Origin: a virus | DNA: 38,515 nucleotides | Strand: one strand, 5' to 3' | IMG/VR virus record: IMGVR_UViG_3300020202_000162 | Span: 1 to 38,515 of that record | Shown here: one piece after another, positions 1-38,515 of the stretch | How the letters are laid out: each line of letters begins with the position of its first letter | How positions within the stretch are numbered: the stretch's first letter is position 1 | The notes under the pieces: model-generated | The model's database searches: none | Seen by the model: only the letters and a program-made list of their open reading frames with translations | What the model was told of the DNA's origin: nothing | Made by a program: the position numbers and the translations under genes

Positions 1-162
1 GCGACCGGCTTGCAGATCAAAGTCGGACAGACGCTCACCCTCGACTTCACCCTCCAGGACGGAACGCAGCGCAGCGGTCTCAACGGGACACGGAAGTTCG
101 TCGTGCTCTCGACTGAAGATGTAAAACAGCGGGAAGAAGTGAAAGTGGAGGTGTGGGGATGA
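1..162 (+). CDS. C-terminal end of an unidentified phage protein (partial)
   Basis: An open frame runs from the first base to a TGA at 160-162 and gives 53 residues. The start lies outside the window. The visible end is rich in beta-prone and charged residues, with a Leu/Thr-rich stretch followed by a Lys/Glu/Val-rich tail. No family is recognised. The stop overlaps the ATG of the next gene (ATGA), so the two are probably co-transcribed and translationally coupled. Because the next gene looks like a virion protein, this may also be a tail or virion gene, but that is inferred from position only. Confidence 0.6.
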   Translation, partial: ATGLQIKVGQTLTLDFTLQDGTQRSGLNGTRKFVVLSTEDVKQREEVKVEVWG

Positions 163-1559
163 AAATCTTGGGTCTTCCGAATCATGCCGTTCAGTCGTAT
201 GCAACGCTTGACGCCAGCTCCTTCGCCGGCCTGTTTCCTCCTCAATTCGAGCCTGAGTTGGTCTTGAACGAGGAGCCATCAGAACGTACCCGTTTCACAC
301 TGCTGGACCCCTACCACACACAGCTTGCATTGGGCACCTCCGGCTTGCTCAGTCTATTCCATGGTTTCGCCATCATCAACCACAATATTAACGATGGCGG
401 ACAGTTCCGAATTCTGGGGTCAATTCTCGGCCCTTCTCTTCATCTTCCTACGCGGGCGGCGCCGACGAGCATTTCTAACGCCACCAACATTTCTGGGAGT
501 GTCTCCGATGTTGATGAAGCGATCGACACACCGGATGGGCTTTCTATCACACCGACAGTAACATCCGACTCCTGGGGCTTCACGTGCGACTTTCCTACGC
601 CGGGGGGTACTCTCGGATCTATAGCTGACGCTCTCTGTTTCGTCGTGCGGGCTCGCAGAGCCTTCTCTGGGGCAGGTGCCACCGCTCCCCAGACTTATCC
701 TTCCCTAAGCATTAAGCTCACAGAGGGCGGTTCACTGATCAGATCCTTGGGTTATCGAGCCGTCACTGAAACGGCAGCGGGAGGACAGATCCTGATTTTC
801 CCGTTTAGTAAGTCAGAGCTTGCGGACCCCACTGGAGCGGGCATACAGGCAGAGATTGACGGAAGTGTGGGGCTTAGCGCGAGTGGGCATCAGTATATCG
901 CTCTCGAAACTGTATCATTCTACTGGGAAAGTGGTTTCGCAGGATTTGATTCAGGATGGATTACTGTAGACAATGGAGACGACCGACCGGCGCCGCTACA
1001 GCCCTCTCGTTCATCCCACTACTTTCCGGATACTGCCTGGACAGCCTTAGATGGCATCACTCTTCTTATCAGGTCTGATCAGACTAGGCACGATCCACCA
1101 AAGACCCAGGGGTCGGTGATTCCTGTCGGAGCTATTGCTCCAGCAAAGACCGTCATTGACATCGGGGTTTTCTGTGCTGGAGAGGGAATCACCCTGGGGC
1201 GCGGAATTAAAAAAGGCTCGGGGCCTCTTGCAGGACCCGAAACCGTTGCATTCGATAGCTCTACGATCGCCGGTCAACCTTATGGCGCTGATTCGTATCG
1301 GTTCCGGTCCACTGACCCGATCGAGGTTTTAGTCACTCGGGACGAGGCTTTGTTTTTACAGGATCAATTGGCCTATCGGCGTGGTCAATTTGGAGCGTTC
1401 TACGTTGTCTTGGAGCCTGACATTGCAACCTATTATCAGCTTATGTCGTCCTTTTGGGCTCGGCTGAAAAGTCTATCCCGTCCGCACCCGCTGGGCCGCT
1501 ACCGTGCGGACGGGCAAATGCTTCACTCGATGGAAGTGCAGTTTACAGAGAGGCTCTGA
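159..1559 (+). CDS. Putative phage tail/virion-associated protein
   Basis: Reads as a 466-residue protein. I chose ATG at 159 over an upstream GTG at 153 because GGAGG at 147-151 sits 7 bases away and the ATG overlaps the previous stop. There is no signal peptide or membrane segment. The composition (Gly, Ser, Thr, Ala, aromatic residues, few Lys) suggests a beta-rich structural protein. The last 70 residues contain a compact Gln/Tyr/Phe/Gly-rich segment and end in a Glu-Val-Gln-Phe pattern like domains at the end of minor tail proteins. No enzyme motif is visible. It is the last plus-strand gene before the minus-strand genes, as expected at the end of a late operon. The specific role is unknown and the virion assignment rests on composition and context. 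Confidence 0.5.
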   Translation: MKILGLPNHAVQSYATLDASSFAGLFPPQFEPELVLNEEPSERTRFTLLDPYHTQLALGTSGLLSLFHGFAIINHNINDGGQFRILGSILGPSLHLPTRAAPTSISNATNISGSVSDVDEAIDTPDGLSITPTVTSDSWGFTCDFPTPGGTLGSIADALCFVVRARRAFSGAGATAPQTYPSLSIKLTEGGSLIRSLGYRAVTETAAGGQILIFPFSKSELADPTGAGIQAEIDGSVGLSASGHQYIALETVSFYWESGFAGFDSGWITVDNGDDRPAPLQPSRSSHYFPDTAWTALDGITLLIRSDQTRHDPPKTQGSVIPVGAIAPAKTVIDIGVFCAGEGITLGRGIKKGSGPLAGPETVAFDSSTIAGQPYGADSYRFRSTDPIEVLVTRDEALFLQDQLAYRRGQFGAFYVVLEPDIATYYQLMSSFWARLKSLSRPHPLGRYRADGQMLHSMEVQFTERL

Positions 1560-1563
1560 AGCA

Positions 1564-2253
1564 TCAGGTACAGGGTGCCATGGAGTGGACGAAGAGTTCG
1601 GTCCCTGGTCCGAGCCGCCCGACGTGGCCGACCCCGCAGACCGTATCTGTCTCCTCGTACACTTCGCATTCCTCCGGATCGATCCAGGGCATCTGGCAGA
1701 TTAGGGATATTGAGGGTGGCAGAGAGTCAATTTCAAGCGCAAACCAAGGCGGACCGAGACCCGATTCCGTATCCGTCACTGTTCCCTTGAAAGTGGTGGT
1801 GGAGAGCCTCGTCAGGTAGCCTGTCAAATCAATGACGACATCCGTGGCCTGACTCGAGAGAACGCGTAAGCCCCAAGAGGGCGGATCGTATGCCGAGGTC
1901 GTTTCATCATCGACGGACAGCCAGCTGAGAGCCCCAGTAGTCACCACCGTCTCTCCCGCATTGTAAGTCACAACAGCGGTATCCGGCGCCAAGTTCGTCC
2001 CGTAAACCTTCGCGAAGCCGATGCCGGCCGGAGACACGACGGTGAGGTTGTACACGACTCCCGTAGCAGTTTCTGGCACCAAGCACTCCCCGCGGACATC
2101 CACCGACAGCGCCGTATTCGCGGCGATCGGGTCTCCTGGCCGAGTGTCCAGCAGCCGGCATGCTGCGATTGGAACCACTTCGTCGGCTGACGAGCTGACC
2201 GCCCCCGCGGTCAGAAAACACACACCCATCACGATTAGACGGTACTTGTTCAT
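1564..2253 (-). CDS. Secreted protein with N-terminal CRLLDTR motif (host-like moron)
   Basis: 229 residues. The start is fixed by GGGGAGGG just upstream of the ATG. Residues 1-23 form a clear signal peptide: Lys/Arg, a hydrophobic core, then Ser-Ser-Ala before Asp-Glu. The mature protein opens with a CRLLDTR motif. In my knowledge this typifies secreted beta-sandwich domains found in repeat-containing extracellular proteins of Acidobacteriota and some delta-proteobacteria. The rest is Thr/Val-rich and beta-prone, ending with several Cys residues in the last 50 residues. It runs opposite to the virion gene on its left and lies beyond the minus operon terminator, so it looks like an independently expressed accessory gene. 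It could modify the host surface or exclude other phages, but that is speculation. Confidence 0.75.
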   Translation of the reverse strand: MNKYRLIVMGVCFLTAGAVSSSADEVVPIAACRLLDTRPGDPIAANTALSVDVRGECLVPETATGVVYNLTVVSPAGIGFAKVYGTNLAPDTAVVTYNAGETVVTTGALSWLSVDDETTSAYDPPSWGLRVLSSQATDVVIDLTGYLTRLSTTTFKGTVTDTESGLGPPWFALEIDSLPPSISLICQMPWIDPEECEVYEETDTVCGVGHVGRLGPGTELFVHSMAPCT

Positions 2254-2392
2254 GAACCCTCCCCTTGGGTTAGAAGACGGGGGCCGGTAATCGACCCCTT
2301 ACTGCTTGAGTTGCTGCTATGACGCGGTTTGTTTACTGCTCTGCGTAACCAATGGTGCCTGCGACAGACAAAGCGGGACAGGTTCTTACGGG
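2254..2392. other. Non-coding leader of the secreted protein gene
   Basis: About 140 bases between the two minus-strand genes. A strong ribosome-binding site (GGGGAGGG) lies just upstream of the ATG at 2253. No convincing -35/-10 pair and no terminator hairpin is obvious. The minus-strand open frame crossing it has no start signal and unusual composition. Confidence 0.4.
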
Positions 2393-2536
2393 TCAGAACG
2401 GCGGACAGCTGCGGGAGATCAGATCCTTCGAATTGCAGCCGGAGCACGTCGACGGACAGGGATCGTCGCCGATCGGCCCATTCAGGCCATCCAGGCGGGC
2501 CAGGGTCTCGCGGGAGAGACGGAGCTTCTCCTTCAT
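2393..2536 (-). CDS. RiPP-precursor-like Cys-rich small peptide A
   Basis: 47 residues. The N-terminal half carries a KLxLxxETLAxL motif (residues 4-15). The C-terminal third is Cys/Ser/Thr-rich, with Cys in CPSTCSGC followed by a terminal SCPPF. This leader-plus-core layout resembles class I lanthipeptide-type precursors whose leaders contain KLxLNKETLxxL. The peptide at 24869-25012 has the same length, the same leader motif and a similar Cys/Ser/Thr core. No lanthipeptide synthetase or cyclase occurs in the window, so any modification would depend on the host. The ribosome-binding site is weak and the gene starts only 30 bases past a terminator, so expression may need readthrough. A chance frame is not excluded, although the match to peptide B argues against it. 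Confidence 0.5.
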   Translation of the reverse strand: MKEKLRLSRETLARLDGLNGPIGDDPCPSTCSGCNSKDLISRSCPPF

Positions 2537-2560
2537 GGTGATTGCATCTTTCGAAGAGGG

Positions 2561-2605
2561 AAAAAGGCGGCCCGGGTAACGTTTTGAGAGGGAACCCCGG
2601 GCCGC
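2561..2605 (-). terminator. Rho-independent terminator of the minus early operon
   Basis: A perfect 10-bp inverted repeat (GCGGCCCGGG at 2567-2576, CCCGGGCCGC at 2596-2605) with a 19-base loop. On the minus strand it is followed by CCTTTTTCCC (T run at 2565-2561). It lies downstream of the 44-residue gene and upstream of peptide A, so it should end the early operon, or act as an attenuator in front of peptide A. Confidence 0.8.
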
Positions 2606-2649
2606 ATGAAGCCTTCCGCCGACCACACGCCGGCAGTAAGGCGGGCTAC

Positions 2650-2784
2650 CTACAGATTGCCCGATCGTGGCGTCTCGGGCTCGCCTGGGGCGATCGGCGG
2701 GTTCTGCGGCTGCGTGGGCTGAGACGGCGAGGACGGCGTCTGCGGGGTCGTGGTCGGCTGGCTCGGATAGCTCTCGTCGGACAT
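2650..2784 (-). CDS. Short Pro/Ser/Thr-rich protein
   Basis: 44 residues, start chosen from a GAGGAGACGAG ribosome-binding site next to ATG 2784. After MSDES the protein is almost entirely Pro, Ser, Thr and Gln and ends in acidic and small residues. It is therefore predicted to be disordered. There is no signal peptide and no family is recognised. It is the last gene before the operon terminator. Low-complexity terminal genes of this kind are common in phage early operons but cannot be assigned a function. Confidence 0.55.
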   Translation of the reverse strand: MSDESYPSQPTTTPQTPSSPSQPTQPQNPPIAPGEPETPRSGNL

Positions 2785-2851
2785 CTCGTCTCCTCTCGTT
2801 GTGCGCCGGGCACCTGCCGCGACGCGGTTGTGATCATCAGGGTCGTTGATT

Positions 2852-3046
2852 CTACTGGCCCTCGGCGGCTGCGCGGATGTACTCGGCGAGAGCGAGCACT
2901 TTCTCCAGCTCGGTGGCGAGGATGGCCAAGCGGCGCTGTTCCTCGCTCCGGTCTCCCGTCCGGAGGGAACCAACGTTTCCCCGCGCCTGCTGAAGCAGAA
3001 CGAGCACCTTCTCCAATTCAATGGCGAATCTCTCGGCGTCTTCCAT
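2852..3046 (-). CDS. Small helical protein with internal duplication
   Basis: 64 residues with AAGGAGAGGAT directly before ATG 3046. It is mostly helix-forming and charged, and likely a coiled coil. Two halves resemble each other: AIELEKVLVLLQQAR early and ATELEKVLALAEYIR late, suggesting an internal repeat or helical hairpin. No membrane segment, no zinc motif and no known family. It follows the winged-helix-like gene with a 15-base gap. Confidence 0.65.
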   Translation of the reverse strand: MEDAERFAIELEKVLVLLQQARGNVGSLRTGDRSEEQRRLAILATELEKVLALAEYIRAAAEGQ

Positions 3047-3061
3047 ATCCTCTCCTTTAGA

Positions 3062-3517
3062 TCAAGGCATGCTGTACTCGATCAAGGCTCGGCGGCTCCG
3101 AGCGTCTCGGCGCGCTGATCGTCGGCTGAGCGCCGTCGAGCTCCGCAGGATGGCCCGGACCACCTCGGGATGGAGGCGCGTCGCCAAGGCCACCTCGCGG
3201 ACGGTCCACCATCCACCGCGGGCGAGACAGGCAGCGACTGCCTCCCGGCGGATGGCAATGTCGCAGAGCGGCCTCACCTCGAGCACCGGCGGCAGGCTCG
3301 CAGTCGACGGCGGAGAGGGACGTAACTCGATCGACCCCGAGGGGATAACCACCGGCTCCCGTACCGCGACTGGCCGAGGCGGCGGCTCGATCCACCCGGG
3401 CGGCCGGAGGCATGCCGGCACCGGGCCCTGCGCGAGGTCCAGCCGGATCTCGTGCTCCCGAAGCTCCGCCCGCGTCATCCGGGCGTGAAGTCGCTGGCCC
3501 GTCTGGACGCTGATCAT
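3062..3517 (-). CDS. Putative phage DNA-binding protein with C-terminal winged helix
   Basis: 151 residues from ATG 3517; an internal ATG at 3478 is an alternative start. The middle is Pro-rich and probably a linker. Residues about 105-140 read as a helix-turn-helix: an Ala/Arg helix, then WWTVREVALATRLHPEVV, then a recognition helix. The C-terminus is strongly basic. A DNA-binding role, perhaps as an early regulator, is inferred from this motif alone. It lies between the Lar-like gene and the small coiled-coil gene. Confidence 0.55.
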   Translation of the reverse strand: MISVQTGQRLHARMTRAELREHEIRLDLAQGPVPACLRPPGWIEPPPRPVAVREPVVIPSGSIELRPSPPSTASLPPVLEVRPLCDIAIRREAVAACLARGGWWTVREVALATRLHPEVVRAILRSSTALSRRSARRDARSRRALIEYSMP

Positions 3518-3548
3518 GGATGCGCCACTCCGAAGCGGTCCAGGCGGC

Positions 3549-3776
3549 TCACCATGACGGCGCTCCGTGCTGTGCGGCAGAATGGCGCCATCGCTTGATG
3601 GCCTGCTGAGCGTTGTCTGCGAGAGGACCACTCGCCCCGCAGTACCAACACACGACAGCGAACGACCGCGTCAGAGTCTGGACAACCCGGTGCGTCTGCG
3701 GCTGATGTCGCGGGGCAGGCTCCTGCGCGCTCATCCGGCCGCAGAAGGGGCAATCCCAGGGACTCTGGCGGCTCAC
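3549..3776 (-). CDS. Lar-like restriction alleviation zinc-ribbon protein
   Basis: 75 residues from GTG 3776, which overlaps the previous stop (GTGA). It has CPFCG near residues 9-13 and a second knuckle, CWYCGASGP, around residues 43-51, followed by a basic helix with AIKRW. This CPFCG / CxxCGAxGP / AIxxWN-type layout is that of the Lar family. Known Lar proteins modulate type I restriction to protect incoming phage DNA. Length fits the family (about 60-90 residues). Together with the two adenine methylases in this window it suggests an anti-restriction kit. The family call is confident; activity is inferred. Confidence 0.75.
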   Translation of the reverse strand: MSRQSPWDCPFCGRMSAQEPAPRHQPQTHRVVQTLTRSFAVVCWYCGASGPLADNAQQAIKRWRHSAAQHGAPSW

Positions 3777-3946
3777 AGCCCCACCCCCCCAATCCGTCCC
3801 TTCACCGGCTGCCACGGCTCACCAGGGCGGGGCTCGATGGCCGGCGGCAGGGTGGTCTCCCGCCGCTCCTCCTTACAGGCCGCGCAGAGGCGGTCTCCGT
3901 CGCCGTACACGGGGAACAAGAGGTGGCCGCAGCGCTGGCAGGTCAC
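3773..3946 (-). CDS. 57-residue zinc-ribbon protein
   Basis: GTG 3946 overlaps the stop of the upstream gene, and its own TGA overlaps the GTG of the Lar-like gene, so it is linked at both ends. The protein starts MTCQRCGH and has a second pair, CAAC, around residues 21-24. These form a four-Cys zinc ribbon, followed by a Pro/Glu-rich tail. No family is recognised. It is one of several mini zinc ribbons in this operon. Confidence 0.65.
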   Translation of the reverse strand: MTCQRCGHLLFPVYGDGDRLCAACKEERRETTLPPAIEPRPGEPWQPVKGRIGGVGL

Positions 3947-4635
3947 GACTTGCCCCCCATGTCTGCCTGTTCCAGCGCCAGCCGAGCGATCCGCCGAGCC
4001 GAAGCGTACATCTCCCCGCGATGCGCGGCATCATTCGGCCCGGTAGGGTTCGTCAGCCGATCGTCTGGAAGGTTCCCGCCCAAAGCGACGATCGAGCGCA
4101 GAGCGGCAATGCACGAAGGGGGCGCCTGTTCAGCCTCCGCCCGCCCCCCGAAGATCTCGCCGAGCCGCTCCAGGAAGGGCTCGGCATCAAGGACATCGTG
4201 ATGTTTCGTTCGATCCAGTGGGTCGCTATGAACGGTGTACCGCAGCTCCTCCACCAGCGCCACGACCTCCTTCAGCGCCCTGCGATATCCCTCCTCATGC
4301 TCGTCCGCGATCCGTTCGCACTTCAGGGCATCTCGGTCCCGGTCGATCGCGTCGGCAAGCCTACTGAACCGACCCGGCAGCGATCCTTGCGGCGGGAGAG
4401 ACGATTGCTCATAACGTCGACCAAACTCACGCAGCCGATCCCCGAATCGCGGTTCGCTCGAAGGCGGCGGGGGCGGGTTGACCGGCTTGGCCGGCTCACC
4501 GCTGGTCGCTCCGCGCGTGATGTCCCACTCCGGGCAGAGACTGTCGGGATCGGGCGGGCCCGCCGGGTTGCCGTAGCCCTCCGCCTCGGCGTCAGCCGGG
4601 TCGCCGTCTAGCATGGTGTTGCATTGCTCAGACAC
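3943..4635 (-). CDS. Phage early protein of unknown function, mostly helical
   Basis: 230 residues. GTG 4635 was chosen because GGAGG precedes it by 6 bases; it lies 2 bases past the stop of the exonuclease gene. The first 65 residues are acidic and Pro-rich, likely disordered. Residues about 75-200 are rich in Arg, Glu, Ala and Leu and probably alpha-helical. No catalytic motif or known family is recognised. The stop overlaps the GTG of the following zinc-ribbon gene. Confidence 0.65.
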   Translation of the reverse strand: MSEQCNTMLDGDPADAEAEGYGNPAGPPDPDSLCPEWDITRGATSGEPAKPVNPPPPPSSEPRFGDRLREFGRRYEQSSLPPQGSLPGRFSRLADAIDRDRDALKCERIADEHEEGYRRALKEVVALVEELRYTVHSDPLDRTKHHDVLDAEPFLERLGEIFGGRAEAEQAPPSCIAALRSIVALGGNLPDDRLTNPTGPNDAAHRGEMYASARRIARLALEQADMGGKS

Positions 4636-5278
4636 GGGCCACCTCCTGCACATCGGGGCTTAGCTCGGTCGCCGTCCGCCACCCGAGCCAGAACCGCTTC
4701 GAGAGAGCCTTCGCTACCTGAACGGTCGCCCGGACATCAGCGAGTGCGTCGTGTGCCTCGATGTGCTCGATACCCAGCCACTCGCAAAGGCTGCCGAGCT
4801 TGTGGTCCTTCGGCTGCATCGGAGCGATGAAGGAAGCCCACCGAGCCAGGGAGACCGTGTCCAGCGGCTCGAAGCAGGCAGCGGGGCAGAACTCCCCGGC
4901 GGTCTTGTACCACGACACCAGGAACGGGCAGTCGAAGCGCTCCACATTGTGGCCGGCGAGGCGGGCCACCGTGTACGTCTTCCCACGGGGCGAGGTCTTC
5001 TCCATGGTCGCGTAAGTCCGGAAGAAGGAGGAGAGGAGAGACATCGCGCGGCCTGGAGGGATGGCCTCGGTCATCCAGGTTCCAGCGTCGTAGATGTTTG
5101 CCGCCAGCGCTTCCGGCTCGGCCTTCGCGTGATCAAACTGGAGCTTCATCTCCAGCGAGTCGATCTCCCGGAAGGCCCCATCAACCGCAAGGGCAGCAAT
5201 TTGGATGATCGGATGCCGAAGCGGATCCAGCCCGCCGGTTTCCAGATCGAAAAAGACGATGCGGTCGGCTGGCTTCAT
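4628..5278 (-). CDS. DnaQ-like 3'-5' exonuclease (DEDDh)
   Basis: 216 residues. Exo I is FFDLETGG (D11, E13), Exo II is AGHNVERFD (D116), and Exo III is AHDALADVRAT (H176, D181). This is the complete DEDDh active-site set for metal-dependent 3'-5' hydrolysis. No polymerase domain is attached, so it is a stand-alone nuclease like those many phages encode for DNA turnover or proofreading in trans. The ATG overlaps the stop of the HTH gene. Length agrees with stand-alone family members of about 180-230 residues. Confidence 0.88.
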   Translation of the reverse strand: MKPADRIVFFDLETGGLDPLRHPIIQIAALAVDGAFREIDSLEMKLQFDHAKAEPEALAANIYDAGTWMTEAIPPGRAMSLLSSFFRTYATMEKTSPRGKTYTVARLAGHNVERFDCPFLVSWYKTAGEFCPAACFEPLDTVSLARWASFIAPMQPKDHKLGSLCEWLGIEHIEAHDALADVRATVQVAKALSKRFWLGWRTATELSPDVQEVARV

Positions 5279-5517
5279 GCTCCCTCTCCTTTGATGTCAT
5301 TGATTTCGAGGTGGACACCGAGCACCTCCGCAATCCGGGTCAGCCTTTCCAGGAGCGCCGTTTCGAGCTCGCGGAAGATCCGGTCCGGGACCGGCTTCCC
5401 GCCGAGGTACCGAGCCAGAGTCCGCCGGCTGACGCCCACATCCTCCTGCATGGCGGTCTGCCAACGAGAGCCCCAGAGAAGCTCGGCGTGCTGGCGGAGG
5501 CGGTCACGGTCGGTCAT
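5275..5517 (-). CDS. Small helix-turn-helix DNA-binding protein
   Basis: 80 residues, ATG 5517 overlapping the previous stop. Residues about 18-45 read as a helix-turn-helix: a first helix around WQTAMQEDVG and a recognition helix SRRTLARYLGG. The remainder is helical and may dimerise. It resembles small Cro/XRE-like regulators in length and layout, but the specific family is not certain. It lies between two early genes and could regulate early transcription. Confidence 0.65.
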   Translation of the reverse strand: MTDRDRLRQHAELLWGSRWQTAMQEDVGVSRRTLARYLGGKPVPDRIFRELETALLERLTRIAEVLGVHLEINDIKGEGA

Positions 5518-5819
5518 GATCTGGCCTCGGTGAGATGGCTCGCGTACCGCGTCAGTACCCGCGCAAGCCTCTCTGCCAATGCCTCGGGTGCTACAGTCTT
5601 CCATTGCAGGGGGGTCACAAGGATGAAGGCGAAGGCCCGGGCAAAGGTCGCGGTGAGCTTGAAATAGTTGTCGCCGTCCAAATAGTTGTCGCCGTCCTCG
5701 ACTCCAAAGAAGTCGGGGAGATGATAGGCGGCCGGCCACGCTCGGAGGAGCGCCTGAGCGGTAGACAAATCCTCGGACCGGCATCCGATCCGGACGCCTT
5801 CAATGTCGCGGTCGGTCAT
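5514..5819 (-). CDS. Hypothetical early protein with 6-residue tandem duplication
   Basis: 101 residues, linked at both ends by ATGA overlaps. The centre contains DGDNYLDGDNYF, encoded by a perfect 18-bp tandem repeat (5662-5697). The C-terminal half is Ala/Leu/Arg-rich and helical. There is no known family, signal peptide or membrane segment. Confidence 0.65.
   Translation of the reverse strand: MTDRDIEGVRIGCRSEDLSTAQALLRAWPAAYHLPDFFGVEDGDNYLDGDNYFKLTATFARAFAFILVTPLQWKTVAPEALAERLARVLTRYASHLTEARS
5662..5697. repeat. 18-bp perfect tandem repeat (2 copies)
   Basis: Two identical 18-bp units, 5662-5679 and 5680-5697, lie in frame in the 101-residue early gene and duplicate six residues containing DGDNY. 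An in-frame duplication of this kind is consistent with replication slippage. Confidence 0.9.
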
Positions 5820-6409
5820 CTTCCCACCTGCTTCCGGTGCTCACCCTCTTCAATCCGCTCGAGCCAGGCGTAGAAGTCGTCGCGAGTGACCGCTCCGCTA
5901 TGTCGCTCAATCCTTTGATGCAGGAATTCGGTTACCGCCTCCCGCTCCTCCTGAGCGCCGCCCGTCTTCTCCCCCGCGAGTTCTCGCTCCGCATCCTCCC
6001 GAAGCGTCCGGAGGTCGGCTGCCCATTCCCAGCCATCCAGGGCATCCTCGTCGATCTCGAAGGCGGAGGGGTAGGTGTCGACGCGACCGTCCTCCAATGG
6101 CTCCAGGAGATCGACGACGCGGCGGAGGATCATGCCATCGCCGACAACAGACAGGCGATCGCCAATAATGTCGGGATCCGCGCGGGTTTCTTCGAGAACC
6201 TCTCGCAACGCGATCGCGCATCGCAGAAATGTCGGGATGTCGCCCGTGTTGGCCGTGCTCCAGCGCTGCACCAGCAGCTCGCAGCGGGTGCGGAGATCTC
6301 CGGCTGGGGCCGGCCTCGCGTCGCTGTTTCGATGTTCCCAGCATCGCCCACCAACCGAGCGCTGGCAGCAGAGACCGCCCGGGTAATCGCCGAAGTCTTG
6401 CTGGCTCAT
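5816..6409 (-). CDS. Hypothetical acidic early protein
   Basis: 197 residues from ATG 6409, overlapping the stop of the previous gene. The N-terminus has a CC pair and a further Cys around residues 14-25. The middle and C-terminus are long, charged and helical, with many Glu, Arg and Leu residues. Repeated LREDAERE-like segments suggest a coiled coil. No catalytic motif or family is recognised. Its context is purely early phage genes. Confidence 0.65.
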   Translation of the reverse strand: MSQQDFGDYPGGLCCQRSVGGRCWEHRNSDARPAPAGDLRTRCELLVQRWSTANTGDIPTFLRCAIALREVLEETRADPDIIGDRLSVVGDGMILRRVVDLLEPLEDGRVDTYPSAFEIDEDALDGWEWAADLRTLREDAERELAGEKTGGAQEEREAVTEFLHQRIERHSGAVTRDDFYAWLERIEEGEHRKQVGR

Positions 6410-6612
6410 TCCCTTACCCTCCTCCACCGGCCGACAGGCCGCTGCTCGACATGGCAGTACTCCAAAGGAGGCAGCGTGCCCATTGCGTCCTCGAGTCGCT
6501 CCTTCTCGCTCGCCTGAATCTCCTCAGCAAGCCAGCGCGGACCGATAACGATCGATATCCGCTTCCTCCCTTCCCGCTTCGAAACCACTCGGTACTCATG
6601 CTGGCAGTTCAT
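6406..6612 (-). CDS. Small hypothetical protein
   Basis: 68 residues, ATG 6612 overlapping the previous stop, and its own stop overlapping the next ATG. Begins MNCQHEYRV with alternating basic and hydrophobic residues (a short beta sheet), then a helix with EEIQASEKERLEDA. Cys3 and a later Cys are too far apart for a zinc knuckle. No family is recognised. Confidence 0.6.
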   Translation of the reverse strand: MNCQHEYRVVSKREGRKRISIVIGPRWLAEEIQASEKERLEDAMGTLPPLEYCHVEQRPVGRWRRVRE

Positions 6613-6800
6613 CGCGTCCTCCCGCCAGAACCCCGAACGATTCCCGCCGCCTGATCCGCCATCACCAACCCGCGCGTGTGGAGGTGCGAGGCGGCGAGCC
6701 AGAACCACTCCTGCGCGAGCCGGTCGGCTGGAGGTCGTATCTCGCCCTCCTCCTCCAGGGCTCGCAGAATCTTGGCTTCGAGGCCAGGTAAGCGGGTCAT
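6609..6800 (-). CDS. Small hypothetical helical protein
   Basis: 63 residues from ATG 6800, coupled by ATGA overlaps on both sides. It is composed of two or three amphipathic helices and could be a small winged-helix fold, with a Leu/Arg helix, an Ala/Glu turn and a HTRGLV segment. This is not certain, and no function can be assigned. Confidence 0.6.
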   Translation of the reverse strand: MTRLPGLEAKILRALEEEGEIRPPADRLAQEWFWLAASHLHTRGLVMADQAAGIVRGSGGRTR

Positions 6801-7033
6801 ACCCATTCTCCCTGGGGCTCGTATTGAGTCGCTCGCTCCGTCCAATAAGCCTCGGCCTTGAGGCGGAACTCTGGATCATCAAATTGCGGAAACGTCAAGG
6901 AAGTTGCCGGACACCGACGACCCGGTATAAAAACCCGATACTGGTGCGGCGGACCGCTATGATCCCCCTCGGGCCGAAGACAGTGAATGCACCGCGCCAC
7001 TTTGAAGGTGGCGACCCTATCTGGAGCGCTCAC
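6797..7033 (-). CDS. Hypothetical protein with one CxxC knuckle
   Basis: 78 residues from GTG 7033, overlapping the stop of the 143-residue gene. It contains RCIHC near residues 14-18 and a His/Pro-rich stretch after it (DHSGPPHQY), possibly a two-Cys, two-His metal site. The C-terminal half is aromatic and charged. It resembles small phage proteins of the zinc-ribbon type, but no family is identified. Confidence 0.6.
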   Translation of the reverse strand: MSAPDRVATFKVARCIHCLRPEGDHSGPPHQYRVFIPGRRCPATSLTFPQFDDPEFRLKAEAYWTERATQYEPQGEWV

Positions 7034-7461
7034 CGTTCACCGCCTTCCCGCGTCGGCAGCGGAGCCCAGAAGGCGACATCGACTTTCGCCGCCCGGTATC
7101 CCTCAAGGTCAGGCTCGAAGAAGCCTCGCTCGGGCCACCAAGGCTCGAAGGCGGCTGCGTGCCACTCCCCCAGGAAGCTCTGCGGATCGTCAGCTCCCCA
7201 GCAGAGCACGAGTTCCAGATTCTCGGGCTCCCGTTCCTCCAGGGTGAAGAGGCGAAGCTCGATGACATTCGGTAAACGGTATCGCCGCCGCTCCCAGCAG
7301 CGGTCGCACAGCTTCGTCCCGGTCATGCGGGTAGGGCGGGAGCAGGCGGTGCAGTGAGTCCAGGCGTCACCCTCGCGGGGATCGGAGGCGACAGCCCCCA
7401 TCTGCTTCGCCCAGACTCCAGCGGTCGCAGCGCTCCACGGCGGTAGCATGATGTCGGTCAT
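7030..7461 (-). CDS. Phage zinc-ribbon protein, unknown function
   Basis: 143 residues. GGGAGG precedes ATG 7461. A four-Cys ribbon, CTAC...CDRC, lies at about residues 37-55. The rest is rich in Trp, Phe, Glu and Pro, with WWPERGFFEPDLEGY around residue 110. No catalytic motif is visible. It is likely a nucleic-acid or protein-binding early gene product. Its start overlaps the stop of a 28-residue frame. Confidence 0.6.
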   Translation of the reverse strand: MTDIMLPPWSAATAGVWAKQMGAVASDPREGDAWTHCTACSRPTRMTGTKLCDRCWERRRYRLPNVIELRLFTLEEREPENLELVLCWGADDPQSFLGEWHAAAFEPWWPERGFFEPDLEGYRAAKVDVAFWAPLPTREGGER

Positions 7462-7544
7462 AGCAACCTCCCGGACCTCTTATTGTCGCCCACACCCGGG
7501 CACTCCCGGCATCCAGACGGCTGGATGGCAGGGAAGCGGCTCAT
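7458..7544 (-). CDS. Possible 28-residue CxxC peptide
   Basis: A 28-residue frame that exactly fills the gap between two operon genes. Its ATG overlaps the previous stop (ATGA at 7544-7541), and its TGA overlaps the next ATG (7461-7458). It contains CREC. Linkage at both ends in an operon organised entirely this way argues that it is translated. The gap also contains an inverted repeat, CATCCAG/CTGGATG (7510-7527), which offers an alternative reason for the sequence. Confidence 0.4.
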   Translation of the reverse strand: MSRFPAIQPSGCRECPGVGDNKRSGRLL

Positions 7545-7744
7545 AAATGAAGCTCCAGCAGAGACCGCGTGCGCTCGCTTTCGATCCATTTGTTCGCGCC
7601 TTCTACATCCCCCGCCCTCAGGTGGTTTCTCAATTGAGTCAAAATGACCGCAAGCTCACTCCCGCTCAGTAGACGGCGCACCTCCTGTAACTCATCCAGC
7701 AGTTCGGCTTCCCGCTGATGAAGTTCTCCTCGCGTGACGCTCAT
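7541..7744 (-). CDS. Small helical protein
   Basis: 67 residues from ATG 7744, ATGA-linked to the preceding zinc-ribbon gene. Two helical halves, ELLDELQEVRRLLSGSELAVIL and a second with LRNHLRAGDV, suggest a helical hairpin. No known family is recognised. Confidence 0.6.
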   Translation of the reverse strand: MSVTRGELHQREAELLDELQEVRRLLSGSELAVILTQLRNHLRAGDVEGANKWIESERTRSLLELHL

Positions 7745-7992
7745 GCCCTCCTCCCGTGCTTCCGCAGCCCGCGGGCCACGAACGGGGCGAGGGCCATTTC
7801 CCGACTCATCCGCCGCCGCATTGAGATGACGCGGATGTCCTGCTCCAGGCGCTTCCGGCGGTCGGGATCCGCCATGGTGATCTCGAACTTGCAGCCGCCG
7901 CACAGCCGACGGTTCCCGCCATCTCCTTCGCCGCTACAAGGCCCTACATTCGGGCGGAGCTTCAGGCAGCGCGGGCAGATCTCGGCGCTCAC
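7741..7992 (-). CDS. Zinc-ribbon protein with basic helical tail
   Basis: 83 residues from GTG 7992 (GTGA overlap with the preceding stop). CPRC at about residues 6-9 and CGGC at about 31-34 make a four-Cys zinc ribbon. The C-terminal 45 residues are very basic (Arg/Lys/Met), consistent with nucleic-acid binding. It is the second gene of the left minus operon. Confidence 0.65.
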   Translation of the reverse strand: MSAEICPRCLKLRPNVGPCSGEGDGGNRRLCGGCKFEITMADPDRRKRLEQDIRVISMRRRMSREMALAPFVARGLRKHGRRA

Positions 7993-8189
7993 GCCCTGCC
8001 CCCTTCCGGGTAGCAGAAAGCTCCGATGCAGTGGTCAACGTGGAGGACGATGTCTTCCTTCTTCTCGATCGCCGTCCAGATATCGAGCCCGCGGGCGATG
8101 GTCCGATAGCGGCGCCGACCGCTCCCGTCCTTCGCCTCGAAGGCTGCGACCACTTTGTAGGTTGTGCTGGGGTTCTGCTTCGTGTTCAC
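7989..8189 (-). CDS. First gene of the left minus operon, unknown function
   Basis: 66 residues. GTG 8189 is preceded by GGAGGG at about 8 bases. The sequence suggests a small alpha/beta domain (TYKVVAAFEAKDG, then RRRYRTIARGLDIWTAIEKKED). Two Cys lie near the C-terminus (HCIGAFC). It is transcribed from the promoter at 8238-8266 with a leader of about 40 bases. No family is recognised. Confidence 0.65.
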   Translation of the reverse strand: MNTKQNPSTTYKVVAAFEAKDGSGRRRYRTIARGLDIWTAIEKKEDIVLHVDHCIGAFCYPEGGRA

Positions 8190-8237
8190 CGTGGTTTCCC
8201 TCCGGCTCGCCGGGCCCTATTGCCCTTGCGTGTCTCT

Positions 8238-8266
8238 ATTGTGTGACAGGCCGGGGAGGATGTCAA
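8238..8266 (-). promoter_or_regulatory. Sigma70-like promoter of the left minus operon
   Basis: On the minus strand, TTGACA (8266-8261), a 17-base spacer and CACAAT (8243-8238). The -35 is a perfect consensus and the -10 matches 4 of 6. Transcription should start near 8231 and cover the genes down to the terminator at 2561-2605. Confidence 0.75.
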
Positions 8267-8287
8267 GCGGAATCTTTGCGTCTGCGC

Positions 8288-8300
8288 TACCATCTCCTTG
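8288..8300 (+). promoter_or_regulatory. Possible leaderless-type -10 element (TACCAT)
   Basis: TACCAT at 8288-8293 lies 7 bases before ATG 8301, so a transcript would begin at or next to the start codon. No good -35 is visible 16-18 bases upstream. There is no AGGAG-type ribosome-binding site before this ATG. Similar TANNNT elements sit 6 bases before the ATGs at 18200 and 27842. Confidence 0.4.
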
Positions 8301-8636
8301 ATGACTCTCCAGACGGATCGCCGTCAGTGGCTCACCCCCGGCTTCATGAAGGAGGTCGTCGTGGCCGTTCTGATGATCGGCGGGACCATCTGGACCATTC
8401 AATCGAAGGTCGATGTCCTGCGCAAGGACAATGACCGCCTCGAGGCCTCGATCGCCGACCTCCGGGGCGACCTCAAGAGCCTCCAGGCCGCCCAGGCTGA
8501 CGTGATTCGCGCCCAGGAACGCATGGCCGCCCTGATCACCCGCGTGGAGGCTCTGGAGCGCTTCCAGGCTGCCCAGAACGATTACAATACGAACTTCATG
8601 TCCTCCATTGCCGTATTGAAGAGAGGTGTCAAATGA
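8301..8636 (+). CDS. Membrane-anchored coiled-coil protein
   Basis: 111 residues. ATG 8301 preferred to TTG 8298. One hydrophobic segment (about residues 17-34), then a long heptad-rich coiled coil (about 36-95) with repeated Leu, Ala and Gln. This layout is seen in phage spanin-like, holin-associated and structural accessory proteins, and the sequence cannot tell which. Its stop overlaps the ATG of the next gene. This two-gene plus-strand unit is embedded between two minus-strand operons and so is separately controlled. Confidence 0.65.
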   Translation: MTLQTDRRQWLTPGFMKEVVVAVLMIGGTIWTIQSKVDVLRKDNDRLEASIADLRGDLKSLQAAQADVIRAQERMAALITRVEALERFQAAQNDYNTNFMSSIAVLKRGVK

Positions 8637-8932
8637 GTCGCAAGAATCCGGTCCTTGATGGTCCCTGCTGTCGCTTGGAGCTGTGCTGCGATCCGCCCCG
8701 GGCTGCCGAAGCCCTCGCGGCCTACCTGAGCATCCCGAAGGAAGCTGCAGCCGCAGTCTTAGCCGAGCACTATCTCGTCCCGCGAACGCTTGAGCCAGGT
8801 CCCGAACCGACGAGCTCCGAGCACTTAGCGTCGGCCAGAAAGCGGCTCGAAGGCTTGCACCGACGTCTGGCGGCGGAGCTGAAGTCAATACTTCTCGGCA
8901 TGGGTTATGCGTCGCCTAAGGGTACGGGCTAA
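8633..8932 (+). CDS. Cys-rich N-terminus phage protein, unknown function
   Basis: 99 residues from ATG 8633, which overlaps the stop of the coiled-coil gene. The N-terminus has two adjacent Cys pairs in CCRLELCCDPP, which could bind metal. The rest is Ala/Leu/Glu-rich and helical. I recall similar short phage proteins with a CCxLExCCDP motif but no known function. It ends 42 bases from the convergent minus-strand gene, with no clear terminator between them. Confidence 0.6.
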   Translation: MSRKNPVLDGPCCRLELCCDPPRAAEALAAYLSIPKEAAAAVLAEHYLVPRTLEPGPEPTSSEHLASARKRLEGLHRRLAAELKSILLGMGYASPKGTG

Positions 8933-8974
8933 GTTCTTCCCCCGCCTTCCTGCTCCAGAATCCAGCGCCCGATT

Positions 8975-9265
8975 TCAGGTCTTCACTTCCTCCGGGATTG
9001 GCGGCGGCTCTGACTTGTTGGACCTCGGGGGAGAGGGAAGGGAGGGGCGACCGGCAGGGCCCCACAGCGCCGTTCTCGTGGCGTCCCGTGCTCGTGCTGC
9101 GGCGAGCTCCAGGAGTACGTCTTCCCCCTCCCCGGCAAGCTGCTGCGTCTCAACTCCCGGCGTGTCGGCGAGGCGCCGTATGGCCCGCTGGAGATACTCG
9201 TCTAGTCGCTCGATGGTCGTGCGGGGAATGCGGGATTGGTCGTCGGTAGGGCGGGGGTCAGGCAA
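8975..9265 (-). CDS. Hypothetical helical protein with TTG start
   Basis: 96 residues. TTG 9265 chosen because GGAGG lies 6 bases upstream and the start sits inside the end of the DUF5131 gene, continuing the overlap pattern. The central part is helical, with IERLDEYLQRAIRRLAD and an Ala/Arg-rich helix. The C-terminus is Pro-rich. No family is recognised. It is the last gene of the right-hand minus operon. Upstream extension of this frame is antisense-like and not supported. Confidence 0.5.
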   Translation of the reverse strand: MPDPRPTDDQSRIPRTTIERLDEYLQRAIRRLADTPGVETQQLAGEGEDVLLELAAARARDATRTALWGPAGRPSLPSPPRSNKSEPPPIPEEVKT

Positions 9266-10244
9266 GGGACACCTCCGGCATTTCGCGGACTCGTAGGTCT
9301 TCCGGCCATTCGGCAGGATCGCCACCCTTCCGATCCTTGAGACGGATGGACCACATCCCCTGTAGGTCTTCTTTCTTCGTTCCCCACGGCCACATCTCCC
9401 CAGAAACCGCGCACCCATCCCAAACAGGCCCAGCGCCGAGCTGCTTGCCGAAGAACGCCACGCCTGCCGCTGCACACTGTTTGCGAATAGAGCGCATCCA
9501 GGAGATGTCCATCGGCCGAGCGCTGGGGCCGCTCTCGGCGCCGCAGATAACCCAGGAGATTCCGGAGAGATCGACTGCCCCCAGATCCTCGAGCAGCGGC
9601 TCTGCGGATACAAAGCGGACAGCAGCCGGCACCCCCCGAAGATGCCCAACGCGTTCGCCCCACTCCTGACGCCTCTCCGCCGAGACACCGAGCCAGACAT
9701 TCCTAAGGGGCCATGGCTGAATGGCAGCACGGTCTGTCTCCTCGGCGCCCATCCCCTGGGTTCGGGCATACCAAGCCACGGAGGCGCTCGGCTGCTCTTC
9801 GCCGATTTGCCAGTACTTTTTCCCGTCACTTCCGAGCCACGCAAACCAGCTCGGCAACCGCTCCGCCCGCTTCGTCAGAACTTGATGTGTGTGCTGCGGC
9901 GTCGCCGCCATCACGCCGAAGCATGCAGCAATATGCTCGTTCGGCACCCACGAACCGAACATATCCGTCATGTCACACCAGAAGTAGGTCGTCGGCGTCC
10001 GCCGGCGCAGTACCTCCTTAAGCTTCGAGACATCTAGGAAAGGCTCGACGAGCTCCCGCCCGCGCCCGTGTACGCCGCCGAATGGAGGAAGGCCGCGACG
10101 TGACTGAAAGCGGGAGCTATAGCAAAATGTGCATCCGCTCGATACCTTCTCGCAGAAGTGCCCAACCTTCGAGGGGTCGGACTTCAGGCGGGCGCGCAGA
10201 GGGTTGATGGTGTGGCCGGTCCATTCGATCGACGTGGCTCCCAT
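9258..10244 (-). CDS. DUF5131 family protein (phage Gp37/Gp68-like)
   Basis: 328 residues from ATG 10244, ATGA-coupled to the upstream gene. It opens with SIEWTGHTINP and has Cys31, Cys38 and Cys41 in the pattern CxxxxxxCxxC. It continues with TYFWCDMTDMFG, HTHQVLTKRAERLP and VSAEPLLEDLGAVDLSGISWVICGAESG. These are hallmark segments of DUF5131, a widespread phage and prophage family with a radical-SAM-like three-Cys cluster and unknown reaction. Length fits the family (about 230-350). Some members sit beside three-Cys-motif partner genes, but none is seen here. An RNA or base modification role is sometimes suggested but unproven. Confidence 0.88.
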   Translation of the reverse strand: MGATSIEWTGHTINPLRARLKSDPSKVGHFCEKVSSGCTFCYSSRFQSRRGLPPFGGVHGRGRELVEPFLDVSKLKEVLRRRTPTTYFWCDMTDMFGSWVPNEHIAACFGVMAATPQHTHQVLTKRAERLPSWFAWLGSDGKKYWQIGEEQPSASVAWYARTQGMGAEETDRAAIQPWPLRNVWLGVSAERRQEWGERVGHLRGVPAAVRFVSAEPLLEDLGAVDLSGISWVICGAESGPSARPMDISWMRSIRKQCAAAGVAFFGKQLGAGPVWDGCAVSGEMWPWGTKKEDLQGMWSIRLKDRKGGDPAEWPEDLRVREMPEVSLA

Positions 10245-10546
10245 CAATGCACCTTCTCTTCGGTGGTCTGGCAGTTGAGCAGAGCCGTCAGCGCCGGCCA
10301 CACCCGATCGATCTCGCCGCGGGACCGCAGCAGCAAGAGCGACTGAATGACCGCCGCGAGCTCCGCCTCGCCGTCTCGAGCGGCTGCCGCCCGAGCCAGA
10401 CCCAGCGCCTCGCCCGCGTCGATTTCGACGAGATTGTCCCAGTCGGGTGGGATGGTCTCGCGAGACGGATCATCCGGCTCGGCTCCAGCGCGCCAAGCAG
10501 CCACTGCTGCGGCGGCAATTCTTCGAGCACACTCTGAAATGCTCAT
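10244..10546 (-). CDS. Hypothetical helical early protein
   Basis: 100 residues with AGGAG upstream of ATG 10546. The N-terminus (SISECARRIAAAAVAAWRAG) and C-terminus (Leu/Ala-rich, IDRVWPALTALL) are helical, separated by an acidic loop. It resembles small phage proteins of unknown function located near recombination genes. It lies between the RusA gene (9-base gap) and DUF5131 (overlap). Confidence 0.6.
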   Translation of the reverse strand: MSISECARRIAAAAVAAWRAGAEPDDPSRETIPPDWDNLVEIDAGEALGLARAAAARDGEAELAAVIQSLLLLRSRGEIDRVWPALTALLNCQTTEEKVH

Positions 10547-10555
10547 CCTGGTCTC

Positions 10556-11056
10556 CTAGTCGAAAAGGGAAAAGGGCTTCGGGCGCCCAGGCGTGGCGGC
10601 CTCGCGCGCTTCGGGGTAGGCGCGGACCATGATCCAGCATCCCGGCACATCGCCGTAGAGCTTCGAGGCGGACTGGACCACGATCTGACAGTCGTCCACC
10701 CAGGCGATGCCCTTGAGCGCGTCCTCGGTGCTCCGGATCAGCTTCGTGATATCGGGCGTTCCCGTGTGGCCGGTCGGAGCGTTAGGCTTCAAAATCTCGG
10801 CTCGTCGGCCCGTGCCGAAATGGTGCTTGGGCCGTGGCATCGTGAACAGGAACTCGGCCTCAAGGGGCCCGGTCAAAGGCGCGGTGAAATGTTCGGCGGC
10901 AGCCAGCGCCACCTTGGCCCGCCAGGGGGCGTTGTGCTTCGCGTCCTCAACGATCGCGACCCGCGTCTTCCCGGTCTTCGTCCTCACCACGAAGCCTTTC
11001 TTTGAGCCCCCCGGCTGCGGCACGCCGGGGACGAAGAAGCGGACGCCAGCAGTCAC
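10556..11056 (-). CDS. rusA: RusA-family Holliday junction resolvase
   Basis: 166 residues from GTG 11056 (GTGA overlap). The signature segment, PDITKLIRSTEDALKGIAWVDDCQI, covers residues 101-125. It contains the conserved acidic residues D102, D112, D121/D122 and the Lys at 105, typical of the RusA active site. An N-terminal VPGVPQPGGSKK strand-loop is also characteristic. RusA homodimers cleave Holliday junctions, here probably resolving branched DNA before packaging. It fits the recombination genes at 15.8-17.9 kb, although it is in a different operon. Confidence 0.88.
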   Translation of the reverse strand: MTAGVRFFVPGVPQPGGSKKGFVVRTKTGKTRVAIVEDAKHNAPWRAKVALAAAEHFTAPLTGPLEAEFLFTMPRPKHHFGTGRRAEILKPNAPTGHTGTPDITKLIRSTEDALKGIAWVDDCQIVVQSASKLYGDVPGCWIMVRAYPEAREAATPGRPKPFSLFD

Positions 11057-11301
11057 GACTCACCTCTGAGGAGGGCTGCGACATAGTCCTCTACCCAGGC
11101 GCACCTTCTGTGTGCCCAGTTGAAGCTATCGTACTCAGGCGATCGGGCCGCCTTGAGCGTCCGCGGCCACTCTCCGCGCTGTCCGAAACCAGCCTCGCGC
11201 CAAGACCTGACTGCTTGCCACTTCGCTGCCGCCTTCGTGACGCCGAAGCAGATGCACTTCACGCCATCGAGCTCCACGGCGTACGCGACGCGGGCGCTCA
11301 T
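11053..11301 (-). CDS. Small hypothetical protein
   Basis: 82 residues from ATG 11301, coupled to the ASCH-like gene upstream and to rusA downstream. It starts with a beta-like VAYAVELDGVKCICFGVTKAAAKWQAV segment and ends with a Trp/Arg-rich helix. It resembles small phage proteins of the same early clusters, but I cannot name a family. Confidence 0.6.
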   Translation of the reverse strand: MSARVAYAVELDGVKCICFGVTKAAAKWQAVRSWREAGFGQRGEWPRTLKAARSPEYDSFNWAHRRCAWVEDYVAALLRGES

Positions 11302-11951
11302 TCCGGGATCTCCAGGTAGGAGAACGGCATCCGCCAGACCCACCCATCCCAATCCCGAGGGGTGGAGCTGCGAAACATGTTTATGAAGCCTTCGGGGGTG
11401 GTATCGAAGCCCTCCCGGATCACGTCATCCTGCTCGATCGAGACGAGCGGCTCTTTCGTTGCCATGCCGCAGCGACCGATGCAGAGCCCCTGCGCACCCG
11501 CCTGCCGGATCTTGTCGACCCCCAGGAAGTAGGCGCCCTCCTTCCACCAGCTCGGCAGCGACACCCGGCGCGTGACGGTCTTCCGCCGCTCCCGGACCGC
11601 GTCAGTGGTCAGTGCGAAGGAGAGGCGGGGAAGCCGGGGCAGATAGATCGGTTCCGGACGCGCTTTTTTCTGAAGCGGGAAGGCTGCCGACCATCTTTGA
11701 TCATGCCGCCAGATCCGCGCTTGGCGCTCCCCGTCAGCTACGCGGAGCACCATGAGGGGAATCGTCCCGCCCGCATCCCTGTCGTCGCCTTCGCAAACGA
11801 CCATTCCCTCGGGGAGCGCGAGCACCTCCGCCCACGACAGCGGCGGCGAGGTCGACGGTTTGACCTTCCACCAGTCGAAGAGCTCGCGCTCTTCGTGCCC
11901 GTCCTCCTCGCCGACGGGGCATCGGGTCAAGGTGTCGTCGGTGTGCCTCAC
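11298..11951 (-). CDS. ASCH-domain-like phage protein
   Basis: 217 residues from GTG 11951 (GTGA overlap). The C-terminal 120 residues contain RLSFALTTDAVRERRKTVTRR, a beta turn GLCIGRCG, then SIEQDDVIREGFDTTPEGFINMF. This matches the KTVTRR ... EGF...F order of phage ASCH/PUA-like domain proteins. ASCH domains are thought to bind RNA or modified nucleotides. The N-terminal 90 residues are acidic with a Trp-rich part and no known match. Function is otherwise unknown. Confidence 0.7.
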   Translation of the reverse strand: MRHTDDTLTRCPVGEEDGHEERELFDWWKVKPSTSPPLSWAEVLALPEGMVVCEGDDRDAGGTIPLMVLRVADGERQARIWRHDQRWSAAFPLQKKARPEPIYLPRLPRLSFALTTDAVRERRKTVTRRVSLPSWWKEGAYFLGVDKIRQAGAQGLCIGRCGMATKEPLVSIEQDDVIREGFDTTPEGFINMFRSSTPRDWDGWVWRMPFSYLEIPE

Positions 11952-12751
11952 TTCGCCTTCCTCCCCCGCCCGATCGGCGTCGGCGCTGGCGGCTCATCTT
12001 CCCCTGGCTCCCGCCCGCCGTCGGTCGGGTGCTGCCGCGCGGCTTCGCGCTTCGCTTCGAGGATCTCATTGAGCGCTCGCCGGTACAGAGCCAGGGTCTC
12101 CGCTCCCTCTTCGTACCCCAGCTCACCCCTGTTGATCGGTAGCCCGGTCGCCCGCGATGGCTCTCCGTGGCTGTGGACTCCGACGAGACTGGAGGGGCGG
12201 TGGTCTGCCTCCGTGAACCGGCCGGTGATCTTCTCGTCGCCGTGCTCGTTTGAGATGATGAAGTCTCGGTAGTAGAAGACGGGGCCACCCGCCGGGGCGG
12301 CGAGGGGCAGGTCTCCCTGCGGGTCCAACACGAGCCCGAGCGCTTCTGTCCAATCCTTGAGCTGCTCAGGCGTCGGTTCGCGGAGCGCTTCGAGCAGATT
12401 CTCCTGCCGCTCCTGGTCGCCGAGGCGCCGATGCTGGACGAGCTCGCCCGTGTCGTCCCGGACGAGGAAGGCGTATCCCTCCTTCAGCGCGTAGAGCCAG
12501 GAGCACTCCACGTCGCGGTCTGCTATGCCGGTGTCGACAACGGCCGCCAAGGTGTTGGCCTCGTCCTCCAGATGCGCGAGGTATCCCTCCATGGCCTTCT
12601 TCTTTTCATTCCAGAGGCCTTTGGCCTCCGCGATCTTCTCCTTCTGCTGACTCATCGCCTCGACAGCTGCAGCCAGCTTCTGGCTTTCGAGCGCTAATTC
12701 GCTCGGAGCGAGCTCCGTCGGTAGCTTCCTTGTTTCGGTCTGGATTCGCAT
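11948..12751 (-). CDS. Phage early protein with N-terminal coiled coil
   Basis: 267 residues from ATG 12751. Residues about 10-75 form a charged coiled coil (ELALESQKLAAAVEAM, EKKKAMEGYLAHLE). A beta-rich stretch follows (WLYALKEGYAFLVRDDTGELVQHRRL). This coil-plus-beta layout recurs in short phage proteins of 100-120 residues. Here a further 140 residues follow, ending in a basic, Pro-rich tail, so it may be a fusion. No catalytic motif is seen. It starts immediately after the Band-7-like gene. Confidence 0.6.
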   Translation of the reverse strand: MRIQTETRKLPTELAPSELALESQKLAAAVEAMSQQKEKIAEAKGLWNEKKKAMEGYLAHLEDEANTLAAVVDTGIADRDVECSWLYALKEGYAFLVRDDTGELVQHRRLGDQERQENLLEALREPTPEQLKDWTEALGLVLDPQGDLPLAAPAGGPVFYYRDFIISNEHGDEKITGRFTEADHRPSSLVGVHSHGEPSRATGLPINRGELGYEEGAETLALYRRALNEILEAKREAARQHPTDGGREPGEDEPPAPTPIGRGRKAK

Positions 12752-12752
12752 C

Positions 12753-13151
12753 CTACTTCTCCACCCTGGCGACTCGGCCGGCTTCGATGATCGGAATATT
12801 CGCCTCGGTGGGCACATAGATGATCTGCTGGATCTTCCCGCTCTCCAGGGCGTTCGCGAAAGCACCGATGAATTCCTGCTGGCGATACTGAGGAAACTGT
12901 TGGCTCGCCTTGCCGACAATCGCTATCGCCTGCGCCCGCTTCTCGGCTGCCTCGCGTTCCGCGTCGGCCTGTGTGACCATGATCAGCTTCGAGGAATGAG
13001 CGTGCGCCAAGGCGGCCTCTCCAGCCTTCCTCTCGGCATATACATGATACTGAGGACACCCAACCATAAAGCCAGCGGTGATCAGCACCGTCAGGGCACC
13101 GATGCTCCAGACCGCAGAGGCGGTAACTATTGGACGGTCTTCGTAGGGCAT
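12753..13151 (-). CDS. Membrane-anchored Band-7/SPFH-like phage lipoprotein
   Basis: 132 residues. AGGAG lies 9 bases before ATG 13151. A hydrophobic segment (about residues 11-30) ends in GFMVGC with Cys32, so it is either a lipoprotein signal or an N-terminal anchor. A charged Ala/Glu helix follows (ADAEREAAEKRAQAIAIVG). The C-terminus ends IIYVPTEANIPIIEAGR, matching the tail end of Band-7/SPFH-like phage proteins. Such proteins are membrane-associated oligomers. Their role in phages is unknown. Confidence 0.65.
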   Translation of the reverse strand: MPYEDRPIVTASAVWSIGALTVLITAGFMVGCPQYHVYAERKAGEAALAHAHSSKLIMVTQADAEREAAEKRAQAIAIVGKASQQFPQYRQQEFIGAFANALESGKIQQIIYVPTEANIPIIEAGRVARVEK

Positions 13152-13152
13152 T

Positions 13153-13533
13153 TTATTTTCTCCTGGTAATTATAGTCGTCTTCGCGCTTCTCGTTCCTGG
13201 TAGGCGGCGAGGTCTCGGAGCCACCGCTGATAGATGTGGGACGCTCGGAGTTCCCTTCCCCGCCTTTCCTCCTCCGCCTCGATCGTTGTGCCGCAGCGAC
13301 GGTGGCATTCCTCTTTCAGGTGGTGCCACGAAGCCCCGGATACGTCGGCGCACTTCGGCCATGCACCGCCGCTGGGTCCCCGGCGCAAGACCGATGGTCC
13401 GGCAGGCATCTTCGAAGATTTCCCGTGTCAGCCCCGGCAGCGTCAGAATCCACAGTGTCGAGTCGCTGCGCTTCTCGGCGATTGCGCGCCCAAGGCCTTC
13501 CAAATGGGCCCGGATTTCGTCGTCTCGGGTCAT
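13153..13533 (-). CDS. Hypothetical early protein, possible frame change near its end
   Basis: 126 residues from ATG 13533 (overlap with the previous stop). Residues 1-70 look protein-like and helical: IRAHLEGLGRAIAEKRSDST, LPGLTREIFEDACRTIG. Residues about 75-126 are Gly/Pro/Arg-rich and look unnatural. Another frame at 13170-13409 gives a convincing helical sequence there. Either two genes overlap or a single-base slip joins them. No family is recognised. Confidence 0.5.
   Translation of the reverse strand: MTRDDEIRAHLEGLGRAIAEKRSDSTLWILTLPGLTREIFEDACRTIGLAPGTQRRCMAEVRRRIRGFVAPPERGMPPSLRHNDRGGGGKAGKGTPSVPHLSAVAPRPRRLPGTRSAKTTIITRRK
13170..13409 (-). CDS. Overlapping small frame, possible real C-terminus of the gene at 13533
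   Basis: Up to 79 residues in another frame of the same strand. Its second half, with WHHLKEECHRRCG and ASHIYQRWLRDLAAYQEREARRR, is strongly helical with normal composition. The first half is not. No good ribosome-binding site precedes ATG 13409. It may be the shifted continuation of the 126-residue gene rather than an independent gene. Confidence 0.35.
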   Translation of the reverse strand: MPAGPSVLRRGPSGGAWPKCADVSGASWHHLKEECHRRCGTTIEAEEERRGRELRASHIYQRWLRDLAAYQEREARRRL

Positions 13534-13916
13534 CGCGCATCCTCGGCCGCAGCCAAGACGGCGAGACAGACAGCGCGGCACCAGGGGCCCGAGCCCTCTC
13601 CCTGCTGGTTGGTGCTCCTGCCGAAGGTAAGCGTGCTGACGGTAGCCCACGCCGACCAGTGGCTCATTCTTGTCTCAACCTGCCAGCCTCGCTGCGCGGC
13701 TTTGGCCATCACCTCAACGGTTTGGGCGGGGTCAGTGAGAGGGGACCAGGGCTCGTGCGTCGACTGCGGATAAAGGCCGCGCCAGATGGTGGGTGGGCTT
13801 CCGGGGTCCTGCCCGACGACAAAGGAGCCCCGGGGGATCGGCGCGTAGGGCCATTGCGGCTGTTCCTGCCACCCCATCCAGCGCGCAAGGGCACGGTTGA
13901 TCTCGTGGTCAGTCAT
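13530..13916 (-). CDS. Phage ABA-sandwich (NinX/DUF2591-like) protein
   Basis: 128 residues from ATG 13916, which overlaps the stop of the mini zinc ribbon. It opens MTDHEINRALARWMGW, the start typical of phage ABA-sandwich domain proteins. It continues with Pro/Trp-rich loops, QTVEVMAKAAQRGWQVE and a C-terminal CRAVCLAVLAAAE helix. These proteins are common in early phage operons and have no established function. Confidence 0.7.
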   Translation of the reverse strand: MTDHEINRALARWMGWQEQPQWPYAPIPRGSFVVGQDPGSPPTIWRGLYPQSTHEPWSPLTDPAQTVEVMAKAAQRGWQVETRMSHWSAWATVSTLTFGRSTNQQGEGSGPWCRAVCLAVLAAAEDAR

Positions 13917-14053
13917 CTTCTCGTCCACCCGAAGAAGAGGGCCCAGCAGTAGCGATCGGATCGGCACTTCGGGCACACCCGCTTGCTGACCCGGTGATAG
14001 CCCCCTTCCGTAAATTCATGGCTGCATCTCAAGCAGTGGAACAGCGCCCTCAC
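13913..14053 (-). CDS. 46-residue zinc-ribbon protein
   Basis: GTG 14053 overlaps the stop of the gene upstream, and its TGA overlaps the ATG of the ABA-sandwich gene. It contains CLRCSHEF at residues 7-14 and CPKC at about 27-30, followed by Arg/Tyr/Cys. This is a complete four-Cys ribbon in a very short chain. The double overlap and the intact ribbon make a real gene likely. Confidence 0.6.
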   Translation of the reverse strand: MRALFHCLRCSHEFTEGGYHRVSKRVCPKCRSDRYCWALFFGWTRR

Positions 14054-14331
14054 TTCCCCACCGCCTTCTCCACCGCATGCGGAGTCGCCTTCACCCCTCC
14101 GTCCGGCAGGCTTTCGAAGCTATACCGCCAGCCGGGGGTCTCTGGAGGGGTCTGCTCGCCGACCTCCCCAAGGGGGCCGGCTCCGGGATAACCGGGAGGG
14201 GTTCCGAGCGCCTCGAAGCACCTCCAGCGCGCCCAGGGCGGGATCGAGCCATCCTGTCCTACCGTGAGCGTGTACGACGTCCCGAGGTCGGCGTTCCTCA
14301 CCGTGATCCTCTTGCCGTTCTTCGGGGGCAT
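14050..14331 (-). CDS. Hypothetical small protein
   Basis: 93 residues from ATG 14331, overlapping the stop of the first operon gene. The N-terminus looks beta-rich (RITVRNADLGTSYTLTVGQDG). The middle is Gly/Pro-rich, then a WRYSFESLPDGGV segment. No family is recognised. Second gene of the right-hand minus operon. Confidence 0.55.
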   Translation of the reverse strand: MPPKNGKRITVRNADLGTSYTLTVGQDGSIPPWARWRCFEALGTPPGYPGAGPLGEVGEQTPPETPGWRYSFESLPDGGVKATPHAVEKAVGK

Positions 14332-14690
14332 CAGGTGGACCTCGGACAGATGCGGTCCACCGCCGAGCGATTCACTGAGCCGACAGCATCAATTTCCTGC
14401 AACAGAGACCGCCGAGTCTCGATTTCCTTGCGACGCAGCTTTCCCACGTCGCTCGCGAGTCTGTGAATTTCTGCCGCGAGACTCTGAAAGAGAGGTTGGC
14501 AGGTCCAGTCATGATAGGACTGGAGTACCCCGAATGGAGCCAGGGTGAACCAGTCTCCGTGCTTCCAGATCGTCATCTTCCCGCCGTCGTGTTCGAAATT
14601 GGTGACGCAGCCATCCTGCCGTCGCGCCTCTCGAAGCTCCAGGCCCTGAAGCTCTTCGTCTACCCCGCGTCTGTCGATCGTGTCCGCCAT
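14331..14690 (-). CDS. First gene of the right minus operon, C-terminal VDRICP motif
   Basis: 119 residues with GGAGGTGA upstream of ATG 14690. It has a charged N-terminus, a mid-section with WKHGDWFTLAPFG, a helical stretch (residues about 70-105), and the end SAVDRICPRST. The last motif recurs as IDRICP in two late proteins at 37754-38515. No family is recognised. It is transcribed from the promoter at 14710-14738 and should be under the 9-bp repeat array. Confidence 0.65.
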   Translation of the reverse strand: MADTIDRRGVDEELQGLELREARRQDGCVTNFEHDGGKMTIWKHGDWFTLAPFGVLQSYHDWTCQPLFQSLAAEIHRLASDVGKLRRKEIETRRSLLQEIDAVGSVNRSAVDRICPRST

Positions 14691-14709
14691 TGATTCACCT
14701 CCGCTGAAG

Positions 14710-14738
14710 ACCATAGCATCGCGTTGCGCCCATTGCAA
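14710..14738 (-). promoter_or_regulatory. Promoter of the right minus operon
   Basis: On the minus strand, TTGCAA (14738-14733), 17-base spacer, TATGGT (14715-14710) preceded by TGC, an extended -10. The -35 lies within the second 9-bp repeat. The start site would be near 14703, giving a leader of about 13 bases with GGAGG. Confidence 0.6.
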
Positions 14739-14755
14739 GCGTTGCGGTCGTTGCG
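14720..14755. repeat. Array of four 9-bp repeats (operator-like)
   Basis: Units of NNNRTTGCR read from 14720: GTTGCG begins at 14723, ATTGCA at 14732, GTTGCG at 14741 and GTTGCG at 14750. The period is exactly 9 bp. The array covers the -35 regions of both divergent promoters. A similar array occurs at 25541-25594. Confidence 0.75.
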
Positions 14756-14770
14756 CGACCGTGCTACGCT
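14742..14770 (+). promoter_or_regulatory. Promoter of the plus-strand recombination operon
   Basis: TTGCGG (14742-14747), 17-base spacer, TACGCT (14765-14770) preceded by TGC. The -35 falls in the third 9-bp repeat. Predicted start is near 14777, about 50 bases before ATG 14829. Confidence 0.55.
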
Positions 14771-14828
14771 CTCCCCGCTCGCCTCCCGGCCTCTCGGCCC
14801 CAGGATGGAGCGGGCGGAAAGGTCCAGA

Positions 14829-15005
14829 ATGACCATCAACGACTATGTCGGAAAGCTCACCACGGATGAATGCGTGGACGCCTTCCTCGTCATCTTCGAC
14901 GCGCTGAGCACGGAGTCGCTGGCCGTGGCGCTCGGGGAGATGACTTGGGGAGATCGCGATCGCCTCCGCGAAGCTCTCGAAGGTCTGGAGTTTGAGGATG
15001 AGTGA
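14829..15005 (+). CDS. Short acidic phage protein
   Basis: 58 residues from ATG 14829 with GGAAAGG upstream. It is acidic, with TINDYVGKLTTDECVDAF, a central helix and a C-terminal Glu/Asp-rich tail. No family is recognised. First gene of the plus-strand early operon, overlapping the next start, so expression is coupled. Confidence 0.6.
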   Translation: MTINDYVGKLTTDECVDAFLVIFDALSTESLAVALGEMTWGDRDRLREALEGLEFEDE

Positions 15006-15303
15006 CGCAGAAGAGCCTCTGAAGATCGAACGCCTCACTCGCGGGGATCGGGGGTTCGTCGGATACGGCGAGCCGGTCCACTGCACCTACGGAACCGCAA
15101 TCGAGGTGTACGAATCCTCCAGTGCTGAAGGGCCGCATATCTGGCTTGCCCTGAGGCAAGATTTAAGGGTATTGCGCAATTTTGCCGCTGGCGAGGCTCA
15201 CGCCCACCTGTCGGCCGAGCAGGCGCGGCTGGTCATCGCCCGTCTGCAGGCCTTCCTCGACGACATCCCGGAACGGTGGGGGCAGGAGGACGCTGGTGTC
15301 TGA
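14998..15303 (+). CDS. Hypothetical early protein
   Basis: 101 residues from ATG 14998; GAGG is close upstream. The N-terminus may form a small beta domain (IERLTRGDRGFVGYGEPVHCTYGTAIEVYESSS) and the C-terminus is a helix ending in an acidic segment. Its composition is ordinary. No known motif. It overlaps both neighbours by a few bases. Confidence 0.6.
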   Translation: MSDAEEPLKIERLTRGDRGFVGYGEPVHCTYGTAIEVYESSSAEGPHIWLALRQDLRVLRNFAAGEAHAHLSAEQARLVIARLQAFLDDIPERWGQEDAGV

Positions 15304-15727
15304 CGCTCCCGCTCCCCTCGTCATCACCGTCTCGAAGGCAGACCCAACCGGCAAGGAACCCACGGCTGGCGCGGTCCTTCAGATCACCGCCGACCTCCCA
15401 AAGCTCAAAGGCGAGCACCCCTATGCGCTCTGGCGAGCACTGAACTTCAGTCAGCACATTCGGGATGCCCAACAAATCGTAACTGCTCTCGCCGCCCTCC
15501 CCCAGGGAACGATTGATCAGGTGCTCCTCCTCCTCCTCCAGCAGCGGGCGTCGCTTTTGCGGGTGGCTGGTCCCGTCCCGTCGACCTGCTTGCCCGAAGC
15601 CGCGCCGATACAGCCGCACGGTACCGAGGCGCCAGCAGAGGAGCCTCCAACCGCCCAAGTGGTTGATCTCATGGAAGCGCTCAAGGCGAGCCTCGCGGGG
15701 GCGAAGCCCCGCAAGGAGTCGGAGTGA
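15296..15727 (+). CDS. Hypothetical early protein
   Basis: 143 residues from GTG 15296 with AGGAGGACGCTG upstream, a strong ribosome-binding site. The central part is helical (HPYALWRALNFSQHIRDAQQI, then IDQVLLLLLQQ). The last 45 residues are Pro/Glu/Ala-rich and likely disordered. No family is recognised. It immediately precedes the recombination genes. Confidence 0.6.
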   Translation: MSDAPAPLVITVSKADPTGKEPTAGAVLQITADLPKLKGEHPYALWRALNFSQHIRDAQQIVTALAALPQGTIDQVLLLLLQQRASLLRVAGPVPSTCLPEAAPIQPHGTEAPAEEPPTAQVVDLMEALKASLAGAKPRKESE

Positions 15728-15812
15728 TCACCCCCGAGCAGCGCCTCGCCCGCCGCCTGTTACCTTATCCGGCACTCCTGTGCCGTTCATGACACCTCCC
15801 GAAAGGTTTACC

Positions 15813-16811
15813 ATGACCACAGAACAGAAGGGGCTTTTTCCAAGTACCTCGACCGCTTCCGGCCGCCGCGTCGTTGTCCAAGAGCATTCTCCGGAGGTCG
15901 AGGTTGTGACCTCGGAGCCTTCCGCGATGACTCTCTACACCGGCGGGGGCGCCATCTCCCCGCAAGGCGAAGCGCCCCCGGTCGCAGCGCTGGCGATGCT
16001 GGAGAATGCCCTCCAGATCACCGAGCGCATGGCCCAAGTGGTGTCGAGCTTGCGGGTCGCTGCAATCAAGATGACAGATCCCGTGGACTGGGTCTTGAGC
16101 ATGGATAAACAGAAGAACGAAGCGGCCATGCTTACAGCCTCTGGGGCGCAAAAAATTGCCTCATTGTACGGGATTCAGCTTTCTCCCCTGGAGGGCGCAA
16201 CCCTTGAACCGCAACGGGCACAGATCAACGGGAAGCTCGCTTTCGTCCTGCAGTGCACCGCCTCATCCCGCCTACTCGGGCGGTCGATCGAGATCGAAGC
16301 GACCCGGCGGGAGGATGAGGAATTCACCGGCCGCGCCACTGACGAAAAAGGAGACTTCAAGTTCAACGCCGACCACGCTTTCGAGCCAGATCTGAAGAAG
16401 GCCGTCCGCACTCTAGCCATCACCACCGCTGTTCGCGAGCTGGTCGGCCTGAAGAATGTCTCCCGCCAGGAGCTCGACTCCTGCTGGCTCGGGACGACAA
16501 AGTCGACGGAGCGCTGCCGCTTCGGCCACGGCTACGGAACCAGCCAGGACCGGAGCGCTGCCGGGGTGGCGGAGGGTGATGTCAAGATCAAGGCGAAGGA
16601 GCTGGGGGACGAGATCCTGCGCCGAGTCGGAGGCGACACCGATGCCGCGAAGACAGTTCTCCGCGAGATCACGGTCAACAAGGACGGGAAGTATGCCCGT
16701 GACTCCGTAGCTCAGTTCACGAAGGTCGAACAGGTTGAGTGGGCGGCGGAAAGGCTGAAGAAGCATCCCGTCTTCGGCGACGCTTCGCAGCGCCGCGAGC
16801 CTGGGGAGTGA
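15813..16811 (+). CDS. Putative single-strand annealing recombinase
   Basis: 332 residues from ATG 15813 (GAAAGG upstream). The first 55 residues are variable, then a helical domain (ALQITERMAQVVSSLRVAAI) is followed by a beta-rich part. A conserved-looking segment, DLKKAVRTLAITTAVRELVGL, lies around residues 190-210. Such KKAxxxALxxAxREL stretches occur in phage annealing proteins of the RecT/ERF/Sak-like superfamilies. The gene is 3 bases before a Cas4/RecB-like nuclease, the classical annealing-protein plus exonuclease pairing. The call rests on that pairing plus motif style; I cannot place it in a named family with certainty. Confidence 0.5.
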   Translation: MTTEQKGLFPSTSTASGRRVVVQEHSPEVEVVTSEPSAMTLYTGGGAISPQGEAPPVAALAMLENALQITERMAQVVSSLRVAAIKMTDPVDWVLSMDKQKNEAAMLTASGAQKIASLYGIQLSPLEGATLEPQRAQINGKLAFVLQCTASSRLLGRSIEIEATRREDEEFTGRATDEKGDFKFNADHAFEPDLKKAVRTLAITTAVRELVGLKNVSRQELDSCWLGTTKSTERCRFGHGYGTSQDRSAAGVAEGDVKIKAKELGDEILRRVGGDTDAAKTVLREITVNKDGKYARDSVAQFTKVEQVEWAAERLKKHPVFGDASQRREPGE

Positions 16812-16814
16812 TCG

Positions 16815-17882
16815 ATGTCGAAAATCCAGGATCTCACAGCTGCTCTCGGCGAGGCGTGGGTCGAAAACACCCGTCGCGTCAAGGGCTGGAAGCCCCGGCA
16901 GGGGCCGCGCGACTACCTCACAGCCTCCAACCTTTCGGAGTGCGGGCGAGCCATGGCGCTCGATCTCCTGCACCCCGAGGACAACCCTCCCTTCGACGAC
17001 GACACCCTGGAGCGGTTCTACCGCGGAGACGACGCCGAGACCGCGAAGAACGCCCGCCTTCACCAGGTAGGCATGCTCTGCAGGCCACCATTCAAGGTTC
17101 ACGGGCAGCAGCGCGAAGTCGAGATCTTTGCCCGAGACGGCAAAACTCTTCTCATCCGCGGTAAAGTCGAGGGCACCCTGGAGTTCTATACGGAGCGACT
17201 GGAGATCGACTACGAGATCAAATCCGGCCAAGCGGTCGCGCACGTCGAGACTTTAGACGACATGCTTCGAGGGTACTGGACACGCAAATACGTCCGCCAG
17301 TTTGTCTCCTACCTCTACGCTCAGGTGCGCGGCGGCCGCGGCTCCGGCCTAGGCGTCTTCATCCTCGACCGGCCGGGCCTGCCGGTGCTCATTCCTCTCG
17401 ATCTTGCGGAGGACGGTCGGCTCCTGGAGCTCGCCGAGAGGACTCTCACCGCAGCGGAATGGGCGGTCGAGGCTCGCTTCGACGCTCGCGAGCTGCCGCC
17501 CTTTGCCACCGACCAGGGTCTCTGCCGACGCTGCGTCCATCTCGGGAAGAGTTGCCACCCTCCGATCGACTTCGGCCCTGGGGCTCACATCGACGATGAC
17601 CCCGTGGCGGCGGCCATGGTGGCGGAGTATCTCGAGACGAAGGAGCCCTCGACGCGCCACGAGCGGGCAAAGCGCTTCCTCTTCGGCGACGCGAAAAAAC
17701 CAGGCCGGTACCGCAGCCATCCGCTTGCCCTGGTGGCCGGAGAGTACATCGTCGAGGGAGAGTGGGGCCCTTACACCCGCTACGAGATCCCTGAAGAGAT
17801 CAAGGAGAAGCACAAGGTAGTCGACCCGAAAGGCCAGTGGAAGACGACGGTGACGAAGCTCGCGAGCACGGCGAAGGACTGA
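16815..17882 (+). CDS. PD-(D/E)XK exonuclease with Cas4/AddB-like Cys cluster
   Basis: 355 residues. The nuclease core is readable: GKVEG at 116-120, EIKSG with E134 and K136, and QxxxY at Q162-Y166. Cys43 (SECGRAM) and the trio Cys237, Cys240, Cys247 (CRRCVHLGKSC) match the four-Cys 4Fe-4S arrangement of Cas4, AddB and related RecB-family nucleases. In Cas4-type enzymes the cluster supports DNA binding and 5'-3' resection. Here it probably resects ends for the annealing protein encoded just upstream. No CRISPR adaptation genes (cas1, cas2) are seen, so a Cas4 role in spacer acquisition is unlikely. Confidence 0.8.
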   Translation: MSKIQDLTAALGEAWVENTRRVKGWKPRQGPRDYLTASNLSECGRAMALDLLHPEDNPPFDDDTLERFYRGDDAETAKNARLHQVGMLCRPPFKVHGQQREVEIFARDGKTLLIRGKVEGTLEFYTERLEIDYEIKSGQAVAHVETLDDMLRGYWTRKYVRQFVSYLYAQVRGGRGSGLGVFILDRPGLPVLIPLDLAEDGRLLELAERTLTAAEWAVEARFDARELPPFATDQGLCRRCVHLGKSCHPPIDFGPGAHIDDDPVAAAMVAEYLETKEPSTRHERAKRFLFGDAKKPGRYRSHPLALVAGEYIVEGEWGPYTRYEIPEEIKEKHKVVDPKGQWKTTVTKLASTAKD

Positions 17883-17884
17883 GC

Positions 17885-18169
17885 GTGCCTCTCCCTGACG
17901 TGCCAGCTCGGCTCATCGTCGCGAGGCTCGCGGGACAGCCGAGCTGGCTGATAGTCTGCCGCCGCTGCGCGTGGCACTGCGAGACGACCGAGGGTTCGTG
18001 CTGGCGCGGATGCCCCAACTGCTCGGCCGAGCTCTGGCTCGTCTGGCCGGACGGCTCGTCGGAGACCATGATGCTGGCCGCCTCCTGGCACGCTGGCTTC
18101 CGTGCCAAGCGGCGGAGGAATCGGTGGCGGATGGCTCCTCCGATTGCGGGAAGCACGAATCGGTCTTGA
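17885..18169 (+). CDS. Small zinc-ribbon protein
   Basis: 94 residues from GTG 17885, 2 bases after the nuclease stop. A GTG at 17900 is an alternative. CRRCAWHC at about 24-31 and CWRGCPNC at about 38-45 provide a dense Cys set for one or two zinc sites. The C-terminus is strongly basic (AKRRRNRWR). A nucleic-acid-binding role is plausible. Other short zinc ribbons fill the minus operons of this genome. Confidence 0.6.
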   Translation: MPLPDVPARLIVARLAGQPSWLIVCRRCAWHCETTEGSCWRGCPNCSAELWLVWPDGSSETMMLAASWHAGFRAKRRRNRWRMAPPIAGSTNRS

Positions 18170-18193
18170 CTCTCTACCCCGAACGGATAAACT
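18166..18193 (+). promoter_or_regulatory. Promoter of the RHH gene (leaderless-type)
   Basis: TTGACT (18166-18171), 16-base spacer, TAAACT (18188-18193). The ATG at 18200 is only 6 bases beyond the -10, so the transcript would start at the codon itself. No AGGAG precedes this ATG, consistent with a leaderless mRNA. Confidence 0.6.
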
Positions 18194-18199
18194 TACTCC

Positions 18200-18394
18200 A
18201 TGGAAACCCAACGACCGCGAAGGGGGCGGCCTCCACTCCCTCCCGCGGAACGCCTTCGGGAGGATCTCCGTATTGTGATGCGCCAGGCGGAGAAGGATGC
18301 AGTCGTTCGTGCAGCAGACCGCGCCGGAACTACGGTTTCAGAATGGGTGAGACGAACCCTTCTTGAAGCTGCTGGCGAACAGGTGTGCGCATGA
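18200..18394 (+). CDS. Ribbon-helix-helix DNA-binding protein
   Basis: 64 residues from ATG 18200. After a basic, Pro-rich N-terminal arm, residues about 21-57 read as a ribbon-helix-helix: DLRIVMRQAEKDAVV, a turn with DRAGTTVSEWV, and a second helix. Arc/MetJ/NikA-type proteins dimerise through the strand and bind short operators. It has its own leaderless promoter and probably autoregulates or controls the replication genes downstream. The target site is not identified; the 9-bp arrays are candidates. Confidence 0.75.
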   Translation: METQRPRRGRPPLPPAERLREDLRIVMRQAEKDAVVRAADRAGTTVSEWVRRTLLEAAGEQVCA

Positions 18395-18436
18395 GCAGGG
18401 AACGGTGGCACAGGAAGGTCGATACGAGGGAGCCGA

Positions 18437-19465
18437 ATGGCACGCCCAAGCCTTCCGAAATCCGCTAAGTTCCAGATGCTGGTGGCCCTTCTCCGGCGGC
18501 CGGCCGCGCATTGTCGTGGATACCTGGAGCTTCTCTGGGACGCTGCGTACGAGAACGGGGAGGAATTTCTTGGCCCTGCCGCCCTGGTTGAGCACATAGC
18601 TACATGGGACGGCGAGCCGGGCGCTCTTGTTGCTGCTCTGGTTGACTGCGGATCCGCATCTCCCTCTGGGGCTGGTTTCATCGAGCTCGATACCTCGCGC
18701 GCAGAATCACGGTCGGGATACCGAATCCACGATCTATGGGACCACGCTCCAGACTATGTCCGCAAGAGGTATAATAGGGAACTTCAACGCAGGGAGACGG
18801 GTTCGCGGTATAGAGCCAGTGATGCAATTAGAGGAATTGACCGGTCAGTGACCGGTCGGTGTCCGCCGAATGGACAGACTTGTCCGCCGAACGGCGCACC
18901 TCCCGCTCCCGCTCCCGCTCCCGCTCCCGCTCCCGCTCCCGCTCGGGAAGACGCGCGCGCGGAGAACCTCGCGGGGGTCGAACCCCCGGACCCCGCCTCC
19001 TCAGGAACCCAGAACGGCAAGAGCAAGAGGGTGAAAGAGCTCCCCTTCGACCCCCTCACCGTACCTCTGCCGCCGATTCTCGACACACCCGCCTTCCGAG
19101 CCGTATGGGAAGCTCGCGTCGAGGAGCGATCCGAGGGGCCGCCACGGAATCGCCTGAGACCGAAGCAGACGGAGGTGAAGCTCTCCAAGCTCGCCGAGGT
19201 CGCTTCCAAGCATGGGATCGACGCGGCCATCAGCTGCGTCATTAGGGCAACATCGGGAGGATGGAGCGGAGAAGTCTTCGCAGAGGATGAGGCAGGTATC
19301 CGCAGTGGCAACGGCAACGGAGGCTCCCATGGTCAACAGCAGGCTCGACGCTTTACTCCAGCGATTAGAGGCGCAGCTCCTCCCGACCCCCAGCGACTTG
19401 CCCAGCTCCGAGCTCGATCTCAAGCCGCCATCTGGGTGGATGATGACGATCCGCCGAAGGCTTGA
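18437..19465 (+). CDS. Putative replication initiator-type protein with (Pro-Ala)n linker
   Basis: 342 residues, ATG 18437 preceded by AGGGAG. Residues about 1-130 look like a DNA-binding N-domain: RPSLPKSAKFQMLVALLRRP and later YRIHDLWDHAPDYVRKRYNRE. Next comes a linker of repeated Pro-Ala (hexanucleotide run 18901-18941). A C-terminal domain has KQTEVKLSKLAEVASKHGIDAAIS. This N-domain/linker/C-domain plan next to a DnaC-like loader is typical of phage replisome-organiser proteins. It overlaps the DnaC-like gene by 137 bases, which is unusual, so the loader could start later. Confidence 0.55.
   Translation: MARPSLPKSAKFQMLVALLRRPAAHCRGYLELLWDAAYENGEEFLGPAALVEHIATWDGEPGALVAALVDCGSASPSGAGFIELDTSRAESRSGYRIHDLWDHAPDYVRKRYNRELQRRETGSRYRASDAIRGIDRSVTGRCPPNGQTCPPNGAPPAPAPAPAPAPAPAREDARAENLAGVEPPDPASSGTQNGKSKRVKELPFDPLTVPLPPILDTPAFRAVWEARVEERSEGPPRNRLRPKQTEVKLSKLAEVASKHGIDAAISCVIRATSGGWSGEVFAEDEAGIRSGNGNGGSHGQQQARRFTPAIRGAAPPDPQRLAQLRARSQAAIWVDDDDPPKA
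18901..18941. repeat. Hexanucleotide tandem repeat (CCCGCT)n
   Basis: About seven copies of a 6-bp unit (CCCGCT), in frame, encode alternating Pro-Ala in the putative initiator. The length may vary by slippage and would then lengthen or shorten the interdomain linker without breaking the frame. Confidence 0.85.
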
Positions 19466-20087
19466 TGTGCCAGAGATCGCGCTGAACCGGGGGTGGACTG
19501 ATGACCAGCAGCAGGACTACGCTCACCGCTACCAAACTCAGGAGAGGCGCATGGAGAGTGCGGGAGTGCCCCCCCGATACCTCAGGTACACTTGGCAGAC
19601 CTGGCCGCGCAAGAAGCGGCAGGATCTCCTCGACTGGCCCAGCAAACCGGGGCCGGAGGGGCGGATCCCGTGGACGGTCTTCGCGTACGGGCCCAAGGGT
19701 TCCGGCAAGACGCACATCACTACCGCCGTGCTTGCTGATTTGCTCTGCCGGGGATGGACCTGCAAGTGGTTCGAAGTTGCGGAGGCGATCGAGGAGGTCA
19801 AGGCGGAGTTCGCCGACGAAGTCTACCAGGGCAGGACCATGAAAGCGCTCAAGGAGACTCCCATAATCCTGCTCGACGACTTGGGGGCCGAGCGTCTCAC
19901 CGATTTCGCGGCCGACACAGTGGCGCAGGTCCTGAGGTATCGTTACAACCGGGAGAAGTTCACCTTGGTCACTACGAACATGGAACTTGAGGAGCTGGAC
20001 TCGATTGACTCCCGCCTCGGGTCCCGGCTCGGCGGACGGGAGGCCCTCCAGATCAACTTTGCAGGACAACGGGACTGGCGCCTATGA
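19329..20087 (+). CDS. DnaC-like helicase loader ATPase
   Basis: 252 residues. ATG 19329 chosen because GGAGG lies 5 bases upstream; ATG 19440 is an alternative that would reduce overlap with the previous gene. The AAA+ core shows Walker A GPKGSGKT (121-128), Walker B IILLDDLG (179-186), a sensor-1 segment LVTTNMELEEL, and an Arg-finger-like SRLGSRLGG near the end. This is the DnaC/IstB-like order. Such proteins load the replicative helicase onto DNA opened by the initiator, which is encoded just upstream. No phage helicase is seen, so it probably recruits host DnaB. Confidence 0.85.
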   Translation: MVNSRLDALLQRLEAQLLPTPSDLPSSELDLKPPSGWMMTIRRRLDVPEIALNRGWTDDQQQDYAHRYQTQERRMESAGVPPRYLRYTWQTWPRKKRQDLLDWPSKPGPEGRIPWTVFAYGPKGSGKTHITTAVLADLLCRGWTCKWFEVAEAIEEVKAEFADEVYQGRTMKALKETPIILLDDLGAERLTDFAADTVAQVLRYRYNREKFTLVTTNMELEELDSIDSRLGSRLGGREALQINFAGQRDWRL

Positions 20088-21127
20088 ACGCTCCAGGCGG
20101 AGCAGGGGAGTCTGTGGTGAACTCCCAGGGCGCACATGGCGGCGCCATTACCTCAAGGGCAGAGATGAAAGCGACCCCACTCTTCCCCTGGTTTGGCTCC
20201 AAAAAGGACGTGGCGCGGGAGATCTGGGACCGGCTCGGGGATGTGCCCAACTTCGTAGACCCGTGCTGCGGATCTTGCGCAGTACCGCTCCTCCGCCCGC
20301 ATCCCGCGAAGACCATGACGTTGAACGATGCGGATGGCTTTCTGGTGAACTTCTTTCGGGCTGTGTCGATAGATCCGGAAAGCGTCGCGCATGAGGCAGA
20401 CTGGCCGGTGTCGGAGCTTGATCTCACCGCTCGGCATGCCTACCTCGTGAAGCGCATCCCGTGGCTGGTGGAGCGGCTCGAAGGAGATCCGTGGTGGTAT
20501 GACGCCCGCCTAGCCGGATGGTGGCTGTGGGGGCTTTGTGAGTGGATCGGGACCGGCTGGTGCACCGGTGATGGGCCGTGGGCGGAGGTGGGCGGGCGGA
20601 TCGTAAACATCAGGGAAGGGGAGCACCTCGGGGATGCCGGCCGCGGCATCAACCGCAAGATACCGCACCTCAGCACTGCCGGATCTGGAATCAACAGGGC
20701 GATAGACACGCGCAGGACTCTTGAAGCGGCGCGCGACCAGATTCGCGGAGCCCGGATTACGTGCGGTGATTGGCGGCGTCCGCTCTCTCCCGCCGTCACT
20801 TGGCGCCATGGGCCGACGGGGATTCTTCTTGATCCGCCATACCTGAGAGGCGAGATGTCATACGCGGGCGGCGGCGCAATCGCCGAAGATTGCGCCGCTT
20901 GGGCACGCGAGAACGGGGATAATCCTCTCCTTCGCGTCGCTCTCTGCGGCCACGAGGGGGACTATGATCTCCCGGGATGGGACGTGTTCCGTTGGAAGGG
21001 GCGGGGCGGATACGGCAACACAGGCGGCGAGGATGCCGAAGACAACCGCCACCGAGAGACGATCTGGTTCAGTCCTCACTGCCTGGGGAGTCGGCAGCCG
21101 AGCCTCTTCCCGAGAAGTTGTCGATGA
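20084..21127 (+). CDS. D12-class (Dam-like) N6-adenine DNA methyltransferase
   Basis: 347 residues from ATG 20084, overlapping the loader stop. FPWFGSKK (34-41) and FVDPCCGS (57-64) are the SAM-binding motif region, and DPPY (250-253) is the catalytic motif. The order fits D12-type (Dam/M.EcoRV) methylases that transfer methyl from SAM to adenine. A stretch with repeated ADxGRGINRKIP-like sequence lies in the middle. No partner endonuclease is seen. With Lar and the second methylase at 28880 it likely shields phage DNA from host restriction. The recognition sequence cannot be read from the protein. Confidence 0.88.
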   Translation: MNAPGGAGESVVNSQGAHGGAITSRAEMKATPLFPWFGSKKDVAREIWDRLGDVPNFVDPCCGSCAVPLLRPHPAKTMTLNDADGFLVNFFRAVSIDPESVAHEADWPVSELDLTARHAYLVKRIPWLVERLEGDPWWYDARLAGWWLWGLCEWIGTGWCTGDGPWAEVGGRIVNIREGEHLGDAGRGINRKIPHLSTAGSGINRAIDTRRTLEAARDQIRGARITCGDWRRPLSPAVTWRHGPTGILLDPPYLRGEMSYAGGGAIAEDCAAWARENGDNPLLRVALCGHEGDYDLPGWDVFRWKGRGGYGNTGGEDAEDNRHRETIWFSPHCLGSRQPSLFPRSCR

Positions 21128-21672
21128 AGCCGCGCCAGCGAAAGTCCCGGGGGAAACGAAAGGACCGAAAAAACTTCGATCAGGCTTTGGTCGACGCGGG
21201 TAAGTGCGGACGCCCTACTCGCAATCCGGCCGCAAAGGGCGACTACTGCACTCTGGACGCCGGCTGGGGAACTGACCACTATGGCGCCGGCGCCTGTCGC
21301 AAGCACGGGGGAAATAATCCGATCACTCACGGAGGCTACTCGGAAACGGCGCGCGAGCGGCTCGGTCCTTCCTTCGAGCGTTTCAAAAACGATCCGAATA
21401 TTGCTTCGGTAGACGGCGAGGTCGCGATCCTGCGAGGCATCGTGGAGAAGGCGATCGAGGAAGGTAAGACTGGGGAGGATGTGGCTGGCTTGGCGGAAAG
21501 GGTCGTGCGCGCTGTCGAGACTATGGGCAAGATCAAGCAGAAGTTTGGAATCACGATGGAAACTTTGAATTACGTCACGTCCCGAATGGGCCTGGTTGTC
21601 GAGGAGCATGTTAAAGACCCCACAGTTCTCGCTCGAATCGAAGCCGGCTGGAAGAACATCGTTCTCCCTTGA
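21124..21672 (+). CDS. terS: Putative small terminase subunit with Cys/His motif
   Basis: 182 residues from ATG 21124 (ATGA overlap). The basic N-terminus is followed by C28 (KCGRPTRNP), C42 and then DHYGAGACRKHGG with C58 and H61. This Cys/His pattern is common in phage proteins located directly before the large terminase. The remainder is helical, with a long coiled-coil-like region (about 95-180). Known small terminases bind DNA ends and stimulate the large subunit. Assignment rests on position and motif type and is moderately secure. Confidence 0.6.
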   Translation: MKPRQRKSRGKRKDRKNFDQALVDAGKCGRPTRNPAAKGDYCTLDAGWGTDHYGAGACRKHGGNNPITHGGYSETARERLGPSFERFKNDPNIASVDGEVAILRGIVEKAIEEGKTGEDVAGLAERVVRAVETMGKIKQKFGITMETLNYVTSRMGLVVEEHVKDPTVLARIEAGWKNIVLP

Positions 21673-23896
21673 CGGCGCAATCGCCAGCCTGACTCGCGGT
21701 CGAAATCTGATCGCCGGTCCGCTGCTCGCCGCGCTCTTCCCGGGGCAGGCGCGGATCCCGGCGACCCGGGGCCGAGAGCTGCTCCTCGCTGCCGAGCCCC
21801 GTTCCGGAGCCTCCCACCTCCTTCGGTCGCTGGCGCTCCTTCGTGCCGCTGAGCAGGAGAGGGTGGCGGTGGTCCTCGCAGCTCGTGACGAGAAGGCCCT
21901 CCGCGAGGAGCACAAGGAAGGGGAGGGCGGGATCTGGCGCATGCTCGAGGCCCTGCCGCCGGGGACGATCACCTGGCAGCCAGGAGGCATCGGGAAGCTC
22001 GCCAACGGAAGCACCCTCCAGCTCACCACCTGGGAGGGAGCGGCGAAGCGGGCGGCTGATGTCCTGCTGATCGACGACGCCGACGAGTTGCCTCTCCCTG
22101 CCTTTCAGCAGCTCCGGGAGAAGGCGCTCCAGGGCCCGGTCCGGAGTGATCTCCCCCGGCTGATCATGGTCTCGAAGCGGCCGGAGCAGGGCTGGATCCG
22201 CGAGCACTGGCGAGCGCTGAACGGCGAGGGAGTGCGGGCCGAGCTCAGGGCGAGCGATCTACCGGAGCACCTCCGCCGGGAGGTCGCGCTCGCGGCTCCG
22301 GAGAGCTTCGGGGACTGGATCTCGCGAGTGCTGCCCTCCTTCCGCTGGTACCCGCATGTCACGCTCATGGTCGAGACGGCGCAGCGACTGATCGATGGCG
22401 AGATCACCCGGTTGCTCGTATCGGCGCCGCCGCGGTACATGAAGAGTCTTGTGTGGGCTCGGCTTCTGCCTGCGTATCACCTCGCGATGCGGCCGGACGA
22501 ATGGGTCGGCGTGGTGTCTTCTTCGGCGACGCTTGCGGAGATCATGAGCGCAGACGCTCGAGGGTTTTACCGCGAGGCCGGACAGCCGTTCAGGAACGAT
22601 TCCCAGGACAAAGCCCTATGGCGGACACCGAAGGGCGGCGGCATGTGGGCGCGCGGTGTAGGCGGTTGGATTCTCGGTGTGGGAATGGATCTCGGTATCG
22701 TTGACGATCCTTTCGCGACACCAGAGGAAGCCATGAAGCCGAGCGTACAGGAGTTCGTCGAGCGGTACTTCTGGGACACGTTCATGGGTCGAAAAGAGCT
22801 GCGGGAGGTCGGCGAGCGGCCCGTCTCGATTGTGGTCAACCACCAGGCGCTGGCGGAGGGGGATCTTCGCGGGCGAATTCTGCGGCGCGAGCTCGAAGCC
22901 AAGCTCCCGAGCGAGGGTTGGCACGTACTGACGCTCGCGGCGCTCAAACGGGCCCGAAAAGAGCCCTATCCGCCGTCGGTCACGATCATCCCCGAGGTCG
23001 CACGCTGGGACGGAGAGGAGGCAGAACCCCGGGAGCGCAGACTCGGGGAGCCGCTCTGCCCCCAGCTCCTGGACCAGGACGTGGAGGGGCTCTTGCGCTT
23101 GGAGGCGAGCAACGCTCGGCTCTTCGCCGCCACCCACCAGCAGGAGCCGGAGAGCGATAGCGGAGGCGGAATGTTCGAACGGTGGTGGTGGAGTTTCATC
23201 TGTCCGCGGGAAAGGGTCGAAGCAGTGGCCAGTCTCCCGTTGACCGAGCAGCTCGCCGTACTTATGGCGTCCGGCGACATCCCGGTCCTGCACCGGGAGG
23301 CGAGAGCGTGGGACATCGCGGCGAGCCTGAAGGGAGAGGGAGACGCGTCAGCCTCGGTCCGTGGAGGTGTTGCGCTTCGGAACGGCCGGCGAGAGATCGT
23401 CTTCACCGATGCCCGGGAGTACTTTTATCCCGGTCATGCAGTGCCGGACCTGATCTACGAGACGGCGATGCAGGACGGGCCAGGCGTGGACGTGATTCTG
23501 CCGGCTGAGCCCGCAGCTGCGGGGAAGATCCTGATCGGCAGTGCCACCGGCTCAAGCCCGGGACTCCTCCAGACACGGCTCGAAGCCGCAGGCTTTCGCG
23601 TTGTAGTCGTGCCAGTGACCGGCTCGAAACGAGTACGCGCAACGCCGCATGCTGGCGCGGCCGCGCCGCTGCGGAACGCGGAGGGTAAGGAGGATGGGCG
23701 GATGGGACGGTGCTTCCTCTTGCCGGCCATCGAGCCTCTGCCGGACCGAACGGACGGCTGGACCTGGAATACGTTATTCTGCGAGAGGCATCAGAAGTTT
23801 GACGGTGTGACCAAGCCCCTCGACGTTGCCGACGCTGCGTCGTCCCTGTTCTCCGATCTCGATTCGACCCCATTCTTGACTTCCGGGATTTGGTAG
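21608..23896 (+). CDS. terL: Large terminase subunit with extra N-terminal ATPase-like module
   Basis: 762 residues. ATG 21608 is provisional; GAGGAG sits too close and an upstream TTG at 21596 lacks a site. The C-terminal two thirds is a normal large terminase: Walker A-like APPRYMKS (273-280), motor motif around VVSSSATLAEIMSADARGFY, Walker B GIVDDPF (363-369), and a nuclease Asp in RAWDIAASLKGEGD (about residue 560). The N-terminal 210 residues resemble a second terminase ATPase: AAEPRSGASH at 61-70, NGSTLQLTTWEGA, then VLLIDDADEL at 152-161, and LIMVSKRPEQGWIREHW. The Walker A lacks Lys. The usual length is 400-560 residues, so this is an apparent tandem ATPase fusion. Confidence 0.85.
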   Translation: MLKTPQFSLESKPAGRTSFSLDGAIASLTRGRNLIAGPLLAALFPGQARIPATRGRELLLAAEPRSGASHLLRSLALLRAAEQERVAVVLAARDEKALREEHKEGEGGIWRMLEALPPGTITWQPGGIGKLANGSTLQLTTWEGAAKRAADVLLIDDADELPLPAFQQLREKALQGPVRSDLPRLIMVSKRPEQGWIREHWRALNGEGVRAELRASDLPEHLRREVALAAPESFGDWISRVLPSFRWYPHVTLMVETAQRLIDGEITRLLVSAPPRYMKSLVWARLLPAYHLAMRPDEWVGVVSSSATLAEIMSADARGFYREAGQPFRNDSQDKALWRTPKGGGMWARGVGGWILGVGMDLGIVDDPFATPEEAMKPSVQEFVERYFWDTFMGRKELREVGERPVSIVVNHQALAEGDLRGRILRRELEAKLPSEGWHVLTLAALKRARKEPYPPSVTIIPEVARWDGEEAEPRERRLGEPLCPQLLDQDVEGLLRLEASNARLFAATHQQEPESDSGGGMFERWWWSFICPRERVEAVASLPLTEQLAVLMASGDIPVLHREARAWDIAASLKGEGDASASVRGGVALRNGRREIVFTDAREYFYPGHAVPDLIYETAMQDGPGVDVILPAEPAAAGKILIGSATGSSPGLLQTRLEAAGFRVVVVPVTGSKRVRATPHAGAAAPLRNAEGKEDGRMGRCFLLPAIEPLPDRTDGWTWNTLFCERHQKFDGVTKPLDVADAASSLFSDLDSTPFLTSGIW

Positions 23897-23917
23897 GGGT
23901 AGCGGCGCAATCATGCG

Positions 23918-23947
23918 TTGACGCCATCCCTGCCGAGAGAGTAGGCT
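23918..23947 (+). promoter_or_regulatory. Candidate promoter upstream of the accessory membrane genes
   Basis: TTGACG (23918-23923), 18-base spacer, TAGGCT (23942-23947), in the gap after the terminase stop. It would start transcription near 23954 for the genes at 24009 onward. The match is fair, not strong. Confidence 0.45.
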
Positions 23948-24008
23948 GACTAAGCCATCTGTGCCCGGACCGGGCCAGATCTTGGTACGAGAGAGGCAGC
24001 CGAAGAGC

Positions 24009-24410
24009 ATGACCACAGCCTCAACCTCCCACCGGCCCCACATGCTCTTCGGCGAGCGAGCCTTCGGCGCTTTCTTCCTGCTCTGGGGGTGCATCCTCAT
24101 CGCGGACACGTTCTTTCCCATCGCGCACCACGGGCTCTTTCTCGGCGAATTTGAGCATGTGATGCCGACCTGCGCCTGGGGGATATGGTTCGCACTGCTC
24201 GGAGCCGCGCGGTTCGTCGCGTTTCGGTTGCGGTCAGCCTGCTGGCGCCTCAGGCTGTCCCTGATCAGCTTCTTACTGTTGGCGATCATTGCCGCCATGT
24301 CGCTTTACTCCGGCCTTTGGGCGGCTACCGCCCCGCTGACGATCTTCGTGGCCTATGTGTCTTTTTGGGCGCACCATAGACTCCGACGTGATCTTCGCCT
24401 CGGGCTATGA
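24009..24410 (+). CDS. Four-TM phage membrane protein
   Basis: 133 residues. ATG 24009 preferred over an in-frame upstream start because the extra residues look unnatural. Four hydrophobic segments lie at about residues 18-36, 52-71, 82-101 and 104-121, ending in a basic tail (RRDLR). No catalytic motif. It could be a holin-like or superinfection protein. Paired with the next gene by ATGA overlap. Confidence 0.6.
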   Translation: MTTASTSHRPHMLFGERAFGAFFLLWGCILIADTFFPIAHHGLFLGEFEHVMPTCAWGIWFALLGAARFVAFRLRSACWRLRLSLISFLLLAIIAAMSLYSGLWAATAPLTIFVAYVSFWAHHRLRRDLRLGL

Positions 24411-24772
24411 CCATGGATTGGGACAAAGCGCTCGAGGTGGCGAAATACCTCGTCCCTGCGATTGCAGGCCTGCTGCTGACATTGCTCAAGGATCGGAGGG
24501 CCGACCGTCTGAGGGAACAGCAGGCGGAAGAGGCGCGACGTGAGGATCTCCGCAACGAGCTCACGGCTGTTCGGGCGGAGATGACCTCCCAGGCGCGGGA
24601 AATCTTCGACCGGCTGCAGACCGAGGCTACTGCGGCGAAGGCAGAGACGCTAGTTGCCCGGGAGCGGATTCAACGTCTTGAGCAAGATCTTAGTGTGTGC
24701 CACGATGAACGGGAAATGGCACTCGGACAACTTACCGCCTTGCGGCGAAAGATAGAGCGCAAAAGGCCATAA
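24407..24772 (+). CDS. Membrane-anchored coiled-coil protein
   Basis: 121 residues from ATG 24407. One N-terminal transmembrane helix (about residues 9-27) precedes a long charged coiled coil (about 30-115) rich in Arg, Glu, Ala. It resembles the protein at 8301-8636 in topology but not in sequence. A spanin-like or envelope role is possible. It is followed by a ribosome-binding site (AGAGGAG) for a small gene. Confidence 0.6.
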   Translation: MTMDWDKALEVAKYLVPAIAGLLLTLLKDRRADRLREQQAEEARREDLRNELTAVRAEMTSQAREIFDRLQTEATAAKAETLVARERIQRLEQDLSVCHDEREMALGQLTALRRKIERKRP

Positions 24773-24785
24773 AGAGGAGCCTGAA

Positions 24786-24872
24786 ATGAACTCGGCGATG
24801 CAGCAGCAAGTGATGCAGATCCTGATCGACACCCAGATGGACCACCTCGCTCGGCATCTGTGGACCCGATGA
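24786..24872 (+). CDS. 28-residue peptide preceding peptide B
   Basis: A short frame with a strong AGAGGAG before ATG 24786, rich in Gln, Met, Leu and His. Its TGA overlaps the ATG of peptide B (ATGA at 24869). It may be an independent gene or mainly a translation-coupling leader for the downstream peptide. No family is recognised. Confidence 0.4.
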   Translation: MNSAMQQQVMQILIDTQMDHLARHLWTR

Positions 24873-25012
24873 AGCTCACCTTGGTCAAGGAAACGCTCGC
24901 AAACCTGGAGCAGCGATCCGGCAGGGGGACTGGCGTTTCGCAGCGGTGTACGGCGGGATGGACCGACGGATGCCCCACTGGCGGCTGCATCTGCCTCCCG
25001 ATCAGCAGGTAG
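24869..25012 (+). CDS. RiPP-precursor-like Cys-rich small peptide B
   Basis: 47 residues, translationally coupled to the preceding 28-residue frame. The leader carries MKLTLVKETLANLE, matching the KLxLxxETLAxL pattern of peptide A. The C-terminal part is a core-like stretch with CTAGWTDGCPTGGCIC, four Cys among Thr and Gly, ending in a short PISR tail. TDGCPT-type cores with KLxLNKETL leaders are familiar in class I lanthipeptide-like precursors of Acidobacteriota. No modification enzyme is present here. Equal length and shared leader in a second locus support a real family in this phage. Confidence 0.55.
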   Translation: MKLTLVKETLANLEQRSGRGTGVSQRCTAGWTDGCPTGGCICLPISR

Positions 25013-25021
25013 GTCCAAGAG

Positions 25022-25336
25022 ATGCCCACCTACCGGCTCACCGAACGTCTCACAGGCCGCATCGTCGAGCCTGCTGTCCAGGCCGATAGTGAGCTCTCGG
25101 CGCGGGCTGGCCAGCCGGACGACGCTGACCTCGTGGTGATGGAGATCTCTCCGAACCCTCCGGCGGCGGTGTACACGGTCGCCTATCCGGTGGAGACCGG
25201 CCGGGGGGTAGAACTCGTCGAGGTAATGACGACCGGGAGCCGCACGACGGCACTCCGCGAGATGTCTCCCGGCCGGTCCCTGATCGAGGAGTCGCCGCAA
25301 GCGAACCGAGCCGCCGCCCGCGGGCGCAGGTCCTGA
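25022..25336 (+). CDS. Hypothetical protein
   Basis: 104 residues from ATG 25022, 9 bases after peptide B. The N-terminal half looks like a small alpha/beta domain (TYRLTERLTGRIVEPAVQA, ADLVVMEISPNPPAAVYTVAYPV), and the C-terminus is basic and Arg-rich. No family match. It converges with a minus-strand gene that overlaps its last 150 bases. Confidence 0.5.
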   Translation: MPTYRLTERLTGRIVEPAVQADSELSARAGQPDDADLVVMEISPNPPAAVYTVAYPVETGRGVELVEVMTTGSRTTALREMSPGRSLIEESPQANRAAARGRRS

Positions 25337-25476
25337 TTTCCGGGTGGTGTCCTATGAATGTGTTGGTGGTACTCAAAGTACGCGATACGCCACTTCTCGC
25401 CAGGACTTGGCTCTAGGCCAACGGTTTCGCCACCCTCCAAAGTGCGCTCTACGGGGCGTCGGTCGTCTGCGCTCAT
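25183..25476 (-). CDS. Hypothetical protein downstream of the second 9-bp array
   Basis: Up to 97 residues from ATG 25476, preceded by GGGAGGG at 5-6 bases, a very good ribosome-binding site. Residues 1-45 look protein-like: RRPVERTLEGGETVGLEP and KWRIAYFEYHQHIHRT. The C-terminal part overlaps the convergent gene in antisense and is less convincing. It is likely controlled by the array at 25541-25594. No family known. Confidence 0.4.
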   Translation of the reverse strand: MSADDRRPVERTLEGGETVGLEPSPGEKWRIAYFEYHQHIHRTPPGNQDLRPRAAARFACGDSSIRDRPGDISRSAVVRLPVVITSTSSTPRPVSTG

Positions 25477-25540
25477 TTGGCCCTCCCTTCGTCGCTCCCA
25501 TCCTATCACCCATCCCCGCCCTCGAAAGAAGTGAGACAGT

Positions 25541-25594
25541 TGCAACGGATGAAACCGTCGCAACAAGCGAAACGGATGCAACGGACGCAACTGT
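25541..25594. repeat. Array of six 9-bp repeats (operator-like)
   Basis: Six consecutive 9-bp units of form YGMAACNNN: TGCAACGGA, TGAAACCGT, CGCAACAAG, CGAAACGGA, TGCAACGGA, CGCAACTGT. On the minus strand the core is GTTGCR or GTTTCR, the same core and period as the array at 14720-14755. It lies 65-118 bases upstream of ATG 25476. Confidence 0.8.
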
Positions 25595-25719
25595 CGAGCG
25601 CTGGTTGCGGGCTGAAGTCGCGGATTGACAGACCGCGTGGCCTGCCGTATCGTCTTGTCTGTGAATCTCCTGGCTAACCTATTGAAAACAAGGAGCCTCT
25701 TCAACGTGAGCCCATAAAG

Positions 25720-25741
25720 CGAAAACCCCGCCGAAGCGGGG
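25720..25741 (-). terminator. Rho-independent terminator on the minus strand
   Basis: CCCCGC-CGAA-GCGGGG (25726-25741); on the minus strand the loop reads TTCG and the stem is followed by GTTTTCGC. It should end the transcript of the SLATT-like cassette. The + strand lacks a T run. Confidence 0.7.
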
Positions 25742-25835
25742 CTCTCTAGAAACCGACCCGGGACCGTGGTCCCTAGGTATGGCTCCCTAGACAAGCGCCA
25801 TCCTAAGCCACGGCTTCCCCAGGGTCAATACCCGG

Positions 25836-25852
25836 AGGTGAAGTCATGGCGC
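25836..25852. repeat. 17-bp direct repeat, left copy
   Basis: AGGTGAAGTCATGGCGC, identical to 26635-26651. It contains a plus-strand ATG at 25846 preceded by AGGTGAAG. Flanking bases extend the match to about 20 of 21. The two copies bracket about 780 bp holding the transposase remnant and the SLATT-like cassette. Confidence 0.85.
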
Positions 25853-26057
25853 ACTTCAATGGCCCCCGCCCGCCCTACCGTTGGCAGGCCGGGCTCCTAC
25901 TCTTGAGCCTTCCCCGCCGCCTCTCAAGTCGGCGGTCGCCGTGTTCGTCGCGAGCTATAACTTCTGCTGGCGCCACTCGACGCTCCGGATGTCTCCCGCG
26001 ATGCACGCAGGGCTTACCCGGAAGGTGTGGACGGTGCGGGATCTGCTGACGGCCTAA
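25846..26057 (+). pseudogene. Transposase C-terminal remnant (IS1-like DDE type)
   Basis: In the frame that stops at 26057 the sequence reads FVASYNFCWRHSTLRMSPAM, then GLTRKVWTVRDLLTA. This matches the well-known YNFCRxHxTLRVTPAM...GxTxxVWxxEEL tail of IS1-like transposases. The catalytic domain is missing. The nearest ATG (25846, with GGAGGTGAAG) is in a different frame, so a frameshift separates start and tail. It is most likely an inactive remnant. Its stop at 26055-26057 overlaps that of the convergent poly-Pro peptide. Confidence 0.65.
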
Positions 26058-26164
26058 TCGGTGCTCTTTTTGGGTGGTGAGGGCGGTGGCGGTGGCGGTG
26101 GCGGTGGAATGGGAATCTCCATGGGCGGCCAGCCGCTCTTCCTCACGTCGTCTTCACGGCTCAT
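26054..26164 (-). CDS. 36-residue poly-proline peptide in the SLATT-like operon
   Basis: ATG 26164 overlaps the stop of the SLATT-like gene (ATGA). After MSREDDVRKSGWPPMEIPI comes a run of nine Pro, SPP and a KKSTD end. It is encoded by a (CCACCG)n run that reads (GGCGGT)n on the plus strand. It may be an SH3-like or membrane-binding tail peptide, or a byproduct of a repeat expansion. The overlap supports real translation. Confidence 0.4.
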   Translation of the reverse strand: MSREDDVRKSGWPPMEIPIPPPPPPPPPSPPKKSTD

Positions 26165-26646
26165 GAAATTCCCCGCACTTGGTAAACCTGAGACTGACTT
26201 TGGCGCATCAACCTTCTATTTTTTGAGAAACTCTGGGAGGCCGTTTCGTCGGCATCGTAGTGCATCTTCTCGATTTTCTTCCAGCGCGCAAGAGCCTCTT
26301 CATCGTCGAGTCGGCTCAACTGGTGCCAGAGATACTCAAACTCGTCTTGGATCGATCCCCACGTCCGGCAAAGCGATCCTGCCAGGGCAGGCGCCTTACT
26401 CTGGCGAGCCAACCCGATGTAGACACCGGCTATAGCGCTGAGGAACGAGAAGGCCTCACTGAGACCGGTAACTTGAAACTTAGAGATCAAATTCACGAAT
26501 GCCACCGATGAAAAAACGCCCACAGCGAACGCCAGCCACTTCTCGCGTGCCTGAAGGCTTGAGGCAATGTGACCGAAGTAGACGGACCGCGACTCAGCGG
26601 AGATTAGAGAATCCCAGATGCGTTTTTGAACCGCAGGTGAAGTCAT
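26161..26646 (-). CDS. SLATT-like two-TM membrane protein (candidate immunity effector)
   Basis: 161 residues. GGAGG lies 4 bases before ATG 26646. An N-terminal amphipathic segment (IWDSLISAESRSVYFGHIA) precedes two transmembrane helices at about residues 37-55 and 62-80. A cytosolic helical tail follows with WHQLSRLDDEEALARWKKIE. The two-TM hairpin followed by a coiled tail is the topology of SLATT-domain proteins, predicted pore-forming effectors in nucleotide-signalled immune systems. No cyclase or partner sensor is seen nearby. It is an independent minus-strand cassette and may be a phage-exclusion moron. The family call is by topology and style. Confidence 0.55.
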   Translation of the reverse strand: MTSPAVQKRIWDSLISAESRSVYFGHIASSLQAREKWLAFAVGVFSSVAFVNLISKFQVTGLSEAFSFLSAIAGVYIGLARQSKAPALAGSLCRTWGSIQDEFEYLWHQLSRLDDEEALARWKKIEKMHYDADETASQSFSKNRRLMRQSQSQVYQVRGIS

Positions 26647-26651
26647 GGCGC
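26635..26651. repeat. 17-bp direct repeat, right copy
   Basis: Identical to 25836-25852. Here the ATG is used on the minus strand: the reverse complement contains the start of the SLATT-like gene at 26646, so one element contributes start codons in opposite directions at its two copies. Confidence 0.85.
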
Positions 26652-26676
26652 CTCCATGATACCGTGCTCGGCGTGA

Positions 26677-26720
26677 GGCATTTTGCCGCGCCGTTCACGG
26701 GGCATTTTGTCGCATGTCAA
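26677..26720 (-). promoter_or_regulatory. Promoter region with two GGCATTTTG repeats
   Basis: GGCATTTTG at 26677-26685 and 26701-26709, 24 bp apart, upstream of the SLATT-like gene. On the minus strand, TTGACA (26720-26715) and a TATCAT (26661-26656) are visible, but the spacing between them is not standard. The repeats look like operator half-sites. Confidence 0.4.
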
Positions 26721-26740
26721 CAGTAGCAGGCAAGGGGGGG

Positions 26741-26771
26741 AAAGAAGAGCCGGCCCCTTGCGGAGCCGGCT
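26741..26771 (-). terminator. Terminator of the 27.6-26.8 kb minus operon
   Basis: AGCCGGC (26748-26754) and GCCGGCT (26765-26771) form a 7-bp stem with a 10-base loop. On the minus strand it is followed by a T-rich TCTTCTTTCCCC. It starts 6 bases past the stop of the 141-residue gene. Confidence 0.6.
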
Positions 26772-26776
26772 CGGTG

Positions 26777-27202
26777 CTACATCGCCTCTCGGCGGTGGCG
26801 TTCAACGATCCCGGCCGGGTCGCCCCGGATCAGGACGGGCGCGATCTCCGCCGCGAGTGCCTGACATTGGCGGTAGGTGCGGAGCGTGGCGATGATGCGG
26901 CGCTCGGGTACGTGCACCAGGGTATGGCGGTGACGGCCCGGGCAGCCCTGACCGTCCGGTGTACCGCGGTACGCGCCGAAGGGCGGTGAGACGTGACCGT
27001 TGACCTCTACCGCCTCGCCGCTCTCCAGGCGCACCATGAACCGCCCCCGGCGCCACGCCAGAGGGATCGGCCGGCCCGCCCTGGCTCGCGCTTTCAGATA
27101 GGCGTCTGCGGCGTCCGCGAGCCACGCTCCGGCCGAAGCGAAGCCTTCCGCTTCCGCCGCCCGCTTCCAGCGGATGGACTGCGCCTCTGGATCTTCATCC
27201 AT
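26777..27202 (-). CDS. Conserved hypothetical protein
   Basis: 141 residues from ATG 27202. The N-terminus is helical (IRWKRAAEAEGFASAGAWLADAADAYL). The centre is beta-rich, with PLAWRRGRFMVRLESGEAVEV, SPPFGAYRGTP, then RHRHTLVHVPERRIIATL and a final helix. I recall similar host-encoded proteins with WRRGRF...V.L..G.EV and HTLVHxP..R motifs of unknown function. It is the last gene of a three-gene minus operon, overlapping the previous gene by about 100 bases. Confidence 0.6.
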   Translation of the reverse strand: MDEDPEAQSIRWKRAAEAEGFASAGAWLADAADAYLKARARAGRPIPLAWRRGRFMVRLESGEAVEVNGHVSPPFGAYRGTPDGQGCPGRHRHTLVHVPERRIIATLRTYRQCQALAAEIAPVLIRGDPAGIVERHRREAM

Positions 27203-27336
27203 GCGAGATGACGGGCGTAGACGTCCCCGGCCCGGGCAAGGAACCGCGGGACCGTCAGACCGAGAGCCGTAGCAGCGCACGCCCAGACGACGCCCTGCTT
27301 GCCCGTGTGGGTGACCTCGTGACGGCGCCGGCTCAC
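27094..27336 (-). CDS. Small basic protein, RHH-like N-terminus
   Basis: 80 residues from ATG 27336, 2 bases after the stop of the first operon gene. The N-terminus is RRRHEVTHTGKQGVVWACAATA, followed by a helix with VPRFLARAGDVYARHL. This resembles small chromosomal proteins found in front of the 141-residue type. The last 35 residues run antiparallel in composition and overlap the next gene, so the true end is uncertain. Confidence 0.4.
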   Translation of the reverse strand: MSRRRHEVTHTGKQGVVWACAATALGLTVPRFLARAGDVYARHLAWMKIQRRSPSAGSGRRKRKASLRPERGSRTPQTPI

Positions 27337-27338
27337 GG

Positions 27339-27638
27339 TCAGATCTCCGAGAGGGTGATGCCGAAAGCTCGGTCAGGGTCGGCGAGGACGCGGGACATCA
27401 CCGCTCGCTGATCTGGCGCCGCGTCGGCCGGCTCGTCGAGATCGAGATAGACCACGATCCACCGGCCGTGGCTGTACATCACGGTGAGCTGCGCTTCGTC
27501 CGGGCTGTACGGTGGGGTGTAGTCGCCAGGGTGATCTGGCGTCCAGAGGTGCGCTACGACGGCATCGTAGAGCTGGCGGCGGAGGGTCTCGGTGTAGACG
27601 AGAAGGGCGGAGGCGGTAAACTGCGGGTGCTGCTGCAT
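27339..27638 (-). CDS. Hypothetical protein
   Basis: 99 residues from ATG 27638 with AGGAGAC upstream. A helix (TASALLVYTETLRRQLYDAVVAHL), a Pro/Asp loop, then beta strands (AQLTVMYSHGRWIVVYLDLDEP) and a final helix. Looks like a small alpha/beta domain. First gene of the minus cassette. A 12-bp palindrome (CTCCGGCCGGAG, 27667-27678) lies upstream, a possible operator. Confidence 0.6.
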   Translation of the reverse strand: MQQHPQFTASALLVYTETLRRQLYDAVVAHLWTPDHPGDYTPPYSPDEAQLTVMYSHGRWIVVYLDLDEPADAAPDQRAVMSRVLADPDRAFGITLSEI

Positions 27639-27841
27639 GGGAGCTGGTCTCCTGTGCGGTGGTAGGCTCCGGCCGGAGGTGCAACTCTTGCCGGGGCCGC
27701 TTCGGTGTCTCGGGGAGGAACGCCCTCCCCCTGGGGGAGACTACGGCACTCTCACGCGCCCGCGACCGGCCCGCACCGCCTACACTGAGATAGGACACGA
27801 CCGATTTCCGCCCTTCCTCGCTCTGCTGCTACACTCGGAGC
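27639..27841. other. Divergent intergenic region of the 27.6-27.8 kb genes
   Basis: About 200 bases separate the minus operon (ATG 27638) from the plus gene (ATG 27842). It holds the palindrome CTCCGGCCGGAG (27667-27678), one GTTGCA core on the minus strand near 27682, and two TACACT elements (27781-27786 and 27830-27835). No gene is evident. Confidence 0.5.
27830..27841 (+). promoter_or_regulatory. Possible leaderless promoter (TACACT) of the 110-residue gene
   Basis: TGCTACACT, an extended -10-like element, ends 6 bases before ATG 27842. There is no ribosome-binding site of AGGAG type right at this position, apart from CGGAG close to the ATG. No strong -35 is visible at 16-18 bases. Confidence 0.4.
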
Positions 27842-28174
27842 ATGACCGACTCAGAATTCAGTCAAGCCATGGCGCTGGCGCTCAGGGTCTGCCGCGAAGC
27901 GGCGGCAGCCGGTTTGCCGATCGAGACAATGCTGACGCGAGTGGAGGACGGTATCGAGGCCGCGATGTCCTCTGGCCTCAGCAGCTATGGCTCCGCAGCC
28001 GAGATGCTCAGCATGCCGCCGGACGCGGTAGCCGAGCTGGAGGCTCTCCGCGAGATCATCGGCGCCGTCGGCGAGGTCGCGGCGATCGGCTCGAAGCTCC
28101 CGCCGGAACCTGCGCCTACCGCGGTGCCCACCACCACCGGCTCCTTCCCGGTTCCGGCCAACCTGGGGGCGTGA
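27842..28174 (+). CDS. Hypothetical protein
   Basis: 110 residues from ATG 27842. Helical first half (FSQAMALALRVCREAAAAGLPIETML) and a Pro/Thr/Ala-rich C-terminus. No known family. First of a plus-strand run ending in the portal gene, whose stop overlaps the next ATG (TGATG). Confidence 0.6.
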   Translation: MTDSEFSQAMALALRVCREAAAAGLPIETMLTRVEDGIEAAMSSGLSSYGSAAEMLSMPPDAVAELEALREIIGAVGEVAAIGSKLPPEPAPTAVPTTTGSFPVPANLGA

Positions 28175-28650
28175 TGCGCATCCGTCCGATTACCCGAAAC
28201 GCAGCGATGGCCTTCCTGGCGGAGAACCACCGTCACCTCCGCCGAGCCCTGGCAGGCTGGCTTTTTGGCGTTGCACTGGTGGACGACGCAGGGGAGATTC
28301 AGGGTATTGGTTGCGCCGCACGACCATCTGCGCGGCTGCTCCAGGACGGACTGACCATCGAGATCGCCCGCGTCTGCACCAACGGTGTGCCGAACGGATG
28401 CAGCCAGATCTACGGAGCGCTTCGGCAGGCTGCTCGAGCGCTCGGCTACCAGCGGGTGGTGACCTACACGCGTGAAGACGAGCCGGGGACGTCGCTCCGT
28501 GCGGCCGGATTCGTCTGCGATGGACCGGCCGGGGGTGGCGAATGCAGCCGGCCGAGCCGGCCGCGCAGGCCCTCGGAAGACCCATCACCGAAGGTTCGAT
28601 GGAGCTGGTCGAGCAGCTCCGCGGAGCCCCGCCCGTGGACTCCCGCCTGA
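28174..28650 (+). CDS. XF1762-family phage protein (acetyltransferase-like)
   Basis: 158 residues from ATG 28174. RPITRNAAMAFLAENHRHLRRALAG, GVALVDDAGEIQGIGCAARP, EIARVCTNGVPNGCSQIYGALRQAARALGY, then VVTYTREDEPGTSLRAAGF match the standard order of the XF1762 family. These are short GNAT-like proteins common in phages, with unproven activity. The last 30 residues are Ser/Pro-rich and overlap the next gene, so the functional domain probably ends near residue 128. Confidence 0.75.
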   Translation: MRIRPITRNAAMAFLAENHRHLRRALAGWLFGVALVDDAGEIQGIGCAARPSARLLQDGLTIEIARVCTNGVPNGCSQIYGALRQAARALGYQRVVTYTREDEPGTSLRAAGFVCDGPAGGGECSRPSRPRRPSEDPSPKVRWSWSSSSAEPRPWTPA

Positions 28651-28883
28651 TCCCCGCGTTCCTCGCCGCCGGCTGGTTCCTGGTGACCCTGGGGCTCTGG
28701 GGCGGGTGCGGTCGGCCCTGGTGGGTCTGGCCGATGTCGGTGGGGCTCGGGCTCCTGGTGGTCGGTGGGGCGTACGGGTGGGCAGCGGTGACTCTGACCG
28801 CAGCGGGGAAGGTGGGCGAGGAGACGGAGCACCCCAGCAGGATTCCGGAACCAGGGGCTGGGCCGCGGAGGGTCGGGGGGTGA
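28542..28883 (+). CDS. Two-TM membrane protein
   Basis: 113 residues from ATG 28542, overlapping the previous gene by 109 bases. Hydrophobic segments at about residues 36-53 and 61-82 contain many Trp and Gly (GCGRPWWVWPMSVGLGL). Charged, Pro-rich C-terminal tail. No known family; a membrane-located accessory protein. Confidence 0.55.
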   Translation: MQPAEPAAQALGRPITEGSMELVEQLRGAPPVDSRLIPAFLAAGWFLVTLGLWGGCGRPWWVWPMSVGLGLLVVGGAYGWAAVTLTAAGKVGEETEHPSRIPEPGAGPRRVGG

Positions 28884-29398
28884 GCGAAGCCGCTCGCGTC
28901 TTAAAGTTCGCCACCAAGGCCACCGATGTCTGGCGGACGCCCCCTACGCTATGGGGTCCGCTCAACAACGAGTTTCACTTCGTCCTCGACGCCGCCTGCG
29001 AGAGCCACAACCAACTCGCGCCGCACGGTCTTTGCGCTGATCGCGGAGACGACGCGCTTCTGATGCCCTGGCACACCTACGGCGGAGCGGTATGGTGCAA
29101 TCCGCCATACTCGCGGATTCGCCCCTGGATGGAGCAGGGCATTCGAGCGGGACGGGTGGTTCCGGTCGTCATGCTCATCCCGGCGGACACGTCTACCCGC
29201 TGGTGGTTCGAATGCGTCGCGCATCTGGCCGCGGAGGTGCGCTTTTTGGTCGGACGGGTACGCTTCCGGGGAGTAGACGGGGAACCTTATCAGCGAAGGA
29301 CCGGAGGAGGAAGCGGACTGAGCACGCCGAGCGCCCTGGTCATCTACCGGCCTTCGGGTGGCCCACCCCGGTATTCCTACGTCGAGACGCCCCGTTGA
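28880..29398 (+). CDS. dam: Phage N6-adenine DNA methyltransferase (Dam, phage type)
   Basis: 172 residues from GTG 28880 (GTGA overlap). WRTPPTLWGPLNNEFHFVLD contains the SAM-binding region, and GDDALLMPW is followed by CNPPYSR with the catalytic NPPY at 74-77. This compact order is that of phage-type DNA adenine methylases of about 160-180 residues (PF05869-like). It is a different family from the D12 methylase at 20084. Protection from restriction is the likely role. It directly precedes the portal gene and overlaps its start. Confidence 0.85.
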   Translation: MSEAARVLKFATKATDVWRTPPTLWGPLNNEFHFVLDAACESHNQLAPHGLCADRGDDALLMPWHTYGGAVWCNPPYSRIRPWMEQGIRAGRVVPVVMLIPADTSTRWWFECVAHLAAEVRFLVGRVRFRGVDGEPYQRRTGGGSGLSTPSALVIYRPSGGPPRYSYVETPR

Positions 29399-30816
29399 AA
29401 GTCTCTCTTACCGCAGCCCTGGCCTCCGCAGCCGGGGACATCCAGAAGCGGGCGAGCGCCACCCCTTCCCGCGAGATCCTCTCTCCAGCGCAGTTCGGCG
29501 GCTCCGGCTACAGCTACGGCGGTGGGCAGGCAGTCCAGACCGACTGGGACGAGAGGCGGGCGATCCAGGACGGATACCGATCGAGCACCTGGCCGTTCGC
29601 CTGCATGGACCGGCTTCAGGGCGCGGGCAGCTCTGTCCCCTGGGTGGTCTACGAGCGTCGTGGCCGACGCCGGCGGGAATGGGAGCGGCAGGACGGGCAC
29701 GATTACGAGGTCTGCATTGAGTACCCGATGCCCGGCCTGCTTTCCCGCCAGACTCTGATCTCGGGCATGATTCTCTCCCTCTGCTGCGGGGGCAACTCCC
29801 TCTCTCGAGTGATCTATGTCCGGCGTGGCGGCGAGGAGGTCCCTGTCGAGCTCCAGCCGATGTCGACCGCACTGTGGCGACCGGTGCCCGTCGGCGACTT
29901 TGACAGGCCGGAGCTCGTGACGAACCGGGAAGGTCGGCAGCAGTGGGCGAAGTGGATCAAGGGCTACAAGCGGACGGACCGGAGCGATCCACCCATCGAG
30001 CCCTGGCGGGTTGTTCACGCGCAGAAGCTCGACCCGGGCGTCTGGATCTGGGGCATGAGCCCCATGCGGCCAATTGCTCCCATCGTGGATATGGACCGAG
30101 CCATGGTCGCCTGGAACGCCCGCATGCCGCAGCAGAACATGGTGCCCGCCGGCGCCTTCATCGACTCCAGAGTTAGCACCAACGAACAGGCCAGAGAAAA
30201 GGCTATAGCGCTCCGCACCCGCCTGAACGACCCTTCGTTGTCCGGGGCCCCCTTCGTCTTCGGTCCGGGCACGACGTGGCTGCCCATGGGGCACACCATG
30301 GTCGAGGCAGACTGGAACGCGAGTCGCGAATTCAACCGCGACGAGGTCTGCGCCGCCTTCAATATCTCTCCGACGCTCTTCATCAGCGATGCGAAGTACG
30401 CCAACATGGAGCAGGGTCGAGCGCACCTCCTGGAGAACGGGGCACGAGACTTGCTTGAGCTCCTCCAAGACGCGTTCAACACCGCCTTGGTGCCGGACAG
30501 CCGCCGGCGGGAGGTGTACATCGCCTACGACCTGTCGGACGTCCCCGGTGTGCGTGACACCCTTCCAGCGCGTCTCGAGAGTCACGAGAGGGCAGTGCGC
30601 AGCGGCATCCCAGTGAACAGCTCGATCTATCTCCACGGCCTAGATGTGCAGCCGGTCGAAGGCGGCGATCAGCCGTTGGTCCCAGCCACGCTGGTACCCC
30701 TCCGGCACCTCATCGAGGAGCCTGCGGCGTCCCCTGCGGACGATGGGGAGGATGACGGTTCACTTCCCGTCCCATCGTCGGGATTGACAAAGGAGCCCGA
30801 ACAGACAGACGATTAG
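29395..30816 (+). CDS. HK97-type portal protein
   Basis: 473 residues from TTG 29395, which overlaps the methylase stop. The sequence has portal features: WPFACMDRLQGAGSSVPWVVYER (clip/stem entry), LSLCCGGNSLSRVIY, EPWRVVHAQKLDPGVWIWGMSPM, and a central helical region with EFNRDEVCAAFNISPTLF. A C-terminal acidic tail ends in TDD. Length fits the family (about 400-500). The portal forms the dodecameric ring through which DNA is packaged by the terminase at 21.1-23.9 kb. It is separated from TerL by 5.5 kb of accessory genes. Confidence 0.85.
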   Translation: MKVSLTAALASAAGDIQKRASATPSREILSPAQFGGSGYSYGGGQAVQTDWDERRAIQDGYRSSTWPFACMDRLQGAGSSVPWVVYERRGRRRREWERQDGHDYEVCIEYPMPGLLSRQTLISGMILSLCCGGNSLSRVIYVRRGGEEVPVELQPMSTALWRPVPVGDFDRPELVTNREGRQQWAKWIKGYKRTDRSDPPIEPWRVVHAQKLDPGVWIWGMSPMRPIAPIVDMDRAMVAWNARMPQQNMVPAGAFIDSRVSTNEQAREKAIALRTRLNDPSLSGAPFVFGPGTTWLPMGHTMVEADWNASREFNRDEVCAAFNISPTLFISDAKYANMEQGRAHLLENGARDLLELLQDAFNTALVPDSRRREVYIAYDLSDVPGVRDTLPARLESHERAVRSGIPVNSSIYLHGLDVQPVEGGDQPLVPATLVPLRHLIEEPAASPADDGEDDGSLPVPSSGLTKEPEQTDD

Positions 30817-30820
30817 AGCC

Positions 30821-31873
30821 GTGAGCAGGCAAACCACGGCTCGAAGCGCGATGATCGCAGCTTGGCGACTGGTGACCCGCGGGCTGGCCGTACCCGCCGG
30901 CGCTTGCGAGTGCGCTCTGTGCGGAGGCAGCCCGCACCCCGCCGCCAAGAAAGTCGTTGAATTCCTGCCTGCGCACTTCCCGCACCCCGACCTGATCGAC
31001 CCTACGAGAGCGATGGTTTGCGCCGGATGCGTAGCGATCTTCGGAGGCAAGCCCAGCAAGATCACTCCGCCGTTCCGCACGCGCCACGTGGCGGTAATGG
31101 CGGACGGTACCCTGCGCACTCACGAGAGAGTCCGAGAACTTTATCAATATCTCTCTGCGCCCGAAAGCGTGGCGCTTCTAAGTTGGGCAGTCTCTCTCAA
31201 GAAACACCACCTCGTGCATGCGCGTGCAGCGGTGCCAGGGCGCCTCTTCGTTGGGAGCGACAACGGCACGCTCGAATACGGCGCCGCTGAAAGTGCCCTC
31301 CTGCCCATCGTCGCTGAACTGTTGGCAGGCTTTGGACTGGACACGATCATCGAAGGGACCTACTCCTCCCATCAAATCCAAGCATTCGGAGCGTCGCGGT
31401 GGGCCGCCCTGGAGAGTCGGATCGAAGATCTCCGTCGGCGCTCGCCGTCAATGTTGTCTTTAATCGTCTATTCCACACCGAAACAGGAGCGGCTTGCGGG
31501 TCGCGCGGTAAGGACAGACCCACGCGCGGAAAGGACAGACCCAATGAACGCGGAAGACTCGGCTGCGGCATTCCTCCTTGGCGAGATCGCCCACGCAAGT
31601 GCCAAGAGACGGGAGGATGGCCTTCAGTTCTGGGGCGGCTTCTTCCTTCACCGCCTGAACCGGTTTCGCCGCCTTGACCTCGATAGCTTGGTTTCTCGTC
31701 TCATGGCAGAATGCGCTGTCGCTCCGCACCAAGCCGAGAGCGTGACCTCAATCCTCCGTGAGATCGAGAAAGAGGGGATGACGGCCGCCGTTTCCGAGGC
31801 CATCCGCCAGCGACCGGCGCTTCTCGCCGCTCTGGCTTACGACCACATCCAAGGAAAGAGGGTGGCGAAGTGA
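30821..31873 (+). CDS. csf1: Csf1-like type IV CRISPR protein with C-terminal Cas11-like extension
   Basis: 350 residues from GTG 30821, 4 bases after the portal stop. The N-terminus has a zinc-finger pair: C31-x2-C34 and C67-x2-C70, with EFLPAHFPHPDLIDP between. This is the Csf1 (type IV large-subunit) arrangement. Typical Csf1 is about 220-250 residues. The extra 110 residues after RTDPRAERTDP are fully helical (FLLGEIAHASAKRREDGL, RFRRLDLDSLVSRLM). They resemble Cas11 small subunits, which in type IV-B are usually a separate gene between csf1 and csf2. Csf2-like and Csf3-like genes follow directly. The assignment is strong by motif and context, but the homology is distant. Confidence 0.75.
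   Translation: MSRQTTARSAMIAAWRLVTRGLAVPAGACECALCGGSPHPAAKKVVEFLPAHFPHPDLIDPTRAMVCAGCVAIFGGKPSKITPPFRTRHVAVMADGTLRTHERVRELYQYLSAPESVALLSWAVSLKKHHLVHARAAVPGRLFVGSDNGTLEYGAAESALLPIVAELLAGFGLDTIIEGTYSSHQIQAFGASRWAALESRIEDLRRRSPSMLSLIVYSTPKQERLAGRAVRTDPRAERTDPMNAEDSAAAFLLGEIAHASAKRREDGLQFWGGFFLHRLNRFRRLDLDSLVSRLMAECAVAPHQAESVTSILREIEKEGMTAAVSEAIRQRPALLAALAYDHIQGKRVAK
31510..31543. repeat. 13-bp direct repeat before the internal start of the Cas11-like region
   Basis: AAGGACAGACCCA at 31510-31522 and again at 31531-31543, 21 bp apart and in frame, giving the duplicated RTDP linker. The second copy ends immediately before ATG 31544, and its AAGGA is positioned as a ribosome-binding site. Confidence 0.85.
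31544..31873 (+). CDS. cas11: Possible internally translated Cas11-like small subunit
   Basis: In-frame ATG 31544 inside csf1 with AAGGA at 31531-31535, 8 bases upstream, gives 109 residues. The product is entirely helical, the right size for Cas11 (about 100-150 residues). Internal translation of a small subunit from a large-subunit gene is known in several type I systems. Whether it happens here, or the domain works only as a fusion, cannot be decided from the sequence. Confidence 0.35.
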   Translation: MNAEDSAAAFLLGEIAHASAKRREDGLQFWGGFFLHRLNRFRRLDLDSLVSRLMAECAVAPHQAESVTSILREIEKEGMTAAVSEAIRQRPALLAALAYDHIQGKRVAK

Positions 31874-32643
31874 AACCGACGACGATCAAGCTCCGGTTGG
31901 AAGCGCTCTCGCCAATAGTCCACGGCGACATTGGGAGCGGCAAGATCGGAAACGCGATGGCTTTCAGGCGCATGGAAATTCGAGGAGTACCTACGCCCGT
32001 GATCTCCGGCAACGCTCTCGGCGGCATGCTTCGAAGGATCATCTGGCGCGCTGCGTTTGACCGCTTTGGGATCGATCGCACCAACATGGAGACGAAGCAG
32101 TGGGATCGGCTCTATGGCTCGCTTGCGAACGGCGGACACCTAGAAAAGTCGGAAGTGGCGACCGATCCAAACAGGCAGCGTGAACTGCGCCAGATTCTGC
32201 CGCCTCTTTCCGCCCTTGGCGCGGCCCTCTATTCCTTCATGATGGCGGGAAACGCGAGCTTTCCGTTCCTGTTTCCTGAGACCGACCTTGACCCTGAACT
32301 GCTGATCGAAGAGGTCAGCCTCGCGCGCCACGTGGACCGCGGCGAGCAGGACCCCGAGCAGTCTGGCGTGACTCCGATGCCCGTCACGATCGAAACCATC
32401 AAGACGGGGACGGTGTTCTCTGGCGAGATCCTATGGCTCGCGAGACCGCACTCCCCCGCAGAGGTAGGCTGCGTGGTATGGGCACTCGATAGGCTCGCCC
32501 ATATCGGAGGAAAGGGACACGTCGGATTCGGCCGCGTTCGCGCTGAGCACGACGGTGACCAGGCCACCGCGGCGGCATTCGAGGAGTGGCTCGCGGACCA
32601 GACCGTCCCCGCCTTCTTGCGGGCGCTGGCGGCCGAGCTGTGA
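31870..32643 (+). CDS. csf2: Csf2-like RAMP (Cas7-family backbone subunit)
   Basis: 257 residues from GTG 31870 (GTGA overlap). It begins with a beta strand and LSPIVHGDIGSG (14-24), then VISGNALGGMLRRIIW (44-59), the hallmark of Csf2/Cas7 proteins (SGNSIRGxLRR). A Gly-rich loop, IGGKGHVGFGRV, lies at 212-223. Cas7-family subunits wrap a guide or scaffold RNA in a helical filament. Tight overlaps with csf1 and csf3 imply stoichiometric production. Family assignment is strong by motifs; type IV membership comes from the neighbours. Confidence 0.75.
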   Translation: MKPTTIKLRLEALSPIVHGDIGSGKIGNAMAFRRMEIRGVPTPVISGNALGGMLRRIIWRAAFDRFGIDRTNMETKQWDRLYGSLANGGHLEKSEVATDPNRQRELRQILPPLSALGAALYSFMMAGNASFPFLFPETDLDPELLIEEVSLARHVDRGEQDPEQSGVTPMPVTIETIKTGTVFSGEILWLARPHSPAEVGCVVWALDRLAHIGGKGHVGFGRVRAEHDGDQATAAAFEEWLADQTVPAFLRALAAEL

Positions 32644-33377
32644 AACTACTGCGGGTTCGCTGCGAGCTTGCAACGCCAGCCATCGTGGACGCCGGTCCCG
32701 TCCACCTTGACGGCATTCTCTGGGCCGCTTCGGCGGAGCACAGGGAAGCCTTTCGCGTCGAGGTGCCACGCCTCCCGGTTTGGAGCGTCACCCTCTTCGG
32801 CGAGACGGTGGCACTGGCGTCCGCGCTGCTCCCCGGGCACTACCGGCACCAGCAAGTCTCTCTGGTAAAACGTCGGGACGGCATCGATGTCCAGCATCTG
32901 GGGGGTCGGCTCCATCGTGGGCTCGGTCCAGGCAAGGACAAGCTGCGCTACGCGCTGGCGATCGACGGAACCCTGGAATGGGTCGTAGTAGCGGGCCGTC
33001 GCCGGCCGGTACTGAAAATGCTCCGCCGCGTCCTCGCGCTTGGTCGCGACCTCCGGAGCGGACACGGAAGGGTCAGAGAGTGGGATGTGCTGGAGGACCC
33101 GGAGGAGGATTTGGCGTCTGTACTGGTCAGCCCGGACAGTGTGTCGCGCCGCAATCTTCCTCCGCGCTGGTGCTCCTCGTCTTCCGCCGTGAGCCGCGGA
33201 GCGCTCCGTCCGCCATACTGGAATCAGCACGTCGATATCGTGCCGGCCGGTGCTGTCGTGCGGCTAGATCCGGCAGTGCTTTACGAGGTGCGGAAAGGAG
33301 TTGAGATTGCCCCAAGGCCTCGACCTGCGGACATACGCCGCGCTCTGCGGGACGCGCCGATTCAGACGGAAGATTGA
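32640..33377 (+). CDS. csf3: Csf3-like RAMP (Cas5-family subunit)
   Basis: 245 residues from GTG 32640 (GTGA overlap). N-terminal RAMP strand with LATPAIVDAGPVHLDGILWAA (10-30), which matches the ATPxxL...PxHLDGILA pattern of Csf3. A conserved Gly-rich loop, LGRDLRSGHGRV, lies at 134-145. Cas5/Csf3 caps the end of the Cas7 filament and contacts the RNA 5' handle. No catalytic residues are visible, as expected of Csf3. The CysH-like gene begins 71 bases before its end. Confidence 0.7.
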   Translation: MKLLRVRCELATPAIVDAGPVHLDGILWAASAEHREAFRVEVPRLPVWSVTLFGETVALASALLPGHYRHQQVSLVKRRDGIDVQHLGGRLHRGLGPGKDKLRYALAIDGTLEWVVVAGRRRPVLKMLRRVLALGRDLRSGHGRVREWDVLEDPEEDLASVLVSPDSVSRRNLPPRWCSSSSAVSRGALRPPYWNQHVDIVPAGAVVRLDPAVLYEVRKGVEIAPRPRPADIRRALRDAPIQTED

Positions 33378-34047
33378 TCTCGCGCGACAGTGCGTAGAGT
33401 CTTGGCTCGCTCAGTGCGCACGACCGGCGGTGAGCTGCGGAGGAGGCAAAGACTCGACAGCTCTTCTCCAACTGGTTCACGCCGTCGAGCCATCCGTACC
33501 GGTCTACTGCGCAGATCCGCCCAACCCGTTGCCGGATCGTGCTCCTCATCTCCGCCGCCTGGAGATGGCCGACGGATCGTCATTTTGCCGCGTTCCATAC
33601 CCGTGGGACGTCGAGGCCGTGCTGAACGGCAGGGAGGCCTACCCGGCACTCCTGAAGATCCGCCGACTAGAGGAGCGCCTCGCGTTGGACGAGGTCGATG
33701 GCGTGGCGCTCGGAATCCGGGCGGAGGAGAGTTATGGGCGCTGCATGAACTTCCGTGTCCGCGGGCCTCTCTACCTCCATTCTTCGGGCAGGTGGGTCTG
33801 CACACCGATTGCGTCATGGACCGCGGAGGAGGTCGTCGGCTTCGTGCTCGCGCATGACTGCCTTCCGCTTAATCCCGTATACTTCAAGCTGGAACTAGCG
33901 CCGGCGCTCAATCACCTGAGGGATGGCACCTGGTTTCCCCGCGAGATAGCTGATGGTCAGGGTTACGAGGATTGGTTGCGCTTCCATTACCCCGAACTGG
34001 GCGAGTTGTACCGAAGAGCTGCCAACTTGACACCTCGACGCGCATAG
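33307..34047 (+). CDS. cysH: CysH-like PP-loop (PAPS reductase family) protein of the csf cassette
   Basis: 246 residues from TTG 33307; AAGGAG lies 6 bases upstream. PP-loop SCGGGKDS at 43-50, followed by VDGVALGIRAEESYGRC and a second motif block, PIASWTAEEVVGFVL, and LNPVYFKLEL. PAPS reductases and related sulfurtransferases use this ATP-pyrophosphatase motif to activate substrates. A CysH-like gene is the recognised accessory of type IV-B CRISPR-Cas loci, with unknown reaction. It overlaps csf3 by 71 bases, so it is expressed with it. Sulfate assimilation is unlikely, since no other such gene is present. Confidence 0.75.
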   Translation: MPQGLDLRTYAALCGTRRFRRKIDLARQCVESWLAQCARPAVSCGGGKDSTALLQLVHAVEPSVPVYCADPPNPLPDRAPHLRRLEMADGSSFCRVPYPWDVEAVLNGREAYPALLKIRRLEERLALDEVDGVALGIRAEESYGRCMNFRVRGPLYLHSSGRWVCTPIASWTAEEVVGFVLAHDCLPLNPVYFKLELAPALNHLRDGTWFPREIADGQGYEDWLRFHYPELGELYRRAANLTPRRA

Positions 34048-34064
34048 ACGAGACTGGATGCGAC

Positions 34065-34865
34065 ATGCCCCGCTTCGTCCCGATCGAGGTCAAGCTCTCC
34101 GCTGACGCCGTCAGCGTCTCAAAACGCGAGGTGACATTCTACGGCAACGCGTTCAACAACCGCGACCGCCAAGGGCACCGAATCCTCCCTGGCGCATGGA
34201 CCAAGACCATAGCGCAGCAGCTCCCCAAGGGGGAGATCAAGCACTTCCGGAACCACGAAGTCAGCATTGGCCCAATGCGCGAGCTGGTACAAGACTCCTA
34301 CGGCCTCCTGTGCACGGGGTACTGCTCGAAGACCCGGGCCGGCGACGAGTACCTGGAGCAGGCGCTGGACGGCACCCTGACACACGCCTCCGTCTATGCC
34401 AAGATCGTTCGCGAGCGCGCAGAGTACGTCACCGAGGACGATCCCGTGACCGGACAGAAGGTGGAGACGCTCAACATCGGGGAGGCCATCCTGCTTGAGG
34501 CCGGTCTTGTCGACCTCGCCCCAGCCAACAATCTCGCGACCCTGGTGGCGGTGAAGAACCTCGCCGGGTCAGACTTCTACGACCTTCTCACTGATCTCGA
34601 CTACATCGTGAAGGACTTCGCCCTCTCGTGCAGCACCGATAGACGGCTGACTGCGGAGGAAAGGCGAGTAGCGAAAGCTCTGCTCGGGCTCCGCAAGGTG
34701 CTCGATGACCAGGGCGATATCCTCAAGGCACTGCTGGCGCCGGGAGACGTCACCCAGACCTCCGGGTCTGCGCCGAGTCTAGCCACCCCCGCACATGCCG
34801 AGACGCAGCCCGACCTGACCGCCATCCTGGAGAGCATCCGGGGGCGTGGTCAGATCCACCTGTAA
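34065..34865 (+). CDS. HK97-type prohead protease
   Basis: 266 residues from ATG 34065. Starts with VPIEVKLSADAVSVSKREVTF and has the FRNHEVSIGPM histidine (H64) and THASVYAKI with Ser109, typical of the prohead protease active site. A long acidic, low-complexity tail follows residue 190. The protease trims the capsid scaffold during maturation. Family length is usually about 200-280. It is the normal neighbour of portal and capsid, separated from the portal by the csf cassette. Confidence 0.85.
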   Translation: MPRFVPIEVKLSADAVSVSKREVTFYGNAFNNRDRQGHRILPGAWTKTIAQQLPKGEIKHFRNHEVSIGPMRELVQDSYGLLCTGYCSKTRAGDEYLEQALDGTLTHASVYAKIVRERAEYVTEDDPVTGQKVETLNIGEAILLEAGLVDLAPANNLATLVAVKNLAGSDFYDLLTDLDYIVKDFALSCSTDRRLTAEERRVAKALLGLRKVLDDQGDILKALLAPGDVTQTSGSAPSLATPAHAETQPDLTAILESIRGRGQIHL

Positions 34866-34901
34866 CTCGACACCCGCCGAAGTGCGGGGGAGACCGACAG
34901 C

Positions 34902-36500
34902 ATGCCCACCGTCGAAGAGATCCAGACGGAAATCGTCAAATCCAACGCCGCGGTCAACGAGACGCTCAAGGCGATCAAGACCCAGCTCGACAACCACGAG
35001 GCCGCCATCGCCGAGATGAAGAAGAATGGTGACCGGCCGGAGGCGACCGCCGAGCACGCCGAGACCATGAAGAAGCTCACCGCCACGCTGGATGGAGCGC
35101 AGACCTCTTTGGCTGCTGCACAGGCCGAGCTTGTGGCCCTCAAGGCGTCAACCCAGCACGACATCGAGGAGCTGCAAAAGGCGATGCAGCGGAGCGGCAA
35201 TGGTGGCGCGGGCGGCGAGGCGTTCAAGACCCTCGGAGAACGAGCCGTCGAGCTGATCCAGGAGAACGAGGCCGCCTTCCGTGACTACGCCAATGGTAGG
35301 GCCCCAAATGCGCGTTTGCTGCCTCACGTGACCTTGAAGTCCTTCGGCGACGAGCCGATCTTCCGCGGATACGAACCGAGTGACCTGAAGAAAGCTCTTC
35401 AGACGAACGCCACGACCAATTTCATCGCTCCCTACCAGATCCCCGGATACATCCCGCTCCGCCGGCGCCGTCTCCGGATGCGGGATCTTATCCCCATCAT
35501 TCCGGCGCCCGGCGGCGGCGAGATCCGCTATGTCCGGCAGACCGGCTTCGCTCCGACTGCTGCGCCCTCGTCGGTCGTCAGCATCACCCAAACCGGAGGC
35601 CTTGCGACCGCAACCGTTACCGGCCACGGGTGGGAGGATCACGACCGCATCCGAATCGCTGGCGCGAACCAAGCTGGTTATAACGGCGATTTCTACATCA
35701 AGGTGGTGGACGCCAATACGTTCACCTTCACGGTCCCGTCGGGAACGGTGAGTCCGGCCACCGGAACCATCACCGCCTTCCGGATGAACAACTATGGTGC
35801 TGCCGGTTGGGTGGCCGAGGGCGCGACGAAACCCGGCGCCCAGATGTTCTTCGAAGAGCGGACGGCGCGGGTGCAGACGCTCGCCCACCACATGAAGGTC
35901 ACTCGGCAGGTGCTCGCCGACATGCCGGGGCTCCAGAACAACATCAACACCGACGGCATTTACGGCCTCCTACGGGCCGAGGATACCGGGATCCTGTATG
36001 GTTCTGGCACCGGCGCCGAGATGCAGGGCATCCTCACAGACCCGGGCCGGCAGCAGTACAAGTGGAGCGAGGGGAAGACGAACGACACGAAAGTGAAAGC
36101 GATCCGCCGGTCGCGGACCTTGGTCGAGATGGCGGACGGCGAAGCCTCGGGCTGCGTCCTTCACCCCACCGTGTGGGAGGACATCGAGCTCGAAACCGGG
36201 AGCGACGAGCATTACATCTGGGTGAACCGGATGAACGGCCTCAACCCGGACGGTGAGGAGATCTGGCGGATGCCGCTCGTGCTCACCCGCGCGATCAAGG
36301 CGGAGACCTGGCTGGTGGGGGCCTTCGCTCAGGCGACCTCGCTCTACGACCGGGAGCAAGCCAATGTTCGCTGGAGCGATTCGAACGAGGACGACTTCAT
36401 CAAGAACTTGATGACGGCACTCTTCGAGGAGCGGATCGCCCAAGCCATCCGCCACCCAGAGCTGCTGGTCGAGGGAACCTTCGACAGTGCCCCGGCCTAG
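34902..36500 (+). CDS. HK97-type major capsid protein with inserted Ig/FCCH-like domain
   Basis: 532 residues from ATG 34902. Residues 1-98 form a delta-type coiled-coil scaffold, likely cleaved by the protease upstream. The HK97 fold follows: LPHVTLKSFGDEPIFRG, KALQTNATTNFIAPYQIPGYIPL, then WVAEGATKPGAQM, TRQVLADMPGL and RAEDTGILYGSGTGAEMQGIL. Residues about 224-293 are an insertion with VSITQTGGLATATVTGHGW, IAGANQAGYNGDFYIKVVD and NTFTFTVPSGT. It resembles FCCH/Ig-like modules of phage surface proteins. It lies near the E-loop region and probably decorates the capsid surface. The family is typically 300-420 residues long. Confidence 0.88.
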   Translation: MPTVEEIQTEIVKSNAAVNETLKAIKTQLDNHEAAIAEMKKNGDRPEATAEHAETMKKLTATLDGAQTSLAAAQAELVALKASTQHDIEELQKAMQRSGNGGAGGEAFKTLGERAVELIQENEAAFRDYANGRAPNARLLPHVTLKSFGDEPIFRGYEPSDLKKALQTNATTNFIAPYQIPGYIPLRRRRLRMRDLIPIIPAPGGGEIRYVRQTGFAPTAAPSSVVSITQTGGLATATVTGHGWEDHDRIRIAGANQAGYNGDFYIKVVDANTFTFTVPSGTVSPATGTITAFRMNNYGAAGWVAEGATKPGAQMFFEERTARVQTLAHHMKVTRQVLADMPGLQNNINTDGIYGLLRAEDTGILYGSGTGAEMQGILTDPGRQQYKWSEGKTNDTKVKAIRRSRTLVEMADGEASGCVLHPTVWEDIELETGSDEHYIWVNRMNGLNPDGEEIWRMPLVLTRAIKAETWLVGAFAQATSLYDREQANVRWSDSNEDDFIKNLMTALFEERIAQAIRHPELLVEGTFDSAPA

Positions 36501-36510
36501 TGACCGGCTC

Positions 36511-36545
36511 GGAGGCGCTGGGATCGTCGTGACCCCGGCGCCTCC
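36511..36545. other. Long inverted repeat between capsid and next gene
   Basis: GGAGGCGC (36511-36518) and GCGCCTCC (36538-36545), with further GGG/CCC pairing inside. No T run follows on the plus strand. It may stabilise or process the capsid mRNA. Confidence 0.5.
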
Positions 36546-36621
36546 CACCGCTACCCCGCCGCCCTCGGGCAGACCATACAACCCTTGGGCGGGTGTCATT
36601 TCAACCGAAGAGGAGAAGCCG

Positions 36622-36948
36622 GTGACCAAAATCGAGATGAAGGCATTAACATACCAGAGCGTGCCTCAGGGAAACGACAGGCAGTATGTCGCGAAGAACG
36701 GGAAATTTTTCGTTTTCAGCGAACAGGAGGCGCTGGCCCGGGTGGAACGTGGTATCGCCGAGCGACTCTCCGCCGAGGCGCCAAGCGACGAGGAGACCGC
36801 GAAGCAAAGCGAGACCGAGGATCTGTCGAAACCCTGGACGATGCAGCTCGACCCCGAGACCTACCTCAAGAAATATCCCGAGGGTCAGCACGCGGAGCAT
36901 GCCCGCGCGGTCATCGCCCGCGAGGGTGGCGGCGAAACGAAAACGTAG
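36622..36948 (+). CDS. Hypothetical late protein
   Basis: 108 residues from GTG 36622 with AGGAG 6 bases upstream; a longer frame starting at 36487 lacks such a signal. N-terminus IEMKALTYQSVPQGNDRQYVAKNGKFFVFSEQEALARV, acidic middle, end DPETYLKKYPEGQHAEHARAVIAREGG. It resembles short phage proteins located after the capsid gene, possibly head-completion or decoration. Confidence 0.6.
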   Translation: MTKIEMKALTYQSVPQGNDRQYVAKNGKFFVFSEQEALARVERGIAERLSAEAPSDEETAKQSETEDLSKPWTMQLDPETYLKKYPEGQHAEHARAVIAREGGGETKT

Positions 36949-36960
36949 ACATATCCCTCC

Positions 36961-36990
36961 GCCGGGGTGATGTCCACCCCGGCACTTTTT
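36961..36990 (+). terminator. Rho-independent terminator after the head genes
   Basis: GCCGGGGTG (36961-36969) and CACCCCGGC (36975-36983), 5-base loop, then ACTTTTT (36984-36990). A near-perfect terminator that ends or attenuates the head operon before the ATG at 37006. Confidence 0.85.
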
Positions 36991-37005
36991 CCTGAGGACC
37001 GATCG

Positions 37006-37308
37006 ATGAGCCCAGAAGTTCTCGCCGCTACCGCTGGCGCAATCCTCTCCCTCCTTATGAACTACATCCCCGGCCTCAACACGGCCTTCGACCGGCTCAG
37101 TCCGAACGGCCAACGAGCCGCCATGGCAGGGCTTCTCCTGGTGGCCGCCGTCGGGACGGCCATTTGGACGTGTACCAATCCAGAAGCAGGCGGACTGACG
37201 ATCTGCCTCGGCGGCACGGACTGGCGCGCGGTGGTCCAGTCCTTCATTTTCGCGCTGATCGCCAATCAGAGCGTCGACCGGATCAGCCCCAAGCCGCGCG
37301 AGGAGTAG
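37006..37308 (+). CDS. Small membrane protein (holin-like)
   Basis: 100 residues from ATG 37006 (GAGG upstream). Hydrophobic segments at about residues 4-22, 43-61 and 80-95 with NYIPGLNTAFDRLSPNGQRAAMAG between. The topology (2-3 TM, 100 residues) is typical of class-II-like phage holins, but no endolysin is seen nearby. It also resembles a frequent small phage membrane protein of unknown role. Confidence 0.55.
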   Translation: MSPEVLAATAGAILSLLMNYIPGLNTAFDRLSPNGQRAAMAGLLLVAAVGTAIWTCTNPEAGGLTICLGGTDWRAVVQSFIFALIANQSVDRISPKPREE

Positions 37309-37311
37309 CTT

Positions 37312-37428
37312 GTGAGCCATGCCGCCGGAGAGCCGTCGGGCGAGATCACGCTCTTGATCTTCCTCGTCCTCGGGCTTCTCTTCGCCGCGGTCTTTGTCTG
37401 GGGGTGGCTTCGGAGTCGGAGACGATGA
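37312..37428 (+). CDS. 38-residue single-TM protein
   Basis: GTG 37312 preceded by AGGAG (overlapping the previous stop region). SGEITLLIFLVLGLLFAAVFV is one transmembrane helix, then GWLRSRRR, a basic cytosolic end. It may accompany the preceding membrane protein. It is too short for family assignment. Confidence 0.5.
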   Translation: MSHAAGEPSGEITLLIFLVLGLLFAAVFVWGWLRSRRR

Positions 37429-37465
37429 ACTAGGCGAGGACCTTCGGCCGGGAGGAGTGACCCCC

Positions 37466-37678
37466 ATGCGAACGATCCAGATCACACTGCCGCGAGCCGT
37501 CGCTGACCAAGCCTTCGGCTTCTATCTCCACTCGCAGGAGCCCAAGGCTGACTACGACCTCTCGGCTTTTCACGCCGGCACCGCCTTCGAGGAGGAAGTC
37601 TCCCAACGGGTGAAGGCGATGCCGCGCGAGTCCCAGATCACGACACAGAAAGCACTGAAGCGGGTCCTTGGGGAGTAG
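37466..37678 (+). CDS. Hypothetical late protein
   Basis: 70 residues from ATG 37466 (GGAGGAG upstream). Small alpha/beta segment, TIQITLPRAVADQAFGFYLHSQEPKADYDLSAFHAGTAFE, then a helix ending KALKRVLGE. No known family. Confidence 0.6.
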   Translation: MRTIQITLPRAVADQAFGFYLHSQEPKADYDLSAFHAGTAFEEEVSQRVKAMPRESQITTQKALKRVLGE

Positions 37679-37753
37679 GCGGTGGTAGAATCGGAGTGCG
37701 GCGGGTTGTGGGACCCGCCTACCCCTAACCACGAACCCTGCAAGGAGGGCGCG

Positions 37754-38206
37754 ATGGCTGAGAAAAGCATACCCCAACACCGAACCTGCGAGATCTGCGG
37801 CGAGGAATCGCCAGCGAGTGAGTTTGCCCTCTCCGTCCCCGACGGACGGTGGATTCATGCCGGTCCCTGCTTCCTGGAATTTGGAATCATTCAGAACACG
37901 CTCCAAGGCACGGTGCGGGAGGTCATCCAGCGTCTCTGCCAGCTACACCGGGAACGGGCAAGGGCGTGGAAAACGATTGCCTGTGCCGAGAGGGAACGCC
38001 TCGCCGAGGAGAACAGACTGCTCAAAGCCGCGCCGCCGGCCTTGATCACCCTCGACGACCACGACCAGCTCGTCGCGCATGCGGTCGCTGCTGAACGCGC
38101 CCGAATCCGGCGGGATTTGCTGGAAGCTCCAGAGCTTCGAAAGCAGGATATCTCCATCGGCCGAGTGGTAGCCCTGATCGACCGCATCTGCCCGGAGGGC
38201 TTCTGA
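37754..38206 (+). CDS. Zinc-knuckle/coiled-coil protein ending in IDRICP
   Basis: 150 residues from ATG 37754 (AAGGAGG). N-terminal CEICGEE and a later PDGRWIHAGPC form a Cys/His zinc site. A coiled coil (HRERARAWKTIACAERERLAEENRLL) follows. The C-terminus ends VALIDRICPEGF. The same IDRICP end-motif appears in the next protein and in the protein at 14331-14690. A possible -10 (TAGAAT) lies near 37686. Function unknown. Confidence 0.6.
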   Translation: MAEKSIPQHRTCEICGEESPASEFALSVPDGRWIHAGPCFLEFGIIQNTLQGTVREVIQRLCQLHRERARAWKTIACAERERLAEENRLLKAAPPALITLDDHDQLVAHAVAAERARIRRDLLEAPELRKQDISIGRVVALIDRICPEGF

Positions 38207-38207
38207 C

Positions 38208-38515
38208 ATGGGCACCTCGAAGGGATGGGAGACCCGCAGACGGCGGCAGGCCGAGCAGGCGAAGGAATGGGACAACGCGCTCTTCGCGGCCGGGGTAGCG
38301 GAGGAGCGGAAGCGGATACGGTTGGAACTGTTGAAGCTCGTGTACTCTGGGTCGGACGGTCTGTGGCGAGCAGAAATTGACCGCATCTGCCCCGCCGACG
38401 GCGAGCCCGTAGCGGACGAGCGAACGGCGGATCGGATCAGCGAGAAACTGCTGGAGCGGTGCGAGGCGCTCGTCCGTGCTCAACTTCACTTGAACCAGGG
38501 GCTGCGGCGACCAGA
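38208..38515 (+). CDS. Paralogue of the preceding protein (partial)
   Basis: Starts at ATG 38208 and runs out of the window with 102 codons. It is charged and helical (RRRRQAEQAKEWDN, EERKRIRLELLKLVYSG). It contains AEIDRICPADG, mirroring IDRICPEGF of the previous gene, so the two are probably paralogues. The end is not visible. Confidence 0.6.
   Translation, partial: MGTSKGWETRRRRQAEQAKEWDNALFAAGVAEERKRIRLELLKLVYSGSDGLWRAEIDRICPADGEPVADERTADRISEKLLERCEALVRAQLHLNQGLRRP

Follow-up and report, generated by a model that had tools for sequence, protein, structure and literature searches.

A phage large terminase in which a conserved, probably inactive ATPase-like module precedes a second ATPase module and a nuclease

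The window analysed here is the whole IMG/VR record IMGVR_UViG_3300020202_000162 with a length of 38,515 bases. The TerS, TerL, portal, protease and capsid genes described next are encoded on its plus strand. A small terminase (TerS) gene at 21115–21672 (phrog_9231, terminase small subunit, E 1.5e-4) is followed by a large terminase (TerL) gene at 21608–23896, a single open reading frame of 762 amino acids. According to the list of open reading frames, the 3' end of the TerS gene and the start of the TerL gene share 65 bases. The genes for the portal protein (29092–30816; PF04860, E 1e-32; 54–55% identical in L012 and L011), the prohead S78 protease (33972–34865; PF04586, phrog_80) and the HK97-fold major capsid protein (34902–36500; PF05065, phrog_10) are all located downstream of the TerL gene. 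Translation of TerL starts at ATG 21608 or, alternatively, at TTG 21596, because there is no in-frame ATG, GTG or TTG between 21608 and the first module of the protein. Residues 1 to ~42 are without counterpart in the relatives described below.

Several other genes of the window are reported here in their own right. Upstream of a DnaC-like loader, the gene at 16815–17882 gave a weak match (E 0.0025) to phrog_1990, a family of exonucleases with a Cas4 domain. The terminase region is flanked by two different adenine methyltransferase genes at 20084–21127 and 28865–29398, of the D12 class and the Dam class, and a phosphoadenosine phosphosulfate reductase-like gene (33301–34047; phrog_2302, E 2e-9) lies within the head operon, after the portal gene and before the protease gene, and overlaps the start of the protease reading frame. 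A DUF5131 protein (phrog_2045) is encoded on the minus strand at 9258–10301, distant from the terminase. In the related contig L008, a DUF5131 protein 38% identical to the window copy is encoded at 3479–2610, directly downstream of TerL and on the opposite strand. Thus, the position of this gene relative to TerL differs between the two.

The TerL reading frame comprises an N-terminal ATPase-like module (N-module; residues 43–215, 21734–22252), a second ATPase module (residues 235–450, 22310–22957) and a nuclease domain (residues 530–762, 23195–23893). The original prediction, made from the letters of the sequence, had described an unusually long large terminase with an additional, degenerate ATPase module. 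The reading frame and all motifs that it quoted are present, namely EPRSGAS (residues 63–69), NGSTLQL (133–139), IDDADEL (155–161) and WIREHW (196–201) in the first module and APPRYMKS (273–280) and GIVDDPF (363–369) in the second. The combination of a P-loop-like motif, NGS and DD was found in none of 100 shuffles of the window. Also the unusual length is real: the 17 single-module relatives used for comparison have 446–674 amino acids, and a scan with the N-terminal region revealed two further IMG/VR contigs encoding the N-module, L007 and L008, which share the tandem layout over residues 43–760 with 57–59% identity. In both contigs, genes for portal, protease and capsid come after the tandem TerL in the same order and with 47–57% identity. 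We rejected an assembly artefact, since the layout occurs in three independent contigs.

Proteins of this tandem form seem to be rare: when 2.9 million viral contigs (IMG/VR) and about 85,000 genomes (GTDB) were scanned with degenerate-DNA and peptide patterns, only L007 and L008 were returned, with the restriction that such pattern scans overlook diverged relatives. In a tblastn search with the whole protein no phage or plasmid record reached 80% query cover, and the N-module searched by tblastn against 50,697 phage records gave noise only. The open-access literature that we searched contained no tandem-ATPase or pseudo-ATPase large terminase. A long N-terminal extension in front of the ATPase is also present in the TerL of Escherichia phage 4HA13 (L337, 346–2370, 674 amino acids); hhalign detected no similarity between this extension and the N-module. 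On the L007 and L008 contigs, which are perhaps partial, a search for TerS homologues yielded nothing save one weak match to the window TerS at G002:17672 on the L008 contig. In L007, the region upstream of the tandem TerL (about 3900–4953) holds no recognised TerS, and minus-strand open reading frames face TerL.

In a scan against the PHROGs profiles, residues 223–594 matched the phrog_38 terminase large subunit with an E-value of 8e-34, and the nuclease part was matched by other TerL families including phrog_979. When the second ATPase and the nuclease were compared by hhalign with 16 relatives, they aligned over about 440 columns with E 1e-52 and probability 100. Judged by its profile match, the 762-residue protein is a large terminase of the phrog_38 type. 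We call it a variant, because it has lost two arginines, Arg381 and Arg414, that are otherwise invariant in the family. Members such as the TerLs of Acetobacter phage phiAO1, Caudoviricetes sp. vir524 and Bradyrhizobium phage BDU-MI-1 resemble the tandem proteins in ATPase and nuclease but have a single ATPase module without an N-module and keep Ser377, Arg381 and Arg414.

The second module has preserved the ATP-gripping lysine, the P-loop arginine and the Walker B acids. Fifteen columns are invariant across the 17 single-module relatives, and the tandem proteins retain 12 of them, including, in all three, Lys279, Asp366, Asp367, Asp419 and Asp569. The PPRxxKS, DDP and QQxP motifs and the nuclease aspartates are all retained. 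In the P-loop APPRYMKS (22424–22447) Lys279 is kept and the Gly before the Lys is replaced by Met, Tyr or Phe; in the second Walker B motif LGIVDD (residues 362–367, 22691–22708) both acids are kept, the Asp in the second position being normal across the phrog_38 family. The RNase H-type nuclease acids Asp569 and Asp742 are retained in the tandem TerLs as well. The second ATPase has dN/dS values of 0.21–0.32 in the three tandem pairs. The second module probably binds and hydrolyses ATP.

Nevertheless, the description of this module as a conventional ATPase in the original prediction has to be abandoned. Three residues that are conserved in all 17 single-module relatives are exchanged in all three tandem TerLs: in the segment KPSVQ (residues 377–381, 22736–22750) Ser377 is replaced by Lys and Arg381 by Gln, and in motif III (residues 409–423, 22832–22876) Arg414 of the [TQ]R pair is replaced by Ala. 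With only three tandem sequences known, such invariance inside the clade is weak evidence when taken for itself. In a leave-one-out comparison, the equally divergent TerLs of Dexdert, K50, Daka and 4HA13 (about 23–25% mean identity) keep Ser377, Arg381 and Arg414. The second module of the tandem clade also carries a new conserved arginine, Arg421, in the sequence DLRGR of motif III. The distance from the second Walker B acid to Arg381 is 14 residues. Nearly as many, 15 residues, separate the catalytic E143 of D6E TerL from its trans-arginine finger R158, which is indispensable (PMC5727402). From this spacing we infer that Arg381 may be the equivalent of R158; at its position the tandem protein has Gln.

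In the N-module, the classic-terminase order of Q-motif, P-loop, NGS, Walker B and motif III is preserved while key catalytic residues are missing. The P-loop-like motif AEPRSGAS (residues 62–69, 21791–21814), aligned with the GKT of the T4 and HK97 types, has Ala68 at the position of the lysine, and EPR[SA]GAS is found in all three tandem TerLs. The NGS motif (residues 133–135, 22004–22012) aligns with the NGS of T4-type terminases. In the Walker B-like VLLIDD (residues 152–157, 22061–22078), Asp157 occupies the position of the catalytic Glu according to the alignments, again in all three. The motif III-like VSKRPEQGW (residues 188–196, 22169–22195), which reads V-S-x-R-P-x-x-G-W in the three sequences and is collinear with TTTPNG of T4 in a global alignment, lacks the Thr. 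Unlike the ATPases of T4 gp17 and HK97 TerL, with which it is collinear from Q-motif to motif III, the N-module has no nuclease of its own. Alanine substitutions K60A and E154A in HK97 TerL abolished both packaging and ATPase activity (PMC9410871). Since these residues match the positions changed here, the N-module, as a degenerate homologue of a classic terminase ATPase, probably lacks ATPase activity. The loss of the lysine weighs more in this argument, because TerLs of the phrog_38 family also normally have Asp in the second Walker B position. Three arginines of the N-module, R65 in the P-loop, R170 and R191, are invariant in the three sequences; they are not exactly at the canonical finger positions.

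The N-module is a maintained domain under purifying selection and no drifting sequence, since dN/dS determined by the Nei-Gojobori method for residues 43–215 was below 0.45 in all comparisons (0.38, 0.44 and 0.16 in the three pairs, at a synonymous divergence of about 0.6–1.9). As a separate observation, the synonymous divergence of this segment (21734–22252) from L007 and L008 is 0.78–0.80 versus 1.4–1.9 elsewhere in TerL, and its GC content is above that of the rest in all three tandem TerLs. As each of the two modules is without some catalytic residues, one could also imagine that both have decayed, that the tandem protein is an inactive motor and that another, unrecognised protein supplies the energy for packaging. 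We regard this as very improbable: both modules are under purifying selection, the gene belongs to the head operon and retains its nuclease aspartates, and none of the three contigs, which are perhaps incomplete, encodes a second terminase of phrog_38 or phrog_2.

The descent of the N-module is less easily read from databases. The original prediction had suggested a profile scan for two terminase ATPase matches as a check. Such a scan did return phrog_38 for residues 223–594, but the first 227 residues had no significant match in Pfam, PHROGs, NCBIfam or PDB sequences; the best library match was Pfam AAA_22 with E 0.005, under the family cut-off. We rely on profile–profile comparison, which alone separates the N-modules from controls, a plain hmmsearch with a broad profile not doing so. 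Comparisons of single-sequence profiles were underpowered and returned short spurious matches. A profile of the three N-modules was aligned by hhalign with a classic profile of 71 terminase ATPases, consisting of T4 relatives and viral contigs with an IGTPKGRN motif III. It scored 38.0 (probability 70.8, 130 columns; P 3.8e-5 for that single comparison), while the reversed profile scored 16.0 and 199 column shuffles reached 27.0 at most. Undisputed TerLs scored 43.3 (HK97), 33.0 (lambda), 32.3 (T7) and 25.8 (P22) on the same profile. Against a T4-only profile the N-module scored 34.2, with a shuffle maximum of 20.2, and the global alignment with T4 is collinear across the whole domain (LFPGQ/LRDYQ, EPRSGAS/SRQLGKT, NGS, IDD/IDE and motif III). 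Based on these alignments, homology of the N-module to terminase ATPases is likely, and the degenerate terminase-type ATPase of the original prediction is supported.

Alternatively, the N-module could be a P-loop (ASCE) domain, for example a helicase-like one, that is not specifically derived from a terminase and was recruited as a DNA-binding accessory. Among 32 E. coli control proteins run against the T4-type profile, only Rep approached the score of the N-module (31.7); as an SF1 helicase it belongs to the same broad class. The near-match in Pfam, AAA_22, would fit such a domain as well. However, the N-module outscores Rep, rho and RhlB on the T4-type terminase profile, and directly compared with the single sequences of these three proteins it stays at background (16.6–20.3). 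NGS and the spacing from Walker B to motif III fit T4-type terminases, and the N-module stands in frame with a terminase in three phages. A non-terminase origin thus appears improbable to us. A full-length AlphaFold2 model calculated from the three sequences had a mean pLDDT of 37 and is unfit for claims about the fold; in its residues 71–180 (pLDDT about 43–63) the order of strands and helices is compatible with ASCE/RecA.

With regard to origin, duplication or fusion had been proposed. Against the phrog_38 family, represented by the 17 single-module relatives, the N-module scored 26.0, which is inside the shuffle range (maximum 27.9). A recent internal duplication is unlikely, as the N-module reaches 38.0 on the classic profile but only shuffle level against the family of its own second module. 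The Pro-Arg of its P-loop EPRSGAS is common to APPRYMKS of the second module. Fusion of a foreign module appears the better guess, because the profile of the N-module fits ATPases of the classic T4/HK97 type and does not fit the second module of the same protein. The idea that the N-module replaces the small terminase was dropped, as a TerS gene is encoded next door in this phage.

How could a lysine-less module and an arginine-poor module work together? We lean towards the view that the tandem protein is a working TerL with a two-module ATPase, in which the second module binds ATP, the first is dead and the two complement each other. The second module would bind and hydrolyse ATP. The dead N-module would pack onto it, within one subunit or between neighbours in the motor ring, and would do the activating or coupling for which the lost arginines had served. 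The arginine losses themselves are seen in the sequence; their substitution by the N-module is what we hypothesize. A shared catalytic cycle is the simplest reading, because it explains the co-occurrence: the N-module keeps arginines without the lysine and the second module shows the reverse. SF1/SF2 helicases contain two RecA-like domains, and the dead N-module would resemble the second of these or the inactive member of a degenerate pair of ABC ATPases. ABC exporters in which one of the ATP sites has degenerated (PMC7756269) likewise pair two related ATPase modules and retain catalysis in one; this is an analogy only. ABC exporters and SF1/SF2 helicases are unrelated machines, and we do not claim that the arrangement is homologous.

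The main competing explanation is that the dead N-module has a docking or regulatory function only, by binding the portal, TerS or DNA, and that the arginine losses are compensated elsewhere. Its N-terminal placement and its conservation would suit such a role, and the new conserved Arg421 in DLRGR could compensate. Moreover, the loss of Arg381 need not demand a substitute, because some TerLs function without a classical trans-arginine finger, as found for HK97 (PMC9410871). This explanation leaves unaccounted for that the arginine losses coincide with the extra module, in three of three tandem proteins versus none of 17 relatives, and we consider it rather unlikely. Within the complementary two-module reading, we tentatively propose a composite motor with a split site, to which the second module may contribute Walker A and B, and the first module, which lacks the lysine, the arginine or coupling function; we give this a fair minority share of our belief. 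In such a ring, catalytic and non-catalytic modules would alternate instead of identical modules.

Phage packaging motors are taken as homomeric rings with one ATPase module per subunit, and the source of the activating arginine, whether in cis, in trans or neither, is disputed among T4, P74-26, D6E and HK97. An extra module without its lysine next to an active module without its arginines looks as if the two functions had been separated in evolution. The tandem TerL would allow the finger question to be tested module by module within one protein.

Follow-up and report, generated by a model that had tools for sequence, protein, structure and literature searches.

A phage-borne type IV-B-like Csf operon with a predicted Cas11 domain in Csf1 and a putative internal start for free Cas11

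Among described systems, the type IV-B Csf complex of Mycobacterium sp. JS623 (PDB 7jhy) shares with the locus reported here its Csf1, Csf2, Csf3 and Cas11 components and a CysH-like partner, and in both no CRISPR array, Cas6 or nuclease is found. The JS623 system is encoded on a megaplasmid and has a separate cas11 gene, whereas our locus lies in the head operon of a tailed phage and its Cas11 appears to be the C-terminus of Csf1. Reviews (PMC10848311, PMC11656645) already mention type IV systems of prophages and of lytic phages, as well as an archaeal virus with a IV-B locus. The Fuxivirus IV-B system of Bathyarchaeia viruses encodes Csf1, Csf2, Csf3 and CysH, as our phage does, but it belongs to an archaeal virus and comprises five genes, reported to include all typical type IV components, together with a mini CRISPR array (PMC10848311). 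Orf40-44 of Skermania phage SPI1 (L002) have the gene order of our locus, csf1-(cas11)-csf2-csf3-cysH, and about 20 viral type IV loci of IMG/VR (L010-L031) carry the same gene set; unlike in our locus, cas11 is mostly separate in these viruses and cysH precedes csf3 in many. In types I-B, I-C and I-D the large-subunit gene (cas8 or cas10d) has a C-terminal small-subunit domain, and internal initiation of Cas11 within it is documented (PMC11899642). Fusion of the small to the large subunit was noted for type I also in the 2025 classification (PMC12669027).

We analysed a window of 38,515 nucleotides, IMG/VR record IMGVR_UViG_3300020202_000162, in which the cassette occupies positions 30821-34047 (Table 1). 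A preliminary description had placed here four overlapping genes, csf1-csf2-csf3-cysH, inside a phage head module. All four ORFs are there, overlapping or nearly so, and Pfam and PHROG models identified a portal gene upstream and prohead protease and HK97-type capsid genes downstream. The four genes, about 3.2 kb, fill the portal-protease gap of this tailed phage and leave almost no intergenic room. The portal ORF opens at 29092, and csf1 starts 4 nt past the portal stop with GTG 30821 (alternatively ATG 30851). The csf2 start is a GTG that shares GTGA with the csf1 stop; similarly, within the csf3 ORF, listed from 32586, GTG 32640 overlaps the csf2 stop (GTGA). For cysH the start candidates are TTG 33307, with AAGGAG 6 nt upstream, and TTG 33301, and the protease gene begins 17 nt past cysH. 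Predicted promoter and terminator sites of the cassette were no commoner than in shuffled sequences, and tRNA and Rfam searches found none.

Table 1. Features of the cassette and its neighbours, in window coordinates
Feature	Coordinates	Strand	Evidence or remark
Portal protein	29332..30816	+	PF04860 1.2e-32; PHROG portal 2.1e-32; upstream neighbour
csf1-cas11 fusion gene (predicted), 350 aa	30821..31873	+	PADLOC typeIV_Cas8, AF2 model, Foldseek
Csf1 large-subunit domain	30821..31493	+	two Cys pairs, conserved in fused homologues
Linker, two tandem 21-bp units, 95% alike	31502..31543	+	AAGGA core in each copy
Shine-Dalgarno-like AAAGGA	31530..31535	+	8 nt before internal ATG 31544
Predicted Cas11 small-subunit domain, Met242-Lys350, 109 aa	31544..31873	+	hhalign, AF2, junction SD
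csf2 (Cas7-like backbone)	31870..32643	+	PADLOC typeIV_Cas7; PDB 7jhy Csf2
csf3 (Cas5-like)	32640..33377	+	PADLOC typeIV_Cas5; type IV-A Csf3 profile match
cysH-like PP-loop ATPase gene	33307..34047 (or from 33301)	+	PF01507 3.2e-8
Prohead protease	34065..34865	+	PF04586 2.4e-4; PHROG head maturation protease 7.8e-12; downstream neighbour
HK97-type major capsid protein	34902..36500	+	PF05065 6.6e-33

HMM searches gave matches far beyond chance for all four products, to type IV families for the three Csf proteins and to Pfam PAPS_reduct for CysH. PADLOC models identified Csf1 (typeIV_Cas8, residues 12-223, E 7.7e-10), Csf2 (typeIV_Cas7, E 3.8e-31) and Csf3 (typeIV_Cas5, E 1.1e-21). Because the Csf2 and Csf3 proteins are divergent, their NCBIfam scores (4.9e-6 and 2e-11) fall under NCBI's strict cut-offs. 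Csf2 matched its JS623 counterpart (PDB 7jhy) at E 2.2e-6. A profile of the Csf3 family matched the solved type IV-A Csf3 at 4e-23. The CysH-like protein scored over the cut-off of Pfam PAPS_reduct, its family profile matched PAPS reductases in the PDB, and it shares gene context and motifs with the CysH proteins of other IV-B loci; it keeps the family-invariant G, K, S, E-S-x-x-R, Y and R but has no cysteine in the C-terminal tail, the one that PAPS reductases use. The motifs noted earlier were all present, namely SGNALGGMLRR and IGGKGHVGFGRV in Csf2, SGHGRV in Csf3 and SCGGGKDS in CysH. So were the Csf1 cysteine pairs C31/C34 and C67/C70, which are conserved in fused relatives and could bind zinc. 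With the AF2 model of the csf1-cas11 product as Foldseek query, the best matches were the Csf1-sized chains 7xg1_A and 8rc3_G of type IV-A Csf complexes (probability 0.99 but E 0.02-0.04).

The profile matches, the gene order, the apparent kinship of Csf2 and the lack of an array, Cas6 and DinG support the proposed IV-B-like assignment. Scanning of the larger ORFs found no Cas6, DinG, adaptation genes or nuclease in the record, which is linear without end repeats and so possibly incomplete, and within the window no repeats fitted a CRISPR or mini-array. Repeat matches were seen in three other loci (L034, L025 and L031), those of L034 being of low complexity. In a Csf2 tree that held no IV-A, IV-C, IV-D or IV-E reference rows, the four fused-locus Csf2 proteins tested formed their own clade (100/100), whose neighbours were Thermococcus and haloarchaeal plasmid loci. 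The preliminary description had listed cas11 in the IV-B gene set without placing it: csf1, csf2, csf3 and cysH stood, and we found no separate cas11 gene in the cassette, where no ORF fits between csf1 and csf2, as the csf1 stop overlaps the csf2 start.

The missing subunit is, as judged from profile-profile comparison, fold and position, the tail of Csf1 itself. Our Csf1 exceeds the Csf1 model by about 110 aa. AF2 modelled the product as an N-domain, a linker and a C-domain, the linker (residues 225-239) being disordered, with mostly pLDDT < 50, while the tail modelled alone gave seven helices and an all-helical fold at pLDDT 96.1. Profile-profile comparison by hhalign of the tail with separate Cas11 proteins gave 84% (E 7.6e-6) and 58% (1e-4). 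The tail scored 30-36 in these comparisons, while none of 30 column-shuffled controls exceeded 16.5 and the Csf1 N-domain reached 15. That the separate proteins are genuine IV-B Cas11 is shown by a match to PDB 7jhy Csf4/Cas11 at 8.5e-47, obtained with a profile in which the window tail was one of eight rows. A Cas11 profile that predated the discovery of the related locus L036 matched its tail at 2.1e-4 in a single-locus search, and the curated PADLOC Cas11 model matched one of the five fused tails (0.0054). Searched as a single sequence with Cas11 HMMs, the window tail had no match, and a re-built 24-sequence Cas11 profile hardly separated the fused proteins from shuffled decoys, so that homology to Cas11 is judged from profile-profile comparison, fold and position. 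Foldseek of the domain, a search that says little for a small helical bundle, returned no PDB match and missed the 7jhy Cas11 as well.

Four more IMG/VR phages (L009, L029, L032 and L036) carry the Csf1-Cas11 fusion. In all five loci with a long Csf1 (335-355 aa), csf2 follows csf1 without an intervening cas11, whereas a separate cas11 is kept in most of the about 20 other viral type IV loci. An assembly or sequencing frameshift as the origin of the long Csf1 was ruled out by the same in-frame fusion on the four other contigs, as was a cas11 gene elsewhere in the cassette by its absence there. A scan of related phages for the same cassette between portal and protease had been suggested as a check. 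Its place differs in the fused relatives with readable surroundings: it lies among replication or recombination genes in L009 and L032 and downstream of a RusA-like gene in L029. In L036 it is flanked by minus-strand genes, in a region of undefined character. In this comparison the head-module position was seen in the window phage only. That the locus is a virus-borne relative of systems reported mostly on plasmids was correct, but this is not new in itself, given the reviews, SPI1 and the about 20 viral loci. Scans of viral contigs with Csf2 and with portal as single proteins found no relatives, and the sole match of the corresponding Csf1 scan, L035, was spurious, having no csf genes. Scans of genome contigs with the fused Csf1 found nothing, which shows little given the strict peptide patterns, and tblastn of the fused Csf1 against phages and plasmids found none.

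An in-frame ATG with an SD-like core upstream is present at the junction in all five fused genes, which suggests internal initiation as a source of free Cas11, in our phage at ATG 31544. With the junction picked before the test, a core of at least 4 nt preceded 5/5 junction ATGs versus 5/33 other in-frame internal ATGs (p=5e-4), and one of at least 5 nt preceded 4/5 versus 0/33 (p 7e-5); because L029 and L032 are 62% identical, the five genes amount to about four independent samples. Local RNA structure was low at the junction starts (combined p 0.01). Part of the junction SD is supplied by a GAG or GAA codon whose Glu residue is conserved in the peptide. By duplex energy alone, a ranking less telling than the count of core matches, the internal SD of the window is unremarkable, with 20% of codon positions as good. 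The arrangement resembles that of types I-B, I-C and I-D, except that the large subunit is of type IV and internal translation is here predicted.

Two other views of the tail were weighed. It might be an unrelated helical domain that took the place of Cas11, as the lack of a PDB fold match and the weak or absent single-sequence matches would allow. We judge this very improbable in view of the profile-profile match with its clean controls, the PADLOC match on one relative's tail, the collinear position between csf1 and csf2 and the fact that precisely the fused loci have no separate cas11. It is less far-fetched, but still unlikely, that the protein is a true fusion only, with the internal ATG idle and a Csf1 attached to each Cas11, so that the complex would be shorter or built differently. 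The ORF is unbroken in all five phages and the predicted linker is long and flexible, yet the SD and ATG recur at every junction, the type I analogues initiate internally (PMC11899642), and the six Csf2 and five Cas11 subunits of the solved IV-B complex (PMC7937560) would be hard to reach if each Cas11 dragged a Csf1 along. By internal initiation, ATG 31544 and its SD would yield a second protein in the same frame, the free 109-aa Cas11, and one gene could thus furnish both the single Csf1-Cas11 that caps the filament and the many Cas11 copies along it. In this filament Csf2 would polymerise on an RNA of about 55-60 nt with Cas11 alongside and Csf3 and Csf1 at its ends, and the complex would be made late, together with the head proteins.

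As for function, a role as a competition or RNA-binding complex, proposed at the outset, is plausible, and capture of small RNAs appears most likely because no array, Cas6 or nuclease was found in this record. The complex may capture small RNAs of the host or of a competitor, in counter-defence or competition, and CysH may act on ATP or RNA via its PP-loop. One specific form of this, a sponge in which host crRNAs or other guides are bound up by the filament so that RNA-guided immunity is blunted, we hold tentatively, at somewhat less than an even chance: the RNA on which a purified IV-B complex assembles is heterogeneous yet uniform in length (PMC7937560) and counter-defence profits phages, but the retained CysH is left unexplained and the presumed late co-transcription with head genes is late for counter-defence. 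CysH finds a use if the complex, guided by RNA but without an array, recognises competitors or host transcripts and CysH adenylates or otherwise modifies the bound nucleic acid. Such an activity is a proposal (PMC8175902), CysH keeps the PP-loop and the family-invariant residues, and it co-occurs in most viral type IV loci examined; however, no source of guides was found, and we regard this reading as doubtful. Co-expression with the capsid is presumed from the insertion at 4 and 17 nt from portal and protease, and this spacing could speak for a part in virion assembly or packaging. The cassettes of L009, L032 and L029 lie beside replication or recombination genes, and since their surroundings differ the place is not conserved, which makes such a part a most remote prospect.

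Taken together, the locus is probably a distinct variant of the type IV-B Csf operon carried by a phage, with Cas11 in Csf1, a putative internal start and a presumed RNA-capturing filament. In another phage, L027, Cas11 is inserted inside Csf2. The small subunit is joined to Cas7 also in Cas7-11 of types III-E and III-I, but there it sits among several fused Cas7 domains and not inside a single Csf2. On balance we favour the view that phage IV-B systems absorbed the small subunit in two ways, as Csf1-Cas11 with an internal start in a monophyletic group and as Cas11 within Csf2 in L027. No published Csf1-Cas11 or Cas11-in-Csf2 fusion was found in the literature that could be searched, from which the two principal surveys of type IV and Al-Shayeb 2022 are missing. 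Pipelines that seek a separate cas11 will flag fused loci as incomplete. If true, a Csf1-Cas11 gene that yields two proteins would be the type IV counterpart of I-B, I-C and I-D, and, should the internal start be the source of free Cas11, type IV and type I would share a solution to subunit stoichiometry. In L027 each backbone subunit would bring its own belly subunit, adding an architecture comparable to Cas7-11. IV-B systems, array-less and nuclease-less, are among the least understood CRISPR derivatives. The compact phage version would be small enough to serve well in reconstitution experiments and in infection assays.

All four products of the cassette matched profiles, those of type IV Cas8/Csf1 (7.7e-10), Cas7/Csf2 (3.8e-31) and Cas5/Csf3 (1.1e-21) in PADLOC and that of PAPS_reduct/CysH (3.2e-8) in Pfam, and the cassette is flanked by a portal gene on one side and a prohead protease gene on the other, followed by an HK97-type capsid gene. 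This bears out the csf1-csf2-csf3-cysH operon that the preliminary description had read between portal and protease. Csf2 (5e-5) and Csf3 (5.9e-7) were also matched by the recent PDB entries 11fs, 11hc and 11hd, named Cas7c and Cas5c. csf1 starts 4 nt after the portal stop, the csf1/csf2 and csf2/csf3 junctions are each a GTGA overlap, csf3 and cysH overlap by ~70 nt, and 17 nt separate cysH from the protease gene. Promoter and terminator signals for the cassette did not exceed the shuffled-sequence level, and therefore we infer co-transcription with the head genes. The IMG/VR viral record (38.5 kb) is linear without end repeats and therefore possibly partial. Virus-borne IV-B loci were already known (PMC10848311; PMC11656645).

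In type IV-B systems cas11, encoding the small subunit, is a gene of its own (PMC7937560, PMC8175902), and the reference loci of Skermania phage SPI1, Thermococcus and actinobacterial plasmids have the order csf1-cas11-csf2. In the window, by contrast, Cas11 forms the C-terminus of Csf1 (the tail, Met242-350): Csf1 has 350 aa against 227 positions in the model, and no ORF lies between csf1 and csf2. Thus cas11, named earlier as a IV-B component, is absent here as a separate gene but present as a domain. A Csf2 alignment, used to scan viral sequences, picked out 23 loci, most with a separate cas11. Two of them, the IMG/VR phages L009 (Csf1 of 342 aa) and L029 (355 aa), have none on contigs that end within csf2, and further viral scans added L032 and L036, which carry csf3 and cysH in the window's order. 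For L036, Csf1 (335 aa) shows 35% identity over 330 aa, and Csf2 47%.

The tail is Cas11 by several moderate lines of evidence, no single one strong. Profile-profile alignment (hhalign) of the five tails with 24 separate Cas11s gave 84% (7.6e-6) in one direction and 58% (1e-4) in the other, spanning 91-102 columns, with scores of 30-36 against at most 16.5 for column-shuffled controls and 15 for the Csf1 N-domain. A profile of seven separate Cas11s matched the L036 tail (2.1e-4, searching that locus alone), and PADLOC Cas11_0_IV one tail of five (0.0054). The separate family is genuine Cas11, because its profile, in which the window tail is one of eight rows, matched the Cas11 of PDB 7jhy at 8.5e-47. 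Against this assignment, the window tail alone found no match in ordinary HMM searches and no relative in a Foldseek search of PDB, and the 24-sequence profile ranked the fused proteins only marginally above shuffled decoys. Seven helices were predicted for the tail from Met242 (mean pLDDT 96.1, separate Cas11s included in the input alignment). The full-length model has two confident domains with a disordered stretch, residues 225-239, between them; its top Foldseek hits were chains 7xg1_A and 8rc3_G of type IV-A Csf complexes, at probability 0.99 though with E 0.02-0.04.

Internal Cas11 starts have been demonstrated in I-B, I-C and I-D (PMC11899642 and references there), whereas that of the window fusion is predicted from a Shine-Dalgarno-like (SD) core and an ATG. 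The in-frame junction ATG (31544) has AAAGGA 8 nt upstream, and those of the relatives have GAGGT, GAGGT, AGGAG and GAGG at 6-8 nt. Of the junction ATGs, 5/5 have a core of at least 4 nt upstream, compared with 5/33 of the remaining in-frame ATGs inside the genes (Fisher 5e-4); for cores of at least 5 nt the figures are 4/5 and 0/33 (7e-5). This count was made with the junction site already known, with the close kin L029 and L032 (62%) both included, and with part of the junction SD coming from a conserved Glu codon. Judged by duplex energy alone, the window SD is unremarkable. RNA structure around the junction ATGs is weak (fractions 0.37, 0.32, 0.08, 0.10, 0.01; combined p 0.01). In unfused loci the cas11 start frequently lies 4-29 nt within csf1; if the csf1 stop were lost and the two genes joined in frame, cas11 would therefore retain its own start signal, which would be a natural route to the fusion.

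Features of the window and of related viral loci
Feature	Location	Remarks
csf1-csf2-csf3-cysH cassette	window 30821-34047	four ORFs
Tandem 21-bp duplication	window 31502-31543	two AAGGA cores; just 5′ of the internal ATG, so the SD-like AAGGA is doubled
csf2 with inserted Cas11 domain	L027:7374-8663	locus order csf1-csf2::cas11-cysH-csf3
DUF5131 protein	window 9258-10301 (-)	1.1e-62; PDC-M41B and PDC-M30B, candidate defence families of PADLOC, matched as well
355-aa protein	window 16815-17882	RecB/Cas4-type nuclease-like by reading, C-terminal cysteines; no match in libraries
Adenine methyltransferase-like gene	window 20084-21127	PF02086 1.8e-7
Adenine methyltransferase-like gene	window 28472-29398	PF05869 Dam 2.5e-27; directly upstream of portal
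G+C-rich palindromes	L009:3300-5100	across the stop codon at six successive gene boundaries (such as ggcggggttataaccccgcc), then ggaggac and atg; several small proteins therefore end in -AGL
C5 cytosine methyltransferase	L032:5322-7547	intein-like Hint insertion at catalytic SPPC/QPF motif (PF14890 1.4e-8, PF13403 5.5e-6; both slightly below cut-offs)
ORF almost all YGYG/SG repeats	L032:11998-12582	adjoins csf cassette

L027, another viral type IV locus, has no separate cas11; its Csf2 carries an insertion of ~165 aa directly before the VPVISGN motif, which matched Cas11 at 7.7e-15 (single-sequence search, L027 absent from the profile) and PADLOC typeIV_Cas11 at 1e-7, a single observation on one contig. 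Nine other viral loci (L011, L013, L015, L017, L019, L020, L023, L028, L030) are ordered csf1-cas11-csf2-cysH-csf3, in contrast to the csf3-cysH order of SPI1 and the window. Neither the Csf1-Cas11 fusion nor Cas11 within Csf2 was reported in the literature searched, including the 2025 classification (PMC12669027); the two main type IV surveys (Pinilla-Redondo 2020, Moya-Beltran 2021) and Al-Shayeb 2022 lay outside that search, and we claim no priority.

In a Csf2 tree of 30 rows the four fused loci tested (L029 had too little Csf2) form one clade on a long branch (support 100/100), nearest to the Thermococcus and haloarchaeal plasmid loci, L027 and the viral locus L010, with the forks between these open. 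Reference rows of IV-A and IV-C were outside the tree, so the subtype is assigned from gene content. The portal-protease slot sought in related phages did not recur: the cassette adjoins primase/helicase and ligase genes in L009 and exonuclease VIII, RecT, RusA and DnaB-like genes in L032, lies downstream of a RusA-like gene in L029 (by reading of the sequence), and stands between minus-strand genes of unclear role in L036. Head-module placement is thus particular to the window phage, and a structural role for the cassette is unlikely. Marinomonas phage P12026 has a single MuF-like gene between portal and protease, so this slot can take extra genes.

The solved IV-B complex bound heterogeneous RNA of ~55-60 nt (PMC7937560). 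The window CysH keeps the family-invariant residues, and its family profile matched PAPS reductases, sulfate adenylyltransferase, FAD synthase and a Cap9 protein in PDB. Guided recognition coupled to modification by CysH ranks second among the readings of the cassette and is rather doubtful; the reading that we favour, tentatively, is that the cassette may capture small RNAs for counter-defence or competition.

Follow-up and report, generated by a model that had tools for sequence, protein, structure and literature searches.

A phage type IV-B csf1 gene that encodes a Cas11 domain and a candidate internal start codon

The solved type IV-B complex contains six Csf2 and five Cas11 subunits, and Csf1 is not visible in it; the authors of the structure named the lack of Csf1 density as a gap (PMC7937560; this and the other papers are cited here from part of their text). 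Cas11 made from internal starts has been reported for types I-B, I-C, and I-D (PMC11899642), small subunits fused to large ones are recorded for several type I subtypes in the 2025 classification (PMC12669027), and a csf1-csf3 fusion has been mentioned in type IV (PMC8175902). A limited literature search, which covered titles and the starts of abstracts and had some main type IV surveys outside it, returned neither a Csf1-Cas11 fusion nor internal translation in type IV, and neither is mentioned in the parts available of PMC7937560, PMC10848311, PMC12669027, PMC8175902, PMC11899642, PMC7684278, and PMC11519345. We regard the Csf1-Cas11 fusion described here as a variant of type IV-B and claim no priority over earlier publication.

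A type IV-B cluster among virion genes

The locus lies in virus record IMGVR_UViG_3300020202_000162, the whole of which (38,515 bases, 38.5 kb) was analyzed and is referred to as the window. It is a type IV-B cluster, csf1-csf2-csf3-cysH, flanked by a portal gene and by prohead protease and capsid genes that were identified with Pfam (Table 1). The core genes csf1, csf2, and csf3 are all present (PADLOC typeIV_Cas8, 7.7e-10, with typeIV_Cas7 and typeIV_Cas5 as in Table 1), and the window also has a cysH-like gene and encodes a Cas11 small subunit. No separate cas11 gene, which is usual in type IV-B and not strictly defining, lies between the fusion and csf2; the csf1 ORF spans the whole Cas11 domain and overlaps csf2 by 4 nt. 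No CRISPR array was seen in the window by TRF or in a search for repeats of at least 20 nt within 150 nt, the record being possibly a fragment and shorter repeats lying outside the search, and neither dinG nor cas6 was matched among the 10 window ORFs scanned with PADLOC.

Table 1. Features of the csf locus and its flanking genes in the window.
Feature	Position	Strand	Details
Phage portal protein, directly upstream	29092-30816	+	Pfam Phage_portal 1.2e-32; ends 4 bases before csf1 GTG
csf1-cas11 fused ORF	30821-31873	+	GTG start, 350 aa
Csf1 (Cas8-like large subunit) part	30821-31486	+	residues 1-222
Linker	31487-31543	+	residues 223-241, predicted disordered
Tandem repeat, copy 1	31502-31522	+	21 bp; encodes RAVRTDP
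Tandem repeat, copy 2	31523-31543	+	21 bp; encodes RAERTDP; 20/21 identical to copy 1
AAGGA, Shine-Dalgarno-like motif	31531-31535	+	8 nt before ATG 31544; anti-SD duplex -5.3 kcal/mol
Candidate internal start ATG	31544-31546	+	in frame; homologous junction has a start codon in 9/9 fused genes
Cas11 (small subunit) domain	31544-31873	+	residues 242-350; 109-aa putative product upon internal start
csf2 (Cas7)	31870-32643	+	PADLOC typeIV_Cas7 E 3.8e-31
csf3 (Cas5)	32586-33377	+	PADLOC typeIV_Cas5 E 1.1e-21; ORF limits, real start possibly further downstream
cysH-like (PAPS reductase family), type IV-B accessory	33301-34047	+	Pfam PAPS_reduct 3.2e-8; PHROG phosphoadenosine phosphosulfate reductase 1.7e-9; ORF limits, real start possibly downstream
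Prohead protease, directly downstream	33972-34865	+	Pfam Peptidase_S78 2.4e-4
Capsid gene	34902-36500		Pfam

The cluster sits in a block of virion genes, with the portal and prohead protease genes in the window and, in a second fused locus, L016 (2129-5001), roughly 30 bases downstream of a terminase gene (Terminase_6C). This placement in both loci suggests late expression together with the virion genes. In L017, L037, and L042, the fused gene neighbors genes for DNA ligase, RusA, or a methylase. The window encodes, immediately before the portal gene, a Mom-like DNA modification protein (27637-28650; PHROG 2.9e-23) and a Dam methylase (28472-29398; Pfam 2.5e-27); near the fused gene of L048, a weak Mom match at 9846-10364 (2.5e-5) fell below the cutoff. 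The window also contains a perfect CTCCCG hexamer repeat of 7.5 copies (18900-18944) and an imperfect 36-bp tandem repeat in two copies (25519-25590; 75%).

Csf1 and Cas11 parts of the fused protein

An earlier note on this DNA, made from the sequence, had described Csf1 as about 110 residues longer than usual, and this is right. Separately encoded Csf1 proteins are 214 to 245 aa long in 11 of the 12 cases translated (the twelfth, from Gordonia, is annotated at 168 aa, its start probably being wrong), and when 10 of them were aligned with the window protein, all stopped at the start of the linker, stray terminal residues aside. The PADLOC Csf1_0_IV match is likewise confined to residues 12 to 223 of 350 (E 7.7e-10). 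Residues 10 to 225 of the full-length AlphaFold2 model matched the type IV-A Csf1 chains 7xg1_A and 8rc3_G with a Z score of 9.6 each, and the N-terminal parts of the nine fused proteins introduced below gave 99.3% (8.2e-21) against a free Csf1 profile with hhalign, and at most 0.6% against Cas11.

The extension, also said in that note to be helical, was predicted by AlphaFold2 to be all-helical (last 109 residues, pLDDT 95, pTM 0.87), with an alignment of seven fused proteins, and no free Cas11, as input. Comparison of its fold with Cas11 had been named beforehand as a check, and a type IV-B Cas11 chain indeed heads the structural matches: among 123 chains compared with VIA-align, the best was 7jhy_g, whose molecule name is 'Csf4 (Cas11)' (Z 10.0, rmsd 2.6, 102/109 residues, model residue 1 being aligned to residue 20 of the chain). 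The runner-up was CasB, the type I-E small subunit, at Z 4.5, and all others were below 4; this fold match depends on VIA-align, and helical bundles may reach middling Z scores by chance. Residues 238 to 350 of the full-length model matched residues 486 to 608 of chain I of type I-C Cascade with Z 4.9. At the profile level, hhalign of the C-terminal parts of the nine fused proteins gave 95.9% (P 6e-9) against 13 free Cas11 proteins and 93.9% (1.6e-7) against 16 viral free Cas11 proteins, and control profiles of csf1, csf2, csf3, and cysH gave at most 0.2%. Searches of PDB, NCBIfam, and PADLOC with the single 109-residue sequence gave nothing, and Foldseek with the Cas11-domain model returned no PDB or BFVD match at an E of 0.001 or less; the top-ranked BFVD entry, A0A0N7CBP1 (137 aa, prob 0.99, TM 0.61), equals Orf41 of Skermania phage SPI1 in length, a likeness by length alone. 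Together, the predicted fold and the profile comparison confirm that the 3' part of the window gene encodes a type IV-B Cas11 domain.

Between the two parts lies the only long stretch of the full-length model with a pLDDT below 50 (residues 223 to 241; residues 1 to 3 also fall below this value), and its sequence is poorly conserved. The earlier note had reported a duplicated RTDP linker encoded by a 13-bp direct repeat; the repeat is real, and its true length is 21 bp, AAGGACAGACCCA (13 bp) being the identical 3' core. It is one of three families of direct repeats of at least 20 nt within 150 bases in the whole window, and so is not due to chance. The duplication adds seven residues to the linker and, among the fused genes, was seen in the window only. 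For this reason a regulatory role of the repeat was set aside, and a tie between the duplicated linker and the mechanism, which had been suggested, finds no support. We propose that the duplication arose later, as a local alteration of the window linker.

A fused clade and the start codon at its domain junction

Scans of viral contigs yielded nine distinct fused genes, those of the window, L016, L017, L037, L042, L046, L048, L054, and L055 (L049 is the same gene as L048, and L040, L041, L043-L045, L047, and L050-L053 are repeats of the same contigs). No Csf1 as long as that of the window was found with another C-terminal role; the eight others bear the same domain. In a Csf2 tree of 40 rows, the eight fused loci with a usable csf2 form one side of a branch with a support of 100/100. 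The tree omits L020 and L023, which are repeats of L019 and L021, and L037, in which csf2 is truncated; L026 is marked 'free' in it, though no Cas11 was found there. A search of phages and plasmids with the window proteins gave no Csf1 match and only distant Csf2 matches, scans of viral contigs with the window's single Csf2 and Csf3 gave nothing, and two scans of genome contigs with the fused-clade alignments gave no relative, the degenerate patterns being narrow and cellular or prophage copies possible. L002, the first viral contig that seemed to be related to the window protein, was dropped because its match was false, lying on the strand opposite a terminase-like gene. A Rhodovastum plasmid (L004) has the closest Csf1 by eye, yet it cannot be called the sister group because it lies on a long branch with L026 in the Csf2 tree.

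Comparison with homologues in which cas11 is separate, as the earlier note had advised, showed that Csf1 proteins of normal length have their own cas11 downstream. In the named loci L003-L015, cas11 is annotated as its own gene in 13 of 13, mostly as 'hypothetical protein' (the Cas11 naming is by position, by profile and, for SPI1 only, by PADLOC). The order csf1, cas11, csf2 is the same in Skermania phage SPI1 and in 11 of 12 plasmid loci, and no csf1 is listed beside cas11 in L014. Two of the plasmids, both from Promicromonosporaceae, have a small ORF of about 76 aa separating csf1 from cas11 (L010, 2807-3037; L013, 2852-3085). In viral loci, 18 ORFs upstream of csf2 were candidates for cas11, and the free-Cas11 profile matched 16 of them (E at most 1.3e-7); in L027, Cas11 is in another ORF, and a homing-endonuclease-like ORF, so identified by eye, lies directly upstream of csf2, between cas11 and csf2 (4208-5020). 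In several free systems (SPI1, Thermococcus, Halomontanus, Natrinema) csf1 and cas11 overlap by a few bases, as they often do, so few changes would be needed for a fusion in which the csf1 stop codon is lost and the start of cas11 retained. This is most likely how csf1-cas11 arose from two neighboring genes, csf1 and cas11.

In L035, Cas11 is linked in a second and different way, with Cas7 as the partner. Its csf2 ORF (4374-5663, + strand, 429 aa) has a 173-residue insert between the first strands and the VPVISGN motif, and the insert matches the viral free Cas11 profile (E 4.7e-15; also 3e-13). Here csf1 ends directly upstream of csf2 with no separate cas11 between them, and the linkage would yield a 1:1 ratio.

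An in-frame ATG at 31544 with AAGGA 8 bases upstream had been noted earlier, and the sequence bears this out exactly. Of the 16 in-frame start codons counted across the window ORF, this one has the best Shine-Dalgarno (SD) motif; by itself the motif is no better than chance, as an equally good match precedes 70 of the other 330 in-frame codons and codon permutation gave a p of 0.19. The weight of the internal start comes from relatives. All nine fused genes have a start codon at the junction, ATG in eight and TTG in L016, located 28 to 30 residues before a Phe-Trp (FW) pair that is invariant in all nine. It is preceded by an SD-like motif in eight: besides the window, these are, with their anti-SD duplex energies, L016 (GGGAGGA, before TTG, -11.4), L055 (AGGAGG, before ATG, -11.6), L017 (AGAGAGG, -9.1), L042 (AGAGGAG, -9.1), L037 (TGAGG, -6.9), L046 (AGAGGA, -5.8), and L048 (CGGAG, -5.8). 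L054 has no SD-like motif (+3.6, the worst of its 23 in-frame starts); its junction ATG (4612) is kept, and the codons before it encode a proline run. L054 and L055 were both fetched after the pattern had been noticed; the former fits by its ATG only, the latter strongly.

The nine duplex energies were better than those of codon-permuted seven-codon stretches of the same ORF (Fisher 6.2e-5) and also ranked ahead of the remaining in-frame starts in it (Fisher 0.0018), p values that overstate independence, since the fused genes are related. The SD is stronger at the internal start than at the assumed csf1 start in six of the nine genes, and the median anti-SD energy is -6.9 at the nine fused junctions versus -1.9 at 11 annotated free cas11 starts (medians by hand). 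Two columns of a seven-row alignment, the first and the one at the junction, are the only ones with start codons in at least five rows. A shuffle of synonymous codons with the amino acids held, carried out on seven genes, showed SDs that were not better than expected (Fisher p 0.20); the SDs are carried by Glu and Arg codons before the Met, so conservation could act at the protein level. The domain boundary is marked by an in-frame start in 9/9 genes and an SD-like motif in 8/9 (all except L054), with a nonsignificant synonymous shuffle. The recurrence of start and motif makes it likely that the internal start yields free Cas11, and this comparison supports the earlier suggestion that a free small subunit, here a putative product, is made by internal translation.

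Two putative products and their known counterparts

As the one best explanation, csf1-cas11 probably yields both the fusion and free Cas11. The domains, their folds, the operon, the fused clade, and the positions of the start codons were established by prediction and comparison; from these we infer the use of the internal start, the stoichiometry, and the position that the fusion takes within the complex. A single phage gene would encode two subunits of the type IV-B effector RNP: translation from GTG 30821 would produce the Csf1-linker-Cas11 fusion, and initiation at ATG 31544 inside the gene, aided by AAGGA, would give a free Cas11 of 109 aa. By analogy, the fusion would be present once, at the base of the complex, with its tethered Cas11 domain starting the small-subunit filament, and free Cas11 copies would occupy the other places along the Csf2 (Cas7) filament. 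Given the five Cas11 subunits of the solved type IV-B complex, one fusion per complex would be too few, and the internal start could supply them.

It is unlikely, in our view, that only the fusion is made, with Cas11 permanently attached to the C terminus of the large subunit, a single copy in each complex, the small-subunit filament lost, and the junction Met a structural residue before the first helix. Such an arrangement would be consistent with the result of the synonymous shuffle and with the lack of an SD in L054, and some large subunits are known to end in a fixed domain resembling a small subunit (a type I-F example is given in a figure legend, in the part of PMC7684278 cited here); however, it does not account for a Met or start-compatible Leu at the junction in nine of nine proteins, with SD-like motifs in eight, amid a poorly conserved linker, for SDs as strong as those of L016, L017, L042, and L055 (-9.1 to -11.6), or for the five Cas11 subunits of the solved complex (PMC7937560). 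Free Cas11 might instead be cut from the linker by proteolysis, and the predicted disorder and variable sequence of that stretch would suit a cleavage site, but equal yields of Csf1 and Cas11, with no Cas11 excess, would then result, and the start codons and SDs would be left unexplained; we consider this highly improbable.

The chance that the extension is not Cas11 at all, and is an unrelated helical domain gained by Csf1, appears very slight indeed. The missing sequence matches in PDB, NCBIfam, and PADLOC and the lack of a significant result from Foldseek alone would agree with it, whereas the VIA-align score of Z 10.0 to a type IV-B Cas11 (next, 4.5), the profile match of 6e-9 with clean controls, and the position in the operon, which is that of a free cas11 with no separate gene between fusion and csf2, all argue for Cas11.

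If csf1-cas11 does give both fusion and free Cas11, the layout documented for large-subunit genes of type I, from which Cas11 is translated internally, would recur around another large subunit in type IV, and class 1 would have reached the arrangement of one gene for two subunits repeatedly, or would keep returning to it. A Csf1 covalently tied to Cas11 also offers a handle for placing Csf1 in the type IV-B complex. For annotation, a phage csf operon without a cas11 gene may still encode Cas11. More tentatively, and with some doubt, we suggest a phage-restricted type IV-B clade with programmed internal initiation on csf1-cas11, in which the fused copy would seed the filament covalently, the ratio between the two start sites would help to set filament length on the RNA, and the RNP would be made late in infection; with L035, phage type IV-B systems would have joined Cas11 to a partner protein on two or more occasions and by different means.

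Among known systems, the type IV-B Csf complex of Mycobacterium sp. strain JS623 (PDB 7jhy) shares with the window a cluster of csf1, csf2, and csf3 as well as the cysH-like gene that typifies IV-B, and the predicted fold of the window C-terminal domain is that of its Cas11; JS623 has a separate cas11 gene, whereas cas11 in the window is the 3' part of csf1, in a phage genome and between virion genes. Skermania phage SPI1 (KR011061, Orf40-Orf44) also carries a phage-borne type IV-B system with the same gene order, but its cas11 (Orf41) is separate, with few-base overlaps with csf1 and csf2, and it lies in another part of the Csf2 tree. The Fuxiviridae of Bathyarchaeia viruses likewise have a virus-borne type IV-B system with a CysH-like gene; they differ in having five genes, Fuxivirus_1 to Fuxivirus_5, with all typical components and a mini-array, and the cited text of PMC10848311 never uses the word 'fusion'. 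The csf1-csf3 fusion of type IV also involves Csf1, but its partner is Cas5, and the cited part of PMC8175902 does not mention a small subunit or an internal start with it. In types I-B, I-C, and I-D (cas8b, cas8c, and cas10d), as in the window, the small subunit is the C-terminal part of the large one, and an in-frame start with a ribosome-binding site lies inside the gene (PMC11899642, PMC7684278, each in part). Those systems are type I, whereas the large subunit in the window is Csf1, the predicted small-subunit fold is that of type IV-B, and the free product is a putative one.
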